NCBI GenBank assembly: GCA_947476285.1
Contig: CANJPU010000026.1
Coordinates: 1-64,000, forward strand
Reading direction: 5' to 3'
Length of the DNA: 64,000 nt
Origin: Comamonadaceae bacterium
GTDB lineage: Bacteria; Pseudomonadota; Gammaproteobacteria; Burkholderiales; Burkholderiaceae_C
Positions 1 through 64,000 of the stretch are shown in pieces. Every line of letters begins with the position of its first letter. Within the stretch, counting starts at the first letter, position 1. Position numbers and translations under genes: made by a program. The notes under the pieces are model-generated. The model saw only the letters and a program-made list of their open reading frames with translations. It did no database searches and had not been told where the DNA came from.

Positions 1-159
1 AGCCTGTCGGACTTTGGGCGTCGAAGCGAAATTTGCGAAAACCGAGGACAGTTTTTTCCGCATTCGCAGCCCCATAGCCCAGCTATGGGGCAAGAAGGCG
101 GGAAAAAATGGACCGGTTTCTCGCAAATTGCAGCCGACGTTCCCAAAGTCCGACAGGCT
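1..159. repeat. Long imperfect palindrome (nested stem-loop repeat element)
   Basis: The outer arms are an exact 18-base inverted repeat at 1-18 and 142-159. Pairing continues inward with small bulges: 38-44 with 114-119, and the T-run at 52-59 with the A-run at 101-108. It ends in a perfect 9-bp hairpin, 70-78 with 82-90, around a 3-nt loop. Almost the whole 159 bases can therefore fold into one cruciform or RNA hairpin. It lies between whatever is upstream and the HNH nuclease gene. No transposase is present. Its form fits a dispersed palindromic repeat or miniature element, but copy number cannot be judged from one window. Because the window starts at base 1, the element could extend further left. 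Confidence 0.75.
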
Positions 160-215
160 GCTAGGCGTCGTGCTGAACTTCTGCGTGGTTTCCTGATGTT
201 TCAAGGAGGCGTGTT

Positions 216-773
216 TTGAAGGTTTTGAAGTTGTCCGCCCAAGGGCTGCCCCAGTCGTGGATTTCCCTGGAGCAAGCCGTGCTGCACTACGCTGCCGATG
301 AGGTGCGCTGGGAGGTGGGGGTGCAGGTTGCGCTGTTTCGCGGTGGCCACAACGCCGTCACCGGTCAGCAGTCACAGATCGCGGTCAGCAGCATCATTGG
401 CACCAAGGGCGTGCCCAACATCAACCCGTTCGATCTCAAGCCCGGCCTGACAAACAGCAAGCTGTTTGCCCGCGACCGCAATGTTTGTGCTTATTGCGGG
501 GACGCTTTTCACGAGGAAGAGCTCACCCGAGAGCACATCATTCCTTTCGCGCAAAAGGGCAAGGACCACTGGATGAACGTGGTCACGGCCTGCCGGGCCT
601 GCAACCACCGCAAGAGCAGCCGCACGCCGGAGCAGGCGCACATGCCGCTGCTGTACACGCCTTACATTCCCAGCCTGTGGGAGGACTTCATCTTGCGCAA
701 TCGCCGCATTCTGAGCGATCAGATGGAGTTCCTGATGGCGCATTTACCCAAAAGCTCGCGACTGCACGCTTAA
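216..773 (+). CDS. HNH endonuclease domain protein
   Basis: This is a 185-residue protein with a C-terminal HNH nuclease fold. Two zinc knuckles, Cys91-x2-Cys94 and Cys126-x2-Cys129, bracket the core; His107 in an E-H-I-I-P motif and Asn130-His131 complete the metal-binding site. The N-terminal 80 residues carry no domain I recognise. The TTG at 216 is chosen because AAGGAGG at 203-209 sits six bases upstream, and the GTG just before it runs into a stop. HNH proteins of this single-domain type are common in proteobacterial chromosomes, and their DNA target is generally unknown. Nothing nearby (methylase, terminase, transposase) suggests restriction or phage packaging. It stands alone beside a large palindrome and converges on the acyl-CoA dehydrogenase operon. 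Confidence 0.85.
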   Translation: MKVLKLSAQGLPQSWISLEQAVLHYAADEVRWEVGVQVALFRGGHNAVTGQQSQIAVSSIIGTKGVPNINPFDLKPGLTNSKLFARDRNVCAYCGDAFHEEELTREHIIPFAQKGKDHWMNVVTACRACNHRKSSRTPEQAHMPLLYTPYIPSLWEDFILRNRRILSDQMEFLMAHLPKSSRLHA

Positions 774-814
774 GGCTATGCTGAATAAGTCCGTTCGCGT
801 TGAGCTTGGCTGTT

Positions 815-1930
815 TCAGGCAAACACGCCCGCAGTGTCTTGCATACCCGCTGATACGTTGCCCAGGTGGTGCAGGGTGTCGCCAAAGCTCAATTCAAGTT
901 GGGTCAGCTTCTTGAAGTAATGGCTGCCAATGTATTCGTCGGTCACGCCGATGCCGCCGTGCAATTGCACCGCGTTCTGGCCCACCATGCGCATGGACAT
1001 GCCCAACTGGTACTTGGCCCTGGCCATGGCCACGCGCCGCTGCGTTGCAGGCGCATTGAGCTTGAGTGACGCGTAGTAGCTCATTGATCGAGCCAGCTCC
1101 AATTGCATTTTCATGTCCGCCACTCGATGGCGCAGCGCCTGGAAGCTGGCGATGGCCACGCCGAATTGCTTACGGGTGTTCATGTAGTCGACGGTCAGCA
1201 ACAGCAACCGGTCCATTGCACCCACGCCTTGTGCGCAGCTCGCAGCAATGCCGATGTCCACCGCATGCTCCAGTGCCGCCAGCCCTTGCCGGGTCAACAG
1301 CGTGGCGGGGGTGTTGGTCAAGGTGACTTCCGCGGCACGGCTGCCATCTTGCGTGCCATAGCCGCGCACCTTCACGCCAGAGGCTTGCCGCGCCACCAGA
1401 AAGAGCGCAATCGCGCCTTCGGCCATGGCTGGCACCAGCCAGGCATCGGCCAGGTCACCCACTGGCACGATGCTCTTGACCCCAGAGACAGACCAGACGC
1501 CGTCGGCCTGCACGGCCCGTGTCTCGCAAACGTCAAGGCGGTAGCGTGCCCTGCGTTCCTGATGGGCCAGCACCACCATCGCCTCGCCCGAAGCGATGCG
1601 AGGCAGCCATTCCGACTGCGCCGCTTGCGGCGCATAAGCGCCCAGCACCCCACCCGCGATCAATGCCTGCATGATCGGTTCGAGCACGATGCCGCGGCCC
1701 AGCTCCTCCATTGCTACCATGGCTTCGATGGGGCCCATGCCCATGCCGCCCATGTTTTCGGGAATATAGAGGCCGGTCAGGCCCAGGTCGGCCATTTCGC
1801 GGTAAGCACTGCGGTCAAAGCCGCCGGCCTTGTCGATGGCGCGGTGGCGCTCGAAGCTGTAGGCGCGCTCCACCCACTTGCGCACCGCATCCCTCAGTTG
1901 TTCCTGCTCGTCGGAAAAATCAAAGTCCAT
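815..1930 (-). CDS. Acyl-CoA dehydrogenase, pimeloyl-CoA dehydrogenase small-subunit type
   Basis: This 371-residue flavoprotein has the standard acyl-CoA dehydrogenase layout: alpha-helical N domain, central beta domain, and C-terminal helical domain ending in an H-G-G-I-G-V-T-D-E motif. It would oxidise an acyl-CoA to the 2-enoyl-CoA using FAD. The start is the ATG at 1930, preceded by AGGAG; an upstream in-frame start would add 17 poorly conserved residues. It follows a second dehydrogenase gene on the same strand after a 66-bp gap, matching the paired large/small arrangement of PimC/PimD-like enzymes. The usual medium-chain catalytic glutamate position is not obvious here, which fits subunits that act only as a heteromer. 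The actual substrate (dicarboxylyl-, branched- or ring-acyl-CoA) cannot be told from sequence. Confidence 0.85.
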   Translation of the reverse strand: MDFDFSDEQEQLRDAVRKWVERAYSFERHRAIDKAGGFDRSAYREMADLGLTGLYIPENMGGMGMGPIEAMVAMEELGRGIVLEPIMQALIAGGVLGAYAPQAAQSEWLPRIASGEAMVVLAHQERRARYRLDVCETRAVQADGVWSVSGVKSIVPVGDLADAWLVPAMAEGAIALFLVARQASGVKVRGYGTQDGSRAAEVTLTNTPATLLTRQGLAALEHAVDIGIAASCAQGVGAMDRLLLLTVDYMNTRKQFGVAIASFQALRHRVADMKMQLELARSMSYYASLKLNAPATQRRVAMARAKYQLGMSMRMVGQNAVQLHGGIGVTDEYIGSHYFKKLTQLELSFGDTLHHLGNVSAGMQDTAGVFA

Positions 1931-1996
1931 CTCGTGCTCCTGTGCTGTTGCTGCCAAGCATGCCCGGCAGGACAAATTCATTGTGCGATGCGCGCA

Positions 1997-3175
1997 TCAG
2001 CCAAGAACCGTTTGCGCCACGATCGTGCGTTGCACCTCGTTGCTGCCGCCGTAGATGCTGGTCTTGCGCATGTTCATGTAGCTGCCGGCCAGCGGCGCGC
2101 AGTGGGCGGCGCCCACGAATTCGCCCTGCCAACCCGCGTCCATAGCTTCTTGGATCAGCGGCACTGCATAGGGGCCGGCGGCCAGCATCATGAGCTCGCT
2201 GTAGCGTTGCTGGATTTCGCTGCCCCGTATTTTGAGCAGGCCGGCGATGTCTAGTGGGTTCTTGCCAGATTTTTCGGCCGACAGCACCCGCAGCACCAGC
2301 ATTTCAAGCGCCACCACATCCACTTCCAGCCTGGCGATTTCATCGCGAAAACGCGGCTCGTTCCACACGTCCTCGGCCTTGGCGATGCGCTTGAGGCGCT
2401 CTAGTTCGCGCTTGGTGCGGTTGACATCGGCGATGTTGGTGCGCTCGTGCGAGAGCAGGTGCTTGGCGTAAGTCCAGCCTTTGTTTTCCTCGCCAATCAG
2501 GTTCTCCGCAGGCACTTCGACATTGTCGAAAAACACTTCGTTGACATCGGGCTCGCCGTCGATCAATACGATGGGCCGCACCGACACGCCGGGTGATTTC
2601 ATATCGATCAGCAGGAAGGAAATGCCGGTCTGGGGCTTGCCCTCGTTGCTGGTGCGCACCAGGCAAAAGATCCAGTCGCCGTGTTGCGCCAGCGTGGTCC
2701 AGGTCTTTTGACCATTGACGATGTATTTGTCGCCCCGGCGTTCGGCCCGCGTTTTGAGCGAAGCCAGATCCGAGCCCGCACCCGGCTCGCTGTAACCTTG
2801 GCTCCACCACACATCGCCACTGGCTATGCCGGGCAGAAAGCGCTGCTGTTGCTCGGGGCTGCCGAAAGCCATGATGACTGGCGCCACCATGACCGGCCCG
2901 AAGGGCAGGATGCGCGGTGCACCGGCCAGTGCGCATTCTTCTTCGAACAAGTGCTTTTGCACCGCGCTCCAGCCAGGCCCGCCGAACTGCACGGGCCAGC
3001 CATAGCCCAGCCAACCCTTCTTGCCCAGGATGCGCCCCCAGCCCTGCATGTCTTCGCGCGTGAGCCGCAGCGCGTTGTGCACCTTGTGCGAAATCTCCGC
3101 CGGCAAATTGGCGCGCACCCAGGTGCGGACTTCCTCGCGGAATTGCTGCTCTTGTGGGGTAAAGGCCAGATCCAT
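1997..3175 (-). CDS. Acyl-CoA dehydrogenase, pimeloyl-CoA dehydrogenase large-subunit type
   Basis: This 392-residue protein opens with M-D-L-A-F-T-P-Q-E-Q, typical of PimC-like large subunits. It has the W-S-Q-G-Y-S-E-P-G-A-G-S-D flavin/substrate segment near residue 130 and the N-G-Q-K-T-W-T signature near 155. The C-terminal motif reads I-Y-G-G-S-N-E-V-Q-R, so the glutamate that is the catalytic base in medium-chain enzymes (I-Y-E-G) is glycine. The active base must come from elsewhere or from the partner subunit. It is the first gene of a two-gene operon with the smaller dehydrogenase. GGAG lies upstream of the ATG. The predicted role is the flavin-dependent first step of beta-oxidation of an unidentified CoA ester in the cytoplasm. 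Confidence 0.88.
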   Translation of the reverse strand: MDLAFTPQEQQFREEVRTWVRANLPAEISHKVHNALRLTREDMQGWGRILGKKGWLGYGWPVQFGGPGWSAVQKHLFEEECALAGAPRILPFGPVMVAPVIMAFGSPEQQQRFLPGIASGDVWWSQGYSEPGAGSDLASLKTRAERRGDKYIVNGQKTWTTLAQHGDWIFCLVRTSNEGKPQTGISFLLIDMKSPGVSVRPIVLIDGEPDVNEVFFDNVEVPAENLIGEENKGWTYAKHLLSHERTNIADVNRTKRELERLKRIAKAEDVWNEPRFRDEIARLEVDVVALEMLVLRVLSAEKSGKNPLDIAGLLKIRGSEIQQRYSELMMLAAGPYAVPLIQEAMDAGWQGEFVGAAHCAPLAGSYMNMRKTSIYGGSNEVQRTIVAQTVLG

Positions 3176-3219
3176 GGCAGTGTCTCCAGTTCAGCACCAT
3201 TATTGGCGGGTTGCGAGTT

Positions 3220-3882
3220 TTAGTCGTGTCCAGGTGGCGACATTCCCAACTCTTGTGCCATGTTTTCCACCGTGGCGCGCAATTGGGACACTTCGTTTTC
3301 AAGTGCTTCTATCCGTGCCTGCAGTGCGCCTTCGCCAGCGCCGCCGGCTGAGTGCATGGCTGCCTGCGCAGTGTCCACCGGACCGCAAAGCAAATGCGCC
3401 CAGCGCTGTTCGCGCATGCCGCTGGCGCGAGGCAGGCGCACCACCAAGGGCCCGCCTTTTTCCTGCGCGCGTTCCTGCAGTTCGTCCAGGAAGGCTTCCA
3501 CTGACGAGATGTCAGCGAAACGGTACCATCGCTCGCAGTTGATGCGCAATTCGCCTGCGGTCTGCGGTCCGCGCAGCATCAGCAAGCCGAGCAACACCGC
3601 CGACTGCTCTGGCACGCCCACGCCGCGCTGGAAATTGTGTTCCCAGCGGGTCACCCGGCTGCCGCTCGATTCGAACACCAGATTGAGCGATTTGAGCGCG
3701 TCAAGGGCTTCCTGCGCCTGCGCATCGCTCAGGTTCATCAGGGGCTCGCGGCTGGACTTCTGGTTACAGCCGGCCAACAGTGAATTGAGGGTCAGCGGAT
3801 AGCTGTCGGGCACCGTGCGGGCCTTTTCCATCAGGGTCGAAAGGACGCGGGCTTCAATTGGGTCGAGAGGGCGCAATGGCAT
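3220..3882 (-). CDS. YceH family protein (DUF480)
   Basis: This 220-residue protein begins with the family signature [15 protein letters not shown], followed by [11 protein letters not shown] and N-Q-K-S-S-R-E-P. These form the first of two winged-helix domains. The C-terminal 35 residues are a heptad-like helix (A-L-E-N-E-V-S-Q-L), probably a coiled coil. Winged-helix folds suggest DNA binding, but the family has no settled function. It is transcribed divergently from purN with only 21 bases between start codons, so promoter elements must overlap. Length and motifs match the family well. Confidence 0.9.
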
Positions 3883-3903
3883 GGCTGGGATAATTACAGT
3901 TAA

Positions 3904-4485
3904 ATGAAGAACATTGTTATTTTGATCTCAGGCGGCGGCTCCAACATGGCGGCCATTGTCCGCTGCGCGCACCGCGAGTCATGGGGCAAGGCCCACGGCG
4001 CCCACATCGCTGCTGTCATCAGCAACCGTGCCGACGCCGGCGGTCTGGCCTGGGCGCAGGGCGAGTCCATCGCCACCGAGGTGCTTGACCACAAGCGCTT
4101 TGCATCACGAGAGGCCTTCGATGCAGAGCTGGCGGCGGTCATCGATCGGCATCAGCCCGCACTGGTGGTGCTTGCCGGTTTCATGCGCATCCTTACGTCG
4201 GGCTTTGTCGCGCACTACCACGGGCGCCTGCTCAACATCCATCCCTCCTTGCTGCCGGCATTTCCGGGCCTGCACACTCATCAGCGCGCAATCGACGCTG
4301 GCTGCAAGTTTGCAGGCGCCACCGTGCATCAGGTCACCGCCGAGCTGGATCATGGGCCCATTCTTGAGCAAGCGGCGGTGCCGGTGCTGCCTGGTGACAC
4401 GGCCGACACGCTGGCCGCGCGGGTGCTCACGCAAGAGCACTTGATCTACCCGCGAGCGATCGCCGCCTTACTGGCGCAGCTATAA
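3904..4485 (+). CDS. purN: Phosphoribosylglycinamide formyltransferase 1
   Basis: PurN transfers a formyl group from 10-formyltetrahydrofolate to glycinamide ribonucleotide, the third step of de novo purine synthesis. The 193 residues include the phosphate-binding loop I-S-G-G-G-S-N-M near 8-15. The catalytic triad is Asn111 and His113 (in N-I-H-P-S-L-L-P) plus Asp149 (in E-L-D-H-G-P-I). Length is normal for the monofunctional bacterial enzyme. It is divergent from yceH and its stop codon abuts the stop of the DUF1653 gene on the opposite strand. The gene appears intact. Confidence 0.96.
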
Positions 4486-4716
4486 CCGCGCAAAGCGCGG
4501 CTGGCGCCGCCCTTCGATCACCACTTCTTCAAGAAACATCGCCACCGGGCGCACCCACAAGCCGTGTTCACCGTAAAGCGCGCGGTAAAGCGTCATGGGC
4601 TCCAGGGTCTCGCTGTGGCGCACCGTGCCCAGCACTTCGTAGAGCATGCCTTTGTAATGGCGGTATTGGCCAAGCGGCGTTTCGATCAAAGGGGGCAGTG
4701 GGGATGAAGTGGACAT
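4480..4716 (-). CDS. DUF1653 domain protein
   Basis: A 78-residue protein with the DUF1653 pattern: G-Q-Y-R-H-Y-K-G near residue 16, Y-E-V-L-G-T-V-R-H-S-E-T, then Y-R-A-L-Y-G-E and a final W-V-R-P-V-A-M-F. The family is a small, probably all-beta fold of unknown function found next to many housekeeping genes. The internal ATG at 4716 is chosen because it starts the conserved block; a longer frame reaching 4782 would overlap the divergent rsmB start. The gene ends against purN, sharing a few bases at the stop codons. Confidence 0.85.
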   Translation of the reverse strand: MSTSSPLPPLIETPLGQYRHYKGMLYEVLGTVRHSETLEPMTLYRALYGEHGLWVRPVAMFLEEVVIEGRRQPRFARL

Positions 4717-4738
4717 GGCGGATGGGACAATGCGGACT

Positions 4739-6010
4739 ATGCATCCTAAAGCCCTGCTCGACGCCTGCGCCGAACTCGTCAAACTCAGTCTGACTTTTGA
4801 ACACCCTGCAGACGCGGTGGTGTCGCGCTATTTTCGCGAACACCGCACCCTGGGCCCGCGCGAGCGCGCGACTCTGGCAGAGACGGTTTACAACGTGCTG
4901 CGCAAAAAGCTCTTGTTCGACCATTTGGCTCCCTCTGGCAGCGGACCCAGGGAGCGGCGTCTGGCCATACTCGGCTTTAGCGGACCGCGTGATTTTCTAA
5001 AGAGCGCACTGCATGAGCAGGAAAAAAACTGGTTGGACCAGTGCGATGCGATCAAGCCGGGCGATTTGCTTGAGCGTCACAGGCACAACCTGCCCGAGTG
5101 GCTGGTGGCGCCGCTGAAGGCGCAATTGGGTGCTGACTTCTGGCCGCTTGCGCAAAGCCTGAATCAGCCTGCACCTCTGGACTTACGGGTGAACATGCTC
5201 ACCGACAAGCGCGCCGATGTGCAAAAGGAATTGAAGCTGGCTGGGCTGAACTGCGTGCCCACGCCTTATTCGCCCTGGGGACTGCGGCTGGACACCAAAC
5301 CCGCCCTGACCCGCTATGACGCCTTCGCGCGCGGTGCGGTGGAGGTGCAGGACGAAGGTTCGCAACTGCTGGCCTTGCTGCTGGATGCCAAGCGCGGCGA
5401 GATGGTGGTGGATTTCTGCGCGGGCGCGGGGGGCAAGACCCTGGCCATAGGCGCGGCCATGCGCAACACCGGCCGTCTGTATGCGTTTGACACCTCGGCT
5501 CACCGGCTCGATGCGCTCAAACCCCGGCTGGCGAGAAGTAAGTTGTCCAATGTTCACCCGGCGGTGATCGCCCATGAGCGCGACGAGCGCGTCAAGCGCC
5601 TGGCCGGCAAGATTGATCGTGTGCTGGTGGATGCGCCTTGCTCTGGTCTGGGTACCTTGCGGCGCAACCCTGATTTGAAGTGGCGCCAGTCACCCGAGTC
5701 GGTGCGTGAGATGAGCGTCAAGCAGACTGCAATCCTTCAGAGCGCCTCGCGTTTGCTCAAACCGGGCGGGCGGCTCGTGTACGCCACTTGCAGTCTCTTA
5801 CCGCAGGAAAACGAGGAGATCGCCCGGGCTTTCAGTCAGGCCAACGGGGATTTCACCCCAATGCCAGCATTCGAGGTGCTGTCCAAACTAAAGATCGAGG
5901 GTGCCGCTGGTCTGTGTGCCGGAGGCGAGAGCGGCGGCGATTTTCTGCGATTGTGGACCCATCGGCACGCAACAGACGGTTTCTTTGCTGCGGTCTGGGT
6001 CAAGAATTGA
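4739..6010 (+). CDS. rsmB: RsmB/NOP-family rRNA cytosine-C5 methyltransferase
   Basis: This 423-residue enzyme has an N-terminal NusB-like helical region (about 1-140) and a C-terminal SAM-dependent Rossmann methyltransferase domain. The SAM loop D-F-C-A-G-A-G-G-K-T is near residue 224. Motif IV D-A-P-C-S-G-L-G near 298 and motif VI Y-A-T-C-S near 347 carry the two cysteines used in m5C chemistry. Known relatives methylate 16S rRNA at C967. The ATG at 4739 is the start of the conserved region; an ATG at 4709 would overlap the divergent DUF1653 start. The Shine-Dalgarno is weak. A hairpin with a T-run at 6093-6119 could end its transcript. Confidence 0.88.
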   Translation: MHPKALLDACAELVKLSLTFEHPADAVVSRYFREHRTLGPRERATLAETVYNVLRKKLLFDHLAPSGSGPRERRLAILGFSGPRDFLKSALHEQEKNWLDQCDAIKPGDLLERHRHNLPEWLVAPLKAQLGADFWPLAQSLNQPAPLDLRVNMLTDKRADVQKELKLAGLNCVPTPYSPWGLRLDTKPALTRYDAFARGAVEVQDEGSQLLALLLDAKRGEMVVDFCAGAGGKTLAIGAAMRNTGRLYAFDTSAHRLDALKPRLARSKLSNVHPAVIAHERDERVKRLAGKIDRVLVDAPCSGLGTLRRNPDLKWRQSPESVREMSVKQTAILQSASRLLKPGGRLVYATCSLLPQENEEIARAFSQANGDFTPMPAFEVLSKLKIEGAAGLCAGGESGGDFLRLWTHRHATDGFFAAVWVKN

Positions 6011-6051
6011 GCCAGATCATCTAATTGACGCGCCCTGTGATTATTCTCAGC

Positions 6052-6078
6052 TTGTTTTTGAACCCTCCGTCGTAAAAT
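6052..6078 (+). promoter_or_regulatory. Candidate sigma70 promoter for the desaturase
   Basis: TTGTTT at 6052-6057 and TAAAAT at 6073-6078 are separated by 15 bases. Transcription would begin near 6085, immediately ahead of the hairpin at 6093-6119 and about 57 bases before the desaturase start. The spacing is shorter than optimal, so this is a tentative call. Confidence 0.35.
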
Positions 6079-6092
6079 GCATCGAACCGTGG

Positions 6093-6119
6093 ACAAGGCC
6101 TGTTGCCTTGTTTTTTTTT
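6093..6119 (+). terminator. Intrinsic terminator or leader attenuator before the desaturase
   Basis: A perfect 7-bp stem pairs 6093-6099 with 6105-6111 around a 5-nt loop and is followed by nine T residues (6111-6119). It may simply end the rsmB transcript. It also lies between a promoter-like sequence and the desaturase start at 6142, so it could act as a leader terminator. Confidence 0.65.
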
Positions 6120-6141
6120 AATCGAGAGAGATATCGAAACT

Positions 6142-7356
6142 ATGCTGTTACCCGATTGGGCCGTCTTGAACTCCGCCCTTGATTGGCTGTCCAATGGCCT
6201 CTTGAACCTGTCGTGGTGGCAGATTGTTCTGTACACGCTGGTCACCACGCACATCACCATTGCGAGCGTGACCTTGTTCCTGCACCGCTCGCAGGCTCAC
6301 CGAGCGATGGATCTGCACGCCATCCCGGCGCATTTCTTCCGCTTCTGGCTATGGCTGAGCACTGGCATGGTGACCAAGGAATGGGTAGCCATTCACCGCA
6401 AGCACCACGCCAAGTGCGAGACCGCCGATGACCCGCACAGCCCCCAGACGCGCGGCATCGAGACCGTGTTCTGGAAAGGCTCAGAGCTGTATCGCACCGA
6501 AGCCAAGAACCAGGAAACCATGACCAAGTACGGCTTGGGTACGCCAAACGATTGGATCGAGCGCAACCTCTACACGCGCTACAGTTGGCAAGGTGTGGGC
6601 CTGATGCTCATCCTGAACGTTGCATTGTTCGGCGCAGCCGGTGCTGCTGTCTGGGCGGTGCAGATGGCCTGGATTCCAGTCACGGCTGCCGGCGTGATCA
6701 ATGGCATCGGCCATTACTGGGGTTATCGCAACTTCGAAGCGCCCGACGCCAGCACCAATATCTCGCCTTGGGGCCTTGTCATTGGCGGCGAAGAGCTGCA
6801 CAACAACCACCATACCTATCCCACCTCGGCCAAGTTCTCGGTCAAGCCATATGAGTTCGACATCGGCTGGATGTACATCAGCCTGATGCGCAGGATCGGT
6901 TGGGTCACGGTCAAGAAGGTGCCGCCCAAGCTTCAGTTGGGAGACATCAAGCCGGTGGCCGATGAAAAGACTCTGGAGGCACTCATCGCCAACCGTTACG
7001 AAGTCATGGCTGGCTATGCGCGCGAAATGCGCCGCACCTGCCAGGCAGAAATTGCCTTGCTGCAGGAAAAGCAGGCTGATCTCTCGCTGCTCAAGGCTGC
7101 CAAGCGCTGGCTGCACCGCGATGAGGAAAGAGTGCCTGCGGCTGCCCTGCCGCAGTTGGCCAAGGCCCGTGCAGCCCACCCGGTGCTGGACAAGATGGTG
7201 ACCATGCGTGAAGAGCTGCGCCAACTGTGGCTCAACACCTCGCATTCGCGCGAGCAACTCGCGGGCGATCTGCAGGCATGGTGCCACAGGGCTGAGGAGA
7301 GCGGCATCGTGGCCTTGCAGCAGTTCTCGATGAGGCTGCGTTCAGCCCGCGCTTGA
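6142..7356 (+). CDS. Membrane fatty-acid desaturase (acyl-CoA/acyl-lipid delta-9 type)
   Basis: A 404-residue integral membrane di-iron desaturase. The three histidine boxes are H-R-S-Q-A-H near residue 48, H-R-K-H-H near 85 and H-N-N-H-H near 220. Hydrophobic segments flank them (about 25-45, 65-80 and 155-195). It would insert a cis double bond into a saturated acyl chain using O2 and an electron donor, adjusting membrane fluidity. The C-terminal 130 residues are helical and charged, longer than the minimal fold. The ATG at 6142 has a GAGAGA tract upstream. It is monocistronic: a hairpin precedes it and a bidirectional terminator follows. The leader hairpin and T-run may provide regulation. 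Confidence 0.93.
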   Translation: MLLPDWAVLNSALDWLSNGLLNLSWWQIVLYTLVTTHITIASVTLFLHRSQAHRAMDLHAIPAHFFRFWLWLSTGMVTKEWVAIHRKHHAKCETADDPHSPQTRGIETVFWKGSELYRTEAKNQETMTKYGLGTPNDWIERNLYTRYSWQGVGLMLILNVALFGAAGAAVWAVQMAWIPVTAAGVINGIGHYWGYRNFEAPDASTNISPWGLVIGGEELHNNHHTYPTSAKFSVKPYEFDIGWMYISLMRRIGWVTVKKVPPKLQLGDIKPVADEKTLEALIANRYEVMAGYAREMRRTCQAEIALLQEKQADLSLLKAAKRWLHRDEERVPAAALPQLAKARAAHPVLDKMVTMREELRQLWLNTSHSREQLAGDLQAWCHRAEESGIVALQQFSMRLRSARA

Positions 7357-7373
7357 TAGCGATCGCAGCGAGC

Positions 7374-7399
7374 CGAGGTGCTCGCTCGAGGTGCTCGCT
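7374..7399. repeat. Two-copy 13-bp tandem repeat
   Basis: CGAGGTGCTCGCT occurs at 7374-7386 and again at 7387-7399, between the desaturase stop and the shared terminator. No function is evident; it looks like a small slippage duplication. Confidence 0.6.
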
Positions 7400-7410
7400 G
7401 TGAGGCAACA

Positions 7411-7437
7411 AAAAAGCCCCGCAGTGCGGGGCTTTTT
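7411..7437. terminator. Bidirectional intrinsic terminator (desaturase / rpmG)
   Basis: A GC-rich 13-bp stem pairs 7411-7423 with 7425-7437, with A5 on the left and T5 on the right. It can therefore stop transcription from either side, serving the desaturase on the plus strand and rpmB-rpmG on the minus strand. Confidence 0.88.
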
Positions 7438-7470
7438 ACTTTGTCCGCCAAAGCGGACGGAGACGCGAGC

Positions 7471-7641
7471 CTACTTCAGCTTGGTCTCTTTGTATTGGAC
7501 GTGCTTGCGAGCCTTGGGGTCGAATTTCATGATGGCCATTTTCTCGGGCATGGTCTTTTTGTTCTTGCTCGTGGTGTAGAAGTGGCCGGTACCCGCAGTG
7601 GATTCCAGCTTGATCTTTTCGCGTCCGCCTTTGCTTGCCAT
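7471..7641 (-). CDS. rpmG: 50S ribosomal protein L33
   Basis: A 56-residue basic protein reading [14 protein letters not shown] and ending K-E-T-K-L-K, the standard bacterial L33 of the large ribosomal subunit. The zinc-binding cysteines of C+ L33 paralogues are absent, so this is the zinc-independent form. It is the second gene of rpmB-rpmG; AAGGAG overlaps the rpmB stop codon and lies a few bases before its ATG. It ends ahead of the shared bidirectional terminator. Confidence 0.97.
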
Positions 7642-7653
7642 GGTGTTGCTCCT

Positions 7654-7887
7654 TTAAGCTTGACCGCGTGAACGCAGGTCTGCGAGCACGGCATCGATGC
7701 CATTTTTGTCGATTAGACGCAGCGCTGCGCCAGAAACACGCAGGCGAACCCAACGGTTTTCAGTCTCGACCCAGAAACGGCGATATTGCAGGTTCGGCAA
7801 GAACCGGCGCTTGGTTTTGTTGTTGGCGTGGGAAACATTGTTTCCGACCATCGGGCCCTTGCCCGTTACGTCGCATACGCGTGCCAT
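7654..7887 (-). CDS. rpmB: 50S ribosomal protein L28
   Basis: A 77-residue ribosomal protein beginning [12 protein letters not shown], with the [14 protein letters not shown] block. It is the full-length L28 of the large subunit. The ATG at 7887 is preceded by GGAG; an upstream in-frame start would add five non-conserved residues. It leads the rpmB-rpmG operon, with a 12-base gap to rpmG. A good -10 hexamer (TATAAT) lies about 160 bases upstream on the same strand, close to the trxB stop. Confidence 0.97.
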
Positions 7888-8049
7888 AAGCACTCCGATC
7901 AATCAAAAACGGCAGTCACTGGCGGATGGCGCCCAGCCTTTGCAGGCCTGGTGGCGCTGATCCTCGCTTCTGCCTCACCTCGCCATAAGGGTGGCGGTAA
8001 CCCGTGCCAAACACTGCGCAGATGCGCCTCAAATTCAGCAAAGCCTTGG

Positions 8050-8055
8050 ATTATA
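8050..8055 (-). promoter_or_regulatory. -10 element, probable rpmB-rpmG promoter
   Basis: The minus strand reads TATAAT here, an exact sigma70 -10 hexamer, upstream of rpmB and just past the trxB stop. No convincing -35 is visible at 16-18 bases. If used, it would give a leader of about 155 bases. Confidence 0.4.
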
Positions 8056-8079
8056 ACGAGATTTTCTGATGGGGCCGGT

Positions 8080-9093
<1,014 letters not shown>

Positions 9094-9180
9094 TCAAGCT
9101 GGCGTGGCCGCTCGTCCTTGTCCATTAGTGCGATTGTAAGAACCCGTCGATTGGCTTTCGGGCCGGAAGGGATTTTTAGA

Positions 9181-9855
9181 ATGTCGATGGTGTCCAATCT
9201 GGAGTTGATTCGCCGCGTTCCGCTGTTCGCGATGCTGACAGCCAACCAGGCTGAGTCGGTCGCGGATGCGGTTGTCAAGCGTCGCTTTCGCCGTGGCGAG
9301 ATCATCGTCGAGCAGGGGCAAAAGACCAACACGCTGTTCATCATTCTCACCGGTCGGGTCCGGGTGATTACATCCGACAAGCGCGGGCGCGAGGTGATAC
9401 TGGCCACCTTGCAGCCCGGCGATTATTTTGGCGAGATGAGCCTGATCGACAACCTCGCCCATTCGGCCACTGTGCGCGCCGAGGTGCAAACCGACATGCT
9501 GGCATTGGGTAGAGACGAGTTCGCCCGGTGCCTGCCCGAGAACAGCACCATGGCCTACGCCATCATGAAGGGCCTTGTGCAGCGCCTGCGCCAGGCCGAC
9601 CGCAAGATCGAATCACTGGCCTTGCTCGATGTCTATGGCCGGGTCGCGCGTGCGTTGCTCGAATCTGCCACGCCCGACCGAGATGGCCAGCTATCCATCC
9701 GCACGCGCCTCTCCCGTCAGGACATCGCCAAGATGGTCGGCGCCTCGCGCGAGATGGTCAGCCGTGTGATGAAAGACCTGGAAGACCGCGGCTTCATCGA
9801 AACACGCGAAGACGGCACCATGCTGGTCAAGGACAGGCTGACGACGCTGGGTTGA
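9181..9855 (+). CDS. Crp/Fnr family transcriptional regulator
   Basis: A 224-residue regulator with a cyclic-nucleotide-binding beta-roll (about 10-125; G-D-Y-F-G-E-M-S-L-I-D near 82), a long dimer helix, and a C-terminal winged helix. The recognition helix contains S-R-Q-D-I-A-K-M-V-G-A-S-R-E-M-V-S-R. The phosphate-binding cassette reads G-E-M-S-L-I-D-N-L-A-H-S-A-T, lacking the R-S-A pair typical of cAMP binding by Crp, so the ligand is uncertain. There is no N-terminal cysteine cluster, so it is not an Fe-S oxygen sensor of the Fnr type. GGAAGGG precedes the ATG at 9181. It is divergent from trxB and 52 bases ahead of ftsK. Confidence 0.9.
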   Translation: MSMVSNLELIRRVPLFAMLTANQAESVADAVVKRRFRRGEIIVEQGQKTNTLFIILTGRVRVITSDKRGREVILATLQPGDYFGEMSLIDNLAHSATVRAEVQTDMLALGRDEFARCLPENSTMAYAIMKGLVQRLRQADRKIESLALLDVYGRVARALLESATPDRDGQLSIRTRLSRQDIAKMVGASREMVSRVMKDLEDRGFIETREDGTMLVKDRLTTLG

Positions 9856-9907
9856 GCATCGCAGGCGCATCCGCGCGGCCCGGCTGCGTTAAGCTTGCGC
9901 CTGCTGC

Positions 9908-12235
9908 ATGACATATTCTCTCAACACCTTGACTGACACAGGCCAGGCCGGCACTACGCCGCGCACCGGTGCGAGCCGTTTCGCGCAAGAGATCTTTCTC
10001 GTTCTCGGGCTGCTCGTGGTGGCGTTCTGGCTGCTGTCGATGATCAGCTATGCGCCGCACGATGCTGCGTTCTCCACGTCGGGGCAGGGCGCGCCTATCC
10101 GCAACTGGGGCGGAAGACTGGGCGCCTGGGTGGCCGATGGAAGCTATTTTCTTCTTGGCTTTTCGGTCTGGTGGTGCTTTGCCGCTGCGGTGCGCGCCTG
10201 GCTGGCCGCGCTGGCTCGCTGGATGCGTGTGCAGGTGCTGCCCGGCCAGCCCGATGCCGGCGGGTTCATGCACACGCGAGTGGCGTTCTGGCTGGCTCTG
10301 GCCTTGCTGCTGTGCGCCAGCACCGGGCTGGAATGGTCGCGCATGTACCGCTATGAAGCCAGTTTGCCGGACCATGCCGGTGGTGCGCTGGGCTATTTGA
10401 TCGGCCCACTGGGCGTCAAGTGGCTCGGCTTTAACGGATCGGGCTTGGTGTTTGTGGCCCTGGCGGTTCTGGGTGCCTCGGGGGTCTTTCGCTTTTCCTG
10501 GAGCCAGGTGGCCGAACGCCTGGGCGCTACGCTGGACGGGCTGGTCCAGGCTCGGCGGGAAAAACGCGAAATTGCGCAAGACCTGGCCCTTGGCCAGGAA
10601 GCCGCTCGCCACCGCGAGGAAATCCTGCTGGAAGAGCGCATTGAAATCCAAGAGCACCATCCCACGCCGGTGTTGATCGAGCCCAAACTAGTGGACGTAC
10701 CCCGAAGCGAGCGAGTGGCCAAGGAGAGGCAAAAGCCGCTCTTCAAGGAGCTGCCTGATTCCAAGCTTCCGCAGGTCGATTTGCTGGACGGTGCACTGCA
10801 ACGGCAGGAGACAGTGGCGCCCGAAACGCTGGAGATGACCAGCCGGCTGATCGAGAAGAAACTCAGGGACTTCGGCGTTGAAGTGCGCGTGGTGCTGGCC
10901 CAGCCCGGCCCTGTGATCACGCGCTACGAGATCGAGCCAGCCACCGGTGTCAAGGGCTCGCAGATCGTCAACCTGGCCAAGGACCTGGCCCGATCACTCA
11001 GCTTGATTTCCATCCGGGTGGTCGAGACCATTCCGGGCAAGAACTACATGGCGCTGGAGCTGCCCAACGCCAAGCGGCAATCCATTCGGTTGTCGGAAAT
11101 ACTGGGCTCGCAAACCTACAACGAGGCCAAGTCCATGCTGACCATGGGCCTTGGCAAGGACATCATCGGCAACCCGGTGGTGGCCGATCTGGCCCGCATG
11201 CCGCACGTGCTGGTGGCCGGCACCACGGGCTCGGGCAAGTCAGTTGGCATCAACGCGATGATCCTGTCGCTCTTGTACAAGGCCGAAGCACGCGATGTGC
11301 GCCTTTTGATGATCGACCCCAAGATGCTGGAGATGTCGGTCTACGAAGGCATCCCGCATCTGCTGGCGCCGGTGGTCACCGACATGCGCCAGGCCGCGCA
11401 CGGCCTGAACTGGTGCGTGGGCGAGATGGAGCGCCGCTACAAGCTCATGAGCAAGCTGGGCGTGCGCAACCTGGCCGGCTACAACCACAAGATCGATGAA
11501 GCCAAGGCCAGCGAAGAGTTCATCTACAACCCGTTCAGCCTGACGCCCGACAGCCCCGAGCCGCTGGAACGTCTGCCACACATTGTGGTGGTCATCGACG
11601 AGTTGGCCGACCTGATGATGGTGGTGGGCAAGAAGATCGAAGAGCTGATCGCCCGCCTGGCGCAAAAAGCCCGCGCCGCCGGCATCCACCTGATACTGGC
11701 CACCCAGCGCCCCAGCGTCGATGTGATTACCGGTTTGATCAAAGCCAACATCCCCACCCGCATTGCGTTTCAGGTGTCCAGCAAGATCGACAGCCGTACC
11801 ATCCTCGACCAGATGGGCGCCGAGGCCTTGCTGGGCATGGGCGACATGCTCTACATGCCCAGCGGCACCGGTTTTCCGATTCGTGTGCACGGCGCCTTCG
11901 TCAGTGACGAAGAGGTACACCGCGTGGTCTCCTACCTCAAGGAGCAAGGCGGCGAGCCCAACTATGTGGAGGGTCTGCTTGAAGGCGGCACGGTCGACGA
12001 GGACGGTGAACTTTCAGGCGGCGAAGGCGGTGGCGAGAAAGACCCGATGTACGACCAGGCGGTGGAAGTTGTGCTGAAGAACCGCAAGGCCAGTATCTCG
12101 CTGGTCCAGCGGCACCTGAAGATTGGTTACAACCGAGCTGCGCGATTGGTGGAAGATATGGAAAAGGCCGGACTCGTTAGCGCAATGAGTGGCAGTGGGC
12201 AAAGGGAAATATTGGTTCCGAATCGGGTGGAGTGA
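9908..12235 (+). CDS. ftsK: DNA translocase FtsK
   Basis: FtsK couples chromosome dimer resolution and segregation to septum formation. The 775-residue protein has four N-terminal membrane helices (within about 25-200), a short linker, and a RecA-like motor. Walker A is G-T-T-G-S-G-K-S near residue 438 and Walker B is [10 protein letters not shown] near 562. The C-terminal gamma winged-helix domain (about 710-775, with [12 protein letters not shown]) would read KOPS sequences. The linker is much shorter than in E. coli, as is usual for betaproteobacteria. It precedes lolA in a conserved pairing. Confidence 0.97.
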
Positions 12236-12248
12236 CAGATCCGACCTG

Positions 12249-12275
12249 TCATCCCGGACTTGATCCGGGATCCAG
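12249..12275. repeat. Short palindromic dispersed-repeat unit upstream of lolA
   Basis: ATCCCGGA at 12251-12258 pairs exactly with TCCGGGAT at 12264-12271 around a 5-base loop, inside a longer TCATCCCGGACTTGATCCGG-type sequence. Similar units are familiar as abundant dispersed palindromes in alphaproteobacterial genomes. It sits between the ftsK stop and the lolA start, so it would be in the transcript of both. Confidence 0.7.
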
Positions 12276-12301
12276 TGCGCCCAGCAAACAAAGGCAGTTC
12301 C

Positions 12302-12934
12302 ATGAAGAAGACAGTCTCCTCGCTCCTGCTGCTCGCAAGCGCCCTGGCAGCCCAAGCCTCTGGCCTGGACAGCCTGGAAAACTTCATCAAGTCCGTCAAG
12401 AGCGGCCGCGCCGAATTCACTCAGGTGGTCACTGGCCCAGCCCGCGAAGGCCAGGCCCCGCGCAGCAAGACATCCTCTGGGACATTCGAGTTCGCGCGCC
12501 CCGACCACTTTCGCTTCAGCTACAAAAAACCCTTCGAACAAACCATCGTGGCCGACGGGCAGACCCTGTGGCTGTACGACGTCGATTTGAAGCAAGTGAC
12601 CACGCGCCGCCAATCACAAGTGCTGGCCTCCACCCCCGCAGCCCTGATCGCTTCCGCCCCCGACCTGGCAGCATTGCAAAGAGACTTCACGCTCGAAGCT
12701 GCCGCCGACAAAGACGGCATGCAGTGGGTTCAGGCCTCACCCCGGGCCAAGGATGGCCAGCTTCACAGTATCAAAGTCGGCTTTCGCGGAAATGATCTGG
12801 CCGTACTCGAAATCTTCGACAGCTTCGGCCAGCGCTCGGTGATGACATTCAGCAAGCTCGAAGCCAATGCTGTTGTGCCGGCGGCGTCATTCAGCTTCAA
12901 GCCGCCGGTGGGGGTGGATGTGGTCAAGCAGTGA
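12302..12934 (+). CDS. lolA: Outer-membrane lipoprotein carrier LolA
   Basis: LolA is the periplasmic chaperone that takes lipoproteins released by LolCDE across to LolB. The 210-residue precursor has a clear signal peptide (M-K-K-T-V then a hydrophobic run, cleavage after A-Q-A near residue 19). The family segments G-T-F-E-F-A-R-P-D-H-F-R-F-S-Y near 57 and D-G-Q-T-L-W-L-Y-D-V-D-L near 82 follow. The ATG at 12302 gives this signal peptide; an earlier TTG would start inside the palindromic repeat. It follows ftsK by 66 bases, as is typical in this lineage. Confidence 0.95.
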   Translation: MKKTVSSLLLLASALAAQASGLDSLENFIKSVKSGRAEFTQVVTGPAREGQAPRSKTSSGTFEFARPDHFRFSYKKPFEQTIVADGQTLWLYDVDLKQVTTRRQSQVLASTPAALIASAPDLAALQRDFTLEAAADKDGMQWVQASPRAKDGQLHSIKVGFRGNDLAVLEIFDSFGQRSVMTFSKLEANAVVPAASFSFKPPVGVDVVKQ

Positions 12935-12990
12935 GCGGCGGCGTGTCCCCATATGGCCATTTCACTTTGCCTTTTAAATCAACTAAGTCA

Positions 12991-13019
12991 TTGATTGTTA
13001 ATGAATTTCCGTGTATTGT
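12991..13019 (+). promoter_or_regulatory. Sigma70-type promoter of the nucleotidyltransferase gene
   Basis: TTGATT at 12991-12996 and TATTGT at 13014-13019 are 17 bases apart, the optimal spacing, in an AT-rich stretch unlike its surroundings. Transcription would start near 13026, leaving a leader of about 20 bases before the GTG at 13046. Confidence 0.6.
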
Positions 13020-13044
13020 GAGTTATCTTAAATTCACACGGAAA
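13006..13044. promoter_or_regulatory. Inverted repeat over the promoter, candidate operator
   Basis: TTTCCGTGT at 13006-13014 and ACACGGAAA at 13036-13044 are exact 9-bp inverted copies with a 21-base spacer. One arm touches the -10 element and the other lies directly before the start codon. This geometry suits an autoregulatory operator. In RNA, only the right arm and part of the spacer would be transcribed. Confidence 0.5.
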
Positions 13045-13045
13045 A

Positions 13046-13999
13046 GTGGTGCATCAATTCGTCGAGCTCAGTGAAAGCCAGTTGCGTGAGCTGGTCAACG
13101 CACAGGCCACCTGGCGCGCGTTCGCCCAGGCCCGGCGTGAGGCGCGGCAGGTCAAGGGCTCCATGACCTGGAAGCAAGTCGGGAGCGGCACGTACCTCAT
13201 CAGAGCCTCATCCAAAGGTGCGCAGACTTCCTTAGGCCGCAAGAGTGAAGACACGCAAGCCATCTACGATGGTTTTCAGCTACGCAAAGGCCCGGCAGAA
13301 GCTCGCATGAAGGCCTTGAAGAGCCGGCTTGAAGAGCAACGCAAGCTCAACCGTCTGTATCGTGTCGGGCGCGTCCCGAACGTCGTCGTTCGCGCCCTGG
13401 CTGCGCTTGATGATGCTGGCATGGCCGATCAGTTCATGGTCATCGGCACCCATGCCATCTACGCGTATGAGGCCGCGGCGGGTGTGTTGGTTGACTCCAG
13501 TGCAATGGCCACCCGCGATCTTGATCTTCTCTTCGATGCCCGCAAGCGCCTGGCCTTTGCTGCGACTCTGCATAAATCGGGCGCTCGGTCATTGATCGGC
13601 GTATTCAAGAAGGCGGACCCCACTTTTCGCGTCATGCGAGAGCAACTGCAAACGGCCGTGAATGATGATGGCTTCGAGATCGACATCATCCGGCGCAAGG
13701 CCACGCCGGATGACCCCCACCCCATGAAAATGTCGGATGACGAAGACGACTTCTGGGCCGTGCAGATCGCTGATGGCGACAAATTGATCACCGGTCGAAA
13801 ATTCGACCAACTGGTGGTGGCTGCCAATGGCGAGATGGCCAGCATGCACACCCTGCACCCGCTGGATTTTGTGCGACTCAAGCGACAGCTCGCAGCGCTA
13901 CCGGGCCGCGATCCACAAAAAGCGCCAAAAGACCGCCTGCAGGCTCAAGTGGTGCAGCAGTTGTGGGACCAATACTTGCACCGGCTGGCCCCGCGGTAG
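13046..13999 (+). CDS. Nucleotidyltransferase-fold protein (GSU2403-like)
   Basis: A 317-residue protein resembling the GSU2403 nucleotidyltransferase-fold family. The fold signature is G-T-H-A near residue 135, D158-x-D160 in R-D-L-D-L-L-F-D-A-R, and a third acidic residue near 212 in F-E-I-D-I-I-R-R. This is a plausible metal-binding triad for nucleotide transfer. Residues 1-110 are helical and charged with no domain I recognise. Relatives of this fold include AbiEii-type toxins, but no partner antitoxin gene is adjacent. The start is GTG 13046 (or the next GTG codon); no ATG fits. It interrupts the usual lolA-rarA neighbourhood, has its own AT-rich promoter, and looks acquired. The substrate is unknown. 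Confidence 0.75.
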   Translation: MVHQFVELSESQLRELVNAQATWRAFAQARREARQVKGSMTWKQVGSGTYLIRASSKGAQTSLGRKSEDTQAIYDGFQLRKGPAEARMKALKSRLEEQRKLNRLYRVGRVPNVVVRALAALDDAGMADQFMVIGTHAIYAYEAAAGVLVDSSAMATRDLDLLFDARKRLAFAATLHKSGARSLIGVFKKADPTFRVMREQLQTAVNDDGFEIDIIRRKATPDDPHPMKMSDDEDDFWAVQIADGDKLITGRKFDQLVVAANGEMASMHTLHPLDFVRLKRQLAALPGRDPQKAPKDRLQAQVVQQLWDQYLHRLAPR

Positions 14000-14035
14000 A
14001 TTGAGGCCGGACGCAAGCACTTTTTGAGCGCGGTC

Positions 14036-14407
14036 CTATATCTCCCGCGTCACCCGCTCCAGATCCTTGCGCTCAATGAATTCATCCATGCGCGAGAGCA
14101 GGCGCCACCACTCGCTGCCGTCGTCTCGGTAGATTCGCATCGCGCCAGCGCGCACCAGAATTTTGCGCAGCTCGTCGTCCTCGAAGCCGCCCAGGTGTAT
14201 GCGCAGTGCGTCGAAAGATCGGTCGGTGAAGCTCTTGTGGCTGAGAAAATGTCGGGCGGTTTCTTCGGCCATGAACTCGGTGCGGTGTTGTTCCTGTGCC
14301 AGGCGCAACTGGTGGCGAAACTGCTGGCGATTGAGCAGGTAGCTGATGCCGCCGCCCACAAGTGCGCCAAGCAAAGCAGAGAAGGTGGACCAGAGTGCTG
14401 AGTTCAT
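14036..14407 (-). CDS. Small conserved membrane-anchored protein of unknown function
   Basis: A 123-residue protein with one N-terminal membrane helix (about 8-25, rich in A, L and G), then a charged helical region. The soluble part contains L-G-G-F-E-D-D-E-L-R-K-I-L-V-R-A-G-A, a pattern I recall from unannotated proteobacterial proteins, and ends W-R-L-L-S-R-M-D-E-F. The helix-then-arginine start predicts an N-out/C-in anchor. It converges on the nucleotidyltransferase gene and is divergent from rarA. I cannot assign a function. It is not a shadow: the competing plus-strand frame lacks any recognisable sequence. Confidence 0.65.
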   Translation of the reverse strand: MNSALWSTFSALLGALVGGGISYLLNRQQFRHQLRLAQEQHRTEFMAEETARHFLSHKSFTDRSFDALRIHLGGFEDDELRKILVRAGAMRIYRDDGSEWWRLLSRMDEFIERKDLERVTREI

Positions 14408-14464
14408 CCTGGGATCATATTCGCGGCACTATAAACTGTCTTGCTACGCCACCGGCCACACCAC

Positions 14465-15799
14465 TTGAGCAAGTCTCCTCCTTCCGTCTCCGCCGCCCAT
14501 CAGCCGCTGGCCGAACGCCTGCGCCCACACACTCTGGGCGAGGTGATTGGCCAGCAGCACTTACTGGGCGAAGGCATGGCCTTGCGCATTGCTTTTGAGT
14601 CAGGCCAGCCGCATAGCTGCATTCTGTGGGGGCCGCCGGGCACGGGCAAGACCACCATTGCACGCTTGATGGCCGACGCATTCGATGCGCAGTTCATCAC
14701 CATCAGCGCAGTGCTGGGAGGCGTCAAGGACATTCGCGAAGCGGTGGAGCAAGCGCAACTGGTGCAGGGCACCGCGCTTGAAAGCGCATCGGGCGCACCG
14801 GGGCGCCGCACCATTGTGTTCGTCGACGAGGTGCACCGCTTCAACAAGAGCCAGCAAGACGCTTTCCTGCCCCATGTGGAGTCGGGCCTGTTCACCTTCA
14901 TCGGTGCGACCACCGAGAACCCCTCTTTTGAAGTGAATTCCGCGCTTCTGTCGCGCGCCGCAGTGTATGTGCTGCAACCACTGACGCCGGCCGATCTGGC
15001 GCAGATTGTCGCCAAGGCGCAGCACATTGGCGCGGTGCCGGCCATCGAACAGGCCGCCCTTGACCGGCTGGTGGCCTATGCCGATGGTGATGCACGCAGA
15101 CTGCTCAACACGCTGGAAACCTTGGCAGTGGCGGCCGGCCGCGAGAAGCTTGGGCAAGTTACCGACCTGTGGTTGCTCAAGGTGTTGGGCGAGCGCATGC
15201 GGCGCTACGACAAAGGCGGCGAGCAGTTCTACGACACCATCAGCGCGCTACACAAGTCGGTGCGTGGCTCTGACCCAGACGCCTCGCTTTACTGGTTGCT
15301 GCGCATGCTCGATGGTGGGGCCGACCCACGCTACATGGCCAGGCGGCTGATTCGCATGGCCACCGAGGACATCGGCCTGGCCGACCCACGCGCCCTGCGC
15401 ATGGCGCTGGACGCGGCCGAGGTGTACGAACGCCTGGGCTCGCCCGAAGGCGAACTGGCGCTTGCCGAATGCGTGGTCTATCTGGCAGTGGCGCCTAAAT
15501 CGAACGCTGTTTACAAGGCCTACAACGAGGCCAAGGCCCTCATCAAGCAGGAAGGCACCCGGCCTGTGCCAATGCACCTGCGCAACGCGCCCACCCAGTT
15601 GATGAAAGACCTGGATTACGGGCGCGACTACCGCTACGCGCACGATGAAGAGGGCGGCTTCGCGGCGGGCGAAACCTACTTGCCCGATGGCATGGCAGCG
15701 CCCGGGTTTTATCGGCCGGTGGAGCGGGGGCTGGAGATTCGGATCGCCGCCAAATTGAGGGAGTTGCGCGAGCGCAATGAGCGCAATGAGCGCAATTAG
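14465..15799 (+). CDS. rarA: Replication-associated recombination protein A (RarA/MgsA AAA+ ATPase)
   Basis: RarA is a clamp-loader-like AAA+ ATPase acting at stalled replication forks. The 444 residues carry P-L-A-E-R-L-R-P near 13, Walker A G-P-P-G-T-G-K-T near 56, Walker B F-V-D-E-V-H-R-F near 118, sensor 1 G-A-T-T-E-N-P-S near 146, and the C-terminal tetramerisation domain with R-R-L-I-R-M-A-T-E-D-I-G. No ATG suits the N-terminus. TTG 14465 gives a family-like M-S-K start, and TTG 14441 is an alternative; neither has a strong Shine-Dalgarno. TATAAA at 14430-14435 may be the -10. The C-terminus ends in three E-R-N triplets from a 9-bp repeat. Confidence 0.92.
   Translation: MSKSPPSVSAAHQPLAERLRPHTLGEVIGQQHLLGEGMALRIAFESGQPHSCILWGPPGTGKTTIARLMADAFDAQFITISAVLGGVKDIREAVEQAQLVQGTALESASGAPGRRTIVFVDEVHRFNKSQQDAFLPHVESGLFTFIGATTENPSFEVNSALLSRAAVYVLQPLTPADLAQIVAKAQHIGAVPAIEQAALDRLVAYADGDARRLLNTLETLAVAAGREKLGQVTDLWLLKVLGERMRRYDKGGEQFYDTISALHKSVRGSDPDASLYWLLRMLDGGADPRYMARRLIRMATEDIGLADPRALRMALDAAEVYERLGSPEGELALAECVVYLAVAPKSNAVYKAYNEAKALIKQEGTRPVPMHLRNAPTQLMKDLDYGRDYRYAHDEEGGFAAGETYLPDGMAAPGFYRPVERGLEIRIAAKLRELRERNERNERN
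15771..15797 (+). repeat. Three 9-bp tandem repeats at the rarA 3' end
   Basis: AGCGCAATG-type units occur at 15771, 15780 and 15789 (the last ends in T). They encode repeated E-R-N at the RarA C-terminus and are probably a slippage product. Confidence 0.7.
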
Positions 15800-16231
15800 G
15801 GCAATTGGCAGGCTGCTGAAATACCTCACTCGGCCCTTTGCCCGCCTCTGTCGTCCCGGCCTTGAGCGGAGGGCGCGCCCAATCGGCCTCACCCGCCGGA
15901 CCCAAGCTGTAGCCTGGGCTGACCCGAGCCTTGTCTTCCCGGGGTTTGAAGTAGGTCTTGAATTACCCAGGCATCCATAGAGACTCCAGGGAAACCCCCC
16001 AAGGTCGCGCCGACGAAAGTCTCGGCCCCTGAGTCGTCCCAGTCTGCAATTGGGTGCGAAATAACGTCACTTCGTTCTCAATAAATGCCATTTCGTTCTT
16101 CTCGCTGATTGTCCCGATTCCCCCTTGGATAAAGTTCGATCAACGCGAATTCACTTGAATGGGACGCAGTGCCCGAGCGGCCGCCTGCGGCTGACTCTTC
16201 GCCAAGAATGTGTAGCAACGAGGGGATCGCT
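15800..16231. other. 432-bp intergenic region between rarA and the TPR/barrel gene
   Basis: No convincing gene is seen on either strand. The stretch holds no clear intrinsic terminator for rarA. Base composition becomes less GC-rich near 16050-16140, where an 8-bp direct repeat occurs. It presumably contains the promoter of the downstream locus, but no good -35/-10 pair could be chosen. Confidence 0.5.
16071..16099 (+). promoter_or_regulatory. Direct repeat TTCGTTCT with 21-bp period
   Basis: TTCGTTCT at 16071-16078 recurs at 16092-16099, two helical turns apart on the same DNA face. It lies upstream of the TPR/barrel gene. This arrangement suits binding by a tandem-dimer regulator, but the repeat is short and could be chance. 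Confidence 0.25.
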
Positions 16232-17659
16232 TTGAGTAATCGTTGGTGGCCATCGCTGCAGCCGTTCTCGGCTGGGCATGTGGATCGGAGCGCAACGCTG
16301 TCCTGGGCCGGTCGGTTTGGCCTTGGCGCTTTGCTTGGCCTGGCCTTGTGCGGCCCGGCCTTGGCGCAGGCCGATGCCTCGCTGCAGCGCCAGGTGGATG
16401 AAGCCTTTGGGTAAGTGCAGCGTCAGCCACAAGATCTCGGTGCGATGGATCGCTACGCCAGGCTGCTGGTGCAGTCTGGTAATTATGAGGGCGCGGTTGC
16501 CGCGCTTGAGCGTCTGCTGATCAATCCGCAGGCCGCGCCTTCAGTCCGCCTTGACATCGCAGTGCTCTACTACCGCATGGGCTCGTATGCCATGGCCGAG
16601 GCCATGCTGCACGATGCGCTGCAAGACCGGCGCCTGACACCCGAGCAGCAGGCTCTGGCCCGCAAGCTGCTCGGCGACGCCCAGCGGCGTAACCAGGTCT
16701 CGCAGATCGATGGCAGCGTGCTGCTGGCGCTGCGCCATCAAAGCAACCCCACCTATCGCACAGCGGATGCCAATGTGTATTCGGCAGGCGCGCTAGGCCC
16801 CTTGGCGCCCGCAGATAGGCCGCAATCAGACGCCGACGCCACCCTGGGTCTGCGCCTGGCCCATGTTTACGACCTTCAGATGCAAAATTATGCGTCCGTC
16901 GTCAGCACCCTGGGCGCCTACTGGGTTGATTACCGCTCTTCATCGGGCAGCCGCCTGCAGGCCAACCCTGCCAATGCCGCCGATCTGCTGTCACTTGAGG
17001 TCACCAGCGGCCTGCGCTTTAGGCCCTTGCCGGTGCAGGCCGCCGGCCTGAGCGTGCGGCCGCACGTGTTGGCGTCCCAGGTGGCGGCTCGTCAGCACCA
17101 CTACTTACGCAGCCACGGGTTGGGTCTTGATGTGTCATACCAGCACAGCGAGTACACGCTGGCCGAGTTGACGATTGATTCGCAGCAGCGCAGCTTCGCC
17201 AACCGGATTGACCTGACCGATTCACAGTTCATAGGCGGGCGCCTGAGCAGCCTGCGCGCACGCCTGACGCACGAGCTCGCGCCCGGGCGCGTGCTGGTCG
17301 GTGAACTGGCAGCGCGGCGCAATGACACGGCGCGCGATTACTACGATTTCGACACACTGGAGGCTCGGGTTAGTTATTCGTTTTCGTATGCCAACCCATT
17401 TGTGGCCGCAGGCCGCGCCTTGACCACATCGCTCACGCTGAGCGCGGTCGATCGTCGCTACGGCGCCGCTGACCCCGCCATCAAGGCCGGGACCACAAGG
17501 CACGATAAAGAATGGCGCCTGGGCCTGCATCAGTCGGTGCCTTTGTCCGATGCATGGGCGGCGCTGCTGGTGGTGGAGCGCGCACGCAGTCGATCCAGCC
17601 TGCCCAATTTCAACTACAACAACACGGCGATCTCTGGTGCGTTGCTGTACCGGTTCTAG
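16232..17659 (+). pseudogene. TPR/outer-membrane beta-barrel protein gene interrupted by an in-frame TAA
   Basis: One reading frame runs through, broken only by TAA at 16412-16414 after codon 60. Before the stop, a TTG start at 16232 (GAGGGG six bases upstream) encodes a signal peptide ending A-L-A-Q-A and the start of a helical repeat (L-Q-R-Q-V-D-E-A-F-G). After it, Q-R-Q-P-Q-D-L-G-A-M-D-R-Y-A-R-L-L-V continues the same TPR helix. About 90 further TPR residues and a 300-residue barrel follow, ending in a terminal Y-R-F. A single base change from a sense codon would explain it. Re-initiation at GTG 16415 or ATG 16445 would yield a 405-414 residue product without export signal. The family is a periplasmic-TPR plus barrel type seen beside FecR proteins. 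Readthrough, a sequencing error or a true null allele are all possible. Confidence 0.75.
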
Positions 17660-17708
17660 CGGCCAAGCCCGCACCGTAGGCCACCCCGTCCGCGTACAGG
17701 AGTAAACG

Positions 17709-18650
17709 ATGAGCCCCCCAATTTCCCATGACCTGTGGTTGGCCGCAGCTCTCACCGGCGCAGCACTGCCCGCTGCAGTGGGCCAGACTGCAAAGCCACC
17801 ACAAAACCAGCAGGTTGCGGTGGTGACACAGGTTGCGGCCACCATGCCGTCGCAGCCGGCCTACGCTTCAATCTTTGTGAACGAGGCCCAGGGGCGGCAG
17901 CTGGCTACCCGTGACAACGAGCGTTTGCATGTGCTTTTCCCCGACCAGTCCGCGTTGACTCTGGGGCCCGACACCGCGTTGGTGATTGAAGAGTACCGGT
18001 TTGACCCGCAAACGCGCACCGGCAAGATCGCGCTGCGCCTGGACCGCGGCGTGGTGCGTGTGGTGGGCGGGTTCATCAGCAAGACGACAGATGTGGTGGT
18101 GACAACGTCGGATGCAACTTTCGCCTTGCGGGGGGGGATTGGTATTTTTCAGAGTGGTATTCCTGTGCCCAGCGCCAGCACTGGGACTTTGCTTTTCGGG
18201 CAGAAGATGACTGCGACGTCAAATGCATCGACGCAGACTGTCACGGTGACGCGGCCTGGCAGCTCGGTCAATATGAGCACTGGGTCGCCAGTTGTCAGTT
18301 CTACCACTGCTCTTCAGGTTGCTGCAATGAACGCTTTGGTGAGTTCAGCTGCGACGAGCGCACCAGCACCAGCGGCTGGGCCTGCCGCTGGCAGTGCGGG
18401 CTCAGCCCCAGCCGCACGGAATTCTGGCTGGTTGGCCGCTGGCGCTATCGGGTTGGTAACCGTCGTTGGAATCGCGGCAGTTTCAGTGAATGGAGACAAT
18501 GGAGACAGTGGAGACAGTGGAGACAGCGATTCCGATACGGAAGGTTTGGCGCCCGACCGTTTGGCCGGTGCAGCTGACGGCCCGTCTGCCGGGGGTGCAC
18601 CCACACTTGGAAAGCTGCTGGGCAGTCCAGGGCCAGGCAACCAGTCCTGA
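17709..18650 (+). CDS. Exported FecR-domain protein with C-terminal membrane helix
   Basis: A 313-residue protein. It has an N-terminal signal-like segment (to about 26), a FecR-type beta domain around 70-145 (L-F-P-D-Q-S-A-L-T-L-G-P-D-T and G-K-I-A-L-R-L-D-R-G-V-V-R), a Ser/Thr/Ala-Pro-rich linker, a membrane helix near 238-258, and a low-complexity G-D-S-G-D-S tail from a 9-bp DNA repeat. Classical FecR proteins signal to an ECF sigma factor, but none is encoded here, so the domain more likely binds something in the periplasm. It lies 49 bases after the TPR/barrel gene and before two glycosyltransferase genes on the same strand, and is probably co-transcribed with them. Confidence 0.8.
   Translation: MSPPISHDLWLAAALTGAALPAAVGQTAKPPQNQQVAVVTQVAATMPSQPAYASIFVNEAQGRQLATRDNERLHVLFPDQSALTLGPDTALVIEEYRFDPQTRTGKIALRLDRGVVRVVGGFISKTTDVVVTTSDATFALRGGIGIFQSGIPVPSASTGTLLFGQKMTATSNASTQTVTVTRPGSSVNMSTGSPVVSSTTALQVAAMNALVSSAATSAPAPAAGPAAGSAGSAPAARNSGWLAAGAIGLVTVVGIAAVSVNGDNGDSGDSGDSDSDTEGLAPDRLAGAADGPSAGGAPTLGKLLGSPGPGNQS
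18492..18527 (+). repeat. Four 9-bp tandem repeats in the FecR gene
   Basis: GGAGACAGT-like units occur at 18492, 18501, 18510 and 18519, with single-base changes in the first and last. In frame they encode the N-G-D/S-G-D tail. A 9-bp unit preserves frame when copy number changes. Confidence 0.85.
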
Positions 18651-18705
18651 GCGCAGGCGCGCTCAAAGCAATGTATGGTTGATTGATGTTGAGGGCTTGC
18701 CTTGC

Positions 18706-19773
18706 ATGCGGGTTTTATTTGTTTCCAACTATCCCCACCTGCCCGAGATCAGGGGCGGGTTGCAGACCACGACACATGACCTGTGCCTAGCGGTGCAGGC
18801 TTTGGGCGCCCATGCAGCGGTGTTGTGCGGCATGGACGAGCACGGCCGTGCGCGTGAGGATGGCGCATCCACTGCCTTTGATGATTCGCTGGGCTATCGA
18901 ACCCTGCGCGCACATTCGCCCGATCAGGCGCTGCCCCTGGTAGCGGGGGCCTGGGATGCCACGGCCATCGTGGTGCAAAGCGGCACCGCCCTGGCACCGA
19001 TGGTGCGCAGCAGCCTGCAAACCGGGCGGGCCACAGCGGTGTATCTGCACAACGTGGAGACGCATCAACTCGGCGGCATGCTGGTGCCCGATCCGTCGCT
19101 GCTGTATCTGGCCAATTCCCGTTTTACCGCTGAGCGGTGGCGTGCCCTGTGTGGCCTGAGCTGCGCGGTGATCCCGCCGGTGGTGGCACTTGATTCTTAC
19201 CTGGCCGGCCCGGGTGGTCAGAGCAGTCCAGACAAGCACGGCGGCACAAAGGGCGACAAAGTTCTGTTCGTCAATCCGGTGCCTATCAAAGGTGTGGAGC
19301 TGATGTTTGCCCTGGCAGCTGCTTGCCCTGAGCTGCCGTTTCTGGTGGTCGAAAGCTGGAACCTCGAACCACACTGGCGTGCACACTGCCGACACCGCGC
19401 ACAGCAACTGGGCAATGTGCAATGGTGCGCCGCGACGGCGGACATGCGGCCGGTGTACGCGCAGTCACGCGTGTTGCTCATGCCATCGGTGTGGGAAGAG
19501 TCTTTTGGACGCACGGTGGTGGAGGCCCAGCTCAATGGCCTGCCCGTGCTGGCCAGCGCACGTGGCGCGCTGCCCGAGATTGTGGGTGCGGGTGGCCTGA
19601 CGCTGGAGCCGCACGCGCCTACCCAGGCTTGGGCCAGCGCCCTGCGCCGGCTCTACGTAGACCAAGAGGGCGCGGGCGAGCGCGGGCGCCAGCAGGCCCA
19701 TGGGCACTGCGCAGCCACGCCGCTGATTGTTGCCGATCTGCTCAGCTTGCTCAGTGCGCATGCCGCCCGATAA
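18706..19773 (+). CDS. GT4-type glycosyltransferase
   Basis: A 355-residue GT-B glycosyltransferase. The N-terminal Rossmann half starts M-R-V-L-F-V-S-N-Y-P-H with a glycine pair (R-G-G-L-Q) near 17-20. The C-terminal half has V-N-P-V-P-I-K-G-V-E-L near 190 and the donor-binding E-x7-E motif in W-E-E-S-F-G-R-T-V-V-E-A near 268. It would transfer a sugar from an activated nucleotide donor in the cytoplasm; donor and acceptor are unknown. The ATG at 18706 starts the fold, with GAGGG eleven bases upstream. It follows the FecR gene by 55 bases and overlaps the giant TPR-glycosyltransferase gene by 14 bases, so the two are likely translated together. Confidence 0.88.
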   Translation: MRVLFVSNYPHLPEIRGGLQTTTHDLCLAVQALGAHAAVLCGMDEHGRAREDGASTAFDDSLGYRTLRAHSPDQALPLVAGAWDATAIVVQSGTALAPMVRSSLQTGRATAVYLHNVETHQLGGMLVPDPSLLYLANSRFTAERWRALCGLSCAVIPPVVALDSYLAGPGGQSSPDKHGGTKGDKVLFVNPVPIKGVELMFALAAACPELPFLVVESWNLEPHWRAHCRHRAQQLGNVQWCAATADMRPVYAQSRVLLMPSVWEESFGRTVVEAQLNGLPVLASARGALPEIVGAGGLTLEPHAPTQAWASALRRLYVDQEGAGERGRQQAHGHCAATPLIVADLLSLLSAHAAR

Positions 19774-22700
19774 GCCTTCGCGTAGCAAAGTAGGCAGGCG
19801 GCCCGCAGAGCCTGAGCCGCCGGGTCGATCGGTTGAACGTGCATGGCAGGCCTTTGCCGGTGGCGATCTGGGCGCGGCCATCAGACATGCCAGGCAGGCC
19901 TATGAGCGCAGTTCAGGCCAAACACCCGCCCCCCCCAATTCACCGGAGCCCGCTGCAGCGGCGGCCTTGGGTTATTTCTTGCTCGAATCAGGTGCGCTGC
20001 AAGATGCGGCTGATGTGCTGCTGCCGGCCTGCCAACAGCACGCCATGCACGCGCCCTTGCATTGGTATGCAGGGTACCTGTACCAACGCCTGGGGCGGCA
20101 CGATCTGGCGGTGCACTCGCTGCGCCGCGCCTGTGAGCTCGATGACAGCCTCGATGAAGCAGCCTTTGCACTGGCCTGGGCATTGCACGAGCAGGGCGAT
20201 CTGGCTGAGGCATTTCATTGGGCGAGCAAGGCGCTGCAAAGCGCGCCGCGGCCGCAGCGCCTGTTGCAGGTAGCCTGGCTGCACCAGCGACTCGATCGCT
20301 TTGCCCAGGCGGCACAGGCCTACCGTGAAGCCATCGAAGGCCTCGGTCGGGATGCCCCCGAACAGCCGCGGGCGCAGCTGCAGCTGGCCCAGTGTCTTTG
20401 CCAGCTCGGCCAGCATGCGCAGGCGCGCGTTGCCTTGCGGCATGCGCTGGATTTGTCCGATGGTGCGCCGCAGCTGCGGGTAGACGCCGCATGGTGCTTT
20501 CGCAGCATGGGCGATGCGGCGCAGGCCCTGACGCTGGCGCAATCTGTCACACGAGAGCAAGCCGATGACGCGGGCGCGGGCGCGTGGTACGCCCAAGGCG
20601 TGCTGCAGCAAGAGGCGGGCGATTTGCATGGCGCCGAGCGATCCCTGGCACAGGCCCAGGCGCATGACGGCTCGCTGGTCGATGCCATGTTGCGGCGCGC
20701 GCAGATCTTGCGCGGATGGGGGCGGTTTGAAGAAGCGCTTTGTCTGATGGAGCAAGTGTGCCAGCAGGCGCCTCAGTGGCCGGCTGCGCAGCAGCCTGTG
20801 GTGCAGCTGCTGCTGGACCTGCGTCGCACCGAGGTGGCGCGGCGCAAGCTGGTCGCGCTGCTGCGCGCCAGGCCGGAGCAAAGCGATCTGTGGCGTTTGC
20901 TGGCGGTGGCGCAGGTTCAGCGCGGTCGCCCGCGCATGGCGCTGCGCTTTTTGCGGCGGGCACTGCGGCTGCACGCAGGCAACATCGAAGCCCTGCGCAT
21001 GCAGGGGTGGCTGGCACTGGAGCTGCCGGATTTGCCAACCGCGCTCGATGCCGTGCAGCGCCTGCTGGCGTGTCTGGCGCATGACGTCGCGGCCCAGGTG
21101 CAGGCGGCCTTCGTGCTGGCGCAAGCGGGCCAACTGGCGCAGGCCAGTGCTTGGGCCCAGCGCGCCGTGGCCGCCGCGCCGCACGATGCCGATGCGTGGC
21201 GAGCCTTGTCGCAGGTGCGTCTGAGTCAGCGGCGTTTTGACGAGGCCGGCAGTGCCATTGCACAGGCGCTGCGTATCGCGCCCGACCGCGTAGAGGGGTG
21301 GCGCCACCTGGGCTGGGTGCATATGGGTGAGGGCCGCTTTGCCATGGCGCAGCAGGCTTTTAGCCAAGCGCTTGAGCGCGCGCCGGACGACCCCGTTGTG
21401 TGGCTGGAGCTAGCGCAGGCGCATGGCCGCGGCGGTGACGAGCGCGCCGCGCTGGCTGCACTGGACGCAGCCCTGGCGCGGCGGCCCGGCTGGGACGCCG
21501 CCTTGCTGGCCAGGGCACAACTGCTGGCCGAGCACGCGCAGCAACTGCCACAGGCCCACGCTCAGGCAGTGGTCTTGTGCGCCAAGTTGATTCGTGGCGA
21601 GCGCTTGCGCGTGCCAGCCACGCGTGTCTTGCTGCGATTGGCCGGCCTGGGCGCTGCACACGCAAACCAGGCCCTGCGCCTGGTCCCGCTTGCGGTGCTG
21701 CGTGCTGGGTATCGTGAAGCGATCGTCGAGGCGATGCGGCTTCATGGCCCTGGCTCGTTCAAGCGCTTGACCGACGCAGCTGCGCAGTGCCTCGCCGAAG
21801 ACTCATGGGTGGCGGCGGCATCGCTGTATATGTCTTCGCTTTCGGCTGGCGTTAGCGCCACAGATTTGGTGCTGCAAGCACGCACATGGTATCGGGCGCT
21901 GAAGGTGCGCAGCGGGCTGAGCAAGTTTGGTCCGCTCGGGCACCCTGACCCGCAGGATCGGCGCGTGCGCATTGGCTACATCGCGGGGCAACTGCACGAC
22001 AGCCTGTTGCGTCGGGTCTTGGCCGCGCACTCGCCGCAGCAGGCCGTGGTGTTTGTCTACACGAATCAGGCATATCCGGGTTTGCCCGCGCATATTCTTG
22101 TAGAGCCGCTGCAGCCGCAGAACTTGGCTCAATCATGCGCGGCCAATCGATTGGACGTAGTCATCGACGCGGGTGGCCTACACCCCTTCGAGGGTCAGTT
22201 TGAACTGCTGCAGGCGTATGCGCGGCGTCTGGCACCGGTGCAGTTGGGGTGGCTCGGTTGCTGGGGCAGCTCGGGCGGCTTGTTTGATGGGCTGCTGACC
22301 GATCGCTGGGCGGTGCCGGTGCAGCAGGGGTGTCACTACGAGGAGGCCGTGCACTGCCTGGAGGGCGGTCAGTGGTGCTGGGACCCGCCGCTGCTTTCGG
22401 CGCAGCTTGCGCCATCGCCTGTGTGCGCCCAGGGCTTCATTACCTTTGGGGTCAGCGCGCGCAGCCTCAGGCTCAATGCGCAGTGTCTCGATGCATTTTG
22501 TCAGGTGGTGGCCGCGGTGCCGCGCTCGGTGATTCGATTCATCGGTGAGATTGCAAATGACTGGCCTTTGCGTGCGGAAATTTTGGCGCGCATGCAGGCC
22601 CATGGCGTGCCAGTCGATCGCGTGTTGTTCGATTCCCCTAGGCCCTATGCGCAATTTCTCGACTGGTTTGCCCAGGTCGATCTGGTGCTGGACAGCTTTC

Positions 22701-25048
22701 CGGGCAACGGGGGGCTGAGTTTGCTTGATGCGCTGTGGATGGGTGTGCCGGCGATCACCTGCGCCGGCGAGTGGGCAGGCGCGCGTCAGGGCTGTTCAGT
22801 CCTCACGGCGCTTGGCCTGGAGGCGTGGATTGCAACCGGGCCGCTGCAGTTCTGTGAGATAGCGGTTCGCGTCGCGGGCGATCGCGCCGGTCTGGCGCAA
22901 CAGCGGGAGGCCTTGCGCCCTCGGATGCTCGCCAGCGGGTTGACCGACGGCCGGCGCATTGCCGCTCAGATCGAGCAGCTATGTGCCCGGCTTGCACACG
23001 AAACGAACGCAAGCGACGCAGCCGCCGACCCCAAGGAGCAATTTCGCAAACGGGCGCAACGCGATCTGGAGGCCTGGATGGCCGTGCCCAGAGCGATGGA
23101 CATGCCACGGCTGGCTGGCCCCGAGACACCGGACTTGACAGTGGTGGTGGTTCTGTTCAACCAGGCGGGTCTGTCGCGCCGCACCTTGCAGTCGCTTGCG
23201 GATCAGCGGGGCGCGAGCTTTGAGCTGATTGTTGTGGACAATGCTTCGAGTGACCGCACCGCACAGCTGCTGCGGTGTGTACAGGGAGCACGTGTGATCT
23301 ACAACGAGGAAAACCTGGGCTTCCTGCTGGCGGTCAATCAGGCAGCGCAACAGGCGCGCGGGCAGTATCTTGTCTTGCTCAACAGCGATGCCATTTTGCA
23401 GGATGGGGCGCTGGCACGTGCCTTGGAGTGCATGCGCGCCGATCCAGATATTGGCGCGCTGGGTGGGCGGGTTGTGTTGTGCGATGGCGGCCTGCAGGAG
23501 GCTGGCAATGGGGTCTTTTGCGATGGCTCGGCCGGTGGCATAGGCCGCGGCGAGGATGCCTTCGGGCACGCGGCGCGCGTGCGTCGAAGCACTGACTACG
23601 TGTCGGGTGTGTTCCTGGCCACCCCACTGGCCTTGTGGCGCAGCTTGGGCGGCTTTGACCTCACCTTTGCCCCTGCCTACTACGAAGACACCGATTACTG
23701 CCTGCGTGTGTGGGCCGCGGGCTTCACGGTGGTTTATGAGCCGTCAGTACTGGTGGAGCATCTGGAGTGGGGTAGCGCGGCGGGCGGCGAAGCGACGCGC
23801 CAGATGCGCCACAACCGCGCATTGTTCCAGGCCAAGCATGCCCAGTGGCTGCAGCACGCGCCGCGCCCAATGGCGCTGTCGCTGGACGCAGATATGTGGC
23901 GCTCACCCCAGGACAGGCCCAGACGCCCCCGGGTGCTGATGCTGGATAACGAAGTGCCACACATGGACCGGGGTGGTGGCTTGCCTCGGGCCCGCTTGAT
24001 GTTGCAGGCTTTGTCCGACTGGCCCGTGACGCTGTATCCGCTGTGGAACGCCGACGATGAATGGCAGGCGGTCTACCGCTCCATTCCAGAAACGGTGGAA
24101 GTTGCGCTTGGCCATGGGTTTGCAGGCCTGGAGGCATTCTTGGAGCGGCGAAGAGGTGTTTACGACGTGTTGATGGTGAGCCGTCCGCCCAATTTGCGCG
24201 CGATTCAAGCTTTGAGAGAACGCAGACCGGAGTTGTTTGACGGCATGCGCCTGGTCTATGACGCTGAAGCCTTGTTTGCGCTGCGCGAGATTGGCCAGGC
24301 GGCAGTCAAGGGCAGGCCGCTAACGCGGCTGGAGCGCCGCAGCAAAGTGAGCACAGAGATCGCCTTGGCCAGCGACGCAGATGCGGTGATGGTGGTGTCG
24401 CAGCGCGATGCACGTTACTTCAAGGCAGCGGGCCATCGCGTGTTTCTTGCCGGTCACGGCATCGGAGTGCGCCAGTCCGCACCAGGCCTAACAGAGCGCG
24501 GTGGCCTGTTGTTCGTGGGCGCGCTGCATCCGGATACGCCCAATGAGGATGGTTTGCTTTGGTTTGTGCGTGAGGTGATGCCGCGCCTTTGTCAAAGCCT
24601 GGCGCAGGCGCCTGTGCTGTCCGTGGTTGGATTGTGCATGTCAGAGAAAGTTGCGTCGCTGGCCGGGCCGCAGGTCCGGCTGCTGGGCCCGCAGGACGCG
24701 TTGGAACCGCACTACGATGCGGCCAGAGTGTTTGTTGCACCAGCGCGATACGCTGCAGGGGTTCCTGCAAAAGTGATTGAAGCGGCTGCGCATGGCCTAC
24801 CCGTGGCTGCATCAACCTTGCTGGTGCGCCAACTCGGATGGCGGCAGGGCCTGGAGATTCAAGCGGGCACGGACGCAGAATGCTTTGCCCAGGCGGTGGC
24901 ACGCTTGTTGCAAGACGACGCGCTGTGGCTGCGCCAGCAATCTGCGGCCTGGTCGCAGTGCACCCAGCGCTACGCGCCGCTCATGTTTGCCCAAACTCTG
25001 CGTGATGCTTTGAGCAATCCACATTTGAGCGATCCAGTTCAAGGGTAA
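19760..25048 (+). CDS. Giant TPR-GT41-GT2-GT4 multidomain glycosyltransferase
   Basis: A 1762-residue cytoplasmic protein with four parts. Residues about 15-690 are tandem TPR helices (A/L/Y-rich 34-residue units). About 720-1085 resemble the O-GlcNAc-transferase/SPINDLY (GT41) catalytic region, with R-V-R-I-G-Y-I-A-G near 735 and L-D-S-F-P-G-N-G-G-L-S-L-L-D-A-L-W-M-G near 975. About 1125-1330 are a GT2 domain (V-V-V-L-F-N-Q, V-D-N-A-S-S-D, L-L-N-S-D-A, Y-Y-E-D-T-D-Y). About 1387-1740 are a GT4 domain with A-G-V-P-A-K-V-I-E-A-A-A-H-G-L-P-V. The H-x-G region of canonical GT41 is weakly conserved (Q-L-H-D-S-L). The start overlaps the preceding GT4 gene. It could build a short glycan directly on a protein recognised by its TPRs. 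An intrinsic terminator follows at 25111. Confidence 0.9.
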   Translation: MPPDKPSRSKVGRRPAEPEPPGRSVERAWQAFAGGDLGAAIRHARQAYERSSGQTPAPPNSPEPAAAAALGYFLLESGALQDAADVLLPACQQHAMHAPLHWYAGYLYQRLGRHDLAVHSLRRACELDDSLDEAAFALAWALHEQGDLAEAFHWASKALQSAPRPQRLLQVAWLHQRLDRFAQAAQAYREAIEGLGRDAPEQPRAQLQLAQCLCQLGQHAQARVALRHALDLSDGAPQLRVDAAWCFRSMGDAAQALTLAQSVTREQADDAGAGAWYAQGVLQQEAGDLHGAERSLAQAQAHDGSLVDAMLRRAQILRGWGRFEEALCLMEQVCQQAPQWPAAQQPVVQLLLDLRRTEVARRKLVALLRARPEQSDLWRLLAVAQVQRGRPRMALRFLRRALRLHAGNIEALRMQGWLALELPDLPTALDAVQRLLACLAHDVAAQVQAAFVLAQAGQLAQASAWAQRAVAAAPHDADAWRALSQVRLSQRRFDEAGSAIAQALRIAPDRVEGWRHLGWVHMGEGRFAMAQQAFSQALERAPDDPVVWLELAQAHGRGGDERAALAALDAALARRPGWDAALLARAQLLAEHAQQLPQAHAQAVVLCAKLIRGERLRVPATRVLLRLAGLGAAHANQALRLVPLAVLRAGYREAIVEAMRLHGPGSFKRLTDAAAQCLAEDSWVAAASLYMSSLSAGVSATDLVLQARTWYRALKVRSGLSKFGPLGHPDPQDRRVRIGYIAGQLHDSLLRRVLAAHSPQQAVVFVYTNQAYPGLPAHILVEPLQPQNLAQSCAANRLDVVIDAGGLHPFEGQFELLQAYARRLAPVQLGWLGCWGSSGGLFDGLLTDRWAVPVQQGCHYEEAVHCLEGGQWCWDPPLLSAQLAPSPVCAQGFITFGVSARSLRLNAQCLDAFCQVVAAVPRSVIRFIGEIANDWPLRAEILARMQAHGVPVDRVLFDSPRPYAQFLDWFAQVDLVLDSFPGNGGLSLLDALWMGVPAITCAGEWAGARQGCSVLTALGLEAWIATGPLQFCEIAVRVAGDRAGLAQQREALRPRMLASGLTDGRRIAAQIEQLCARLAHETNASDAAADPKEQFRKRAQRDLEAWMAVPRAMDMPRLAGPETPDLTVVVVLFNQAGLSRRTLQSLADQRGASFELIVVDNASSDRTAQLLRCVQGARVIYNEENLGFLLAVNQAAQQARGQYLVLLNSDAILQDGALARALECMRADPDIGALGGRVVLCDGGLQEAGNGVFCDGSAGGIGRGEDAFGHAARVRRSTDYVSGVFLATPLALWRSLGGFDLTFAPAYYEDTDYCLRVWAAGFTVVYEPSVLVEHLEWGSAAGGEATRQMRHNRALFQAKHAQWLQHAPRPMALSLDADMWRSPQDRPRRPRVLMLDNEVPHMDRGGGLPRARLMLQALSDWPVTLYPLWNADDEWQAVYRSIPETVEVALGHGFAGLEAFLERRRGVYDVLMVSRPPNLRAIQALRERRPELFDGMRLVYDAEALFALREIGQAAVKGRPLTRLERRSKVSTEIALASDADAVMVVSQRDARYFKAAGHRVFLAGHGIGVRQSAPGLTERGGLLFVGALHPDTPNEDGLLWFVREVMPRLCQSLAQAPVLSVVGLCMSEKVASLAGPQVRLLGPQDALEPHYDAARVFVAPARYAAGVPAKVIEAAAHGLPVAASTLLVRQLGWRQGLEIQAGTDAECFAQAVARLLQDDALWLRQQSAAWSQCTQRYAPLMFAQTLRDALSNPHLSDPVQG

Positions 25049-25110
25049 ACCCGGCCGCGCACCGACGCTGGTGTCGATCGCTGATGGCCTTGGCTACAAT
25101 CGCCCAGACT

Positions 25111-25146
25111 AACCCGCCGATGCGAAATATCTTGGCGGGTTTTTTG
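25111..25146 (+). terminator. Intrinsic terminator between the glycosyltransferase locus and livH
   Basis: AACCCGCC at 25111-25118 pairs with GGCGGGTT at 25134-25141 around a 15-base loop, followed by a T-run to 25146. A TACAAT -10-like hexamer lies just upstream at 25095-25100. Part of the hairpin could therefore also act as a leader attenuator for the liv operon. Confidence 0.8.
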
Positions 25147-25220
25147 TTAGAGCAGTGCGGCCTCAGGCAAGGCAACCCAAACGGGCTGAACGCCGCAACA
25201 AGAACACGGAGATAGCTGTC

Positions 25221-26150
25221 ATGGAAATTCTGCTGCAGCAGATCATCAACGGCCTGGTGCTGGGCAGCATGTATGCACTGGTGGCGCTGGGCTACACCAT
25301 GGTGTACGGCATCATCAATTTGATCAACTTCGCGCATGGCGAGGTGCTGATGGTGGGGGCGCTCACAAGCTGGTCCATCATTGTCACGATGCAGGAGTCC
25401 ATGCCCTGGATGCCTGGCTGGATTGTGCTGATCGTGGCCATGCTGATTTCTTGCGTGGTGGCTGCGGTGCTCAATTTTGCGATCGAAAAAATCGCTTATC
25501 GGCCGCTGCGCAACAGCCCCAAGCTTGCACCGCTGATCACCGCCATCGGCATGTCCATCTTGCTGCAGACCTTGGCCATGATCATCTTCAAGCCCAACTA
25601 CAAGCCCTATCCCACGCTGCTGCCGGCCAGCCCTTTTCAAATCGGCGGTGCGGTGATCACGCCCACGCAAATCATGATTCTCGGCCTCACGGCGGTATCG
25701 CTGGCGGTGCTGATGTATCTGGTCAATCACACCCGCCTCGGCCGCGCGATGCGCGCCACCGCAGAGAACCCGCGCGTGGCCGCGCTGATGGGCGTCAAGC
25801 CCGACACGGTGATCTCGGCCACCTTCATCATCGGCGCCATATTGGCCACCATCGCGGGCGTGATGTATGCGTCCAACTACGGCACGGTGCAGCACACCAT
25901 GGGCTTTCTGCCGGGGCTCAAGGCATTCACGGCCGCTGTCTTTGGCGGCATTGGCAATCTGGCCGGTGCGGTGGTGGGCGGCATTCTGCTGGGCTTGATC
26001 GAATCCATCGGCTCGGGCTACATCGGCGCGCTCACCGGCGGCGTGCTGGGCAGCCATTATTCGGACATCTTCGCCTTCATCGTGCTCATCGTGATGCTGA
26101 CGCTGCGGCCATCGGGCCTCTTGGGTGAGCGTGTGGCTGACCGGGCCTGA
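25221..26150 (+). CDS. livH: Branched-chain amino-acid ABC transporter permease LivH
   Basis: A 309-residue inner-membrane permease of the high-affinity branched-chain amino-acid (HAAT) family. About eight hydrophobic helices are present, starting L-V-L-G-S-M-Y-A-L-V-A-L-G-Y near residue 14. The conserved N-F-A-H-G-E segment near 35 and the A-T-A-E-N-P-R-V-A-A-L-M-G coupling loop near 180 match LivH. The ATG at 25221 has GGAG upstream. It is first in livH-M-G-F, with a 26-base gap to livM. No periplasmic binding protein gene is within the operon here, so the receptor must be encoded elsewhere. Confidence 0.95.
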   Translation: MEILLQQIINGLVLGSMYALVALGYTMVYGIINLINFAHGEVLMVGALTSWSIIVTMQESMPWMPGWIVLIVAMLISCVVAAVLNFAIEKIAYRPLRNSPKLAPLITAIGMSILLQTLAMIIFKPNYKPYPTLLPASPFQIGGAVITPTQIMILGLTAVSLAVLMYLVNHTRLGRAMRATAENPRVAALMGVKPDTVISATFIIGAILATIAGVMYASNYGTVQHTMGFLPGLKAFTAAVFGGIGNLAGAVVGGILLGLIESIGSGYIGALTGGVLGSHYSDIFAFIVLIVMLTLRPSGLLGERVADRA

Positions 26151-26176
26151 CAAGACAGAAGGCGCAACGAAACACC

Positions 26177-27274
26177 ATGCTGAACTTCATCAACGCAAAG
26201 AACAAAACCTCGATCACCGCAGTGTCGATCGCGCTGCTGCTGGTGTTGCCCCTGGTGCTGCAGACGGGTGGCAATGCCTGGGTGCGCATCGCCGACACAG
26301 CCTTGCTTTATGTGCTGCTGGCCCTGGGGCTGAACATCGTAGTGGGCTACGCCGGCCTGCTCGATCTGGGCTTCGTTGCCTTCTATGCCATAGGTGCCTA
26401 CATGTTCGGGCTGCTGGCTTCGCCGCACTTGACCACCCAGTTTCCAATGCTGGCGGCCATTTTCCCCAACGGCCTGCACATGCCTTTGTGGGTGGTGATT
26501 CCGGCGGCCGCTGGGCTGGCGGGTATCTTCGGTATCTTGCTGGGCGCGCCCACGCTCAAGCTGCGCGGCGACTACCTGGCCATCGTCACGCTGGGCTTTG
26601 GCGAAATCATCCGTGTGTTTCTGAACAACCTGGACCACCCGGTGAACATCACCAACGGACCCAAGGGCCTGAGCCAGATCGACCCCATCCATTTCTATGG
26701 TGTGAACCTTGGCAAGCCGGCGCATTTGTTTGGCTATGAGATTGCGTCCGTCACGCTCTACTATTACCTTTTCCTGGTGCTGGTGCTGGTCAGCATCGTC
26801 ATCTGCCACCGGCTGGAGCTATCGCGCATAGGCCGCGCCTGGATGGCCATTCGTGAAGACGAGATCGCGGCCAAGGCCATGGGCATCAACACCCGCAACA
26901 TGAAGCTGCTGGCTTTCGGCATGGGGGCTACATTCGGCGGTGTCTCGGGCGCGATGTTCGCTGCCTTTCAGCAATTTATCTCGCCCGAATCATTCAGCCT
27001 GATGGAGTCGGTGATGATCGTGGCCATGGTGGTGCTGGGCGGCATAGGCTACTTGCCTGGCGTCATACTTGGTGCGGTGCTGCTATCGGCCCTGCCCGAG
27101 ATTCTTCGCTATGTTGCCGGGCCGCTGCAGGCCATGACGGGCGGCCGACTGGACGCGGCCATTCTGCGTCAGCTGCTCATCGCACTGGCCATGATCATCG
27201 TCATGCTGATGCGCCCGCGCGGTCTGTGGCCGGCGCCTGAACGTGGCAAGTCGCTGCAGACCAAGACGAACTGA
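26177..27274 (+). CDS. livM: Branched-chain amino-acid ABC transporter permease LivM
   Basis: The 365-residue second permease. It has hydrophobic helices throughout, the motif G-Y-A-G-L-L-D-L-G-F-V-A-F-Y-A-I-G-A-Y near 57, and L-R-G-D-Y-L-A-I-V-T-L-G-F-G-E-I near 130, characteristic of LivM. The coupling loop A-I-R-E-D-E-I-A-A-K-A-M-G lies near 230. It pairs with LivH to form the channel. It lies between livH and livG with short gaps, consistent with one transcript. Confidence 0.95.
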   Translation: MLNFINAKNKTSITAVSIALLLVLPLVLQTGGNAWVRIADTALLYVLLALGLNIVVGYAGLLDLGFVAFYAIGAYMFGLLASPHLTTQFPMLAAIFPNGLHMPLWVVIPAAAGLAGIFGILLGAPTLKLRGDYLAIVTLGFGEIIRVFLNNLDHPVNITNGPKGLSQIDPIHFYGVNLGKPAHLFGYEIASVTLYYYLFLVLVLVSIVICHRLELSRIGRAWMAIREDEIAAKAMGINTRNMKLLAFGMGATFGGVSGAMFAAFQQFISPESFSLMESVMIVAMVVLGGIGYLPGVILGAVLLSALPEILRYVAGPLQAMTGGRLDAAILRQLLIALAMIIVMLMRPRGLWPAPERGKSLQTKTN

Positions 27275-27284
27275 GGCGACGAAC

Positions 27285-28088
27285 ATGGCAGACACAGTAC
27301 TTCGCGTGGCAGGCATCTCCAAGCGCTTTGGCGGCCTGCAGGCCCTGAGCGATGTGGGCATTACCATCGAGCGCGGCCAGGTGTATGGCCTGATCGGCCC
27401 CAACGGTGCGGGCAAGACGACATTCTTCAACGTGATCACCGGGCTGTACACGCCCGACAGTGGCAGCTTCGAGCTGGCCGGCAAGCCCTATGTGCCCACT
27501 GCGGTGCATGAGGTTGCCAAGGCCGGAATCGCTCGCACGTTTCAGAACATTCGCCTGTTCGCTGAGATGACTGCGCTGGAGAACGTGATGGTTGGCCGGC
27601 ATATACGCACCCACTCGGGCTTGTGGGGCGCGGTGCTGCGCACTGCATCATTCAAGGCCGAAGAACTCGCCATCGCCAAGCGCGCGCAAGAACTGCTCGA
27701 CTACGTGGGCATAGGCAAGTATGCCGACTACAAGGCCCGCACCTTGTCTTATGGTGACCAGCGCCGTCTGGAGATCGCCCGCGCCCTGGCCACGGACCCG
27801 CAGCTCATCGCCCTGGACGAACCGGCCGCCGGCATGAACGCCACCGAGAAAGTCATGCTGCGCCAACTCATTGATCAGATCCGCAAAGACCATCGCACCA
27901 TCCTGCTGATAGAGCATGACGTGAAGCTCGTCATGGGCCTGTGCGATCGCGTCACCGTGCTCGACTACGGCAAGCAAATCGCCGAGGGCACCCCCGCCGA
28001 TGTGCAGAAAGACCAGAAGGTGATTGAGGCCTACCTTGGTCACAACCACAATGCCGTGCCCACACCGGCCAGTGGAGCGCCAGCATGA
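27285..28088 (+). CDS. livG: Branched-chain amino-acid ABC transporter ATPase LivG
   Basis: A 267-residue ABC ATPase. Walker A is G-P-N-G-A-G-K-T-T near 40 and Walker B L-I-A-L-D-E-P-A-A-G-M-N near 168. The signature region is L-S-Y-G-D-Q-R-R-L-E-I-A-R, the LivG-type variant of L-S-G-G-Q. The switch histidine is in L-I-E-H-D. The ATG at 27285 begins the conserved sequence. Its stop overlaps the livF start (ATGA). Confidence 0.95.
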   Translation: MADTVLRVAGISKRFGGLQALSDVGITIERGQVYGLIGPNGAGKTTFFNVITGLYTPDSGSFELAGKPYVPTAVHEVAKAGIARTFQNIRLFAEMTALENVMVGRHIRTHSGLWGAVLRTASFKAEELAIAKRAQELLDYVGIGKYADYKARTLSYGDQRRLEIARALATDPQLIALDEPAAGMNATEKVMLRQLIDQIRKDHRTILLIEHDVKLVMGLCDRVTVLDYGKQIAEGTPADVQKDQKVIEAYLGHNHNAVPTPASGAPA

Positions 28089-28801
28089 GCCAGGCCCTGC
28101 TCAAAGTGTCGGGCCTGAAAGTGGCCTATGGCGGCATACAGGCTGTGAAGGGCGTTGACTTTGAAGTGCGCGAAGGCGAGCTCGTCACGCTCATCGGCTC
28201 CAACGGTGCGGGCAAGACCACCACCATGAAAGCCATTACCGGCCTGCTGCCGCTGGACGAAGGCGACATCGAATACCTGGGCAAAAGCATACGCGGCAAA
28301 GGCGCATGGGACCTGGTCAAAGAAGGCCTGGCCATGGTGCCCGAAGGGCGCGGCGTCTTCACCCGCATGACCATCACCGAGAACCTGCAGATGGGCGCGC
28401 ACATTCGCAATGACAAGGCGGAAATTGCGGCCGACATGGACAAAGTCTTCACCATCTTTCCGCGCCTGAAAGAGCGTAAGCACCAGCTTGCCGGCACCAT
28501 GTCCGGCGGCGAGCAGCAGATGCTGGCCATGGGCCGCGCCCTCATGAGCCGCCCCAAGGTCTTGCTGATGGACGAACCTTCCATGGGCCTATCACCCATC
28601 ATGGTGGACAAAATCTTCGAAGTGGTGCGCGAGGTCTACGCCCAGGGCGTCACCATCTTGCTGGTCGAACAAAACGCCAGCCGCGCCCTGCAGATCGCCG
28701 ACCGAGGCTACGTGATGGAGTCTGGGCTCATCACCATGAGCGGGGATGCGAAAGTGATGCTGGATGACCCCAGGGTGAGGGCGGCGTATTTGGGGGAGTA
28801 G
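28085..28801 (+). CDS. livF: Branched-chain amino-acid ABC transporter ATPase LivF
   Basis: A 238-residue ABC ATPase forming the second nucleotide-binding subunit. It has Walker A G-S-N-G-A-G-K-T-T near 40, signature M-S-G-G-E-Q-Q-M-L-A near 138, and Walker B V-L-L-M-D-E-P-S-M-G-L. The F-T-R-M-T-I-T-E-N-L motif near 96 is typical of LivF. Its start codon overlaps the livG stop, implying translational coupling. It is the last gene of the operon. Confidence 0.95.
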   Translation: MSQALLKVSGLKVAYGGIQAVKGVDFEVREGELVTLIGSNGAGKTTTMKAITGLLPLDEGDIEYLGKSIRGKGAWDLVKEGLAMVPEGRGVFTRMTITENLQMGAHIRNDKAEIAADMDKVFTIFPRLKERKHQLAGTMSGGEQQMLAMGRALMSRPKVLLMDEPSMGLSPIMVDKIFEVVREVYAQGVTILLVEQNASRALQIADRGYVMESGLITMSGDAKVMLDDPRVRAAYLGE

Positions 28802-28869
28802 CACCCGAGAACTGTGCTGAGAATCTGCAAAGAGCACAAAGCATACGTGCAACTACAACGAGTTCAGCA

Positions 28870-29112
28870 ATGTTCACCACCATGACCGTGCGTCTTGAAG
28901 ATCAGATCAAGGATCGCCTCGACCAGTTGGCTCACGCGACGCATCGTAGTAAGTCCTTTCTGGCGGCAGAGGCTATTCGGGGCTTCATCGAAAACAATGA
29001 CTGGCAGATTGGCGAGACGCAAGTCGCTTTGCTTGAGGCGCAGGCCGGAGATTTCGCCTCGGATAAAGAACTTGCGGCGCTTGCCAGAAAATGGAAGGTG
29101 AATGCGAGTTAA
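28870..29112 (+). CDS. Ribbon-helix-helix (CopG/ParD-like) antitoxin, apparently orphan
   Basis: An 80-residue protein starting T-M-T-V-R-L-E-D-Q-I-K-D-R-L-D-Q-L-A, a beta strand plus helices of the ribbon-helix-helix DNA-binding fold, with R-S-K-S-F-L-A-A-E-A-I near 27. The C-terminal 35 residues would wrap a RelE/ParE toxin (ending K-W-K-V-N-A-S). In such modules the toxin start overlaps the antitoxin end. Here ATG 29102 overlaps and reads M-R-V-K, a common ParE start, but then only antisense of the next gene follows. The toxin therefore seems lost. It sits at the livF/Bug-receptor boundary. Confidence 0.8.
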   Translation: MFTTMTVRLEDQIKDRLDQLAHATHRSKSFLAAEAIRGFIENNDWQIGETQVALLEAQAGDFASDKELAALARKWKVNAS

Positions 29113-29131
29113 GTGCCCGGTCGCCTTGTGG

Positions 29132-30112
29132 TCAATCCACCTTCGCCCCCGACAATTTCACCACCTTCTCATACTTCGCCAGCTCGGCCTTCATGAAGGC
29201 ACCGAACTCTTCGGGCGTGGTCGGCACGGGCTCGGCCATCAGGGCGGCGAAGCGGGTTTTCGCCTCGGGGGTTTTCAGCGCGGCAACAAACGCGCTGTTG
29301 AGCCGGGCGATCACATCGTGCGGCGTGGCGGCTGGCGCCACCAGACCCCACCAGGTGTCTATTGCAAAGCCCTTGAGCGTGTCGGCCACCGGTGGCACAT
29401 CTGGCAGTGCGGCTGAGCGGCCCAGGGTGGTCACGGCCAATGCCTTGAGCTTGCCCGCGCGGATGTTGGGCGCTGCAGTGGCAAGGTTGTCAAAATTGAA
29501 ATCGACCTGGCCTGACAACAGCGCCAGTTGCGCCGGGCTGCCGCCGTTGTAGGGGATGTGCACCGCGAAAATCCCCGCACCCTGCTTGAACATCTCGCCG
29601 GCCAGATGGCCCGCGCTGCCATTGCCACCGCTGCCGTAATTAAGCTTGGCGGGATTGACCTTGGCATAGGCGATCAGGTCGGCCAGGGTGTTGATTTTGA
29701 GCCGGGCAGCAGTGTCGGCATTCATCACCAGCACATTGGGCACCCGCAGCATCTGGGTGATGGGCGCAAAATCCTTGGCCGCGTCGTAAGGCATTCGGGA
29801 GAACAGCCAGGGGTTGATGGCATGTGTGGCCACGGCTGCAATGCCAATGGTCAGGCCATCGGGCGCGGCCTTGGCCACTGCATCGGCGCCAATGTTGCCA
29901 CCACCGCCGGGCCGGTTTTCGATGATGACCGTACCCAGGGAGTCCTTGACACGCTCAGCCAGCAGCCGCGCAGTGACGTCGATCGGGCCGCCTGCGGCAT
30001 AGGGCACGACGAGGCGGATCGGGCGTTGTTGCGCCTGCGCCCAGACGGGGGCGGTGAAGCAGGCCGCAGCTGCGGCTGTGGTGACGATGAGGAGTTTTCT
30101 GCGGTGGTTCAT
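29132..30112 (-). CDS. Bug-family tripartite tricarboxylate transporter receptor
   Basis: A 326-residue periplasmic solute-binding protein with a signal peptide (R-R-K-L-L-I-V then an alanine-rich run, cleavage after V-W-A-Q-A near 27). Typical Bug elements are R-P-I-R-L-V-V-P-Y-A-A-G-G near 31, I-I-E-N-R-P-G-G-G-G-N-I-G near 70, and P-D-G-L-T-I-G-I near 93. These proteins bind carboxylates and other small organic acids and are hugely expanded in Burkholderiales, usually without adjacent permeases, as here. The ATG at 30112 fits the signal peptide. Ligand unknown. It lies 22 bases after the reductase gene on the same strand. Confidence 0.93.
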   Translation of the reverse strand: MNHRRKLLIVTTAAAAACFTAPVWAQAQQRPIRLVVPYAAGGPIDVTARLLAERVKDSLGTVIIENRPGGGGNIGADAVAKAAPDGLTIGIAAVATHAINPWLFSRMPYDAAKDFAPITQMLRVPNVLVMNADTAARLKINTLADLIAYAKVNPAKLNYGSGGNGSAGHLAGEMFKQGAGIFAVHIPYNGGSPAQLALLSGQVDFNFDNLATAAPNIRAGKLKALAVTTLGRSAALPDVPPVADTLKGFAIDTWWGLVAPAATPHDVIARLNSAFVAALKTPEAKTRFAALMAEPVPTTPEEFGAFMKAELAKYEKVVKLSGAKVD

Positions 30113-30134
30113 GCTGTGATTGTGATTCAGTCTG

Positions 30135-31217
30135 CTAGTCCTTATGCTTGTCCGCCTCAGTCGTAAAAGCGTCCGCGTAAAACTCATTCGCCGGCAATTT
30201 GCCCAATGCGCTGTAGTCCACCCGCGCTGAATCCACCACGATGGGCGCGCCGCAGGCATAGACTTGGTGGCCCGACAAATCGGCAAAGTCTTCCAGCACC
30301 GCCTTGTGGACAAAGCCGGTACGGCCTGTCCAGTTGTCTTCGGGCAGGGCGTTGGAGATGACGGGCACGTACTTCAGATTGGGCATGTCGGCCACTTGGG
30401 CGCGCACCCAGTCGTCCAGATACAAATCGCTGGGCCGCCTGCCGCCCCAGTAGAGCGTGGCGGGGCGGGTGATGCCCTTGTGCTTCATGTGCTCGATAAC
30501 GGCCTTGATGGGTGCGAAGCCGGTGCCCGAGGCCAACAAGACCATGGGTTTGTCGGAGTCTTCACGCAGGTAGAAGCTGCCGTAGGGGCCTTCGACACGA
30601 AGGATTTCTTTTTCCTTCATGGCGCCAAACACATGGTCGGTGAATTTACCACCGGGCATGTGCCGGATGTGCAACTCCACCGCCGGGGCGGCGGGTGTGG
30701 GCGTGTCAGTATTGACCAGGGTGTGCGGCGCATTGGCCATCGAATAGCTGCGGCGCGCGCCATCGCGCAAGATGAACTCGACATACTGGCCCGCGTGGTA
30801 GCGCATGGCGTCGTTGGCGGGCAACTGCAGGCGCACCACCATCACGTCGTGTGATTTTTTCTCCAGCGAGAGCACGCGGGAGGGCATCTTGCGGATGGGG
30901 AAGGCGCTTTCGTCAGTGACTTGGCGAGATTCGAGCACCAGATCCGTCTGGGGCAGGCCGCAACAGGTGAGGATGAAGCCCTCGGCCTCCTCCTGTTCGC
31001 TCAGGGCTTTGCTCTGGTGGGGGCCATGTACCACGGTGCCTTCGAGCTTCTTGCATTTGCATGAGCCGCAAGCGCCGTCCTTGCAGCCGTAGGGCATGCC
31101 TATGCCCTGACGAATGGCGGCTGAGAGGATCGCTTCATCGGGGTTGACGGCGAAACTTCGGCCGCTGGGTTGCACGGTGACCTGAAAACTGCCCTCTGGG
31201 GCCGCTGCGCTTGTCAT
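30135..31217 (-). CDS. Ferredoxin-type NAD(P)H reductase (CDP-6-deoxy-delta-3,4-glucoseen reductase-like)
   Basis: A 360-residue electron-transfer protein in three parts. The first is a plant-type 2Fe-2S domain, with Cys45, Cys50, Cys53 and a distal cysteine at 85/86. The second is an FAD domain with R-R-S-Y-S near 167. The third is a NAD(P) domain with L-L-A-S-G-T-G-F-A-P near 240 and a C-terminal Y-A-C-G-A-P. It would pass electrons from NAD(P)H to an unknown acceptor or oxygenase. The name derives from a deoxysugar enzyme, but proteins of this architecture serve many partners, and no deoxysugar E1 gene is adjacent. It is divergent from the SDR gene, with 25 bases between starts. Confidence 0.88.
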   Translation of the reverse strand: MTSAAAPEGSFQVTVQPSGRSFAVNPDEAILSAAIRQGIGMPYGCKDGACGSCKCKKLEGTVVHGPHQSKALSEQEEAEGFILTCCGLPQTDLVLESRQVTDESAFPIRKMPSRVLSLEKKSHDVMVVRLQLPANDAMRYHAGQYVEFILRDGARRSYSMANAPHTLVNTDTPTPAAPAVELHIRHMPGGKFTDHVFGAMKEKEILRVEGPYGSFYLREDSDKPMVLLASGTGFAPIKAVIEHMKHKGITRPATLYWGGRRPSDLYLDDWVRAQVADMPNLKYVPVISNALPEDNWTGRTGFVHKAVLEDFADLSGHQVYACGAPIVVDSARVDYSALGKLPANEFYADAFTTEADKHKD

Positions 31218-31242
31218 ATCTTGAGTATCCTCGGGCTCTTAA

Positions 31243-32184
31243 TTGCCAACGGTTCCGATTTTGCCCTCAAACCAGAGTCCCCTCGGCGCGCTGCCCGCCC
31301 GATTTCGCCGTGAACGCATTTTGATCGTCGGCTGTGGCGACGTGGGCCTGCGTGTGGCGAAGGCCTTGCCAGCCGGTTTGCGGGTGCTGGCCCTGACATC
31401 CAGCCCCGACCGCGTGCATACGCTGCGTGCCCGGGGCATCACCCCATTGTGCGGCAACCTTGACCAGCCGCGCACCCTGGCCCGGCTGGCCGGGCTGGGC
31501 ACGCGGGTGATTCACCTGGCGCCGCCCGCGTCAGACGACATGCACCAGTGGTGGCGCGATTTACGCACGGTGTCGCTCATGCGCGCGCTGCGCTGCCGCC
31601 GTCCGCCGGCCAGCCTGGTGTATGGCTCAACCAGCGGGGTCTACGGCGACTGTGCGGGCCAATTTGTCAGTGAGTCCAGCCCGCTGCGGCCCCGGACCCC
31701 ACGCGCCCAGCGCCGGGCCGATGCCGAGCAGGCGGTGCGGCACTTTGGCCGCGCGGCCCATGTGCGTGCCAGCATTTTGCGCATTCCCGGTATCTACGCA
31801 CCCGATCGGGAAGGCGGCACGCCACGCCAGCGCCTGCTCAGAGGCACGCCGGTGCTGCAGGCCGCAGACGATGTCTACACCAACCATATTCATGCCGATG
31901 ACCTGGCGCGCGCGGTACTGGCGGCCATGTGGCGCGGCAAACCGCAGCGCATCTTCAATGCCAGCGACGACACGCAAATGAAAATGGGCGACTACTTCGA
32001 CCTCGCAGCCGATCTCTATGGCCTGCCTCGCCCCCCGCGAATTCCCCGCAGCACCGCGCAGTCCGATCTGCCGCTGAGTTTGCTCAGCTTTATGTCTGAA
32101 TCAAGGCGGCTGGACAATCGCAGGCTGAAGCGGGAATTGCGACTGGTGTTGCGCTACCCGACGGTGGCCGAGGGTCTGGCCTGA
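31243..32184 (+). CDS. NAD-dependent epimerase/dehydratase (SDR) family protein
   Basis: A 313-residue Rossmann protein with the dinucleotide loop V-G-C-G-D-V-G near residue 30. An atypical active-site area follows: Y-G-S-T-S-G-V-Y-G-D near 127 supplies Ser/Tyr. R-R-A-D-A-E-Q replaces the usual Y-x3-K, so classical extended-SDR catalysis is doubtful. It resembles the YeeZ-like atypical SDR proteins with R-I-P-G-I-Y near 182. There is no ATG start; TTG 31243 or TTG 31261 are possible, neither with a good Shine-Dalgarno. Function unknown; a nucleotide-sugar role is possible. It converges on the pseudoprotease gene with a 3-base gap. Confidence 0.8.
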   Translation: MPTVPILPSNQSPLGALPARFRRERILIVGCGDVGLRVAKALPAGLRVLALTSSPDRVHTLRARGITPLCGNLDQPRTLARLAGLGTRVIHLAPPASDDMHQWWRDLRTVSLMRALRCRRPPASLVYGSTSGVYGDCAGQFVSESSPLRPRTPRAQRRADAEQAVRHFGRAAHVRASILRIPGIYAPDREGGTPRQRLLRGTPVLQAADDVYTNHIHADDLARAVLAAMWRGKPQRIFNASDDTQMKMGDYFDLAADLYGLPRPPRIPRSTAQSDLPLSLLSFMSESRRLDNRRLKRELRLVLRYPTVAEGLA

Positions 32185-32187
32185 GCC

Positions 32188-33219
32188 TCAAATCCCTGAA
32201 GGCCTTGTCATGGTGGACATGCGGTCAACGGCCTTCAAGGTGAAGGTCTTGATGTCCGCGCCCTGCAGCACCGTGAGCTTGATTTCATCGTCCGGGCTGG
32301 CATGGGACCATATGCGCTTGTAGAACTCCTCTAGCGAGGCGACGCGCTCACCGTCCACCGCCAGCACCACATCGCCCGGGCGAATGCCGCCGATTTTGGC
32401 GGGGCCGTCGTCATTGACCCGCACCACCTGCACCCGGCCGCCTTGCTCGGTGGAAGTCAGGCCCAGCCAGGGGCGGCGGCTGAGCTTGCTGGTGCCTGTG
32501 CTTTGCATCTCGGCCAGGATCGGCTTGAGCAGATCCACCGGCACATACATGTTGCCGGGCAAGCGCGGGCTCGCGCCCATCACATCACCCACGAACAGGC
32601 TGCCTATGCCCAGCAACTCACCGCGCTGGTTGAACAAGGGCGCACCGCTGTGGTTGGAAATCGGCGGGGTGGTGAACAGCGCCATTTCGATGTGGTATTC
32701 CCAATAGCCGGAGAAGGGCCGCTTGCTGACCAGTCGCGTCATGCCCACGTCGGCGTCGTTACCACCTATCGCGGCCATCAGCATCTCGCCTTGCTCCGCA
32801 TCCTTGTAGGTACCCAGGCTCACACCGGTAACGCCGCGCAGCGGCAGCAGCGGCTTGAGCAGGCCAAACCCGGTGGCCACGTCATAGCCAACCGCCCGTG
32901 CGGGAATGCTGCGCTGATCCTGCGTGATGATCTGAATGCTGTCGGCTTCAATGATGAGGTAGCCAATCGTCAGGATCAGCCCGTCGGGGCCTATCACCAC
33001 GCCCGAGCCGCTTCGCGTTCTGCCCAGGCTCTGCGCCGAGCGCGCCCCCTCGGCGGTGGTGACCTGCACGCCCACCACAGCGGCGTTAGCACGCGTGAGC
33101 GCGTCCATCACGGCCTGGGGCGTGGGCGGCGTTGCGCCATGGGCGAAACTCAGAGTCAGAAGGCTGCATGCCAGCAATGGCCGCAAGCAACGCATGAAAT
33201 ACGAGTGAGCGCTACGCAT
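32188..33219 (-). CDS. Exported trypsin-fold/PDZ protein with a degraded catalytic triad
   Basis: A 343-residue periplasmic protein with signal peptide (cleavage near A-H-G-A, about 28), a DegP/S1C-like trypsin domain and a C-terminal PDZ domain (G-G-I-R-P-G-D-V-V-L-A-V-D-G near 283). The histidine motif usually T-N-x-H-V reads L-T-I-G-Y-L-I. The aspartate segment reads Y-D-V-A-T-G-F-G-L-L-K, with glycine where the catalytic Asp is expected. Only the serine loop partly survives, as S-N-H-S-G-A-P-L. It is probably an inactive protease-like binding protein; the same substitutions occur, as I recall, in related alpha- and betaproteobacterial proteins. GGAG precedes the ATG at 33219. Confidence 0.85.
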   Translation of the reverse strand: MRSAHSYFMRCLRPLLACSLLTLSFAHGATPPTPQAVMDALTRANAAVVGVQVTTAEGARSAQSLGRTRSGSGVVIGPDGLILTIGYLIIEADSIQIITQDQRSIPARAVGYDVATGFGLLKPLLPLRGVTGVSLGTYKDAEQGEMLMAAIGGNDADVGMTRLVSKRPFSGYWEYHIEMALFTTPPISNHSGAPLFNQRGELLGIGSLFVGDVMGASPRLPGNMYVPVDLLKPILAEMQSTGTSKLSRRPWLGLTSTEQGGRVQVVRVNDDGPAKIGGIRPGDVVLAVDGERVASLEEFYKRIWSHASPDDEIKLTVLQGADIKTFTLKAVDRMSTMTRPSGI

Positions 33220-33438
33220 AGGAGACTCCTTGCCCGACGGGGAATGCCGCAGCGCAAGGATGCACCCGTGCAAAGAGTTGCACAAGCCTTCAAGTCAAAA
33301 GCCATGCGATCTGTAGGCGCAGAATGCGGCGCAGTGTGAGCAAGGAGCGGGGACGTTTGGACTGGCCGAGCAGGATTGTGCTTAGAACCAAACACTTCAC
33401 TCATGGGGTGGTGTCGGAAGCGGGAATCGAAGTCAGAG

Positions 33439-34614
33439 TTACACCCGAATGAAATCCTGTAGCCGCCTTCGCGGAGCCGGTGATGCCGCTGGAGCGTAGC
33501 CCACGCGGGCCCACATCTGCACCGTTTCGCTGCGGGGCGTCGCATCCACCAGCGCATGAATGTCTGCGTAGGGCCTTCGCTGCTCTGGGTATTCCTGCAA
33601 AGCCTGCGACAGCGGCTGCATCGCCAGCCCCTGCGCAGTAGCGGCCAATTGCACCCTGGCGTAGGCCCGCCCGGCGTTGACTTGTGTCACGCGATCATTG
33701 CCCTGGGTCACCATCCAAAAGAAGCCGGGCGTGGAGTCGATCTTTTGACCAAAATCCTTGATCTGGCTGGTGGTGGCGTAGTCGTCGGGCGCTGGGGCTT
33801 TACTGCGGTCGAACATGCCCAAGCGGTTGAGCAAGACCACTTTGGCATCGAGTAGCGAGAGACCGTCGCGGTGCTGCGCAATCTCGCTCGATCCCACACG
33901 CAGCACATCAAAAGACTCCATGATGGTCCGCGGCGTGGTCAGTTCGATACGCCAGGCCTCAGTCGCAATTTTGCGGTGCACAGCGAGCAAGTCAGCCCGT
34001 TCCAGGCCCACTTGGCCAAAGCGCAAGGCATAGGGTTTGGTCGCCTCAGCCATAGCCTGCCAGGCAGCGACGGGAACCGGGCGGCTGAGGTCGTAGGCGC
34101 TGCGGTTGGTATGGCGCAGCAGCACCTGAGTAAAGAGTGGGTCCTTTTGCACCTGCGCATCCGGCGTCAGCCGAATGCGGGCCACGGGTCGGGTGTCGGG
34201 CCTCCCGGGTCCAAAGGCACCTTCTGGAAATAGCGTGATGTCGGCGCGCATGCCACGCTCTTTGGCCGCTAGGTCGAGCAACTCCAGAAAGGTGCCATGG
34301 CTCATCATGATCTGGCGCGACAGTGGGTCAGTTTGAGGCAGCAGTCGCTTCAAGTCGCAGCGCAGAAGAATCTCGTTCGGGGTGCTCAAGTCCACGATCC
34401 AGGACTGAAGGTTGTGCGAGTGGGGCGCCAAAATGGCGTAACTCAAGAGCCAGCGGCGCACATCGGTGGTGGCCATTTCAGGTGCCGGCCCGCGCCAGGC
34501 GTCTATCGCTTCAGAGGGCATGCTGGTGCCACAGCCAGAGAGCCCGACGGTGCTCAAGGTGGCGGCGGCAATGATGCCGCCCCCGGTGATGCGTAGAAAG
34601 TTTCGGCGCTGCAT
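33439..34614 (-). CDS. Acg-type nitroreductase-fold lipoprotein
   Basis: A 391-residue protein with a twin-arginine-like N-terminus (Q-R-R-N-F-L-R) and a lipobox ending L-S-G-C near residue 28, predicting a membrane-attached lipoprotein. The body matches the Acg/nitroreductase FMN fold: A-P-H-S-H-N-L-Q-S-W near 64, R-H-T-N-R-S-A-Y near 169, and G-R-A-Y-A-R-V-Q-L-A-A-T-A-Q-G-L near 325. The family binds FMN, but many members have incomplete cofactor sites and unclear reactions. It is divergent from a LysR gene 89 bases away, which probably controls it. Gap 33286-33438 upstream of the pseudoprotease holds no gene. Confidence 0.85.
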   Translation of the reverse strand: MQRRNFLRITGGGIIAAATLSTVGLSGCGTSMPSEAIDAWRGPAPEMATTDVRRWLLSYAILAPHSHNLQSWIVDLSTPNEILLRCDLKRLLPQTDPLSRQIMMSHGTFLELLDLAAKERGMRADITLFPEGAFGPGRPDTRPVARIRLTPDAQVQKDPLFTQVLLRHTNRSAYDLSRPVPVAAWQAMAEATKPYALRFGQVGLERADLLAVHRKIATEAWRIELTTPRTIMESFDVLRVGSSEIAQHRDGLSLLDAKVVLLNRLGMFDRSKAPAPDDYATTSQIKDFGQKIDSTPGFFWMVTQGNDRVTQVNAGRAYARVQLAATAQGLAMQPLSQALQEYPEQRRPYADIHALVDATPRSETVQMWARVGYAPAASPAPRRRLQDFIRV

Positions 34615-34643
34615 GATGTGCTTTCAATCGATGTGATGCGGTG

Positions 34644-34673
34644 ATTGTGCAAACATGGCGCGCGCCACACAAT
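34644..34673. promoter_or_regulatory. Inverted repeats in the nitroreductase-lysR intergenic region
   Basis: ATTGTG at 34644-34649 and CACAAT at 34668-34673 are inverted copies. A 12-bp perfect palindrome TGGCGCGCGCCA lies between them at 34656-34667. The position between divergent start codons suits LysR-type binding, but the arms are short. Confidence 0.3.
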
Positions 34674-34703
34674 TGCATAAAGTTCTACATCAGATATTCA
34701 TCT

Positions 34704-35618
34704 ATGAATACCATCAATCCGAAGCAGCCCAGCTTGCAAAATTTTGACTGGGGCCTGATCCGCTCTTTTTTGGCGGTTCTGGACCACGGCAGTCTGCTGG
34801 GTGCCGCACGCGCGTTGCGGATGAGCCAGCCCACCGTGGGTCGACACGTCCTTGAGTTGGAGAGCCAGCTCGGCGTGGTCCTGTTTGAGCGAACGGGTCG
34901 CGGGCTGGTGCCGACCGCCATGGCGCTGCAATTGGCGGTGGCGGCGCGCAACATGGAAGCTGGGGCACAGCAACTGTCGCGCACTTTGGCAGGCGCACAA
35001 ACGCAGACTAAGGGTACGGTACGCATCACGGCCAGCGTGCCGGTGGCGGCTTACCTGATGCCATCCATGTTGGTGGCTTTGCGCGTGGCGCATCCCGATA
35101 TTCAGGTTGAGCTGGTGTCCAGCAATCAGGTGAGCAATCTGTTGCGGCGTGAGGCGGACATTGCCGTGCGCATGGTGAGGCCCGAACAATCTTCGTTGGT
35201 GGCACGCAAGTTGGGGCTTGTTGGTTTGGGAGCCTATGCGCACCGCAGCTATCTCGCACGCTGCGGCGCATTGAAAGCCGTCAAAGATTTGCTGCAGCAG
35301 GACCTGATTGGCAGCGACACCGATACGGACATTGTGCAAGGCTTTCAAGCCTTGGGTTTTCGGGTGACACGCGATGCGTTTGTGTTGCGCAGCGATGATT
35401 TGCTTGTGCAGTGGCAGGCGGTTCGGGCTGGTCTTGGGGTGGGGTTTTGTGCAGACTATTTGGCCCGCACCGACCCCGATGTGATGCGGGTGCTGCCTGG
35501 GGTGTTGAGTATTCCACCGATTCCGATGTGGCTGGCCGTGCACCGCGAGATCCGCACCAGTCAACGCATCCGTACGGTTTTTGATTTCATAGCCGAGGCG
35601 CTGCCCCGTGCAATATGA
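34704..35618 (+). CDS. LysR-family transcriptional regulator
   Basis: A 304-residue regulator. The N-terminal winged helix has F-D-W-G-L-I-R-S-F-L-A-V-L-D-H-G-S-L near 13 and a recognition segment R-M-S-Q-P-T-V-G-R-H near 41. A co-inducer-binding domain with two periplasmic-binding-like lobes follows (T-V-R-I-T-A-S near 98; R-E-A-D-I-A-V-R-M near 150). The ATG at 34704 starts the fold; an upstream in-frame start adds 21 residues of no homology. Divergence from the Acg-type nitroreductase gene suggests that gene is its target, with autoregulation. The inducer is unknown. Confidence 0.92.
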   Translation: MNTINPKQPSLQNFDWGLIRSFLAVLDHGSLLGAARALRMSQPTVGRHVLELESQLGVVLFERTGRGLVPTAMALQLAVAARNMEAGAQQLSRTLAGAQTQTKGTVRITASVPVAAYLMPSMLVALRVAHPDIQVELVSSNQVSNLLRREADIAVRMVRPEQSSLVARKLGLVGLGAYAHRSYLARCGALKAVKDLLQQDLIGSDTDTDIVQGFQALGFRVTRDAFVLRSDDLLVQWQAVRAGLGVGFCADYLARTDPDVMRVLPGVLSIPPIPMWLAVHREIRTSQRIRTVFDFIAEALPRAI

Positions 35619-35662
35619 GGCTTGCCAAGAGGGGTGGAGCCAGACCCGAAAAGTCTATAGGC

Positions 35663-35749
35663 TGGTGCCGGAGGCCGGAATCGAACCGGCACGAGTTTTA
35701 CCTCGGGGGATTTTGAGTCCCCTGCGTCTACCAATTTCACCACTCCGGC
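35663..35749 (-). tRNA. tRNA-Leu (anticodon CAA)
   Basis: The minus strand reads GCCGGAG...CTCCGGC, a perfect 7-bp acceptor stem, with A73 and an encoded CCA (35663-35665). The anticodon stem GGGGA/TCCCC encloses CTCAAAA, giving anticodon CAA for UUG codons. A long variable arm (class II, as expected for leucine) and a T-loop GTTCGATTC are present. It lies between lysR and cysM; its promoter must overlap the cysM 5' end. Confidence 0.97.
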
Positions 35750-35791
35750 ATCGAAGATAGGGAAGCCGGAAATTATGGCACAGTGGCGAAC

Positions 35792-36706
35792 ATGACTTCC
35801 CCCATTCAATATCCCACCATCGAGGACGCCATCGGCAAGACGCCGTTGGCCGCATTGCAACGCATTGGCGCCGCCGACAACCGCGCGCGAGGCAACGTCA
35901 TCCTGGGCAAGCTCGAAGGCAACAACCCGGCCGGATCGGTCAAGGACAGGCCGGCGCTTTCCATGATCAAGCGGGCGCAGGAGCGCGGCGAGATCAAGCC
36001 GGGCGACACCCTGATCGAGGCCACTTCGGGCAACACCGGCATTGCCCTGGCCATGGCCGCAGCCATCATGGGCTACCGCATGGTGCTCATCATGCCCGAG
36101 GACTTGTCCATCGAGCGGGCGCAGACCATGAAGGCCTTTGGCGCGCAGCTTGTGCTCACGCCCAAGAGCGGCGGCATGGAATACGCGCGCGACCTGGCCG
36201 AGAACATGCGGCGCGAAGGCAAAGGCCATGTGCTCGATCAGTTCGCCAATGCGGACAACCCGCGCATCCACTACGAAACCACCGGCCCCGAGCTGTGGGC
36301 CGACACCGGCGGGCGCATCACGCATTTTGTCAGTGCAATGGGCACCACCGGCACCATTACCGGCGTGTCGCGTTTTCTAAAGGAAAAAAATCCGACGGTG
36401 CGCATCATCGGTGCCCAGCCCAGCGAAGGCTCGCGCATACCGGGCATTCGCAAGTGGCCTACCGAGTACCTGCCCAAGATATACGACCCCAGCACAGTCG
36501 ATGAGTTGGTCTATGTCAGTCAGGACGAGGCCGAAGAAATGTGTCGCCGGCTCGCCCGCGAAGAGGGCATTTTTGGCGGCATCTCGGCGGCCGGCGCCTG
36601 CTGGGTGGCACTGGAGATCGCAAAGTCCGTGCAAAATGCCACCATCGTGTTTATCGTGTGCGACCGGGGCGACCGCTACTTGTCCACTGGCGTTTTCCCC
36701 GCCTGA
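35792..36706 (+). CDS. cysM: Cysteine synthase B
   Basis: A 304-residue PLP enzyme making cysteine (or S-sulfocysteine from thiosulfate) from O-acetylserine. The PLP lysine is in G-S-V-K-D-R-P-A near residue 50. The phosphate loop T-S-G-N-T-G is near 78, and G-T-T-G-T follows near 185. Q-P-x-E-G-S-R-I-P-G-I-R-K-W-P near 210 is the CysM-type rather than CysK-type signature. ATG 35792 is preferred over GTG 35783. It is followed by a Nudix gene and a TusA-like sulfur carrier gene on the same strand, a loose sulfur theme. Confidence 0.95.
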   Translation: MTSPIQYPTIEDAIGKTPLAALQRIGAADNRARGNVILGKLEGNNPAGSVKDRPALSMIKRAQERGEIKPGDTLIEATSGNTGIALAMAAAIMGYRMVLIMPEDLSIERAQTMKAFGAQLVLTPKSGGMEYARDLAENMRREGKGHVLDQFANADNPRIHYETTGPELWADTGGRITHFVSAMGTTGTITGVSRFLKEKNPTVRIIGAQPSEGSRIPGIRKWPTEYLPKIYDPSTVDELVYVSQDEAEEMCRRLAREEGIFGGISAAGACWVALEIAKSVQNATIVFIVCDRGDRYLSTGVFPA

Positions 36707-36748
36707 CGGCGCATGCCCCAGACCACAGCCTGATCAGAGACCGGCCCC

Positions 36749-37279
36749 ATGAGTCACAAATTCAATTTCTGCCCCAATTGCGCCAACCCGCTGGAATACA
36801 TCGCCATGATGGAAGATGGCGGCCACAAAGAGCGGCTGCGCTGCGTGGGCTGCGGCTGGACCCACTGGAACAACCCCACCCCGGTGCTCGCGGCAGTCAT
36901 CCAGTATCAAGACCGCATCCTGCTCGCGCGCAATGCCGCGTGGGCGCACAAGACCTATGCCTTGATCACCGGCTTCATGGAGGCAGGCGAAACACCGCAC
37001 GAGGGCATCCAACGCGAGATCAAGGAGGAGACCAACCTGGATGCGCGTGAGCTCAACCTCATTGGCGTGTACGACTTCCAGCGCATGAACCAGGTCATCA
37101 TCGCCTACCACGCAGTGGCGCAAGGCGAGGTCAAGCTTTCGCCCGAACTGGTGGACTACCAGCTTTACGAATACCAGGACGTCAAGTGCTGGCCCGCCGG
37201 CACCGGTTACGCGCTGGCCGATTGGCTTCGCAGCAGAGGCTATGAGCCGCAGTTCACAGAGCTGTCCAGGCGCGGCTGA
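36749..37279 (+). CDS. Nudix hydrolase with N-terminal zinc ribbon
   Basis: A 176-residue protein. The N-terminus has two CxxC pairs (F-C-P-N-C near 7 and C-V-G-C-G near 32) forming a zinc ribbon, as in NadR/NudC-like members. The Nudix box reads G-F-M-E-A-G-E-T-P-H-E-G-I-Q-R-E-I-K-E-E-T near 75, complete with R-E-x2-E-E. It would hydrolyse a nucleoside diphosphate derivative, possibly NAD(H)-like given the ribbon. It lies 42 bases after cysM and 49 before the TusA-like gene. Substrate unassigned. Confidence 0.9.
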   Translation: MSHKFNFCPNCANPLEYIAMMEDGGHKERLRCVGCGWTHWNNPTPVLAAVIQYQDRILLARNAAWAHKTYALITGFMEAGETPHEGIQREIKEETNLDARELNLIGVYDFQRMNQVIIAYHAVAQGEVKLSPELVDYQLYEYQDVKCWPAGTGYALADWLRSRGYEPQFTELSRRG

Positions 37280-37328
37280 ATGTTCCCCGTGCATTTGAAC
37301 TTCTCAAGGTTGCAACCGGATCACCAAG

Positions 37329-37556
37329 ATGCAATTCGACAAAGAAATCGACACGCGCGGCCTGAACTGCCCCTTGCCCATTCTCAAGGCCAAGAAGGCC
37401 TTGACTGACATGCAAAGCGGTCAAGTCTTGAAGGTGGTGGCCACCGATGCGGGCTCATTGCGCGACTTCCAGGCCTTTGCCAAACAGACCGGCAACGAGC
37501 TTGTTGAGCAGCAGACGCAGGGGCAGGAATTCATTCACCTGCTGCGTCGACGCTGA
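37329..37556 (+). CDS. TusA-family sulfur-carrier protein
   Basis: A 75-residue two-layer alpha/beta protein with the family motif N-C-P-L-P-I-L-K near residue 13, whose cysteine carries persulfide sulfur. The sequence D-T-R-G-L-N-C-P before it and the D-A-G-S-L-R-D-F segment near 40 fit TusA/YeeD/SirA proteins. It may feed thiouridine, molybdopterin or other sulfur-transfer pathways. No tusBCDE genes are nearby, so the pathway is open. It ends 10 bases before the convergent galU stop. Confidence 0.92.
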   Translation: MQFDKEIDTRGLNCPLPILKAKKALTDMQSGQVLKVVATDAGSLRDFQAFAKQTGNELVEQQTQGQEFIHLLRRR

Positions 37557-37566
37557 CTGGGCTGCT

Positions 37567-38457
37567 TCAGCTCAAAGGCAGGCTTTTGAGATAGTTACGA
37601 AAGCCCGGCCCCACTTCGGGGTGCTTCAGGGCCAATTCCACGGTGGCTTCGAGAAAGCCTTCCTTGCTGCCGCAATCGTAGCGTTTGCCCAGGTACTGGT
37701 AGGCGTGCACGCCTTCGGTGGACATGAGTTTGGCAATGCCATCGGTGAGCTGGATTTCGCCGCCCGCACCGCGAGGGTTGTTGCGGATTTGCTCGAACAC
37801 CGCCGGCGTGAGGATGTAGCGGCCGGCCACGCCCATGCGTGAGGGTGCGTCCTGCGGACTGGGTTTTTCCACCATTTGCGTCACCTTGGTCAGGCGCTCG
37901 CCCGCAGGCTGGCCCGCGACGATGCCATAGCGACGCACATGATCGGCGGGCACTTCCTGCACCGCCAACAATGAAGTTGGCACTTTCTGGAAAACTTCGA
38001 CCATTTGCGCCAGCACCGACGCACCCCCATCCGGCCCAGTCATCAAGTCATCGGCCAGTAGCACGGCGAAGGGCTCATTGCCGACCAGAGGCTGAGCACA
38101 CAGCACCGCGTGGCCCAAGCCCAGAGAGCGCGGCTGGCGCACATAAGAGCAGTCCATGTCAGCCGGATGAGTTGCATGCACCAGGGCCAGCAGCTCTTTC
38201 TTTTGCGCGGCCTCCAGCTCGTTTTCCAGTTCGTAGGCCGTGTCAAAGTGGTCTTCGATGGCGCGCTTGTTGCGCCCCGTCACGAAGATCATGTGGCGAA
38301 TGCCTGCGGCATAGGCTTCTTCCACGGCGTACTGGATCAAAGGCTTGTCCACAATGGGCAGCATTTCCTTGGGTTGTGCCTTGGTGGCGGGCAGGAAGCG
38401 CGTTCCCAGGCCGGCAACAGGGAAGACGGCTTTTCGAATTTCTGTGGTTTTGCTCAT
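37567..38457 (-). CDS. galU: UTP-glucose-1-phosphate uridylyltransferase
   Basis: A 296-residue enzyme making UDP-glucose from UTP and glucose-1-phosphate, feeding cell-envelope polysaccharide. The N-terminal nucleotide loop reads [17 protein letters not shown] near 16; V-D-K-P-L-I-Q-Y near 36 and [12 protein letters not shown] near 62 are GalU-specific. The uracil-site segment L-A-D-D-L near 130 is intact. It is divergent from a dehydrogenase-like gene, with about 120 bases between starts. Confidence 0.96.
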
Positions 38458-38578
38458 AAGCTGTTCCGAAGTTGGCGCTAAAGTGATGTCCCGGCATTGC
38501 CATCTTGCCGCTTCAGAGCGAGTATCCTAAACGCTGGGTTTGAATCGATGAAATCATCGTCAGACAAGGACAAGAGGC

Positions 38579-39547
38579 TTGGACATCTTACTGGTTGAAA
38601 AGTTGGCCGCCGATGCGCTCGCGTGGTTGCACGCGCGCTACAGCGTGGAGACGCGTCCTGAGCTGGCTGCTGACCCTGGCGCTTTGCGCAAGGCGATCTT
38701 CAAGGCCGAGGCGGTGGTGCTGCCGCGCAAGGTGCCGGTGGGAACGGAGTTGCTCAATTGGGCGCCGCGTCTGCGGGTGGTGGGGCGCATGCACGAGGGC
38801 ACCGACGATACCGATCTGCTGGCTTGCCGCGAGCGGGGTGTCAAAGTGATAGACCCCGGTGTTGCCACTGTGCGCTCCAACGCCGAGTATCTGCTGGCCA
38901 GTTTGCTGCTCTTGTACCGGCGCGGCATTGGCGCAGCACTGGCCGGCGAACGCCATGCCACGCTCAGCTTGGGGCGTGAGCTGCACGGCAGCACGGTGGG
39001 TATCTTCGGCCTGGCACCTACAGCCCATGCGCTGGCGCTGACGCTGACCGCCTTGGGTGCGCGGCTGGTGGGCTACGACCCGGCGGTTCATCACACCGCG
39101 CCGCTATGGGCCCGGCTGCAGGTGCGCCCCTTGAGTCTGCATGACATGCTGGCGCAGGCCGACGCCATCTCGGTGCAGGTGCTTTACGCGCCGCGTTACA
39201 AGGGCTTCATCAATGACAATGTGCTGGCCCACTGCAAGCCGGGCCAACTGTGGGTGGGCATCAGCCGCACCGATGTGTTCGACCCCGAGGCGCTGGCTCG
39301 CGCGCTCACCGATGGCCGCATCAAGGAATGCTTGCTGGACGGACCCGAATCGGGTTTTGCCTCTCGCGGCACGCCCCTGCATGAGCTGAACAACCTGATC
39401 ATCACGCCCAGACTGGGCGCTTACACGCGCGAGGCGCGACTGCGGGCAAGCTGGCACCTTGCGCACCGCATCGACGAAGCACTTACTGAGGCGGGCACGC
39501 ATGGGCACCCGGATATTCCGCCCACACAGCACATGGGCCTTGAGTGA
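38579..39547 (+). CDS. 2-hydroxyacid dehydrogenase-family protein with altered active site
   Basis: A 322-residue protein with the D-isomer 2-hydroxyacid dehydrogenase fold (split substrate domain around a NAD domain). The NAD loop reads G-I-F-G-L-A-P-T-A near 142 rather than G-x-G-x-x-G. The catalytic arginine is likely in G-I-S-R-T-D near 226. The glutamate is in D-G-P-E-S-G near 256. The active-site histidine, expected in T-P-H, is arginine in I-T-P-R-L-G near 276. It may be a sensor or inactive paralogue. TTG 38579 is the start, with AAGGA eight bases upstream. It is divergent from galU. Confidence 0.82.
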   Translation: MDILLVEKLAADALAWLHARYSVETRPELAADPGALRKAIFKAEAVVLPRKVPVGTELLNWAPRLRVVGRMHEGTDDTDLLACRERGVKVIDPGVATVRSNAEYLLASLLLLYRRGIGAALAGERHATLSLGRELHGSTVGIFGLAPTAHALALTLTALGARLVGYDPAVHHTAPLWARLQVRPLSLHDMLAQADAISVQVLYAPRYKGFINDNVLAHCKPGQLWVGISRTDVFDPEALARALTDGRIKECLLDGPESGFASRGTPLHELNNLIITPRLGAYTREARLRASWHLAHRIDEALTEAGTHGHPDIPPTQHMGLE

Positions 39548-39560
39548 CGGGCGCGCGGGT

Positions 39561-42392
39561 TCAGGCGCCCCGATCGAGCCGCGCGAGCTGATCGCGCAGC
39601 TTGGCTAGCAAGGCAGTGAAGTCCGCAATGCGTTTGCGTTCCTGCTCGATCACAGCCGGCGGGGCCTTGGCAACGAAGGCCTGATTGGCGAGCTTTGCGT
39701 TGGCCTTGGTGAGTTCGCCCTCCAGTCGGGCTGCTTCCTTGGACAAGCGGGCTTTTTCAGCGGCGACGTCGATCTCCATGTAGAGGCACAGGCGCGCATC
39801 GCCCATCACCGCCACAGGCGCTGCCTTTGCAGCGGCAGACCAGGCAGCCTCATCATCGAACACCCGCACTTCGCTGAGCTTGGCCAGAGCTTGCAGCACC
39901 GGCGCCCATTGGCGCATGAAGGCCGCATTGCCCAGCACATAGGCGGGTAGGCGCGTGCCAGGCGATACGTTCATCTCCCCGCGCAGGTTGCGGCAGGCAT
40001 CCACCACTGACTTAAGCTGTGCCATCTGCGTCTGCGCTTCTGGCGAGATGGAGGTGGGGTTGCTGACAGGGTAAGGCGCGATGCTGATGGATTCGCCATT
40101 CTTGCCCGCCACAGGCGCGACAATTTGCCACAGCTCTTCGGTGATGAAGGGGATGACCGGGTGCGCCAGACGCAAGATGGCTTCAAGCACGCGGATCAGC
40201 GTGCGGCGTGTGCCGCGCTGTTGCGCCGCGTCGCCGGTCTGGATCTGTACCTTGGCAATTTCAAGATACCAATCGCAGTATTCGTCCCAGACAAATTTGT
40301 AGATTGCGTTGGCCACATTGTCCAGGCGGTACTCGGCAAATCCACGCGCCACGTCTGCTTCGGCCTGCTGCAAGGTCGAGATGATCCAGCGGTCGGCATC
40401 GGTGAGGCTGCAGCCCGCCTCGGACAGATCATGGCCCTCGCAATTCATCAGCGCGAAGCGGGTTGCGTTCCACAGCTTGTTGCAGAAGTTGCGATAGCCT
40501 TCGCAGCGCTTGGCGTCAAAGTTGATGCTGCGCCCCAGCGAGGCGAGCGAGGCAAAGGTAAAGCGCAGCGCGTCCGCACCAAAGGCCGGAATGCCCTCGG
40601 GGAATTCTTTCTCGGTGTTCTTGCGCACCATGGGGGCGGTTTCAGGCTTGCGCAGGCCGGTGGTGCGTTTGTCCAGCAGCGGCGGCAGTTCAATGCCGTC
40701 GATCAGGTCCACCGGATCAAGCACGTTGCCTTCGGACTTGCTCATCTTGTTGCCGTGCGAATCGCGCACCAGGCCGTGGATGTACACATGCCGGAAAGGC
40801 ACCTGCCCAGTGAAATGCGTGGTCATCATGATCATCCGTGCGACCCAGAAGAAAATGATGTCGTAGCCGGTGACCAACACGCTGGAGGGCAGGTACAAGT
40901 CCATGTCCTCGGTCTTGTCAGGCCAGCCCAGGGTGGAGAAGGGCACCAGGGCAGAGGAGTACCAGGTGTCCAGCACATCGGCATCGCGCGTGAGTGTCTT
41001 GCCCGGTGCCTGGGCCTGGGCATTTGCTTCGTTCTCGGCCACATAGACCTTGCCGTCTTCGTCGTACCAGGCGGGTATCTGGTGGCCCCACCAAAGCTGG
41101 CGCGAGATGCACCAGTCTTGAATGTTGTTCATCCACTGGTTGTAGGTGTTGACCCAGTTCTCGGGCACAAAGCTCACCGCGCCGGACTGCACTGCATCGA
41201 TGGCCTTTTGCGCGATGGACTTGCCCGTGGGGTCTTTGTCGCTGACCTCGCTCATGGCCACGAACCATTGATCGGTCAGCATGGGTTCAACCACCTGACC
41301 GGTACGGGCGCAGCGTGGCACCATCAGTTTGTGTTTCTTGGTCTCGACAAGCAGCCCAAGTTTTTCAAGATCGGCCACCACCTGTTTGCGCGCATCGAAA
41401 CGGTCCAGGCCCTGATAGGCCACAGGAGCGTTTTCGTTAATTTTTGCGTCCAGCGTCAGCACGCCGATGATGGGCAGCTTGTGGCGTTGGCCTACGGCAT
41501 AGTCGTTGGCATCGTGGGCAGGTGTGACCTTCACTACGCCGGTGCCGAACGCCTTGTCCACGTAGTCGTCGGCGATCACCGGAATCTCGCGATCGCACAG
41601 AGGCAGCCGCACCATGCGGCCCACCAGATGCTGGTAGCGCTCGTCTTCTGGGTGGATCATCACGGCGACGTCGCCCAGCATGGTCTCAGGCCGGGTAGTG
41701 GCCACAGTGAGAACGCCTGAGCCATCGGCTAGGGGATAGCTGATGTGCCAGAGAAAGCCCTCTTCCTCTTCGCTCTCGACCTCAAGATCGCTCACCGCAG
41801 TTTTGAGCTCGGGGTCCCAGTTGACCAGCCGCTTGCCACGGTAGATCAGGCCCTGTTCGTACAACTGCACGAAGGTCTGCGTCACCACTTTGGACAGCTT
41901 GTCGTCCATGGTGAAATATTCATGCGACCAATCCACGCTGTCGCCCATGCGGCGCATCTGGGTGGTGATGGTGTTGCCGGATTTTTCTTTCCATTCCCAC
42001 ACCCGCGACACGAAATTCTTGCGCCCCAGGTCATGGCGCGACTGGCCTTGCTCTTGCAGTTGGCGCTCTACGACGATCTGGGTGGCGATGCCGGCATGGT
42101 CAGTGCCCGGCACCCATAGGGTGTTGAAGCCCCGCATGCGGTGGTAGCGGGTGAGGCTGTCCATGATGGTCTGGTTGAACGCATGGCCCATGTGCAGCGT
42201 GCCAGTCACGTTGGGCGGCGGCAATTGAATGGCGAACGCGGGCTCGCCTTGCCGGGCCTGGCCAGTGCCCCGGTAGCCTGCTCGGCCATAGCCATGCTCT
42301 TCCCACTGAGGTCCCCAGCGGGCCTCGATGGCAGCGGGCTCGAAGGATTTGGAAAGGCTGTTGAGGCCGGGTTGCAGAGGCGTGTCGGTCAT
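39561..42392 (-). CDS. valS: Valyl-tRNA synthetase
   Basis: ValS charges tRNA-Val. The 943-residue class I enzyme has the HIGH-equivalent H-M-G-H in [13 protein letters not shown] near residue 58, an editing domain (about 210-400), K-M-S-K-S near 560, an anticodon-binding domain, and a C-terminal coiled coil (E-K-A-R-L-S-K-E-A near 880 onward) that holds tRNA. ATG 42392 begins the conserved sequence; an upstream TTG at 42419 would add nine residues. It is downstream of rfbC on the same strand. Confidence 0.97.
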
Positions 42393-42491
42393 GGCGGGGG
42401 AAATTGGGATGGGCGGCAAAGGGGCAATGCCGGGGGACTTCCAAGCGGCATTTTATTCGCCCGCCACGGGCGAGCCGCTCGGAGGAGCCGC

Positions 42492-43049
42492 TCAGTCGAA
42501 AAATTCGCAGTCCGCCCAGGCCCGGCCGACCGCATCCTTTGCAGACAGTGCTGGTGGCTGCGTCAACTCATGCAAGGGCCACTCGATGCCTACGTGCGGG
42601 TCGTTCCAGGCCAAGGTGCGCTCATGCTCGGGCGCATAGTAGTCGGTGGTCTTGTAGAGAAAATCAGCTTGCTGCGACAGCACCACAAAGCCATGGGCAA
42701 AGCCCGGCGGCACCCAGAGCTGGCGGTGATTGGCGGCGCTGAGCTCCACGGCGTCCCACTGGCCCAGGCGGGGTGAAGATCGCCGCATGTCCACCACCAC
42801 GTCAAACACGTGGCCCGCCACCACACGCACCAGTTTGCCTTGCGGCTGGTGAATCTGATAGTGCATGCCGCGCAGCACGCCACAGGCCGAGCGGGAGTGG
42901 TTGTCCTGCACGAAGTCAGTCTGTAGGCCAGTGCACTCATCGAAGCGGCGCTGGTTCCAGCTTTCCAGGAAGAATCCGCGCTCATCGCCAAATACTTTGG
43001 GCTCGATGATCAGCACCTCGGGCAGGCGCATGGGAGTCACTTTCAGCAT
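42492..43049 (-). CDS. rfbC: dTDP-4-dehydrorhamnose 3,5-epimerase
   Basis: A 185-residue cupin that epimerises dTDP-4-keto-6-deoxyglucose at C3 and C5 on the way to dTDP-L-rhamnose. It has D-E-R-G-F-F-L-E-S-W near 23, the catalytic His in G-V-L-R-G-M-H-Y-Q near 62, and the base-interacting tyrosine in D-F-L-Y-K-T-T-D-Y-Y-A-P near 133. The start codon overlaps the rfbA stop by one base, so the genes are translationally coupled. rfbD, which would complete rhamnose synthesis, is not in this cluster. Confidence 0.95.
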   Translation of the reverse strand: MLKVTPMRLPEVLIIEPKVFGDERGFFLESWNQRRFDECTGLQTDFVQDNHSRSACGVLRGMHYQIHQPQGKLVRVVAGHVFDVVVDMRRSSPRLGQWDAVELSAANHRQLWVPPGFAHGFVVLSQQADFLYKTTDYYAPEHERTLAWNDPHVGIEWPLHELTQPPALSAKDAVGRAWADCEFFD

Positions 43050-43945
43050 CAGGCGCCCTCCTTGATCAGTTCGCGAAGGTAATCTCCGTAGCCGCTCGTG
43101 CCCAAGGGCTGTGCAAGAGCCAGCAGTTGGTCGGAATTGATCCAGCCATTGCGCCAGGCGATCTCTTCGGGGCAGGCGACTTTCAGGCCCTGCCGTTTTT
43201 CCAGGGTCTGGATGAAGAGAGAGGCTTCGAGAAGACTCTCATGCGTGCCAGTGTCCAGCCAGGCAAAGCCGCGCCCCATCACCTGCACCCCGAGTTGCCC
43301 TTGGTTGAGGTAGGCCTGGTTTACATCGGTGATCTCCAGCTCTCCCCGGCCCGATGGCCGCACCGAGGCGGCGATGTCGCAGACCTGCTTGTCGTAAAAA
43401 TAAAGGCCGGTCACCGCGCAGTTGCTCTTGGGCTGAGCTGGTTTTTCTTCAATGGAGATGGCCTTGCCCTGTGTGTCAAAAGCCACCACGCCATACCGCT
43501 GCGGGTCCTTGACGTGATAGGCGAACACGGTGGCGCCGCTTGCTTGCGCCTGCGCCTGGGCCAGCAGCTTGACCAGGTCGTGGCCGAAGAAGATGTTGTC
43601 ACCCAGCACCAGGGCGCTCGGTGAATTGCCGATGAAGTCGCGGCCGATGATGAAGGCCTGGGCCAGACCTTCCGGCTTGGCTTGCACCGCGTAAGAGATG
43701 TTCATGCCCCAGGCACTGCCGTCGCCCAGAAGCATCTCAAAGCGCGGCGTATCGTGCGGCGTGCTGATCAAGAGCACATCGCGTATGCCGGCCAGCATCA
43801 GCGTGGCCAGCGGGTAGTAGACCATCGGCTTGTCAAAGACCGGCAGCAATTGCTTGGAAATAGCCAGCGTGGCAGGATGCAGGCGGGTGCCGGAGCCGCC
43901 TGCCAGGACGATGCCTTTGCGTGAGGGCGGGATGGGGTGTGGCAT
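43049..43945 (-). CDS. rfbA: Glucose-1-phosphate thymidylyltransferase
   Basis: A 298-residue enzyme forming dTDP-glucose. The nucleotide loop is [13 protein letters not shown] near 14, followed by [11 protein letters not shown] near 31 and L-G-D-N-I-F-F-G-H near 117. Length and motifs are canonical. It lies between rfbB (30-base gap) and rfbC (overlapping). Confidence 0.96.
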
Positions 43946-43975
43946 GGGTGATTTCTCAGTGAGTCAAGATGGTGT

Positions 43976-45037
43976 TCAGGCGGTGCCGTACTGCTGGGTC
44001 AGCCACTGACGATAACTTCCAGTGGTGACGCCTTGCACCCACTGTGGATTGTCCAGGTACCAGGCGACAGTGTCCCGCATGCCTTGTTCGAACGCGACGC
44101 GCGGGCTCCAGCCCAGTTCGCTTGAGATCTTTCGGTCGTCTATTGCGTAACGCCTGTCGTGACCCTTGCGGTCGGTCACATGGCTGATTTGCTCGGCATA
44201 CTTGCGCCCGCCGGGCAGCGGCCTGAGTTCATCGAGTGTGGCGCACACCGTTCGCACCACCGTGAGATTGGTGCGCTCGGAGCGGCCGCCGATGTTGTAG
44301 GTCTGCCCGGGCTGGCCTTTCTCCAGTACCGCGCGCAAGGCCGCGCAGTGGTCGTCCACATGCAGCCAATCGCGCACCTGCAGGCCATCGCCATACACCG
44401 GCAAGGGCAAGCCGCCCAGAGCCTTGTGAATCACCAGCGGAATCAGTTTCTCGGGGAACTGGCGCGGCCCGTAGTTGTTGGAGCAGTGCGTGCTGATGGT
44501 GGGCAGGCCGTAGGTGTGATGCCACGCGCGCACCAGATGATCCGCGCCTGCTTTGGAGGCTGAGTAAGGGCTGTTGGGCTGGTAGCGGTGCAACTCGGTG
44601 AAGGGCGGGTCGCCTGGCTCAAGCGAGCCATAGACTTCATCGGTGGAAACATTGATGAATCGAAACGCCGCCGCTTGCTGCGCAGGCAGACTGCCCTGGT
44701 AGGCACAGGCGGCCTCCAGCAGTTTGAGCGTGCCCACCACGTTGGTCTGCACAAAAGCCAGCGGCCCGGCGCTGGAGCGGTCCACGTGGCTTTCGGCTGC
44801 GAAGTGGACGATGGCGCGTGGCCGATGCTGAGCCAGCAAGCCGGCCACCAGGGCCGAATCGCCAATGTCGCCATGGACAAAGTGGTAGCCGGGGTGCGTG
44901 GCCACGCTGTCCAGGTTATGCGGGTTGCCGGCGTAGGTGATCAAGTCGAGGTTGAGCAGCGGCTCGCTCGACTGCGCCAGCCACTGAAGAATGAAGGCCG
45001 AGCCGATGAAGCCGCAACCCCCCGTGACCAAAAGCAT
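43976..45037 (-). CDS. rfbB: dTDP-glucose 4,6-dehydratase
   Basis: A 353-residue extended SDR that converts dTDP-glucose to dTDP-4-keto-6-deoxyglucose. The NAD loop is G-G-C-G-F-I-G-S near 6, catalytic T-D-E near 131, and Y-S-A-S-K near 158; S-N-N-Y-G-P-R-Q-F-P-E-K near 185 is diagnostic. It leads the minus-strand rfbB-rfbA-rfbC operon. The product can be used for rhamnose or, without rfbD, for other 6-deoxy sugars. Confidence 0.96.
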   Translation of the reverse strand: MLLVTGGCGFIGSAFILQWLAQSSEPLLNLDLITYAGNPHNLDSVATHPGYHFVHGDIGDSALVAGLLAQHRPRAIVHFAAESHVDRSSAGPLAFVQTNVVGTLKLLEAACAYQGSLPAQQAAAFRFINVSTDEVYGSLEPGDPPFTELHRYQPNSPYSASKAGADHLVRAWHHTYGLPTISTHCSNNYGPRQFPEKLIPLVIHKALGGLPLPVYGDGLQVRDWLHVDDHCAALRAVLEKGQPGQTYNIGGRSERTNLTVVRTVCATLDELRPLPGGRKYAEQISHVTDRKGHDRRYAIDDRKISSELGWSPRVAFEQGMRDTVAWYLDNPQWVQGVTTGSYRQWLTQQYGTA

Positions 45038-45093
45038 GTCATGTCCATTTGTTCAAGAAGACGCAACGATAGCAAAAAGTGACGGCTGGCTTT

Positions 45094-45282
45094 TCATTCG
45101 GGCATGTCGCGCGCTGCCTCCACGCATTGCCGCAGCACTGTGGCATCTCCCACCTGATTGGCCAGCAGCAGAATGAGTCGCGCGTTGAGCAACTGCGATT
45201 GTTCGGGTGAGAGTCCCGCGTGGGCATCCAGGAGCAGCTCGTAGAAGCCGTCGGCATCCTGCAGGTGCAATGCGGTTTTCAT
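45094..45282 (-). CDS. DUF2783 small protein
   Basis: A 62-residue protein matching the DUF2783 pattern: D-A-D-G-F-Y-E-L-L-L-D-A-H near 9, then L-N-A-R-L-I-L-L-L-A-N-Q-V-G-D near 32. The family occurs immediately downstream of flavin monooxygenases of the MhpA type, as here: its ATG overlaps the upstream TGA (ATGA). It is probably a helper or subunit for that enzyme, but its role is not established. Confidence 0.85.
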   Translation of the reverse strand: MKTALHLQDADGFYELLLDAHAGLSPEQSQLLNARLILLLANQVGDATVLRQCVEAARDMPE

Positions 45283-46991
45283 GCGGCCTCCAGTGTGGCA
45301 CCCAGCGCCTGGCCCAGTGCATGGACGAGCGTGGCGTCTATGCTTTCGCCGGTGGCGGCGACATAGCTGTCGGGCCGGATCAGCGCCCAGGCATGGCCAA
45401 ACACATGGCAAGCGCCTTGCAGATGGCCTTGCGGGTCGCGCACATGTTCCAATGCCGCAGCGCGATCATCAGAGCCCATGACTTGTACGCAGCGCAGCGG
45501 CGCGCTCTCAGTGAGCGCACGCAGTCTCTGCAGGCAGGCCGGGCTGGCGTCGCCGAATAGCAAAAGCAGCATGCGCAAGTCGGCCCATTGCAGCAAATCA
45601 TTCACTGTGCCGTGAGAGCCGTCTGCCCAACGAAAAGAAACGTTCTGCACCGGTAGGCCGCCGGTGGCATCGCAGGCGTCAGAGTGTGTGTATGCATTGG
45701 CGACGGCCATGCGCCCGGTGTTGACCAGTTGGCGCGCAAACACATGCTGGCGCGCCAGGCCCAGCGCCGCATCGCGAAAGATTCGCTCTTGCCCATCGGC
45801 CGGTCGCAGAAAGCGGGTGGTGCGATTGGTGATTTTCACGTTTTGCACGGCCGCTTCGTGGCGCTCCTGGTGATAGCTGTCCAGCAGCGTCGTGGCCGCG
45901 CGGCCTTTCATGATCGCGGCGAGTTTCCATGCCAGGTTGTCCGCGTCGGCGATGCCGGTGTTGCCCCCGCGAGCGCCAAAGGGGCTGACCACTTTGGCAG
46001 CATCGCCCATGAAGAAGACCCGGCCGTGGCGCATGCGGTCAATGCACTCGCTGCGATAGGCGTAGGGGCCGACCCAGACGATCTCGATCTCGCATTCCTG
46101 ACCGAACTGGCGCGCAAGGCGTTCGCGCACCACCTCTTCGCGGCTGCTGTCCTCAAGGTCCGCGTGAGGTGCTAGCTGGTAGTCGATGCGCCAGACCTCA
46201 TCGCCCATCAGGTGCTGCCAAACGGCGCGGTTGTCATTGAAGGGCGCTTCGATCCAGGTGTGGCGTTCGGCCGGCGGATGGCGCGCAAAGCGCACATCGG
46301 CAATGCACCACCGGTCGTCGCCCTTCTTCGCGGTAATGGTAGCGCCCGCCCAGGCTCGCAAGGGGCTGTGCGAACCGGTGGCATCGATCACATGGTCGGC
46401 GCGGATTTGATAGTCGCCGGCCGGTGTGGCCACGGTGAGGGTCGCGCATTCATTGTCTTGGTCAAAGGCGGTGACCCGGTTGCACCATCGCAGTTGCACA
46501 TGACCCAGATCCTGGATGCGATCGACCAGATAGGCCTCGACATAGAACTGCTGAATGTTGACGAAGGGCGGCTGGCAGGAGAGCTGGTAGGCACTTTGCT
46601 GGCGCAGGTCGAAGGAGTAGACCTCATCATGGCCGGCAAAGGTGCGGCCCACGCTCCACTGGATGCCCTTGGCGGCGATGCGCTCGTAAATGCCCAGGCG
46701 CTCGAAAATCTCCAGCGACCTTTGCGTGTAGCAGATGCCGCGCGACGAAGCGCCTTTGGCGCCCACCGTGTTGTCCTCGTCCAGCAGTACAGCGGGTATG
46801 CCGTAGCGGGCCAGCGCGCAGGCCATGGTCAGGCCGGCAAGCCCGCCGCCGATGATCACGATGGGGTGATGGCTGGTCTGGCCGGAGGTGAGCTCGGGGG
46901 GTGGGACGAAGGGGTATTCGGGCAGCTTGTAGCCTGTGCCGTCAGTGAAGTCCTGTCGGCTGGCAGGTGCGGTTTCGGCGTGGCTTGCCAT
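45279..46991 (-). CDS. FAD-dependent aromatic hydroxylase (MhpA/PheA-like monooxygenase)
   Basis: A 570-residue flavoprotein with the FAD loop I-I-G-G-G-L-A-G-L-T-M-A near residue 46, a D-x-x-G-S-H-S-P segment near 205, and the second FAD motif G-D-A-A-K-V-V-S-P-F-G-A-R-G-G-N near 327. A C-terminal thioredoxin-like domain completes class A NAD(P)H monooxygenases. It would hydroxylate a phenolic or similar ring. ATG 46991 is preferred because AGG lies upstream; ATG 46994 is adjacent. Its 5' edge touches a 238-bp inverted-repeat-bounded element, which may have supplied or removed its promoter. The substrate is unknown. Confidence 0.88.
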   Translation of the reverse strand: MASHAETAPASRQDFTDGTGYKLPEYPFVPPPELTSGQTSHHPIVIIGGGLAGLTMACALARYGIPAVLLDEDNTVGAKGASSRGICYTQRSLEIFERLGIYERIAAKGIQWSVGRTFAGHDEVYSFDLRQQSAYQLSCQPPFVNIQQFYVEAYLVDRIQDLGHVQLRWCNRVTAFDQDNECATLTVATPAGDYQIRADHVIDATGSHSPLRAWAGATITAKKGDDRWCIADVRFARHPPAERHTWIEAPFNDNRAVWQHLMGDEVWRIDYQLAPHADLEDSSREEVVRERLARQFGQECEIEIVWVGPYAYRSECIDRMRHGRVFFMGDAAKVVSPFGARGGNTGIADADNLAWKLAAIMKGRAATTLLDSYHQERHEAAVQNVKITNRTTRFLRPADGQERIFRDAALGLARQHVFARQLVNTGRMAVANAYTHSDACDATGGLPVQNVSFRWADGSHGTVNDLLQWADLRMLLLLFGDASPACLQRLRALTESAPLRCVQVMGSDDRAAALEHVRDPQGHLQGACHVFGHAWALIRPDSYVAATGESIDATLVHALGQALGATLEAA

Positions 46992-46992
46992 C

Positions 46993-47230
46993 ATCCTAGA
47001 AACGGCAGTTGGACGCGCTCGAGTGGGCGCTTGGCAGGCCCGATGGCAAGGCGCGACGATGCAGCAGGCTGATGCCTGCAAGGAGGAGCAACGCCGCCAG
47101 CGAGCCTGCCAAGCGCTCAATCGAGTGCGTAGCGCTCTCACCCAATAGGTGAAGGCCTTCAAGGCCAAAAATCTTAATGTTCACGGGCACTTCCTGCTGA
47201 AAATAAGCGGTCAACTGCTGTTTCTAGGAT
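46993..47230. mobile_element. MITE-like 238-bp element bounded by 19-bp inverted repeats
   Basis: The left end ATCCTAGAAACGGCAGTTG (46993-47011) matches the reverse complement of the right end (47212-47230) at 18 of 19 positions. A second exact 13-bp inverted pair lies inside (47027-47039 and 47104-47116), with a GCAGGC/GCCTGC hairpin between. No transposase is encoded and no clear target-site duplication is seen. It ends directly at the flavin monooxygenase start codon. Confidence 0.5.
46996..47184 (-). CDS. Possible small membrane protein inside the inverted-repeat element
   Basis: A 62-codon frame starting at GTG 47184, with AGGAAG a few bases upstream. It encodes N-I-K-I-F-G-L-E-G-L-H, a hydrophobic helix near 27-43 (S-L-A-A-L-L-L-L-A-G-I) and a polar tail. 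The stop lies inside the left terminal repeat. I do not recognise it; the good ribosome site and membrane helix are its only support, and it could be fortuitous. Confidence 0.25.
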   Translation of the reverse strand: MNIKIFGLEGLHLLGESATHSIERLAGSLAALLLLAGISLLHRRALPSGLPSAHSSASNCRF

Positions 47231-47460
47231 TATGTGCTGTCCTCGTCCGTTCTTGAGGGCGACGCAGGTCGCAGGGTCTCCCCGAGCCATCATGCTTGAA
47301 CGTTGGTCGGGGTGCAATGGGGATGCAGGTTGCGCAGAAGCTCTGTGACGGAGCGCCCTGACGGCCGCCTCCAACGAGTACCAAACAAGGCGCGTGTTCG
47401 CCACGATGCGTCTGAAACAAACGGCATCGGGTCGGGGGGCGTCGCGTTACTCATGTATGA
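47231..47460. other. Intergenic stretch without a recognisable gene
   Basis: Between the inverted-repeat element and the rubrerythrin promoter I see no frame with family features on either strand, no terminator and no obvious promoter for the leftward monooxygenase gene. Composition is ordinary and GC-rich until about 47440, where it becomes AT-rich. Confidence 0.5.
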
Positions 47461-47463
47461 TTG

Positions 47464-47501
47464 CTATTGATTGAATTGTATTAATAGTCACAATCAATCA
47501 A
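47464..47501 (+). promoter_or_regulatory. Operator/promoter region of the rubrerythrin operon
   Basis: TTGATTGAATTGT at 47467-47479 and ACAATCAATCAA at 47490-47501 form a near-perfect 12-bp inverted repeat (one extra A in the left arm). CTATT at 47464-47468 and AATAG at 47483-47487 form another. TTGATT (47467) and CACAAT (47489-47494) could be -35/-10 at 16 bases. A dimeric repressor or an OxyR/PerR-like regulator would fit. Confidence 0.55.
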
Positions 47502-47613
47502 CCCGATTGACGCGGCCAATTAGACGGCCGCGCCAATGAGGGCTAACCTCTGCGGGTCCCTGGACGACTTCAGGGCGAAAAAGTCATTTCATCAACCTGT
47601 TAGGAGATATCCC

Positions 47614-48036
47614 ATGGCAGCACTCAAAGGCTCCAAGACGGAAGCGAACCTGAAAGCCGCCTTCGCTGGCGAGTCCCAGGCAAACCGCCGTTACCTGTAC
47701 TTCGCAAACAAGGCCGACGTGGAAGGTCAGAACGATGTGGCGGCGCTGTTTCGCTCCACCGCTGAAGGCGAGACCGGCCATGCCCACGGTCACCTGGAAT
47801 GGCTGGAGCAGTGCGGCGACCCCGCCACCGGCCTGCCCATCGGCCCCACCCGCGACAACCTCAAGGCGGCAGTGGCTGGCGAGACCCACGAGTACACCGA
47901 TATGTACCCTGGCATGGCCAAGACCGCGCGCGACGAGGGCCATGACGAAGTGGCCGACTGGTTCGAGACGCTGGCGAAGGCCGAGCGCTCGCATGCCAAT
48001 CGCTACACCAGGGCGCTGAACGAGCTGGTTGACTGA
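47614..48036 (+). CDS. Rubrerythrin (ferritin-like, rubredoxin-less)
   Basis: A 140-residue four-helix di-iron protein. Likely metal ligands are Glu20, Glu53/His56 in E-G-E-T-G-H, Glu90/Glu93 in G-E-T-H-E-Y, and Glu124/His127 in A-E-R-S-H. The rubredoxin C-terminal domain of classical rubrerythrin is missing, so electrons must come from another protein. Such proteins reduce H2O2. AGGAG precedes ATG 47614. It leads an operon with a CCG-type Fe-S protein and a DUF3501 protein, a grouping I recall in other proteobacteria, and has a strong inverted-repeat operator upstream. Confidence 0.92.
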
Positions 48037-48141
48037 GCGCTGACCGAGCGTTGAGCGTTGGGTGTTCGGCATCTTGCCGGCACCCTTCCCTGAGCGCTTG
48101 CCATGGCTAATGCCCCACCTTCAAGAAGCACGGAGACAAGA

Positions 48142-49497
48142 ATGTCCGCACCCCGCGAGGGCAATCTCGAAGCACCGACGCGTCACCCCATAGCCTGGAA
48201 GAACCCGGATTTCTATAACGAAGAGTCCGCGCTCAATGAGTTGGAGCGCATCTTCGACATCTGCCATGGTTGCCGCCGCTGCGTGAGCCTGTGCGCCTCT
48301 TTCCCCACCTTGTTCGACCTGATCGACGAGAGCAAGACCGGCGAGGTGGACGGCGTGGACAAGAAGGACTACTGGAAAGTGGTTGACCAGTGCTATCTGT
48401 GCGACCTGTGCTACATGACCAAGTGTCCCTATGTCCCGCCGCATGAATGGAACGTGGACTATCCGCACACCATGCTGCGCGCCAAGGCCATCAAGTTTCA
48501 AAAGGGTGGCGTGGGGCTGGGTGAAAAGCTGCTCGCCTCCACCGATGTGCACGGCCAGTTCGCCGGCATTCCCGTCGTGGTGCAGGTGGCCAACGCGGTG
48601 AGCAAATCCAAGCCCGCGCGTGCGGCGATGGAAAGCGTGCTTCATGTTGACCGAAATGCATGGCTGCCTTCTCTGGCCACGCGCAAGTTTCGTTCGGCTG
48701 CGCCCAAGTCGCAAGACTTCGCAGTCAAGGATGGCGCCAAGACGCCTGGCAAGGTCGCGATCTATTCCACTTGCTACGTGAATTACAACGAGCCAGGCAT
48801 CGGCATGGACCTGCTCAAGATACTGGATCACAACGAGGTGCCCTATGTGCTGGTGAGCAAGGAAAAATGCTGCGGCATGCCCAAGCTGGAGTTGGGCGAT
48901 CTCGAATCAGTGGACAAGAGCAAGCAGGCCAACATTCCGGTGCTGGCCCAGTATGCCGAGCAGGGCTACGCCATCCTCAGTGCAGTGCCAAGTTGTACCC
49001 TGATGTTCAAGCAAGAGCTGCCTCTCATGTACCCCGACGATGCGCAGGTGCAAGCGGTGAAGAAGGCGATGTGGGACCCCTTCGAGTACCTCATGGCACG
49101 CAAGCGCGACGGGCTGCTCAAGACCGAGTTCAGCCAGCCACTGGGCAAGATCAGCTACCAGGTTCCTTGCCATTCGCGGGTGCAGAACATCGGCAAGAAG
49201 ACCGAGGAAATGCTCAAGATGGTGCCCGATACTTTCGTGCAGACCAACGAGCGTTGCTCAGGCCATGCCGGAACCTATGGCGTGAAGCTGGGCATGCACG
49301 AGACCGCCATGAAAATTGGCAAACCGCTGTTCAAGCGCATGGCCGAACATCCACAAGGCGGGCTGCCCGACTACATCAGCTCCGACTGCCCCTTGGGCGG
49401 ACACCACATCAACCAAGGCTTCGAGCGCAATGCGCTCGGTGCGCCCAAGCTGGAGCACCCCTTGAGCCTGGTGCGCATCGCCTACGGTTTGAAATGA
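48142..49497 (+). CDS. Heterodisulfide-reductase-like (CCG-domain) Fe-S protein
   Basis: A 451-residue protein. It has two 4Fe-4S ferredoxin-type motifs: C-H-G-C-R-R-C-V-S-L-C near residue 41, and C-Y-L-C-D-L-C-Y-M-T-K-C-P near 84. Two CCG-type domains follow: E-K-C-C-G-M-P near 240, and a variant E-R-C-S-G-H-A-G near 373, where the second cysteine of the pair is serine. This matches GlpC/HdrB-like electron-transfer proteins, acting on thiols, quinones or as partner of a flavoprotein. Here it sits between rubrerythrin and DUF3501, suggesting it supplies electrons to rubrerythrin. GGAG lies eight bases before ATG 48142. Confidence 0.88.
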   Translation: MSAPREGNLEAPTRHPIAWKNPDFYNEESALNELERIFDICHGCRRCVSLCASFPTLFDLIDESKTGEVDGVDKKDYWKVVDQCYLCDLCYMTKCPYVPPHEWNVDYPHTMLRAKAIKFQKGGVGLGEKLLASTDVHGQFAGIPVVVQVANAVSKSKPARAAMESVLHVDRNAWLPSLATRKFRSAAPKSQDFAVKDGAKTPGKVAIYSTCYVNYNEPGIGMDLLKILDHNEVPYVLVSKEKCCGMPKLELGDLESVDKSKQANIPVLAQYAEQGYAILSAVPSCTLMFKQELPLMYPDDAQVQAVKKAMWDPFEYLMARKRDGLLKTEFSQPLGKISYQVPCHSRVQNIGKKTEEMLKMVPDTFVQTNERCSGHAGTYGVKLGMHETAMKIGKPLFKRMAEHPQGGLPDYISSDCPLGGHHINQGFERNALGAPKLEHPLSLVRIAYGLK

Positions 49498-49513
49498 CCC
49501 CGCAGGAACCCAA

Positions 49514-50104
49514 ATGCAATTGACCGGAAAAATCACCCGCGAAAGCCTCATGACGCTGGAGGCCTACAGCAAGTTTCGCAAAGAACACAAGGGCGACATC
49601 ATTGCCCACCGCAAGCAGCGCAGCGTGCCGCTGGGCGATCACATCACGCTGCAGTTCGAGAGCGAGACCAGCATCCGCTACCAAATCCAGGAGATGCTGC
49701 GCATCGAAAAAATCTTCGAAGAAGAGGGCATCGTGCAGGAGATCGAAGCCTATGCGCCATTGATGCCCGATGGCAGCAACTGGAAGGCCACGATGATGAT
49801 CGAGTACCCCGACGAGAACGAGCGCAAGCGCGAGCTGGCCCGTCTGATCGGTGTAGAAGACCGCATGTTTGTGGAGGTCGAAGGCCAGGACCGTGTCTAT
49901 GCCATCGCCGACGAAGACCTCGACCGCGAGAACGACGAGAAGACCTCGGCCGTGCATTTCGTTCGCTTCGAGTTCACGCCTGCCATGGTTGCTGCCATCA
50001 AGGCCGGCGCTGGCGTCAAACTGGGTTGCGATCACCGCAACTACCCCGCCCACATGAGCATAGCGCCAGAGACGCTGGCTTGTCTTGCCGGCGATCTGAA
50101 GTAG
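49514..50104 (+). CDS. DUF3501 family protein
   Basis: A 196-residue cytoplasmic protein with the DUF3501 features: Y-S-K-F-R-K-E-H near 18, R-Y-Q-I-Q-E-M-L-R-I-E-K-I near 55, then F-V-R-F-E-F-T near 148 and a C-terminal C-D-H-R-N-Y near 175. Function is unknown. It follows the Fe-S gene by 16 bases and completes the rubrerythrin/CCG/DUF3501 operon. The H-x-N and single cysteine could bind metal. It ends 6 bases before the convergent ugpQ stop. Confidence 0.88.
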   Translation: MQLTGKITRESLMTLEAYSKFRKEHKGDIIAHRKQRSVPLGDHITLQFESETSIRYQIQEMLRIEKIFEEEGIVQEIEAYAPLMPDGSNWKATMMIEYPDENERKRELARLIGVEDRMFVEVEGQDRVYAIADEDLDRENDEKTSAVHFVRFEFTPAMVAAIKAGAGVKLGCDHRNYPAHMSIAPETLACLAGDLK

Positions 50105-50110
50105 CTGTCC

Positions 50111-50869
50111 TCACATTCGCGGCTTTGCCGCTGCCGAGCTTGGGGCGAACAAATCGACCCGGTCGGTGATGATGCCGTCCACGCCCAGGGTCAGCAGAGC
50201 TTGCGCCGCTGTCTCCTCATTGACCGTGTAGGCGAGGCAGTGCAGGCCTGCGTTCTTGACTTGCGCCACGGTGTTTGCATCCCACAAGATCTGGTCGCAC
50301 ACGATGGCAACGCATTCGAGCTTCTGTGCCACCTCTAGCCAGCCAGTCCAGAGCGCGTCCAGCAGCAGGCCGCGCGGCAGTTGGGCTTGCGCTTCACGCG
50401 CGGCTTGCAGGGCCTGTGGGATGAATGAAGTCAGGAGAGGTGGTGTGGCGGCGTCGGCCCAAAGCTTCGCTGCTTCATTCGCCACGATTTTGCCGGTTCG
50501 CTCTTCGGTCCCAGGTGTGGGCTTGATCTCGATGTTGAGCAGACACTCGCTGCCCAAGCAGAATCGGGCAACGTCTGCAAGTGACGGCAAACGCTCGCCA
50601 GCAAACGCACTGGAATGCCAACTCCCCGCGTCAAGTGCAGTGAGCTGTTGCCAGGAGAGGCTGCCCGCGATGCCCCTTCCATTGGTGGTGCGCTCCAGCA
50701 CGGGGTCGTGCAGTAGAAAAGGCACATCGTCAGCCGACAGCTTGACGTCGCATTCGAACATGCGATAGCCGTGCTGCGCACCCAGCCGGAAGGCGGCCAG
50801 CGTGTTTTCGGGCGCGAGTTTGCCTGCGCCGCGGTGTGCGATCCACAAAGGGTAAGGCCAGGGTTTCAA
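50111..50869 (-). CDS. ugpQ: Glycerophosphodiester phosphodiesterase
   Basis: A 252-residue TIM-barrel enzyme that hydrolyses glycerophosphodiesters to glycerol-3-phosphate. The first catalytic motif H-R-G-A-G-K-L-A-P-E-N-T near 12 gives the His/Arg and Glu metal ligand; F-E-C-D-V-K-L-S-A-D near 38 and H-D-P-V-L near 53 follow. There is no signal peptide, so it is cytoplasmic. The start is TTG 50869, twelve bases after the ugpC stop, making it the last gene of ugpBAECQ. Confidence 0.93.
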   Translation of the reverse strand: MKPWPYPLWIAHRGAGKLAPENTLAAFRLGAQHGYRMFECDVKLSADDVPFLLHDPVLERTTNGRGIAGSLSWQQLTALDAGSWHSSAFAGERLPSLADVARFCLGSECLLNIEIKPTPGTEERTGKIVANEAAKLWADAATPPLLTSFIPQALQAAREAQAQLPRGLLLDALWTGWLEVAQKLECVAIVCDQILWDANTVAQVKNAGLHCLAYTVNEETAAQALLTLGVDGIITDRVDLFAPSSAAAKPRM

Positions 50870-50881
50870 ACGCGCTGAACT

Positions 50882-51886
50882 CTAGATTCGCTTGCCAGTG
50901 CCCGCGTCAAACCAGTGCAACCTGTCCTCGCGCGGGGCAACATGGATGATGGCGTTCACCTTCGGTGCCGGTTGGTTTTCTTCGCTGCGCACAATGATGC
51001 GTTCGTCTCCCAGCCGGCCGTAGATCAGCCGCTCCGCGCCCAGTAGCTCGACGGTTTCCACACACAGTTCCCAGCCGCTGCTGCGGATGTCCAGGTGTTC
51101 GGGACGAATGCCCATGATGGTGCCGGCGCGTGCGCCGGGTGCGTCTTTCAATAGGTTCATGGGCGGTGAGCCGATGAAGCTTGCGACGAAGGTGGAGGCG
51201 GGCCGGTGGTACACCTCTTCGGGTGTGCCAAATTGCTCCATCCGGCCGGCGTTCATCACGATCATGCGCTCGGCCAGTGTCATGGCTTCTACCTGATCGT
51301 GCGTGACGAAGAGCGCGGTGATGCCTAGCTCGCGGTGCAGTTTCTGAATCTCGATGCGGGTCTGCGCACGCAGTTTGGCGTCCAGGTTGGAAAGCGGCTC
51401 GTCGAATAGAAACACCTGAGGCTGACGAACAATTGCCCGGCCCATGGCTACCCTCTGGCGCTGCCCGCCAGAGAGCTGGCCAGGCTTGCGCTCGAGCAGG
51501 CCGCCCAACTCAAGAATGCCTGCGGCCTTGTCCACTCGCATCTTGATCTCGTCGACAGGAACCTTCTTGATTTTCAGGCCATAGGCCATGTTGTCGAACA
51601 CGCTCATGTGCGGATAAAGCGCGTAGTTCTGGAACACCATGGCGATGTCACGCTCGGCCGGCTCAAGCTGGTTGACCACGCGATCGCCAATCCAGATTTC
51701 GCCAGATGTGATTTCTTCCAGCCCAGCCACCATGCGAAGCAAGGTGGATTTGCCGCAGCCCGAAGGTCCGACGATCACGACGAATTCGCGGTCGGTGATT
51801 TCCGCGTTCACGCCGTGGATGACCTGCAGCTCTTGTTTGCCTCTGCCGTAGCGCTTGACGACGTCTCTGAGGGATATGGCAGCCAT
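50882..51886 (-). CDS. ugpC: Glycerol-3-phosphate ABC transporter ATPase
   Basis: A 334-residue MalK-type ABC ATPase. Walker A is G-P-S-G-C-G-K-S-T near 40, the signature L-S-G-G-Q-R-Q-R-V near 136, Walker [13 protein letters not shown] near 156, and the C-terminal TOBE/regulatory domain includes I-G-I-R-P-E-H near 256. UgpC powers uptake of sn-glycerol-3-phosphate or its diesters. It lies between ugpE and ugpQ. Confidence 0.94.
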
Positions 51887-51919
51887 TGGATTGTTCCGTC
51901 TCTTGTCTTTGTCTTCGTC

Positions 51920-52771
51920 TTATTTTTCAGTGTCAACCAGGCCCTTGACGAACCACTTCTGCATCAGCACCACGACGAAGGCAGGTGGCAGCATGGCGAG
52001 GATGGCGGTGGCCATCACGACATTCCAGGCATTGGCCGAGTCGCCGCCGGCGATCATGCGCTTGATGCCAATCACCACCGTGTACATGTCTTCCGAGGTG
52101 GTGGCCAGAAGCGGCCACAGATACTGGTTCCAGCCGTAGATGAACTGGATCACGAACAAGGCCGCCATGGATGTCTTGGACAGGGGCAGCAGAATGTCCC
52201 AGAAAAATCGCATCGGGCCGGCGCCATCCATGCGGGCAGCCTCGACCAATTCGTCGGGCACTGTCATGAAAAATTGCCGGAACAGAAAGGTGGCGGTGGC
52301 TGATGCGATCAGCGGGATGGACAAGCCAGCGTAGGTGTTGAGCATGCCCAGATCAGACACGACCTGATAGGTCGGCCCGATGCGCACTTCCACTGGCAGC
52401 ATCAGCGTGACGAAGATGGCCCAGAAGCAAACAGATCGAAACGGAAATCGAAAATACACCACCGCGAATGCCGACAGCAACGAGATCGATATCTTGCCGA
52501 TGGTGATGATGAGCGCATTGATCAGGCTCACTGTCATCATGCGCGCGACCGGTGCGTGCGAGCCAGCCCCTGAGCCTTCACCGAGCAAGGCTGCCTTGTA
52601 GTTGTCCGACATGTGCGGGCCGGGCAGCAAAGGCATGGGGGCCTGCACGATTTCCGATGCAGTGTGGGTTGAAGCGACAAAGGCCAGGTAGAGCGGAAAC
52701 GCGACGATGGCGATGCCCAGCACCATGACCAGATGCGCCAGCACGCGCAGGCCGGGGCGGCGCTCAACCAT
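51920..52771 (-). CDS. ugpE: Glycerol-3-phosphate ABC transporter permease UgpE
   Basis: A 283-residue permease with six predicted membrane helices and the EAA loop E-A-A-R-M-D-G-A-G near 190. The N-terminus has the long periplasmic segment typical of MalG/UgpE proteins. ATG 52771 has GGTGG upstream; an in-frame GTG at 52783 is an alternative. It is 33 bases before ugpC and after ugpA. Confidence 0.93.
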   Translation of the reverse strand: MVERRPGLRVLAHLVMVLGIAIVAFPLYLAFVASTHTASEIVQAPMPLLPGPHMSDNYKAALLGEGSGAGSHAPVARMMTVSLINALIITIGKISISLLSAFAVVYFRFPFRSVCFWAIFVTLMLPVEVRIGPTYQVVSDLGMLNTYAGLSIPLIASATATFLFRQFFMTVPDELVEAARMDGAGPMRFFWDILLPLSKTSMAALFVIQFIYGWNQYLWPLLATTSEDMYTVVIGIKRMIAGGDSANAWNVVMATAILAMLPPAFVVVLMQKWFVKGLVDTEK

Positions 52772-52804
52772 GGGTACCACCAAGTTCTATTGCTGGGGTA
52801 TTCA

Positions 52805-53686
52805 TCAGTACTGCACCTTCTTCTCGACATAGCGAAATTGCACCACCGTCAGCGCAATCACGATGACCATCAACACCACTGATTGGGCCGCCGAGCCGCC
52901 CATGTCCATGGCCCTGAAGCCGTCGTGATAGACCTTGTAGACCAGGATGGATGTGTCCTTGCCCGGCCCGCCCTGGGTGGCGGCGTCGACAATGGCGAAG
53001 GTGTCGAAGAAGGCATAGACCACGTTGATCACCAGCAGGAAGAAAGTGGTGGGTGAGAGAAGCGGGAATTGAATGGTCCAGAAGCGCCGCCAGGGCTGGG
53101 CGCCGTCGATGGCGGCCGCTTCCATTAGCGATTTTGGAATGGATTGCAAGCCCGCCAGAAAGAACAGGAAGTTGTAGGAGATCTGCTTCCAGACCGCAGC
53201 CATCACGATCAGCGTCATGGCGTGTGTGCCATTGAGCAGGTGGTTCCAATCAATGCCTATCTTGCCCAGTGCATAAGCCACGACGCCCAGCGAAGGGGAG
53301 AACATGAACACCCACAGCACGGCTGCCACGGCTGGCGCGACCGCATAAGGCAAGATCAGCATGGTCTTGTAGAACATCGCGCCACGCACGATGCGGTCGG
53401 CGAACACCGCGAGCATCAACGACAAGCTTATGCCTATGGACGCCACAAGCACCGAGAACAATGCGGTGGTCTTGAAGGACTCCACATACGAGGGATCGTT
53501 CCACAATCGCTCAAAGTTCTCCAACCCCACCCACTGAACGGAGCTACCGAACGCGTCCTGCGATTGCACCGACTGCACCAGCGCCTGACTGGCCGGCCAG
53601 AAGAAGAATATGGCAATCACCAACAACTGCGGCGCGAGCAAAGCCCAGGGCAGCCAACTGGAGCGGAACACCACACGTTTTTCCAT
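52805..53686 (-). CDS. ugpA: Glycerol-3-phosphate ABC transporter permease UgpA
   Basis: A 293-residue permease with six membrane helices, starting M-E-K-R-V-V-F-R. The EAA loop is E-A-A-A-I-D-G-A-Q near 190. [10 protein letters not shown] near 215 is UgpA/MalF-like. The internal ATG is preferred over an upstream TTG near 53719. It is separated from ugpB by an intrinsic terminator. Confidence 0.93.
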
Positions 53687-53722
53687 ACCGGCCCATTGTG
53701 ATGGATCGCCTTGGGGCAAGGC

Positions 53723-53755
53723 AAAAAAAGAAGAAGCCGCGTCGGCGGCTTCTTC
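53723..53755 (-). terminator. Intrinsic terminator between ugpB and ugpA
   Basis: On the minus strand, GAAGAAGCCGC pairs with GCGGCTTCTTC (53745-53755 with 53730-53740) around a 4-base loop, followed by seven T residues (A-run 53723-53729). It would lower transcription of the membrane components relative to the binding protein. Confidence 0.85.
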
Positions 53756-53767
53756 TGACGTGGCGGA

Positions 53768-55072
53768 TCAGGCCTTGTTGGCCTTCTGGAAACGCTCCAG
53801 CAATTCATTGCCGCGCTTGACGATGGAATCAAGCGCTTCCTTGGCGGACTTCTTGCCCCCCCAGACCTGTTCGAGTTCTTCGTCCTCGATGGTGCGAATC
53901 TGCACATAGTTCCCCAGGCGGATGCCGCGCGATTTGTCCGTGACCTTGCGGATCATCTGATTGACAGCCACATCGGTTCCGGGGTTCTGCTTGTAGAAGC
54001 CCGATTGCTCGGTCAGCTTGAAGGCGGCGGTGGTGATGGGCAGGTAGCCAGTGCGCTTGTGGCTGGCCGACTGCACCTCGGGGCTGGAGAGGTAATTGAA
54101 GAAAGTGGCGATGCCTTTGTATTCCGCTGGCTTCTTGCCAGACATCACCCACAGGCTCGCGCCGCCGATCACAGTGTTTTGAGGCGTGCCGGGAACGTCG
54201 GGATAGAAGGGCATGGGCGCCAGTCCGTAGGCGAACTTCGCGTTCTTGGCCACGTCGCCGTAAAAGCCCGACGAAGTCTGGATCATGGCGCATTCGCCCG
54301 AAACAAAAGAGGCCTGGGCCGTGGCACCCCGGCCCTTGTAGATGAACAAGCCGGTCTTGGCCATGTTGCCCAGGTTCTCGATGTGGCGCACATGCAGTGG
54401 CGAGTTGACCTTCATGCGTGCGTCAAGGCCGGCCAGGCCGTTCTGCTTTGTCGCGAATTCAACGTTGTGCCAGGCCGAGAAGCTTTCCAGTTGTGTCCAG
54501 CCCTGCCAGGCCAGCGTGATCGGGCACTTGTGGCCGCTGGCTTTGAGCTTGGCTGCGGCCAACGCCACTTCGGGCCAGGTCTGCGGCGCCTTGTTGGTGT
54601 CCAGGCCTGCTGCCTTGAATGCATCCTTGTTGTAATAGAAGATGGTGGTGGAGCTGTTGAACGGGTAGCTCAGCATCTGGCCGTTGGGCGCGGTGTAGTA
54701 GCCTGCAACGGCGGGCACGTAGGCCTTGGGGTCGAACTTGAAGCCAGCGTCGGTCATGACCTTGCCCACCGGCACGATCGCCCTCTTGCTGGCCATCATG
54801 GTGGCGGTGCCGACTTCGAACACTTGCAGGATGTGCGGGGCGTTGCCGGCGCGGAAAGCCGCGATGGCAGCGGTCATGGACTCATCGTACTGGCCCTTGT
54901 AGGTCGGGACGATTTTGTATTCTTTCTGGCTGGCATTGAAGTTCTTGGCCAGGTCCGTGACCCATTCGTTGTTCACCGCAGTCATCGAGTGCCACCACTG
55001 GATCTCGGTCTGGGCCTGGGCGGGCAGGGCAAAGGCAAGTGCCAGGGCGGCGGCGGAAAGCTGCAATTTCAT
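53768..55072 (-). CDS. ugpB: Glycerol-3-phosphate-binding periplasmic protein
   Basis: A 434-residue periplasmic receptor with a signal peptide (cleavage after A-Q-A near 20). It has I-Q-W-W-H-S-M near 24, W-x-G-W-T-Q-L-E-S-F near 190, and a C-terminal E-E-L-E-Q-V-W-G-G-K-K near 405, typical of UgpB. GGAG precedes the ATG at 55072. It is first in ugpBAECQ. The upstream 55073-55289 region is shared with the divergent Dld gene; I see no convincing paired Pho box. Confidence 0.94.
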   Translation of the reverse strand: MKLQLSAAALALAFALPAQAQTEIQWWHSMTAVNNEWVTDLAKNFNASQKEYKIVPTYKGQYDESMTAAIAAFRAGNAPHILQVFEVGTATMMASKRAIVPVGKVMTDAGFKFDPKAYVPAVAGYYTAPNGQMLSYPFNSSTTIFYYNKDAFKAAGLDTNKAPQTWPEVALAAAKLKASGHKCPITLAWQGWTQLESFSAWHNVEFATKQNGLAGLDARMKVNSPLHVRHIENLGNMAKTGLFIYKGRGATAQASFVSGECAMIQTSSGFYGDVAKNAKFAYGLAPMPFYPDVPGTPQNTVIGGASLWVMSGKKPAEYKGIATFFNYLSSPEVQSASHKRTGYLPITTAAFKLTEQSGFYKQNPGTDVAVNQMIRKVTDKSRGIRLGNYVQIRTIEDEELEQVWGGKKSAKEALDSIVKRGNELLERFQKANKA

Positions 55073-55289
55073 AAGGGCTCCTTGAGGGCTTCTTGAATTT
55101 AGCCGGTATTTGTGACACCAAATTTAAACCCTGCGCCGGTGCGGCTCGCAAGCGGGGTTTCCATAAGAAAGATGGGGTTGCTGCACTGCGGTAACATCTG
55201 CCCTCAGCCGCGTATTCATCGTTTGGCTGACAGGAAAGGCCCTGCTCTGGTCGCGTCTCCTTTGGGTGGCGCGCAGGCAATTGATCACG

Positions 55290-58200
55290 ATGAACGCACC
55301 CACCACGCTCAACCAACTCATGGCCTCGGTCGATGACCAGGCCCCGCGGCTGCGCGAAATTCCCTACAACTACACCTCGTTCTCTGACCGGGAAATCGTG
55401 ATTCGCCTACTGGGCCTGCCCGCTTGGGAGGTGCTCAATCGCCTGCGCGAGGAACGCCGCACCGGCCGCTCGGCACGCATGCTGTATGAGGTGCTGGGCG
55501 ATATCTGGGTGGTGCAGCGCAACCCCTACTTGCAGGACGACTTGCTGGACAACCCCAAGCGCAGACGCCTGCTGGTCGATGCGCTGAACCACCGGCTGGC
55601 CGAAGTGCAGAAGCGGCGCACGCCCGGCGTGGACGCCGAGCGCGATACGCTGGTGGGCCAACTGCTGGCCGCGGCGGCTGCGGCAGTGGGCGCTTTCGAC
55701 GCGAGTTTTCGCGAGGTGGCCGATCTGCGACGCCAATCGCAGCGCGCGCTGCGCCGGCACACCGCCAAGGACAACATCAAGTTCGACGGCCTCTCGCGCG
55801 TCTCGCACGTGACTGACGCCACCGACTGGCGAGTTGAATACCCCTTTGTCGTGCTCACACCGGACACCGAAGCGGAGATGGCGGGGGTGGTCAAGGCCTG
55901 CATCGAATTGGGCCTGACCATCATTCCCCGGGGCGGTGGCACCGGCTACACCGGCGGCGCCATTCCCCTGACCTGGAAGAGCGTGGTCATCAACACCGAA
56001 AAGCTCGAAACCATGACCGAGGTCGAAATGACCACGGTACCGGGTCACGACAGGCAGCTGGCGACCATTTGGACCGAGGCGGGGGTGGTGACTCAGCGAG
56101 TGGCCGATGCGGCCGAGCGGGCCGGCTATGTGTTCGCAGTGGACCCGACCTCAGCCGAAGCCTCCTGCATTGGCGGAAACATTGCGATGAACGCGGGCGG
56201 CAAGAAGGCCGTGCTCTGGGGCACCGCCCTGGACAACCTCATTTCGTGGAGGATGGTCACCGCGCAGGCGCAGTGGCTGGAAGTCACCCGGCTGGACCAC
56301 AACCTGGGCAAGATCCACGACGCGCCGGTGGCGAGCTTCGAGCTCAAGTACTTCGAGGCCGACGGCAAAACGCCGGTGCGCACGGAAACCTTGGTCATCC
56401 CGGGCAGCACCTTCCGCAAGGAAGGCCTGGGCAAGGATGTGACTGACAAGTTCCTCTCAGGCCTGCCGGGCATCCAGAAGGAAGGCTGCGACGGCCTGAT
56501 CACCAGCGCCCGCTGGGTGGCTCACCGCATGCCCAAGCACACCCGCACCGTGTGCATGGAATTCTTTGGCAATGCGCGCGACGCCGTGCCCAGCATTGTG
56601 GAGATCAAGGACTTCATGTTCGCCGAGCAAAAGCGCAGCGGCGTGCTGCTGGCCGGCCTGGAGCATCTGGACGACCGCTACCTCAAGGCGGTGGGCTACG
56701 CCACCAAGTCCAAGCGTGCGATGCTTCCCAAGATGGTGCTGGTGGGCGACATCTGCGGCGACAACGCGGATGATGTGGCGCGGGTTACCTCCGAGGTGGT
56801 GCGCATCGCCAATTCGCGCAGCGGCGAAGGCTTCATTGCCATCAGCCCCGAGGCCCGCAAGAAATTCTGGCTGGACCGCAAGCGCACCGCAGCCATCAGC
56901 CGCCACACCAACGCCTTCAAGATCAACGAAGACGTGGTGATTCCACTGCCGCGCATGGCCGAGTACACCGACGGCATCGAGCGAATCAACATCGAGCTGT
57001 CACTGGCCAACAAGATCAAGCTGGCCGATGAACTGGAGGCGTTCTTCGCGCGCGGCAAGCTGCCGCTGGGCAAGCAGGACGACGCCGGTGAGATTCCTTC
57101 GGCCGAGTTGCTAGAAGACCGGGTAGCGCAGGCGCTGGAAGTGGTGCGCGAGGTGCGTGCACTCTGGCAGGGCTGGCTCAACCAGGTGGATTCGCTCTTT
57201 CCCCAGTTGCAAGACCACAGCCTGCGGGCGAGCTGGAAGACGCAGATTCGCGCACCGCTGCAAAACATCTTCGCCGGGCAGCCCTTTGCGCCCATCCTGG
57301 ATGAGGCCAACGCCATTCACAAGCAGGTGCTCAAGGGCAGGGTCTGGGTGGCGCTGCACATGCACGCGGGCGACGGCAATGTGCACACCAACATTCCGGT
57401 CAACAGCGATGACTACGAGATGCTTCAGACCGCCCACGCGGCTGTCAAACGCATCATGGCCTTGGCGCGCTCGCTGGACGGCGTGATCTCGGGCGAGCAC
57501 GGCATCGGCATCACCAAGCTTGAATTTCTCACCGACGAAGAGATCAAGCCCTTTGCCGACTACAAACAAAAGGTCGATCCCGAAGGCCGATTCAACAAAG
57601 GCAAGCTGCTGCGCCAGGCAAATGCCGATGGGCCGGCTTCGTCCTTTGCCGATCTGACCAATGCCTACACGCCCAGCTTCGGCCTGATGGGGCATGAGTC
57701 GCTCATCATGCAGCAGTCGGACATTGGCGCGATTGCCGACAGCATCAAGGACTGCCTGCGTTGCGGCAAGTGCAAGCCGGTGTGTGCCACCCATGTGCCG
57801 CGTGCCAACTTGCTCTACAGCCCGCGCAATAAGATCCTCGCGACCTCGCTGCTGGTGGAGGCGTTCCTGTACGAGGAGCAAACCCGCCGCGGTGTCTCCA
57901 TCAAGCACTGGCATGAGTTCGAGGACGTGGCTGACCATTGCACCGTGTGCCACAAGTGCGAATCGCCATGCCCGGTGAAGATCGATTTCGGCGACGTGTC
58001 CATGAACATGCGCAACTTGTTGCGCAAGATGGGTCAGAAGACCTTCCGCCCGGGCAACGCGGCGGCGATGCTCATGCTCAATGCCACCAACCCCGAGACG
58101 ATCAAGCTGCTGCGAACGGCCATGGTCGGCATCGGCTTCAAGGCCCAGCGCCTGGCCAATGACTTGATGCGCGGACTGGCCCGCAAACAGACCGCCAAGC

Positions 58201-59168
58201 CGCCTTCCACCCATGACGCCGCCCCCATCAAAGAGCAGGTGATCCACTTCATCAACAAGAAGCTACCCGGCGGTTTGCCCAAAAAGACCGCGCGCGCCTT
58301 GCTCGATATTGAGGACAAGGACTACGTGCCCATCATCCGCGATCCAAAGGCCACCACTTCGGAGACCGAAGCCGTCTTTTATTTTCCCGGTTGCGGATCG
58401 GAGCGCTTGTTCTCGCAGGTGGGCCTGGCCACCCAGGCGATGCTGTGGCATGCCGGGGTGCAGACCGTGCTGCCGCCGGGCTATCTGTGCTGTGGCTACC
58501 CACAGCGCGGCTCGGGCCAGTTCGACAAGGCCGAGAAAATCATCACCGACAACCGGGTGCTGTTCCACCGGGTTGCCAACACGCTCAATTACCTGGACAT
58601 CAAGACCGTGGTGGTGAGCTGCGGCACCTGCTATGACCAGTTGCAGGGATACGAGTTCGACAAGATCTTCCCCGGTTGCCGCATCATTGACATTCATGAG
58701 TTCCTGCTGGAAAAAGGCATCACCTTGCCTGATGGGCAGGGCGGCTATCTCTACCATGAGCCCTGTCACAACCCGATGAAGCTGCAGGATTCGCTCAAGA
58801 CCGTCAAGGCGCTGGTGGGCGAGCAGGTGCGCAAGTCCGAGCGTTGCTGTGGTGAGTCGGGCACCCTGGGTGTCAGCCGGCCTGACATTTCCACTCAGGT
58901 GCGTTTTCGCAAGGAGGAAGAATTGCGAAAGGACGAGATGGCTCTGCGCGCCACCGGCGCCGTCGGCGATAAGGACAACATCAAGATCCTCACCAGTTGC
59001 CCGAGCTGCCTGCAAGGGCTGACGCGCTACGGCAACGATCTGCAAAACGGCCTGCTGGAGGCCGATTACATCGTCGTCGAAATGGCGCGAAAGATACTGG
59101 GCGAAAACTGGATGCCTGAATATGTCCACGCGGCCAACAGCGGCGGCATTGAGCGGGTGCTGGTCTGA
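55290..59168 (+). CDS. Dld-type FAD/Fe-S D-2-hydroxyacid dehydrogenase (fused large protein)
   Basis: A 1292-residue membrane-associated oxidoreductase. An N-terminal region is followed by a PCMH FAD domain ([11 protein letters not shown] near 213), an FAD-oxidase C domain, and two 4Fe-4S motifs ([11 protein letters not shown] near 822; [11 protein letters not shown] near 884). Two CCG domains complete it (C-C-G-Y-P near 1067; R-C-C-G-E-S-G near 1185). It resembles the fused D-lactate/2-hydroxyglutarate dehydrogenase type that feeds electrons to quinone. The exact substrate is not determined. ATG 55290 starts the conserved sequence. Its stop overlaps the HIT gene start. Confidence 0.92.
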
Positions 59169-59593
59169 TGAACAAGGCTGACTGCCCCTTCTGCAAGGGC
59201 CCCGCAGGCCATGTCGTCTTCAGCGGCCCTCGCTTTCGCATCCTGCGGCCGCAAGAGGCTGGCTTTCCCGCCTTCTACCGGCTGGTCTGGGCCGAACATG
59301 TGGCCGAGCTATCCGATCTGTCGGCGGCCGATCGGCTGCTGTGCATGGAGTCGGTCGTGAAAGTCGAGCAGGTGCTGCGCAGACATCTCAAGCCAAGCAA
59401 GATCAATCTGGCCAGCCTAGGCAACATGGTGCCTCATCTGCACTGGCACATCATTGCCCGTTTCGATTGGGACAGCCATTTTCCAGCGCCGGTGTGGGCG
59501 CCGGCCCAGCGCCAGGCACCGGCTGACGCCTTGGCCCAGGTGGTGGCCGCGCGTGAAGCTGTTGAAGACAATATCCGCGCCGAACTGACTTAA
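59168..59593 (+). CDS. HIT-family protein (histidine triad hydrolase/transferase)
   Basis: A 141-residue protein with the histidine triad H-L-H-W-H-I-I near residue 96 and two N-terminal CxxC-like cysteines (D-C-P-F-C near 6), which may bind zinc. HIT proteins hydrolyse nucleotide-linked substrates. The start ATG overlaps the Dld-type gene stop (TGATG), implying co-expression. Substrate unknown. Confidence 0.92.
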   Translation: MNKADCPFCKGPAGHVVFSGPRFRILRPQEAGFPAFYRLVWAEHVAELSDLSAADRLLCMESVVKVEQVLRRHLKPSKINLASLGNMVPHLHWHIIARFDWDSHFPAPVWAPAQRQAPADALAQVVAAREAVEDNIRAELT

Positions 59594-59669
59594 GGTTTTG
59601 TTTCGACCGTGTCGCGTTGCGTACACCCAACTAATCGGGGCGGAACTGAGGCGTCAATTGCCACTAAGC

Positions 59670-59692
59670 GTGTATAACAAGCGGTTACACAC
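59670..59692. promoter_or_regulatory. Inverted repeat over the -10 of the tandem-FecR gene
   Basis: GTGTATAAC at 59670-59678 and GTTACACAC at 59684-59692 form a 5-base-loop inverted repeat with one mismatch. The left arm contains a TATAAC -10-like hexamer, and the ATG is nine bases beyond the right arm. It could be an operator. Confidence 0.4.
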
Positions 59693-59700
59693 AGGCAACA

Positions 59701-61113
59701 ATGACGACTGGAAGCTTTTCCATGGTTAAGGGGGCGCTTTGCGTCGGGCGTTTCGTGCGCGCGATGCTGGGCGCTGGACTGCTGCTGGCCACTGGCTTGG
59801 CCGGCGCCCAGTCGGCCGGCGCTCAGTCGGCCGGCGAAGTGGAATTTGCCCGTGGTGTCGGCTTTGCCCAGTCCCCTGGGCAGACGCCTCGCACCTTGGG
59901 GCGTGGCCTGCAGCTCAGCCAGGGCGACCGGCTCACCACCTCCGAAGGCGCGTCGGCCATCATCAGGCTGCAAGACGGCACCCGCATGACCGTGCGGCCC
60001 AATTCGGAGCTGGTGTTGCAGCAGTTTCAGTTCAGGGAAAACGCCCCCGACAACAGCATGCTGATGCAGCTTTTGCGCGGTGGCTTTCGCGCCATCACCG
60101 GACTGATCGCCAAGGGCTCGCCCCAGGCGGCCAAGGTGCAGACGCAGACCGCGACCATCGGCATCCGCGGCACCGACTTCGATGCCCGTTTGTGTGCGCG
60201 TGACTGTGGGGCAGAGTCCGAGCGGGTGGCCGCAGTGGCGCGGCCCAATGCCGCGCAGGCCAGCGCCAAAGTCATCTTCTCTCAAGGCACGATTTTCGCT
60301 GTGGACGGGGCTGGGCAACGCCGGCGCCTGGTCGATGGCGGCGGCGTTTATCCGGGCGAGCTGATCGAAACCGCAAGCAACTCTCGGGCCGTGCTGGTGT
60401 TTCGCGACGATAGCCGGGTGACGCTGGGTTCGGGCACGCGCTTTCGCGTGGACAACTTTATCTACGACGATCGCAATGCGGGCGAAGGCCGCTTTCTGGT
60501 GTCGGTATTGCGTGGTTCGATGCGGGCCCTAACTGGATTGATCGCGCGGGCCAATAATCGCAATGTCGGCTTTGCCACTGTCACTGCCACCATCGGGGTT
60601 CGCGGCACCGGTCTGGATATCAATTGCACCGGCGCGTGCGCAGGGGAACCTGGCGGCGCCGATTCGGGCCTGACTCTCTTCGCCTGGCTGGGTTCCATCG
60701 AAGTCATGCAAACCGGCCAGACCGCGTTGCAGCTTCTGCAAGCCGGGCAGGGCCTGTTCATCTCGGCCAGCGGGGTGCGGTTGATCAACACCCAGCCAGA
60801 CATCGACGGGCCGCGGCCCGACGGGTTGAACGTGCCACCCAAGCTGTTTTCCACAGACACCGTGCCCGAGGGCGAGGAAGGCCTGTTCGTGTTCGTGCGG
60901 GACGGTCACATCGAGATCGCCACGCTCTCCGATGTCCTTCACCTGGGCAAGGGAGAGGCTGGCTTCGCAGGCACTACGGGCGAGACACGTCGTCCTGTGA
61001 CGATCCCGAAGTTCATTGATTTCGACGCAGTGCCCCTTCCCAATTCTCGCAACCCACTCTTGGTCAGCGTGCTGGCCGAGTCGGGCATCAGGCCTAACAA
61101 CCAATGCAGGTAG
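59701..61113 (+). CDS. Exported tandem-FecR-domain protein
   Basis: A 470-residue protein with a signal peptide (A-T-G-L-A-G-A-Q near 36). It has two FecR beta domains (about 70-155 and 220-310), each with an R-G-T-D/G strand (I-G-I-R-G-T-D-F near 155; I-G-V-R-G-T-G-L near 300), and a less defined C-terminal 150 residues. No ECF sigma factor gene is present. Its stop overlaps the start of a TpsB-type transporter by ten bases, so they are co-translated. It may bind a ligand or peptidoglycan near the secretion pore. The signal-cleavage region contains a 15-bp duplicated block. Confidence 0.86.
   Translation: MTTGSFSMVKGALCVGRFVRAMLGAGLLLATGLAGAQSAGAQSAGEVEFARGVGFAQSPGQTPRTLGRGLQLSQGDRLTTSEGASAIIRLQDGTRMTVRPNSELVLQQFQFRENAPDNSMLMQLLRGGFRAITGLIAKGSPQAAKVQTQTATIGIRGTDFDARLCARDCGAESERVAAVARPNAAQASAKVIFSQGTIFAVDGAGQRRRLVDGGGVYPGELIETASNSRAVLVFRDDSRVTLGSGTRFRVDNFIYDDRNAGEGRFLVSVLRGSMRALTGLIARANNRNVGFATVTATIGVRGTGLDINCTGACAGEPGGADSGLTLFAWLGSIEVMQTGQTALQLLQAGQGLFISASGVRLINTQPDIDGPRPDGLNVPPKLFSTDTVPEGEEGLFVFVRDGHIEIATLSDVLHLGKGEAGFAGTTGETRRPVTIPKFIDFDAVPLPNSRNPLLVSVLAESGIRPNNQCR
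59806..59835 (+). repeat. 15-bp tandem duplication at the signal-peptide end of the FecR protein
   Basis: GCCCAGTCGGCCGGC (59806-59820) is followed by GCTCAGTCGGCCGGC (59821-59835), one mismatch, encoding A-Q-S-A-G twice. It duplicates the likely signal peptidase site. Confidence 0.8.
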
Positions 61114-62726
61114 CCAAGTCCCATCCGCACAGTCTGGGTCAAGCTGCGCGGGCCGTGCTTGTGCTTGTCGCTTTGGCTGCGGCCGGCTCGGCTCTGGCGC
61201 AGGTTTCCACGGTTCCAATGGCGTCCGCTGCGCCCACGCCGGTTTTCGCGATCAGGGGCTTTGCCGTAATGGGCGAGAACCCGTTGGGCGATGGCGAAAC
61301 CTCCAACGTGCTCGCGCCCTTCCTGCGCACCGACGCCACGCTGGAGACCTTGCAGAAGGCCACCGCCGCGCTGGAGGCGGCACTGCGCGACAAGGGCTTC
61401 GGCTTGCACCGCGTGGCATTGCCGCCGCAGGAAGTGGGCGACACGGTGCGGCTCAATATCGTCAAGTTCACCATTGGCAAAGTTGTCATCGAAGGCCGCA
61501 GCCTGTACGACGAGGGCAACGTGCGCCGTGCGCTGCCCGAGCTGCGCGAAGGCGCCAGCCCCAATTTCAAGAAGCTGGCAGTCCAGACCGCCATCGCCAA
61601 CGAAAACCCCAACAAGCAATTGCAGTTGGGCCTGCGCGAATCCGATGAAGCCGACAAAATTGACGCCAGCATCTCAGTCAAAGAGCGGCGTCCCTGGAAC
61701 TTCGGCATAGCCCTGTCCAACGGTGGCACGCGCTCAGCCGGACGAGACCGGCTCTCGGTCTCGGGCGGCCACACCAACCTTTTCAACCTCGACCATCAGT
61801 TCGTGGGTGCCTACACCACGTCGCTTGAGAGGCCTCAGGACGTCAAGCAACTGGGCCTGTCCTACAAGGTTCCGCTCTACGCGGCTGGCGGCGTGCTCGG
61901 CGCGAGCTACACCCGCTCTGACGTGCTGGGCAACTTCGGCAGCTTCACCAGCACCGGTGCGGGTCACACGGCGGGCGTCAACTACACCCTGTACTTGCCC
62001 CCGGATGGCGGCCGACGCAGCTATGTCACCCTGTCCCTGGAGGACAAGGTCTTTGACGCCACGCTGATCAGCGGTGTCGCGGTGGGAGTCGATCGGCGCA
62101 GCCGGCCGGTTACGCTGGGCTACACTGCCCGCACCGCATCGGACACTAGCTTGTGGAGCTACAACTTCGAGCTGGCCACCAACTCGGTGGGCGGACGCAA
62201 CAATGACCTGGCGTCCTACCAGAGCGAAGATCCGCGTATCAGCACCGTGCGCTGGAAAGCATTGCGTGGCAATCTCGGCTACACGGCCAGCGTCGGCACG
62301 ACTTGGCTGTGGTCGGCTCGGGGCCAGCTCCAGTACAGCCCTGACGTTTTGATCTCGGGTGAATCCTTCGGCCTGGGCGGCTTGGCCTCGGTGCGCGGCA
62401 CCAGTATCGACCGGCCGATCGTCGGCGACAAAGGCTTCGCCGGAACGCTGGAACTGACCTCGCCCGAACTGACCACTGGCCTGAGGCTCCTTGGTTTCAT
62501 GGACGCAGGTTGGCTGGGCAACAACAATCCCAATGGCGCCAACAAGCCCGCCAGTGACCGATTGGCGAGCGCTGGCCTGGGCCTGCGCTATGCCAATGAG
62601 CCGTACGCGCTGTCTCTCGATTACGGTCGGCTTGTCAGCGGTAGCCGCGTCCCACTGGTTGTGAACTCTGCCGCGCCGCAAAAGGGCGATGAGCGGCTGT
62701 ACATCAATCTGTCGGTGCGCTTCTGA
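61104..62726 (+). CDS. ShlB/FhaC-type (TpsB) outer-membrane transporter
   Basis: A 540-residue outer-membrane protein with signal peptide (A-L-A-Q near 33), two POTRA domains (about 45-185; F-A-I-R-G-F-A-V-M-G near 48), and a 16-strand-type barrel with the conserved S-V-R-G-T loop motif near 430 and a terminal phenylalanine (S-V-R-F). These proteins secrete a partner TpsA adhesin or hemolysin through the two-partner pathway. No TpsA gene is adjacent, so its substrate is encoded elsewhere. It overlaps the tandem-FecR gene, implying that the two work together. Confidence 0.88.
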   Translation: MQVAKSHPHSLGQAARAVLVLVALAAAGSALAQVSTVPMASAAPTPVFAIRGFAVMGENPLGDGETSNVLAPFLRTDATLETLQKATAALEAALRDKGFGLHRVALPPQEVGDTVRLNIVKFTIGKVVIEGRSLYDEGNVRRALPELREGASPNFKKLAVQTAIANENPNKQLQLGLRESDEADKIDASISVKERRPWNFGIALSNGGTRSAGRDRLSVSGGHTNLFNLDHQFVGAYTTSLERPQDVKQLGLSYKVPLYAAGGVLGASYTRSDVLGNFGSFTSTGAGHTAGVNYTLYLPPDGGRRSYVTLSLEDKVFDATLISGVAVGVDRRSRPVTLGYTARTASDTSLWSYNFELATNSVGGRNNDLASYQSEDPRISTVRWKALRGNLGYTASVGTTWLWSARGQLQYSPDVLISGESFGLGGLASVRGTSIDRPIVGDKGFAGTLELTSPELTTGLRLLGFMDAGWLGNNNPNGANKPASDRLASAGLGLRYANEPYALSLDYGRLVSGSRVPLVVNSAAPQKGDERLYINLSVRF

Positions 62727-62772
62727 TTGCAGGGTCTTTGCTCTGGGGAAGTTGCGAGAGCCCGAAGCAAAC

Positions 62773-62778
62773 TAAAAT
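62773..62778 (+). promoter_or_regulatory. -10-like hexamer ahead of the DUF971 gene
   Basis: TAAAAT at 62773-62778 is 21 bases before the ATG at 62799. AAGTTG at 62750-62755 could be a weak -35 at 17 bases. The leader would be very short. Confidence 0.3.
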
Positions 62779-62798
62779 CTGCATTTGGACCCACACAT

Positions 62799-63209
62799 AT
62801 GGCAGGCCTGAAACACAACTCTCCCACTCCCCAATCGCTCACCGTGCATGGGCAGTCGCAGATATTGGAGGTCGGTTTTTCCGACGGGCGCACATTTCGC
62901 ATTCCGTTCGAGCTGATGCGAATCTACTCGCCTTCGGCTGAAGTGCAGGGCCATGGACCAGGACAAGAGGTATTGCAAACCGGCAAGCGCAGCGTCGGCG
63001 TGCAATCTCTGGAGCCAGTGGGAAACTACGCAGTGCAGCCTACATTTTCGGATGGTCACGAGAGTGGCATCTTCTCCTGGGATTACCTCTACTTTTTAGG
63101 CGACCAGCAAGACAAGCTCTGGGCCGACTACGAGCGTCGGTTGCAGGCAGCAGGTGTCGCGCGCGATGACCCCATGCCTGAGAAAGCGGGCCACGCCTGC
63201 GGCCACTGA
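62799..63209 (+). CDS. DUF971 (gamma-butyrobetaine hydroxylase-like N domain) protein
   Basis: A 136-residue protein with the DUF971 features: [15 protein letters not shown] near 24, [10 protein letters not shown] near 40, and [10 protein letters not shown] near 92, ending in a histidine-containing tail. The fold resembles the N-domain of gamma-butyrobetaine hydroxylase and may bind metal or Fe-S. It lies 25 bases before ubiE on the same strand, an arrangement I recall as frequent in betaproteobacteria. Function not established. Confidence 0.9.
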
Positions 63210-63234
63210 AGTCAACCCAATGCAGCATCGCGCC

Positions 63235-63966
63235 ATGAGCAGCACCCACTTCGGTTTCCAATCTGTCGACGAGCACGAAAAGGCGCGGCGCGTGCGCGGC
63301 GTGTTCGATTCGGTGGCGCCACGCTACGACTTGATGAACGACCTGATGTCCGCCGGTTTGCACCGCGCATGGAAGGCCTACACCGTCATGGTGGCCAAAG
63401 TCGGGCCCGGCCAGCAGGTGCTGGACATCGCCGGTGGCACTGGCGATCTGGCACTGGCCTTTGCCCGAAAGGTGGGCTCCACCGGCCGGGTGGTGCATAC
63501 CGACATCAATGAAGCAATGCTGCGAACCGGGCGCGACCGCCTGCTCGACGCCGGGCTTGCCTTGCCCACGATGGTCTGCGATGCCGAAAAGCTTCCATTC
63601 GCAAGTGACAGCTTCGATCTGGTCAGTGTCGCTTTTGGCCTGCGCAATATGACTCACAAGGACGCGGCGCTGGCTGAGATGCACCGCGTTCTCAAGCCAG
63701 GCGGCAAGCTGCTGGTGCTTGAGTTTTCAAAGGTGGCCAAGCCGCTTGAGAAGGCGTACGACTGGTATTCATTCAAAGTGCTGCCACGCCTGGGCAAACT
63801 GGTCACCGGCGACGGCGCCAGCTACCAGTATCTGGCCGAGTCGATCCGGGTTCATCCAGACCAGGAAGAGTTGAAAGCCCTTATGAAAGAAAGTGGTTTT
63901 GGTCATGTGGACTATCACAATTTAACTGGCGGGGTCGTGGCATTACATGTTGGAATCAAATGCTGA
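63235..63966 (+). CDS. ubiE: Demethylmenaquinone/2-polyprenyl-benzoquinol methyltransferase
   Basis: UbiE makes the C-methylation step of ubiquinone (and menaquinone where present) using SAM. The 243 residues include the SAM loop D-I-A-G-G-T-G-D near 63, D-A-E-K-L-P-F near 115, F-G-L-R-N near 134, and the C-terminal [11 protein letters not shown] 63235 matches the typical M-S-x-T-H-F-G-F-Q start; ATG 63220 is an alternative. It follows the DUF971 gene by 25 bases and lies at the window edge. Confidence 0.95.
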
Positions 63967-64000
63967 GACAATTGGATAGGTTATTGAGACAGTCGAGTCC

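Follow-up and report, generated by a model that had tools for sequence, protein, structure and literature searches.

The N-glycosyltransferases (NGTs) of the HMW1C type carry an all-alpha N-terminal domain in place of TPRs. FlmG contains TPRs and is not known to be fused to GT2 and GT4 domains, and the multi-module O-polysaccharide enzymes, which belong to ABC transporter-dependent glycan assembly, are not known to have a GT41 domain or TPRs. The barrel of Slam proteins is built from 14 strands. In the HMW1 system of H. influenzae, the adhesin HMW1A is described as being glycosylated in the cytoplasm by the GT41 N-glycosyltransferase HMW1C and then exported by the two-partner translocator HMW1B (PMC2877744). 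FlmG of Caulobacter is described as a modular glycosyltransferase that modifies flagellin in the cytoplasm (PMC7591256), and the O-polysaccharide enzymes, for example those of Klebsiella, as proteins with several GT modules per chain (PMC11231755). That the cargo of T11SS-type systems can be glycosylated has been raised as an open suggestion (PMC12282271).

In this study, we analysed a window of 64,000 nucleotides (the whole stretch of DNA presented above), in which a TPR-GT41-GT2-GT4 fusion gene (19760..25048, + strand) follows the genes of a Slam-like OMP, a FecR-domain protein and a stand-alone GT4. The parts are of known kinds; what is new is the setting in which the fusion occurs, with constant SlipAM-FecR neighbours and a recurrent link between SlipAM, FecR and GT41. 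We found no report of the fusion, of its SlipAM-FecR neighbours or of FecR together with Slam or GT41 in the open-licence papers searched, and the T11SS literature examined does not use the word FecR in its main texts. Our main reading, to which we give a probability of roughly 0.5, is that the fusion is a cytosolic single-chain glycosylation enzyme dedicated to the exported FecR protein and encoded beside a Slam-like exporter. Such an enzyme would be, like FlmG, a cytosolic modular protein glycosyltransferase, with FecR in place of flagellin as its target, and it shares with the O-polysaccharide enzymes the presence of several GT modules in one chain.

The fusion gene is a single open frame of 1762 aa that runs from the ATG at 19760 to the stop codon at 25046-25048, as an earlier note on this DNA had stated. 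The Pfam search gave the domain order TPRs, GT41, GT2 and GT4, which bore out the claim of the same note that three glycosyltransferase domains are joined in one protein. The TPR superhelix (19838..21559, + strand, ~residues 27-600 with an estimated start) was matched by many TPR families, with the best stretches at ~residues 105 to 595. The note had counted about 670 residues of TPR; the repeats are present, but those recognised stop at ~600, and helices run on to ~718 (residues 2-99 of the model correspond to residues 621-718). They are followed on the same strand by a GT41-like GT-B domain (21965..23029, ~residues 736-1090), in which Glyco_transf_41 (PF13844) scored 60.1 bits against a cut-off of 25 with its best stretch at 904-1068. 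Then come a GT2 (GT-A) domain (23117..23908, ~residues 1120-1383; Glycos_transf_2, 81.9 bits, residues 1127-1239) and a GT4 (GT-B) domain (23921..24994, ~residues 1388-1745; Glyco_trans_1_4, PF13692, 80.2 bits, residues 1583-1719). The last is remotely related to TIGR03087, with 74.1 bits, well short of the cut-off of 316.65. No membrane-spanning stretch was found in the fusion protein.

At E <= 1e-20, 558 homologous proteins including the window's own were found among 7988 scored; the residue, length and motif counts rest on the 120 of them that were listed. Their source names include Ramlibacter, Polaromonas, Rhodoferax, Acidovorax, Variovorax and Methyloversatilis. The listed homologues other than the window's own are 51-66% identical to it, 117/120 are longer than 1500 aa, and the simple motifs of the three catalytic domains, each of which had been credited with its own, stand in order in 113/120. 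The fusion is real: its conservation across homologues rules out a chance frame or an artefact.

Full-length fusions were found in six of the 299 family genomes, including the own genome, and in two of the 399 order genomes (own and G498); in the scan of genome contigs, 5/80 loci among the matches listed were fusion homologues. Six other family genomes also contain the GT2-GT4 half (39-46% identity), and weaker matches to it were seen in 24 order genomes. None of the four relatives of this half scanned with Pfam had GT41. In front of it lie PIG-L and a second GT2 region in L112, a second GT2 region in L113 and Methyltransf_24 in L115 and L116, and one GT2-GT4 protein without GT41 adjoins an ABC-ATPase-like gene. 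By these comparisons, the GT2-GT4 half looks like an extension module used in several contexts and here attached to a TPR-GT41 starter. Thus, the possibility raised earlier that the domains are separate elsewhere holds in part: the whole fusion is kept in homologues, but its second half also occurs in proteins without GT41.

The structure prediction showed the GT-B fold of the GT41 part well, as in solved GT41 enzymes; the refuting case named in the earlier note, a 720-1085 region without this fold, therefore does not hold. Comparison of the model placed this domain structurally closest to protein-modifying GT41 enzymes, with a similarity of 42.3 to SPINDLY versus 30.1 to NGT, and a sequence search of the PDB matched the middle part of the fusion to TtOGT (5djs, E 5e-32), SPINDLY, XcOGT and human OGT. 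The fusion combines a TPR superhelix with a GT41 GT-B fold, as do SPINDLY and the bacterial and human OGT, but it differs from them in the added GT2 and GT4 domains, an Arg at the catalytic Lys position in the window, an altered phosphate loop and fixed export-type neighbours. It carries TPRs, so it does not have the all-alpha N-terminal domain of the HMW1C-type NGTs; it has two more GT domains than HMW1C, and it stands closer to SPINDLY/OGT.

The GT41 part is divergent, being the weakest among the 17 GT41 matches of its own genome. In the GT41 region, H746, D799, G805, G806, P809, Q813, R823, W831, G869, G870, W872, R901, D978, G985, W993, R1009 and Q1010 were kept in 120/120 rows. The position of the catalytic Lys is Arg904 in the window, with Arg in 100 and Lys in 20 of the 120 listed rows, and in the alignment the phosphate-binding loop C-T-T of TtOGT (H-T-T in human OGT) corresponds to G985-L986-S987. 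The Lys is reported to be essential in SPY, where K665 mutants are inactive (PMC9715652), and its counterparts are K842 of human OGT and K341 of TtOGT (PMC4683255). These two changes, together with the long stem of the fusion GT41 clade (0.95 changes per column), would fit a dead or scaffolding GT41-like domain that binds protein or nucleotide, with GT2 and GT4 transferring sugars onto lipid-linked or LPS glycans. We consider this quite unlikely, because R901, R1009, Q1010, G985 and W872 are invariant and position 904 is occupied only by Arg or Lys, unlike in a decaying site. Moreover, the OGT loop is described as working via backbone amides, so that side-chain changes need not abolish it (PMC4683255). 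Judged from its residues, the GT41 site is conserved but rewired and probably active, with an uncertain donor; R904 and the G-L-S loop may mean that its activity or donor differs.

H746 was also considered as a catalytic base and dropped: SPY carries a Leu where H498 would be, and the alpha-phosphate has been proposed to act as the base (PMC9715652). The K-to-M change in 5djs is the engineered mutant K341M and offers no precedent for the loss of Lys. The GT2 domain has the GT-A fold with a DxD-like motif and the catalytic E/D; N1208, D1210 and E1309 are conserved, as are D1310 (119/120 listed rows) and D1312 (120/120). In the GT4 domain, the conserved Lys and Glu are K1671 (120/120) and E1674 (119/120), which we take to be GT4 motif residues.

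The genes OMP, FecR, GT4 and fusion followed each other in the same order in 9/9 homologous loci with enough flank (tblastn; L011, L012, L013, L107-L111 and L127); L014 and L015 (Magnetospirillum molischianum) are too short upstream for the order to be judged. A survey of homologues, named earlier as a check for fixed neighbours, thus yielded the OMP, FecR and GT4 in all nine loci. The stand-alone GT4 gene (18706..19773, + strand; PF13692, 57.1 bits when scanned from 18709; 62-68% identity in 9/9 loci) overlaps the start of the fusion by 14 bases, in agreement with what had been noted before. In L011, L012, L013 and L127, the GT4 match is separated from the fusion by ~800-900 bases, and the GT4 frame of L013 is longer (613 aa). 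Upstream lies the gene of a FecR-domain exported protein with an Ala/Ser/Pro-rich tail (17709..18650, + strand; PF04773, 36.0 bits; orthologue in 9/9 loci), which we propose as the glycosylation target and/or export cargo.

The OMP gene begins with a signal-peptide-like segment (16280..16414, + strand) that runs into an in-frame TAA at 16412-16414; what remains of the TPR and beta-barrel protein, which is SlipAM/Slam-like, is encoded at 16415..17659 (+ strand; 46-51% identity by tblastn, 9/9 loci). The orthologue search also flagged the stop codon in the own-genome copy ('1 TAA'), and eight orthologous OMP frames are open at this point; the stop may reflect decay, an error in the sequence or a restart of translation at GTG 16415. 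At E <= 1e-10, the OMP was found in 3/150 family genomes (own, G035 and G047), all three with the fusion. SlipAM (PF04575) matched 7/10 members of the OMP family at E <= 0.5, the best at 1.1e-9; the members of G047 (27.2 bits) and G498 (39 bits) exceeded the cut-off of 22, and the window's copy gave no SlipAM match in Pfam. The model of the orthologue in L108 (pLDDT 79.7, pTM 0.72) has six helices for three TPRs and 14 strands. The protein resembles Slam/T11SS proteins (DUF560, PF04575) in its N-terminal TPRs, the predicted 14-strand barrel and the SlipAM matches of its family. It differs from them in its partner, FecR: the FecR proteins of the fusion loci (window, L012 and L109) gave FecR alone in Pfam, with low-complexity tails and no recognised TbpB-type C-terminal barrel. 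Since the locus FecR has no recognised cargo barrel, we call the OMP Slam-like and not a member of T11SS. Where the HMW1 system has a TpsB protein and an adhesin, this locus has a SlipAM-like OMP and an exported FecR protein.

Methyltransferase genes accompany the fusion in relatives. A Methyltransf_24 gene lies directly 3' of it in 8/9 loci and in L015 (L110 has fragments only), a small Methyltransf_11 gene is present in 7/9 loci, and 9/9 carry a further Methyltransf_11-type gene in convergent orientation to the fusion. The further frames common to at least four loci are one more Methyltransf_24 gene and three frame families, in four loci each, for which Pfam gave nothing on the scanned strand. 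None of the three accompanying methyltransferases was found in the window; the own-genome search for the two smaller ones, run without a positive control, was empty, and for the third nothing beyond a 26% match at 23 bits came up. With this and the stop codon in the OMP gene, the window's copy of the locus looks reduced.

These neighbours bear on the idea of an exopolysaccharide or surface-glycan locus, in which the fusion would build polymer repeat units and the TPR-barrel protein would export them like PgaA, PelB or BcsC. The best Foldseek match of the barrel in the PDB was indeed PelB of an exopolysaccharide exporter; Slam and PgaA were not among the listed matches, an absence that carries no weight. 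However, the flanking families that Pfam could name in at least 4/9 loci are methyltransferases, with no synthases or flippases (three shared families remain unnamed), and for this reason polymer building by the fusion is less favoured. The lack of a membrane-spanning stretch, the 14-strand barrel with its SlipAM-matching family members and the regular pairing of SlipAM with FecR, mostly without GT41, also make this explanation unlikely.

We also recorded the neighbours of SlipAM in other genomes. The 120 family genomes contained 13 SlipAM loci in 12 genomes, and FecR adjoined SlipAM in ten of them (one is the fusion system in G047); the three loci without FecR were the strongest SlipAM matches. 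Among the nine other family SlipAM-FecR loci (L144-L152), four (L144, L145, L146 and L149) had GT41 downstream. SlipAM was present in 92/399 order genomes, and from these 40 loci (L185-L224) were taken down the ranking between E 1.5e-19 and ~1e-8, with a single locus for each genome, leaving out stronger SlipAM matches, fragments and the fusion system. FecR was found in 37/40 (absent from L185, L200 and L214) and GT41 in 10/40, and the strong Slam loci L153 and L154 had neither. In the pooled weak-scoring SlipAM loci, FecR was present in 46/49 and GT41 in 14/49, mostly FecR without GT41; 'weak-scoring' means E worse than 1e-19, a line drawn after the stronger family loci had been seen without FecR. 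We found no description of this general SlipAM-FecR pair.

From the GT41 matches in 48 genomes, at most 0.83 SlipAM loci with GT41 would be expected by chance against the 14 observed, an upper bound in which each HMM piece counts as a gene and genome sizes are rounded. The corresponding Poisson P of 3.7e-13 overstates independence, as genera are repeated (three loci in g164, two in g146). Further close SlipAM/GT41 pairs, seen by eye at second SlipAM loci of G377, G414, G631 and G452, were not counted. In the control, FecR or a window-type OMP was found at 0/75 other-GT41 loci (L016-L090), with a FecR profile built from order members that could miss distant FecR and with some short flanks. TPRs were present in 5/6 SlipAM-linked GT41 proteins scanned with Pfam (absent from L186). 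The GT41 genes of L145, L146 and L149 have no Lys at the catalytic position in the alignment, and some of their products may be inactive or work differently.

The GT41 tree (407 columns, 68 rows) was built by a quick method under LG+G4 with 35 of the 75 other-GT41 loci drawn at random; these loci had been fetched with fusion patterns, which biases the sample towards the fusion. The 12 fusion domains formed one clade (SH-aLRT 100), which joins GT41s from many phyla by its long stem, and the 14 SlipAM-FecR GT41s grouped with seven other own-genome GT41s across a branch with a support of 100. The tree gives no support to a common origin of the two sets. Because the SlipAM-FecR GT41s sit in another clade than the fusion GT41, GT41 appears to have joined SlipAM-FecR on two or more occasions. 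In the own genome (G000), GT41 matches lie at eight other places, two of them at contig ends.

Most measured SlipAM-linked FecR proteins end in G-x-F-x-G-x-x-A-x-x-A-G-x-x-Y ... G-A-x-x-F, which looks similar to how cargo barrels of the TbpB type end; in these FecR proteins, Pfam found FecR alone. Tails were measured at 31/49 loci, the others being not entered or shorter than 40 residues. Neither Ser/Thr (0.217 beside GT41 at 13 loci versus 0.205 without it at 18) nor N-X-S/T per 100 (1.34 versus 1.13) was clearly enriched. The locus FecR does not have this C-terminal motif, which would suit a glycosylation of another target, such as flagellin, a pilin or the SlipAM protein, with FecR as a periplasmic chaperone or anchor; the modular flagellin glycosyltransferase FlmG of the Caulobacter cytoplasm (PMC7591256) also speaks for it. 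We hold this to be very unlikely: FecR and the OMP were the only genes for exported proteins that could be recognised in the families common to the nine loci (three of them unnamed), and the other own-genome GT41 genes could serve other targets.

In the main reading, a dedicated enzyme for FecR, the TPR superhelix would hold an unfolded or newly made polypeptide in the cytosol, most likely the FecR protein of the locus, and the GT41-like domain would attach the initial sugar. Further sugars would come from the GT2 and GT4 domains together with the stand-alone GT4, and in relatives the methyltransferases would modify or cap the glycan. Sec would then export the glycoprotein, which would cross or be displayed on the outer membrane via the SlipAM/Slam-like barrel. 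The logic would be that of HMW1A-HMW1B-HMW1C with other parts. Here we infer the acceptor, the donors, the activity, the order of addition and the export of FecR via the barrel. Counted against this reading are Arg904, the G-L-S loop, the FecR without a recognised cargo barrel, without the C-terminal motif of most other SlipAM-linked FecR proteins and with no clear enrichment of tail Ser/Thr or sequons, the PelB match of the barrel, the reuse of GT2-GT4 without GT41, the reduced local copy and the unnamed flanking families. The earlier idea of one enzyme that both starts a glycan on a polypeptide and lengthens it has gained from the GT41 structure, the fixed FecR/SlipAM-like neighbours and the other GT41 genes at SlipAM-FecR pairs; it is still inferred, and the Arg at the Lys position and the separately used GT2-GT4 half count against it.

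A more specific form can be put forward tentatively, as possible rather than expected. The locus would be a glycosylation branch of Slam-like export, in which a single chain works as an assembly line: the TPR arm docks FecR and the three catalytic domains build a methylated oligosaccharide on it from the first to the last step before export, with a rewired GT41 site (Arg for Lys), possibly an unusual donor, and GT41 recruited independently at least twice. If the main reading is true, one polypeptide would both begin and lengthen the glycan of an exported bacterial protein and could become a compact glyco-engineering tool, and the FecR-domain proteins of 46/49 weak-scoring SlipAM loci would be a candidate partner class for these OMPs. 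It would also provide a concrete testable case for the suggested glycosylation of T11SS-type cargo (PMC12282271).

At 59701-62726, the window contains a second FecR gene (75.1 bits) that overlaps the following gene of a ShlB/FhaC two-partner translocator (93.6 bits). The 4.6 kb up to the contig end contained no recognisable adhesin gene. Here, FecR stands beside another type of protein exporter, and a UbiE-like methyltransferase frame, named by eye, follows soon after the pair.
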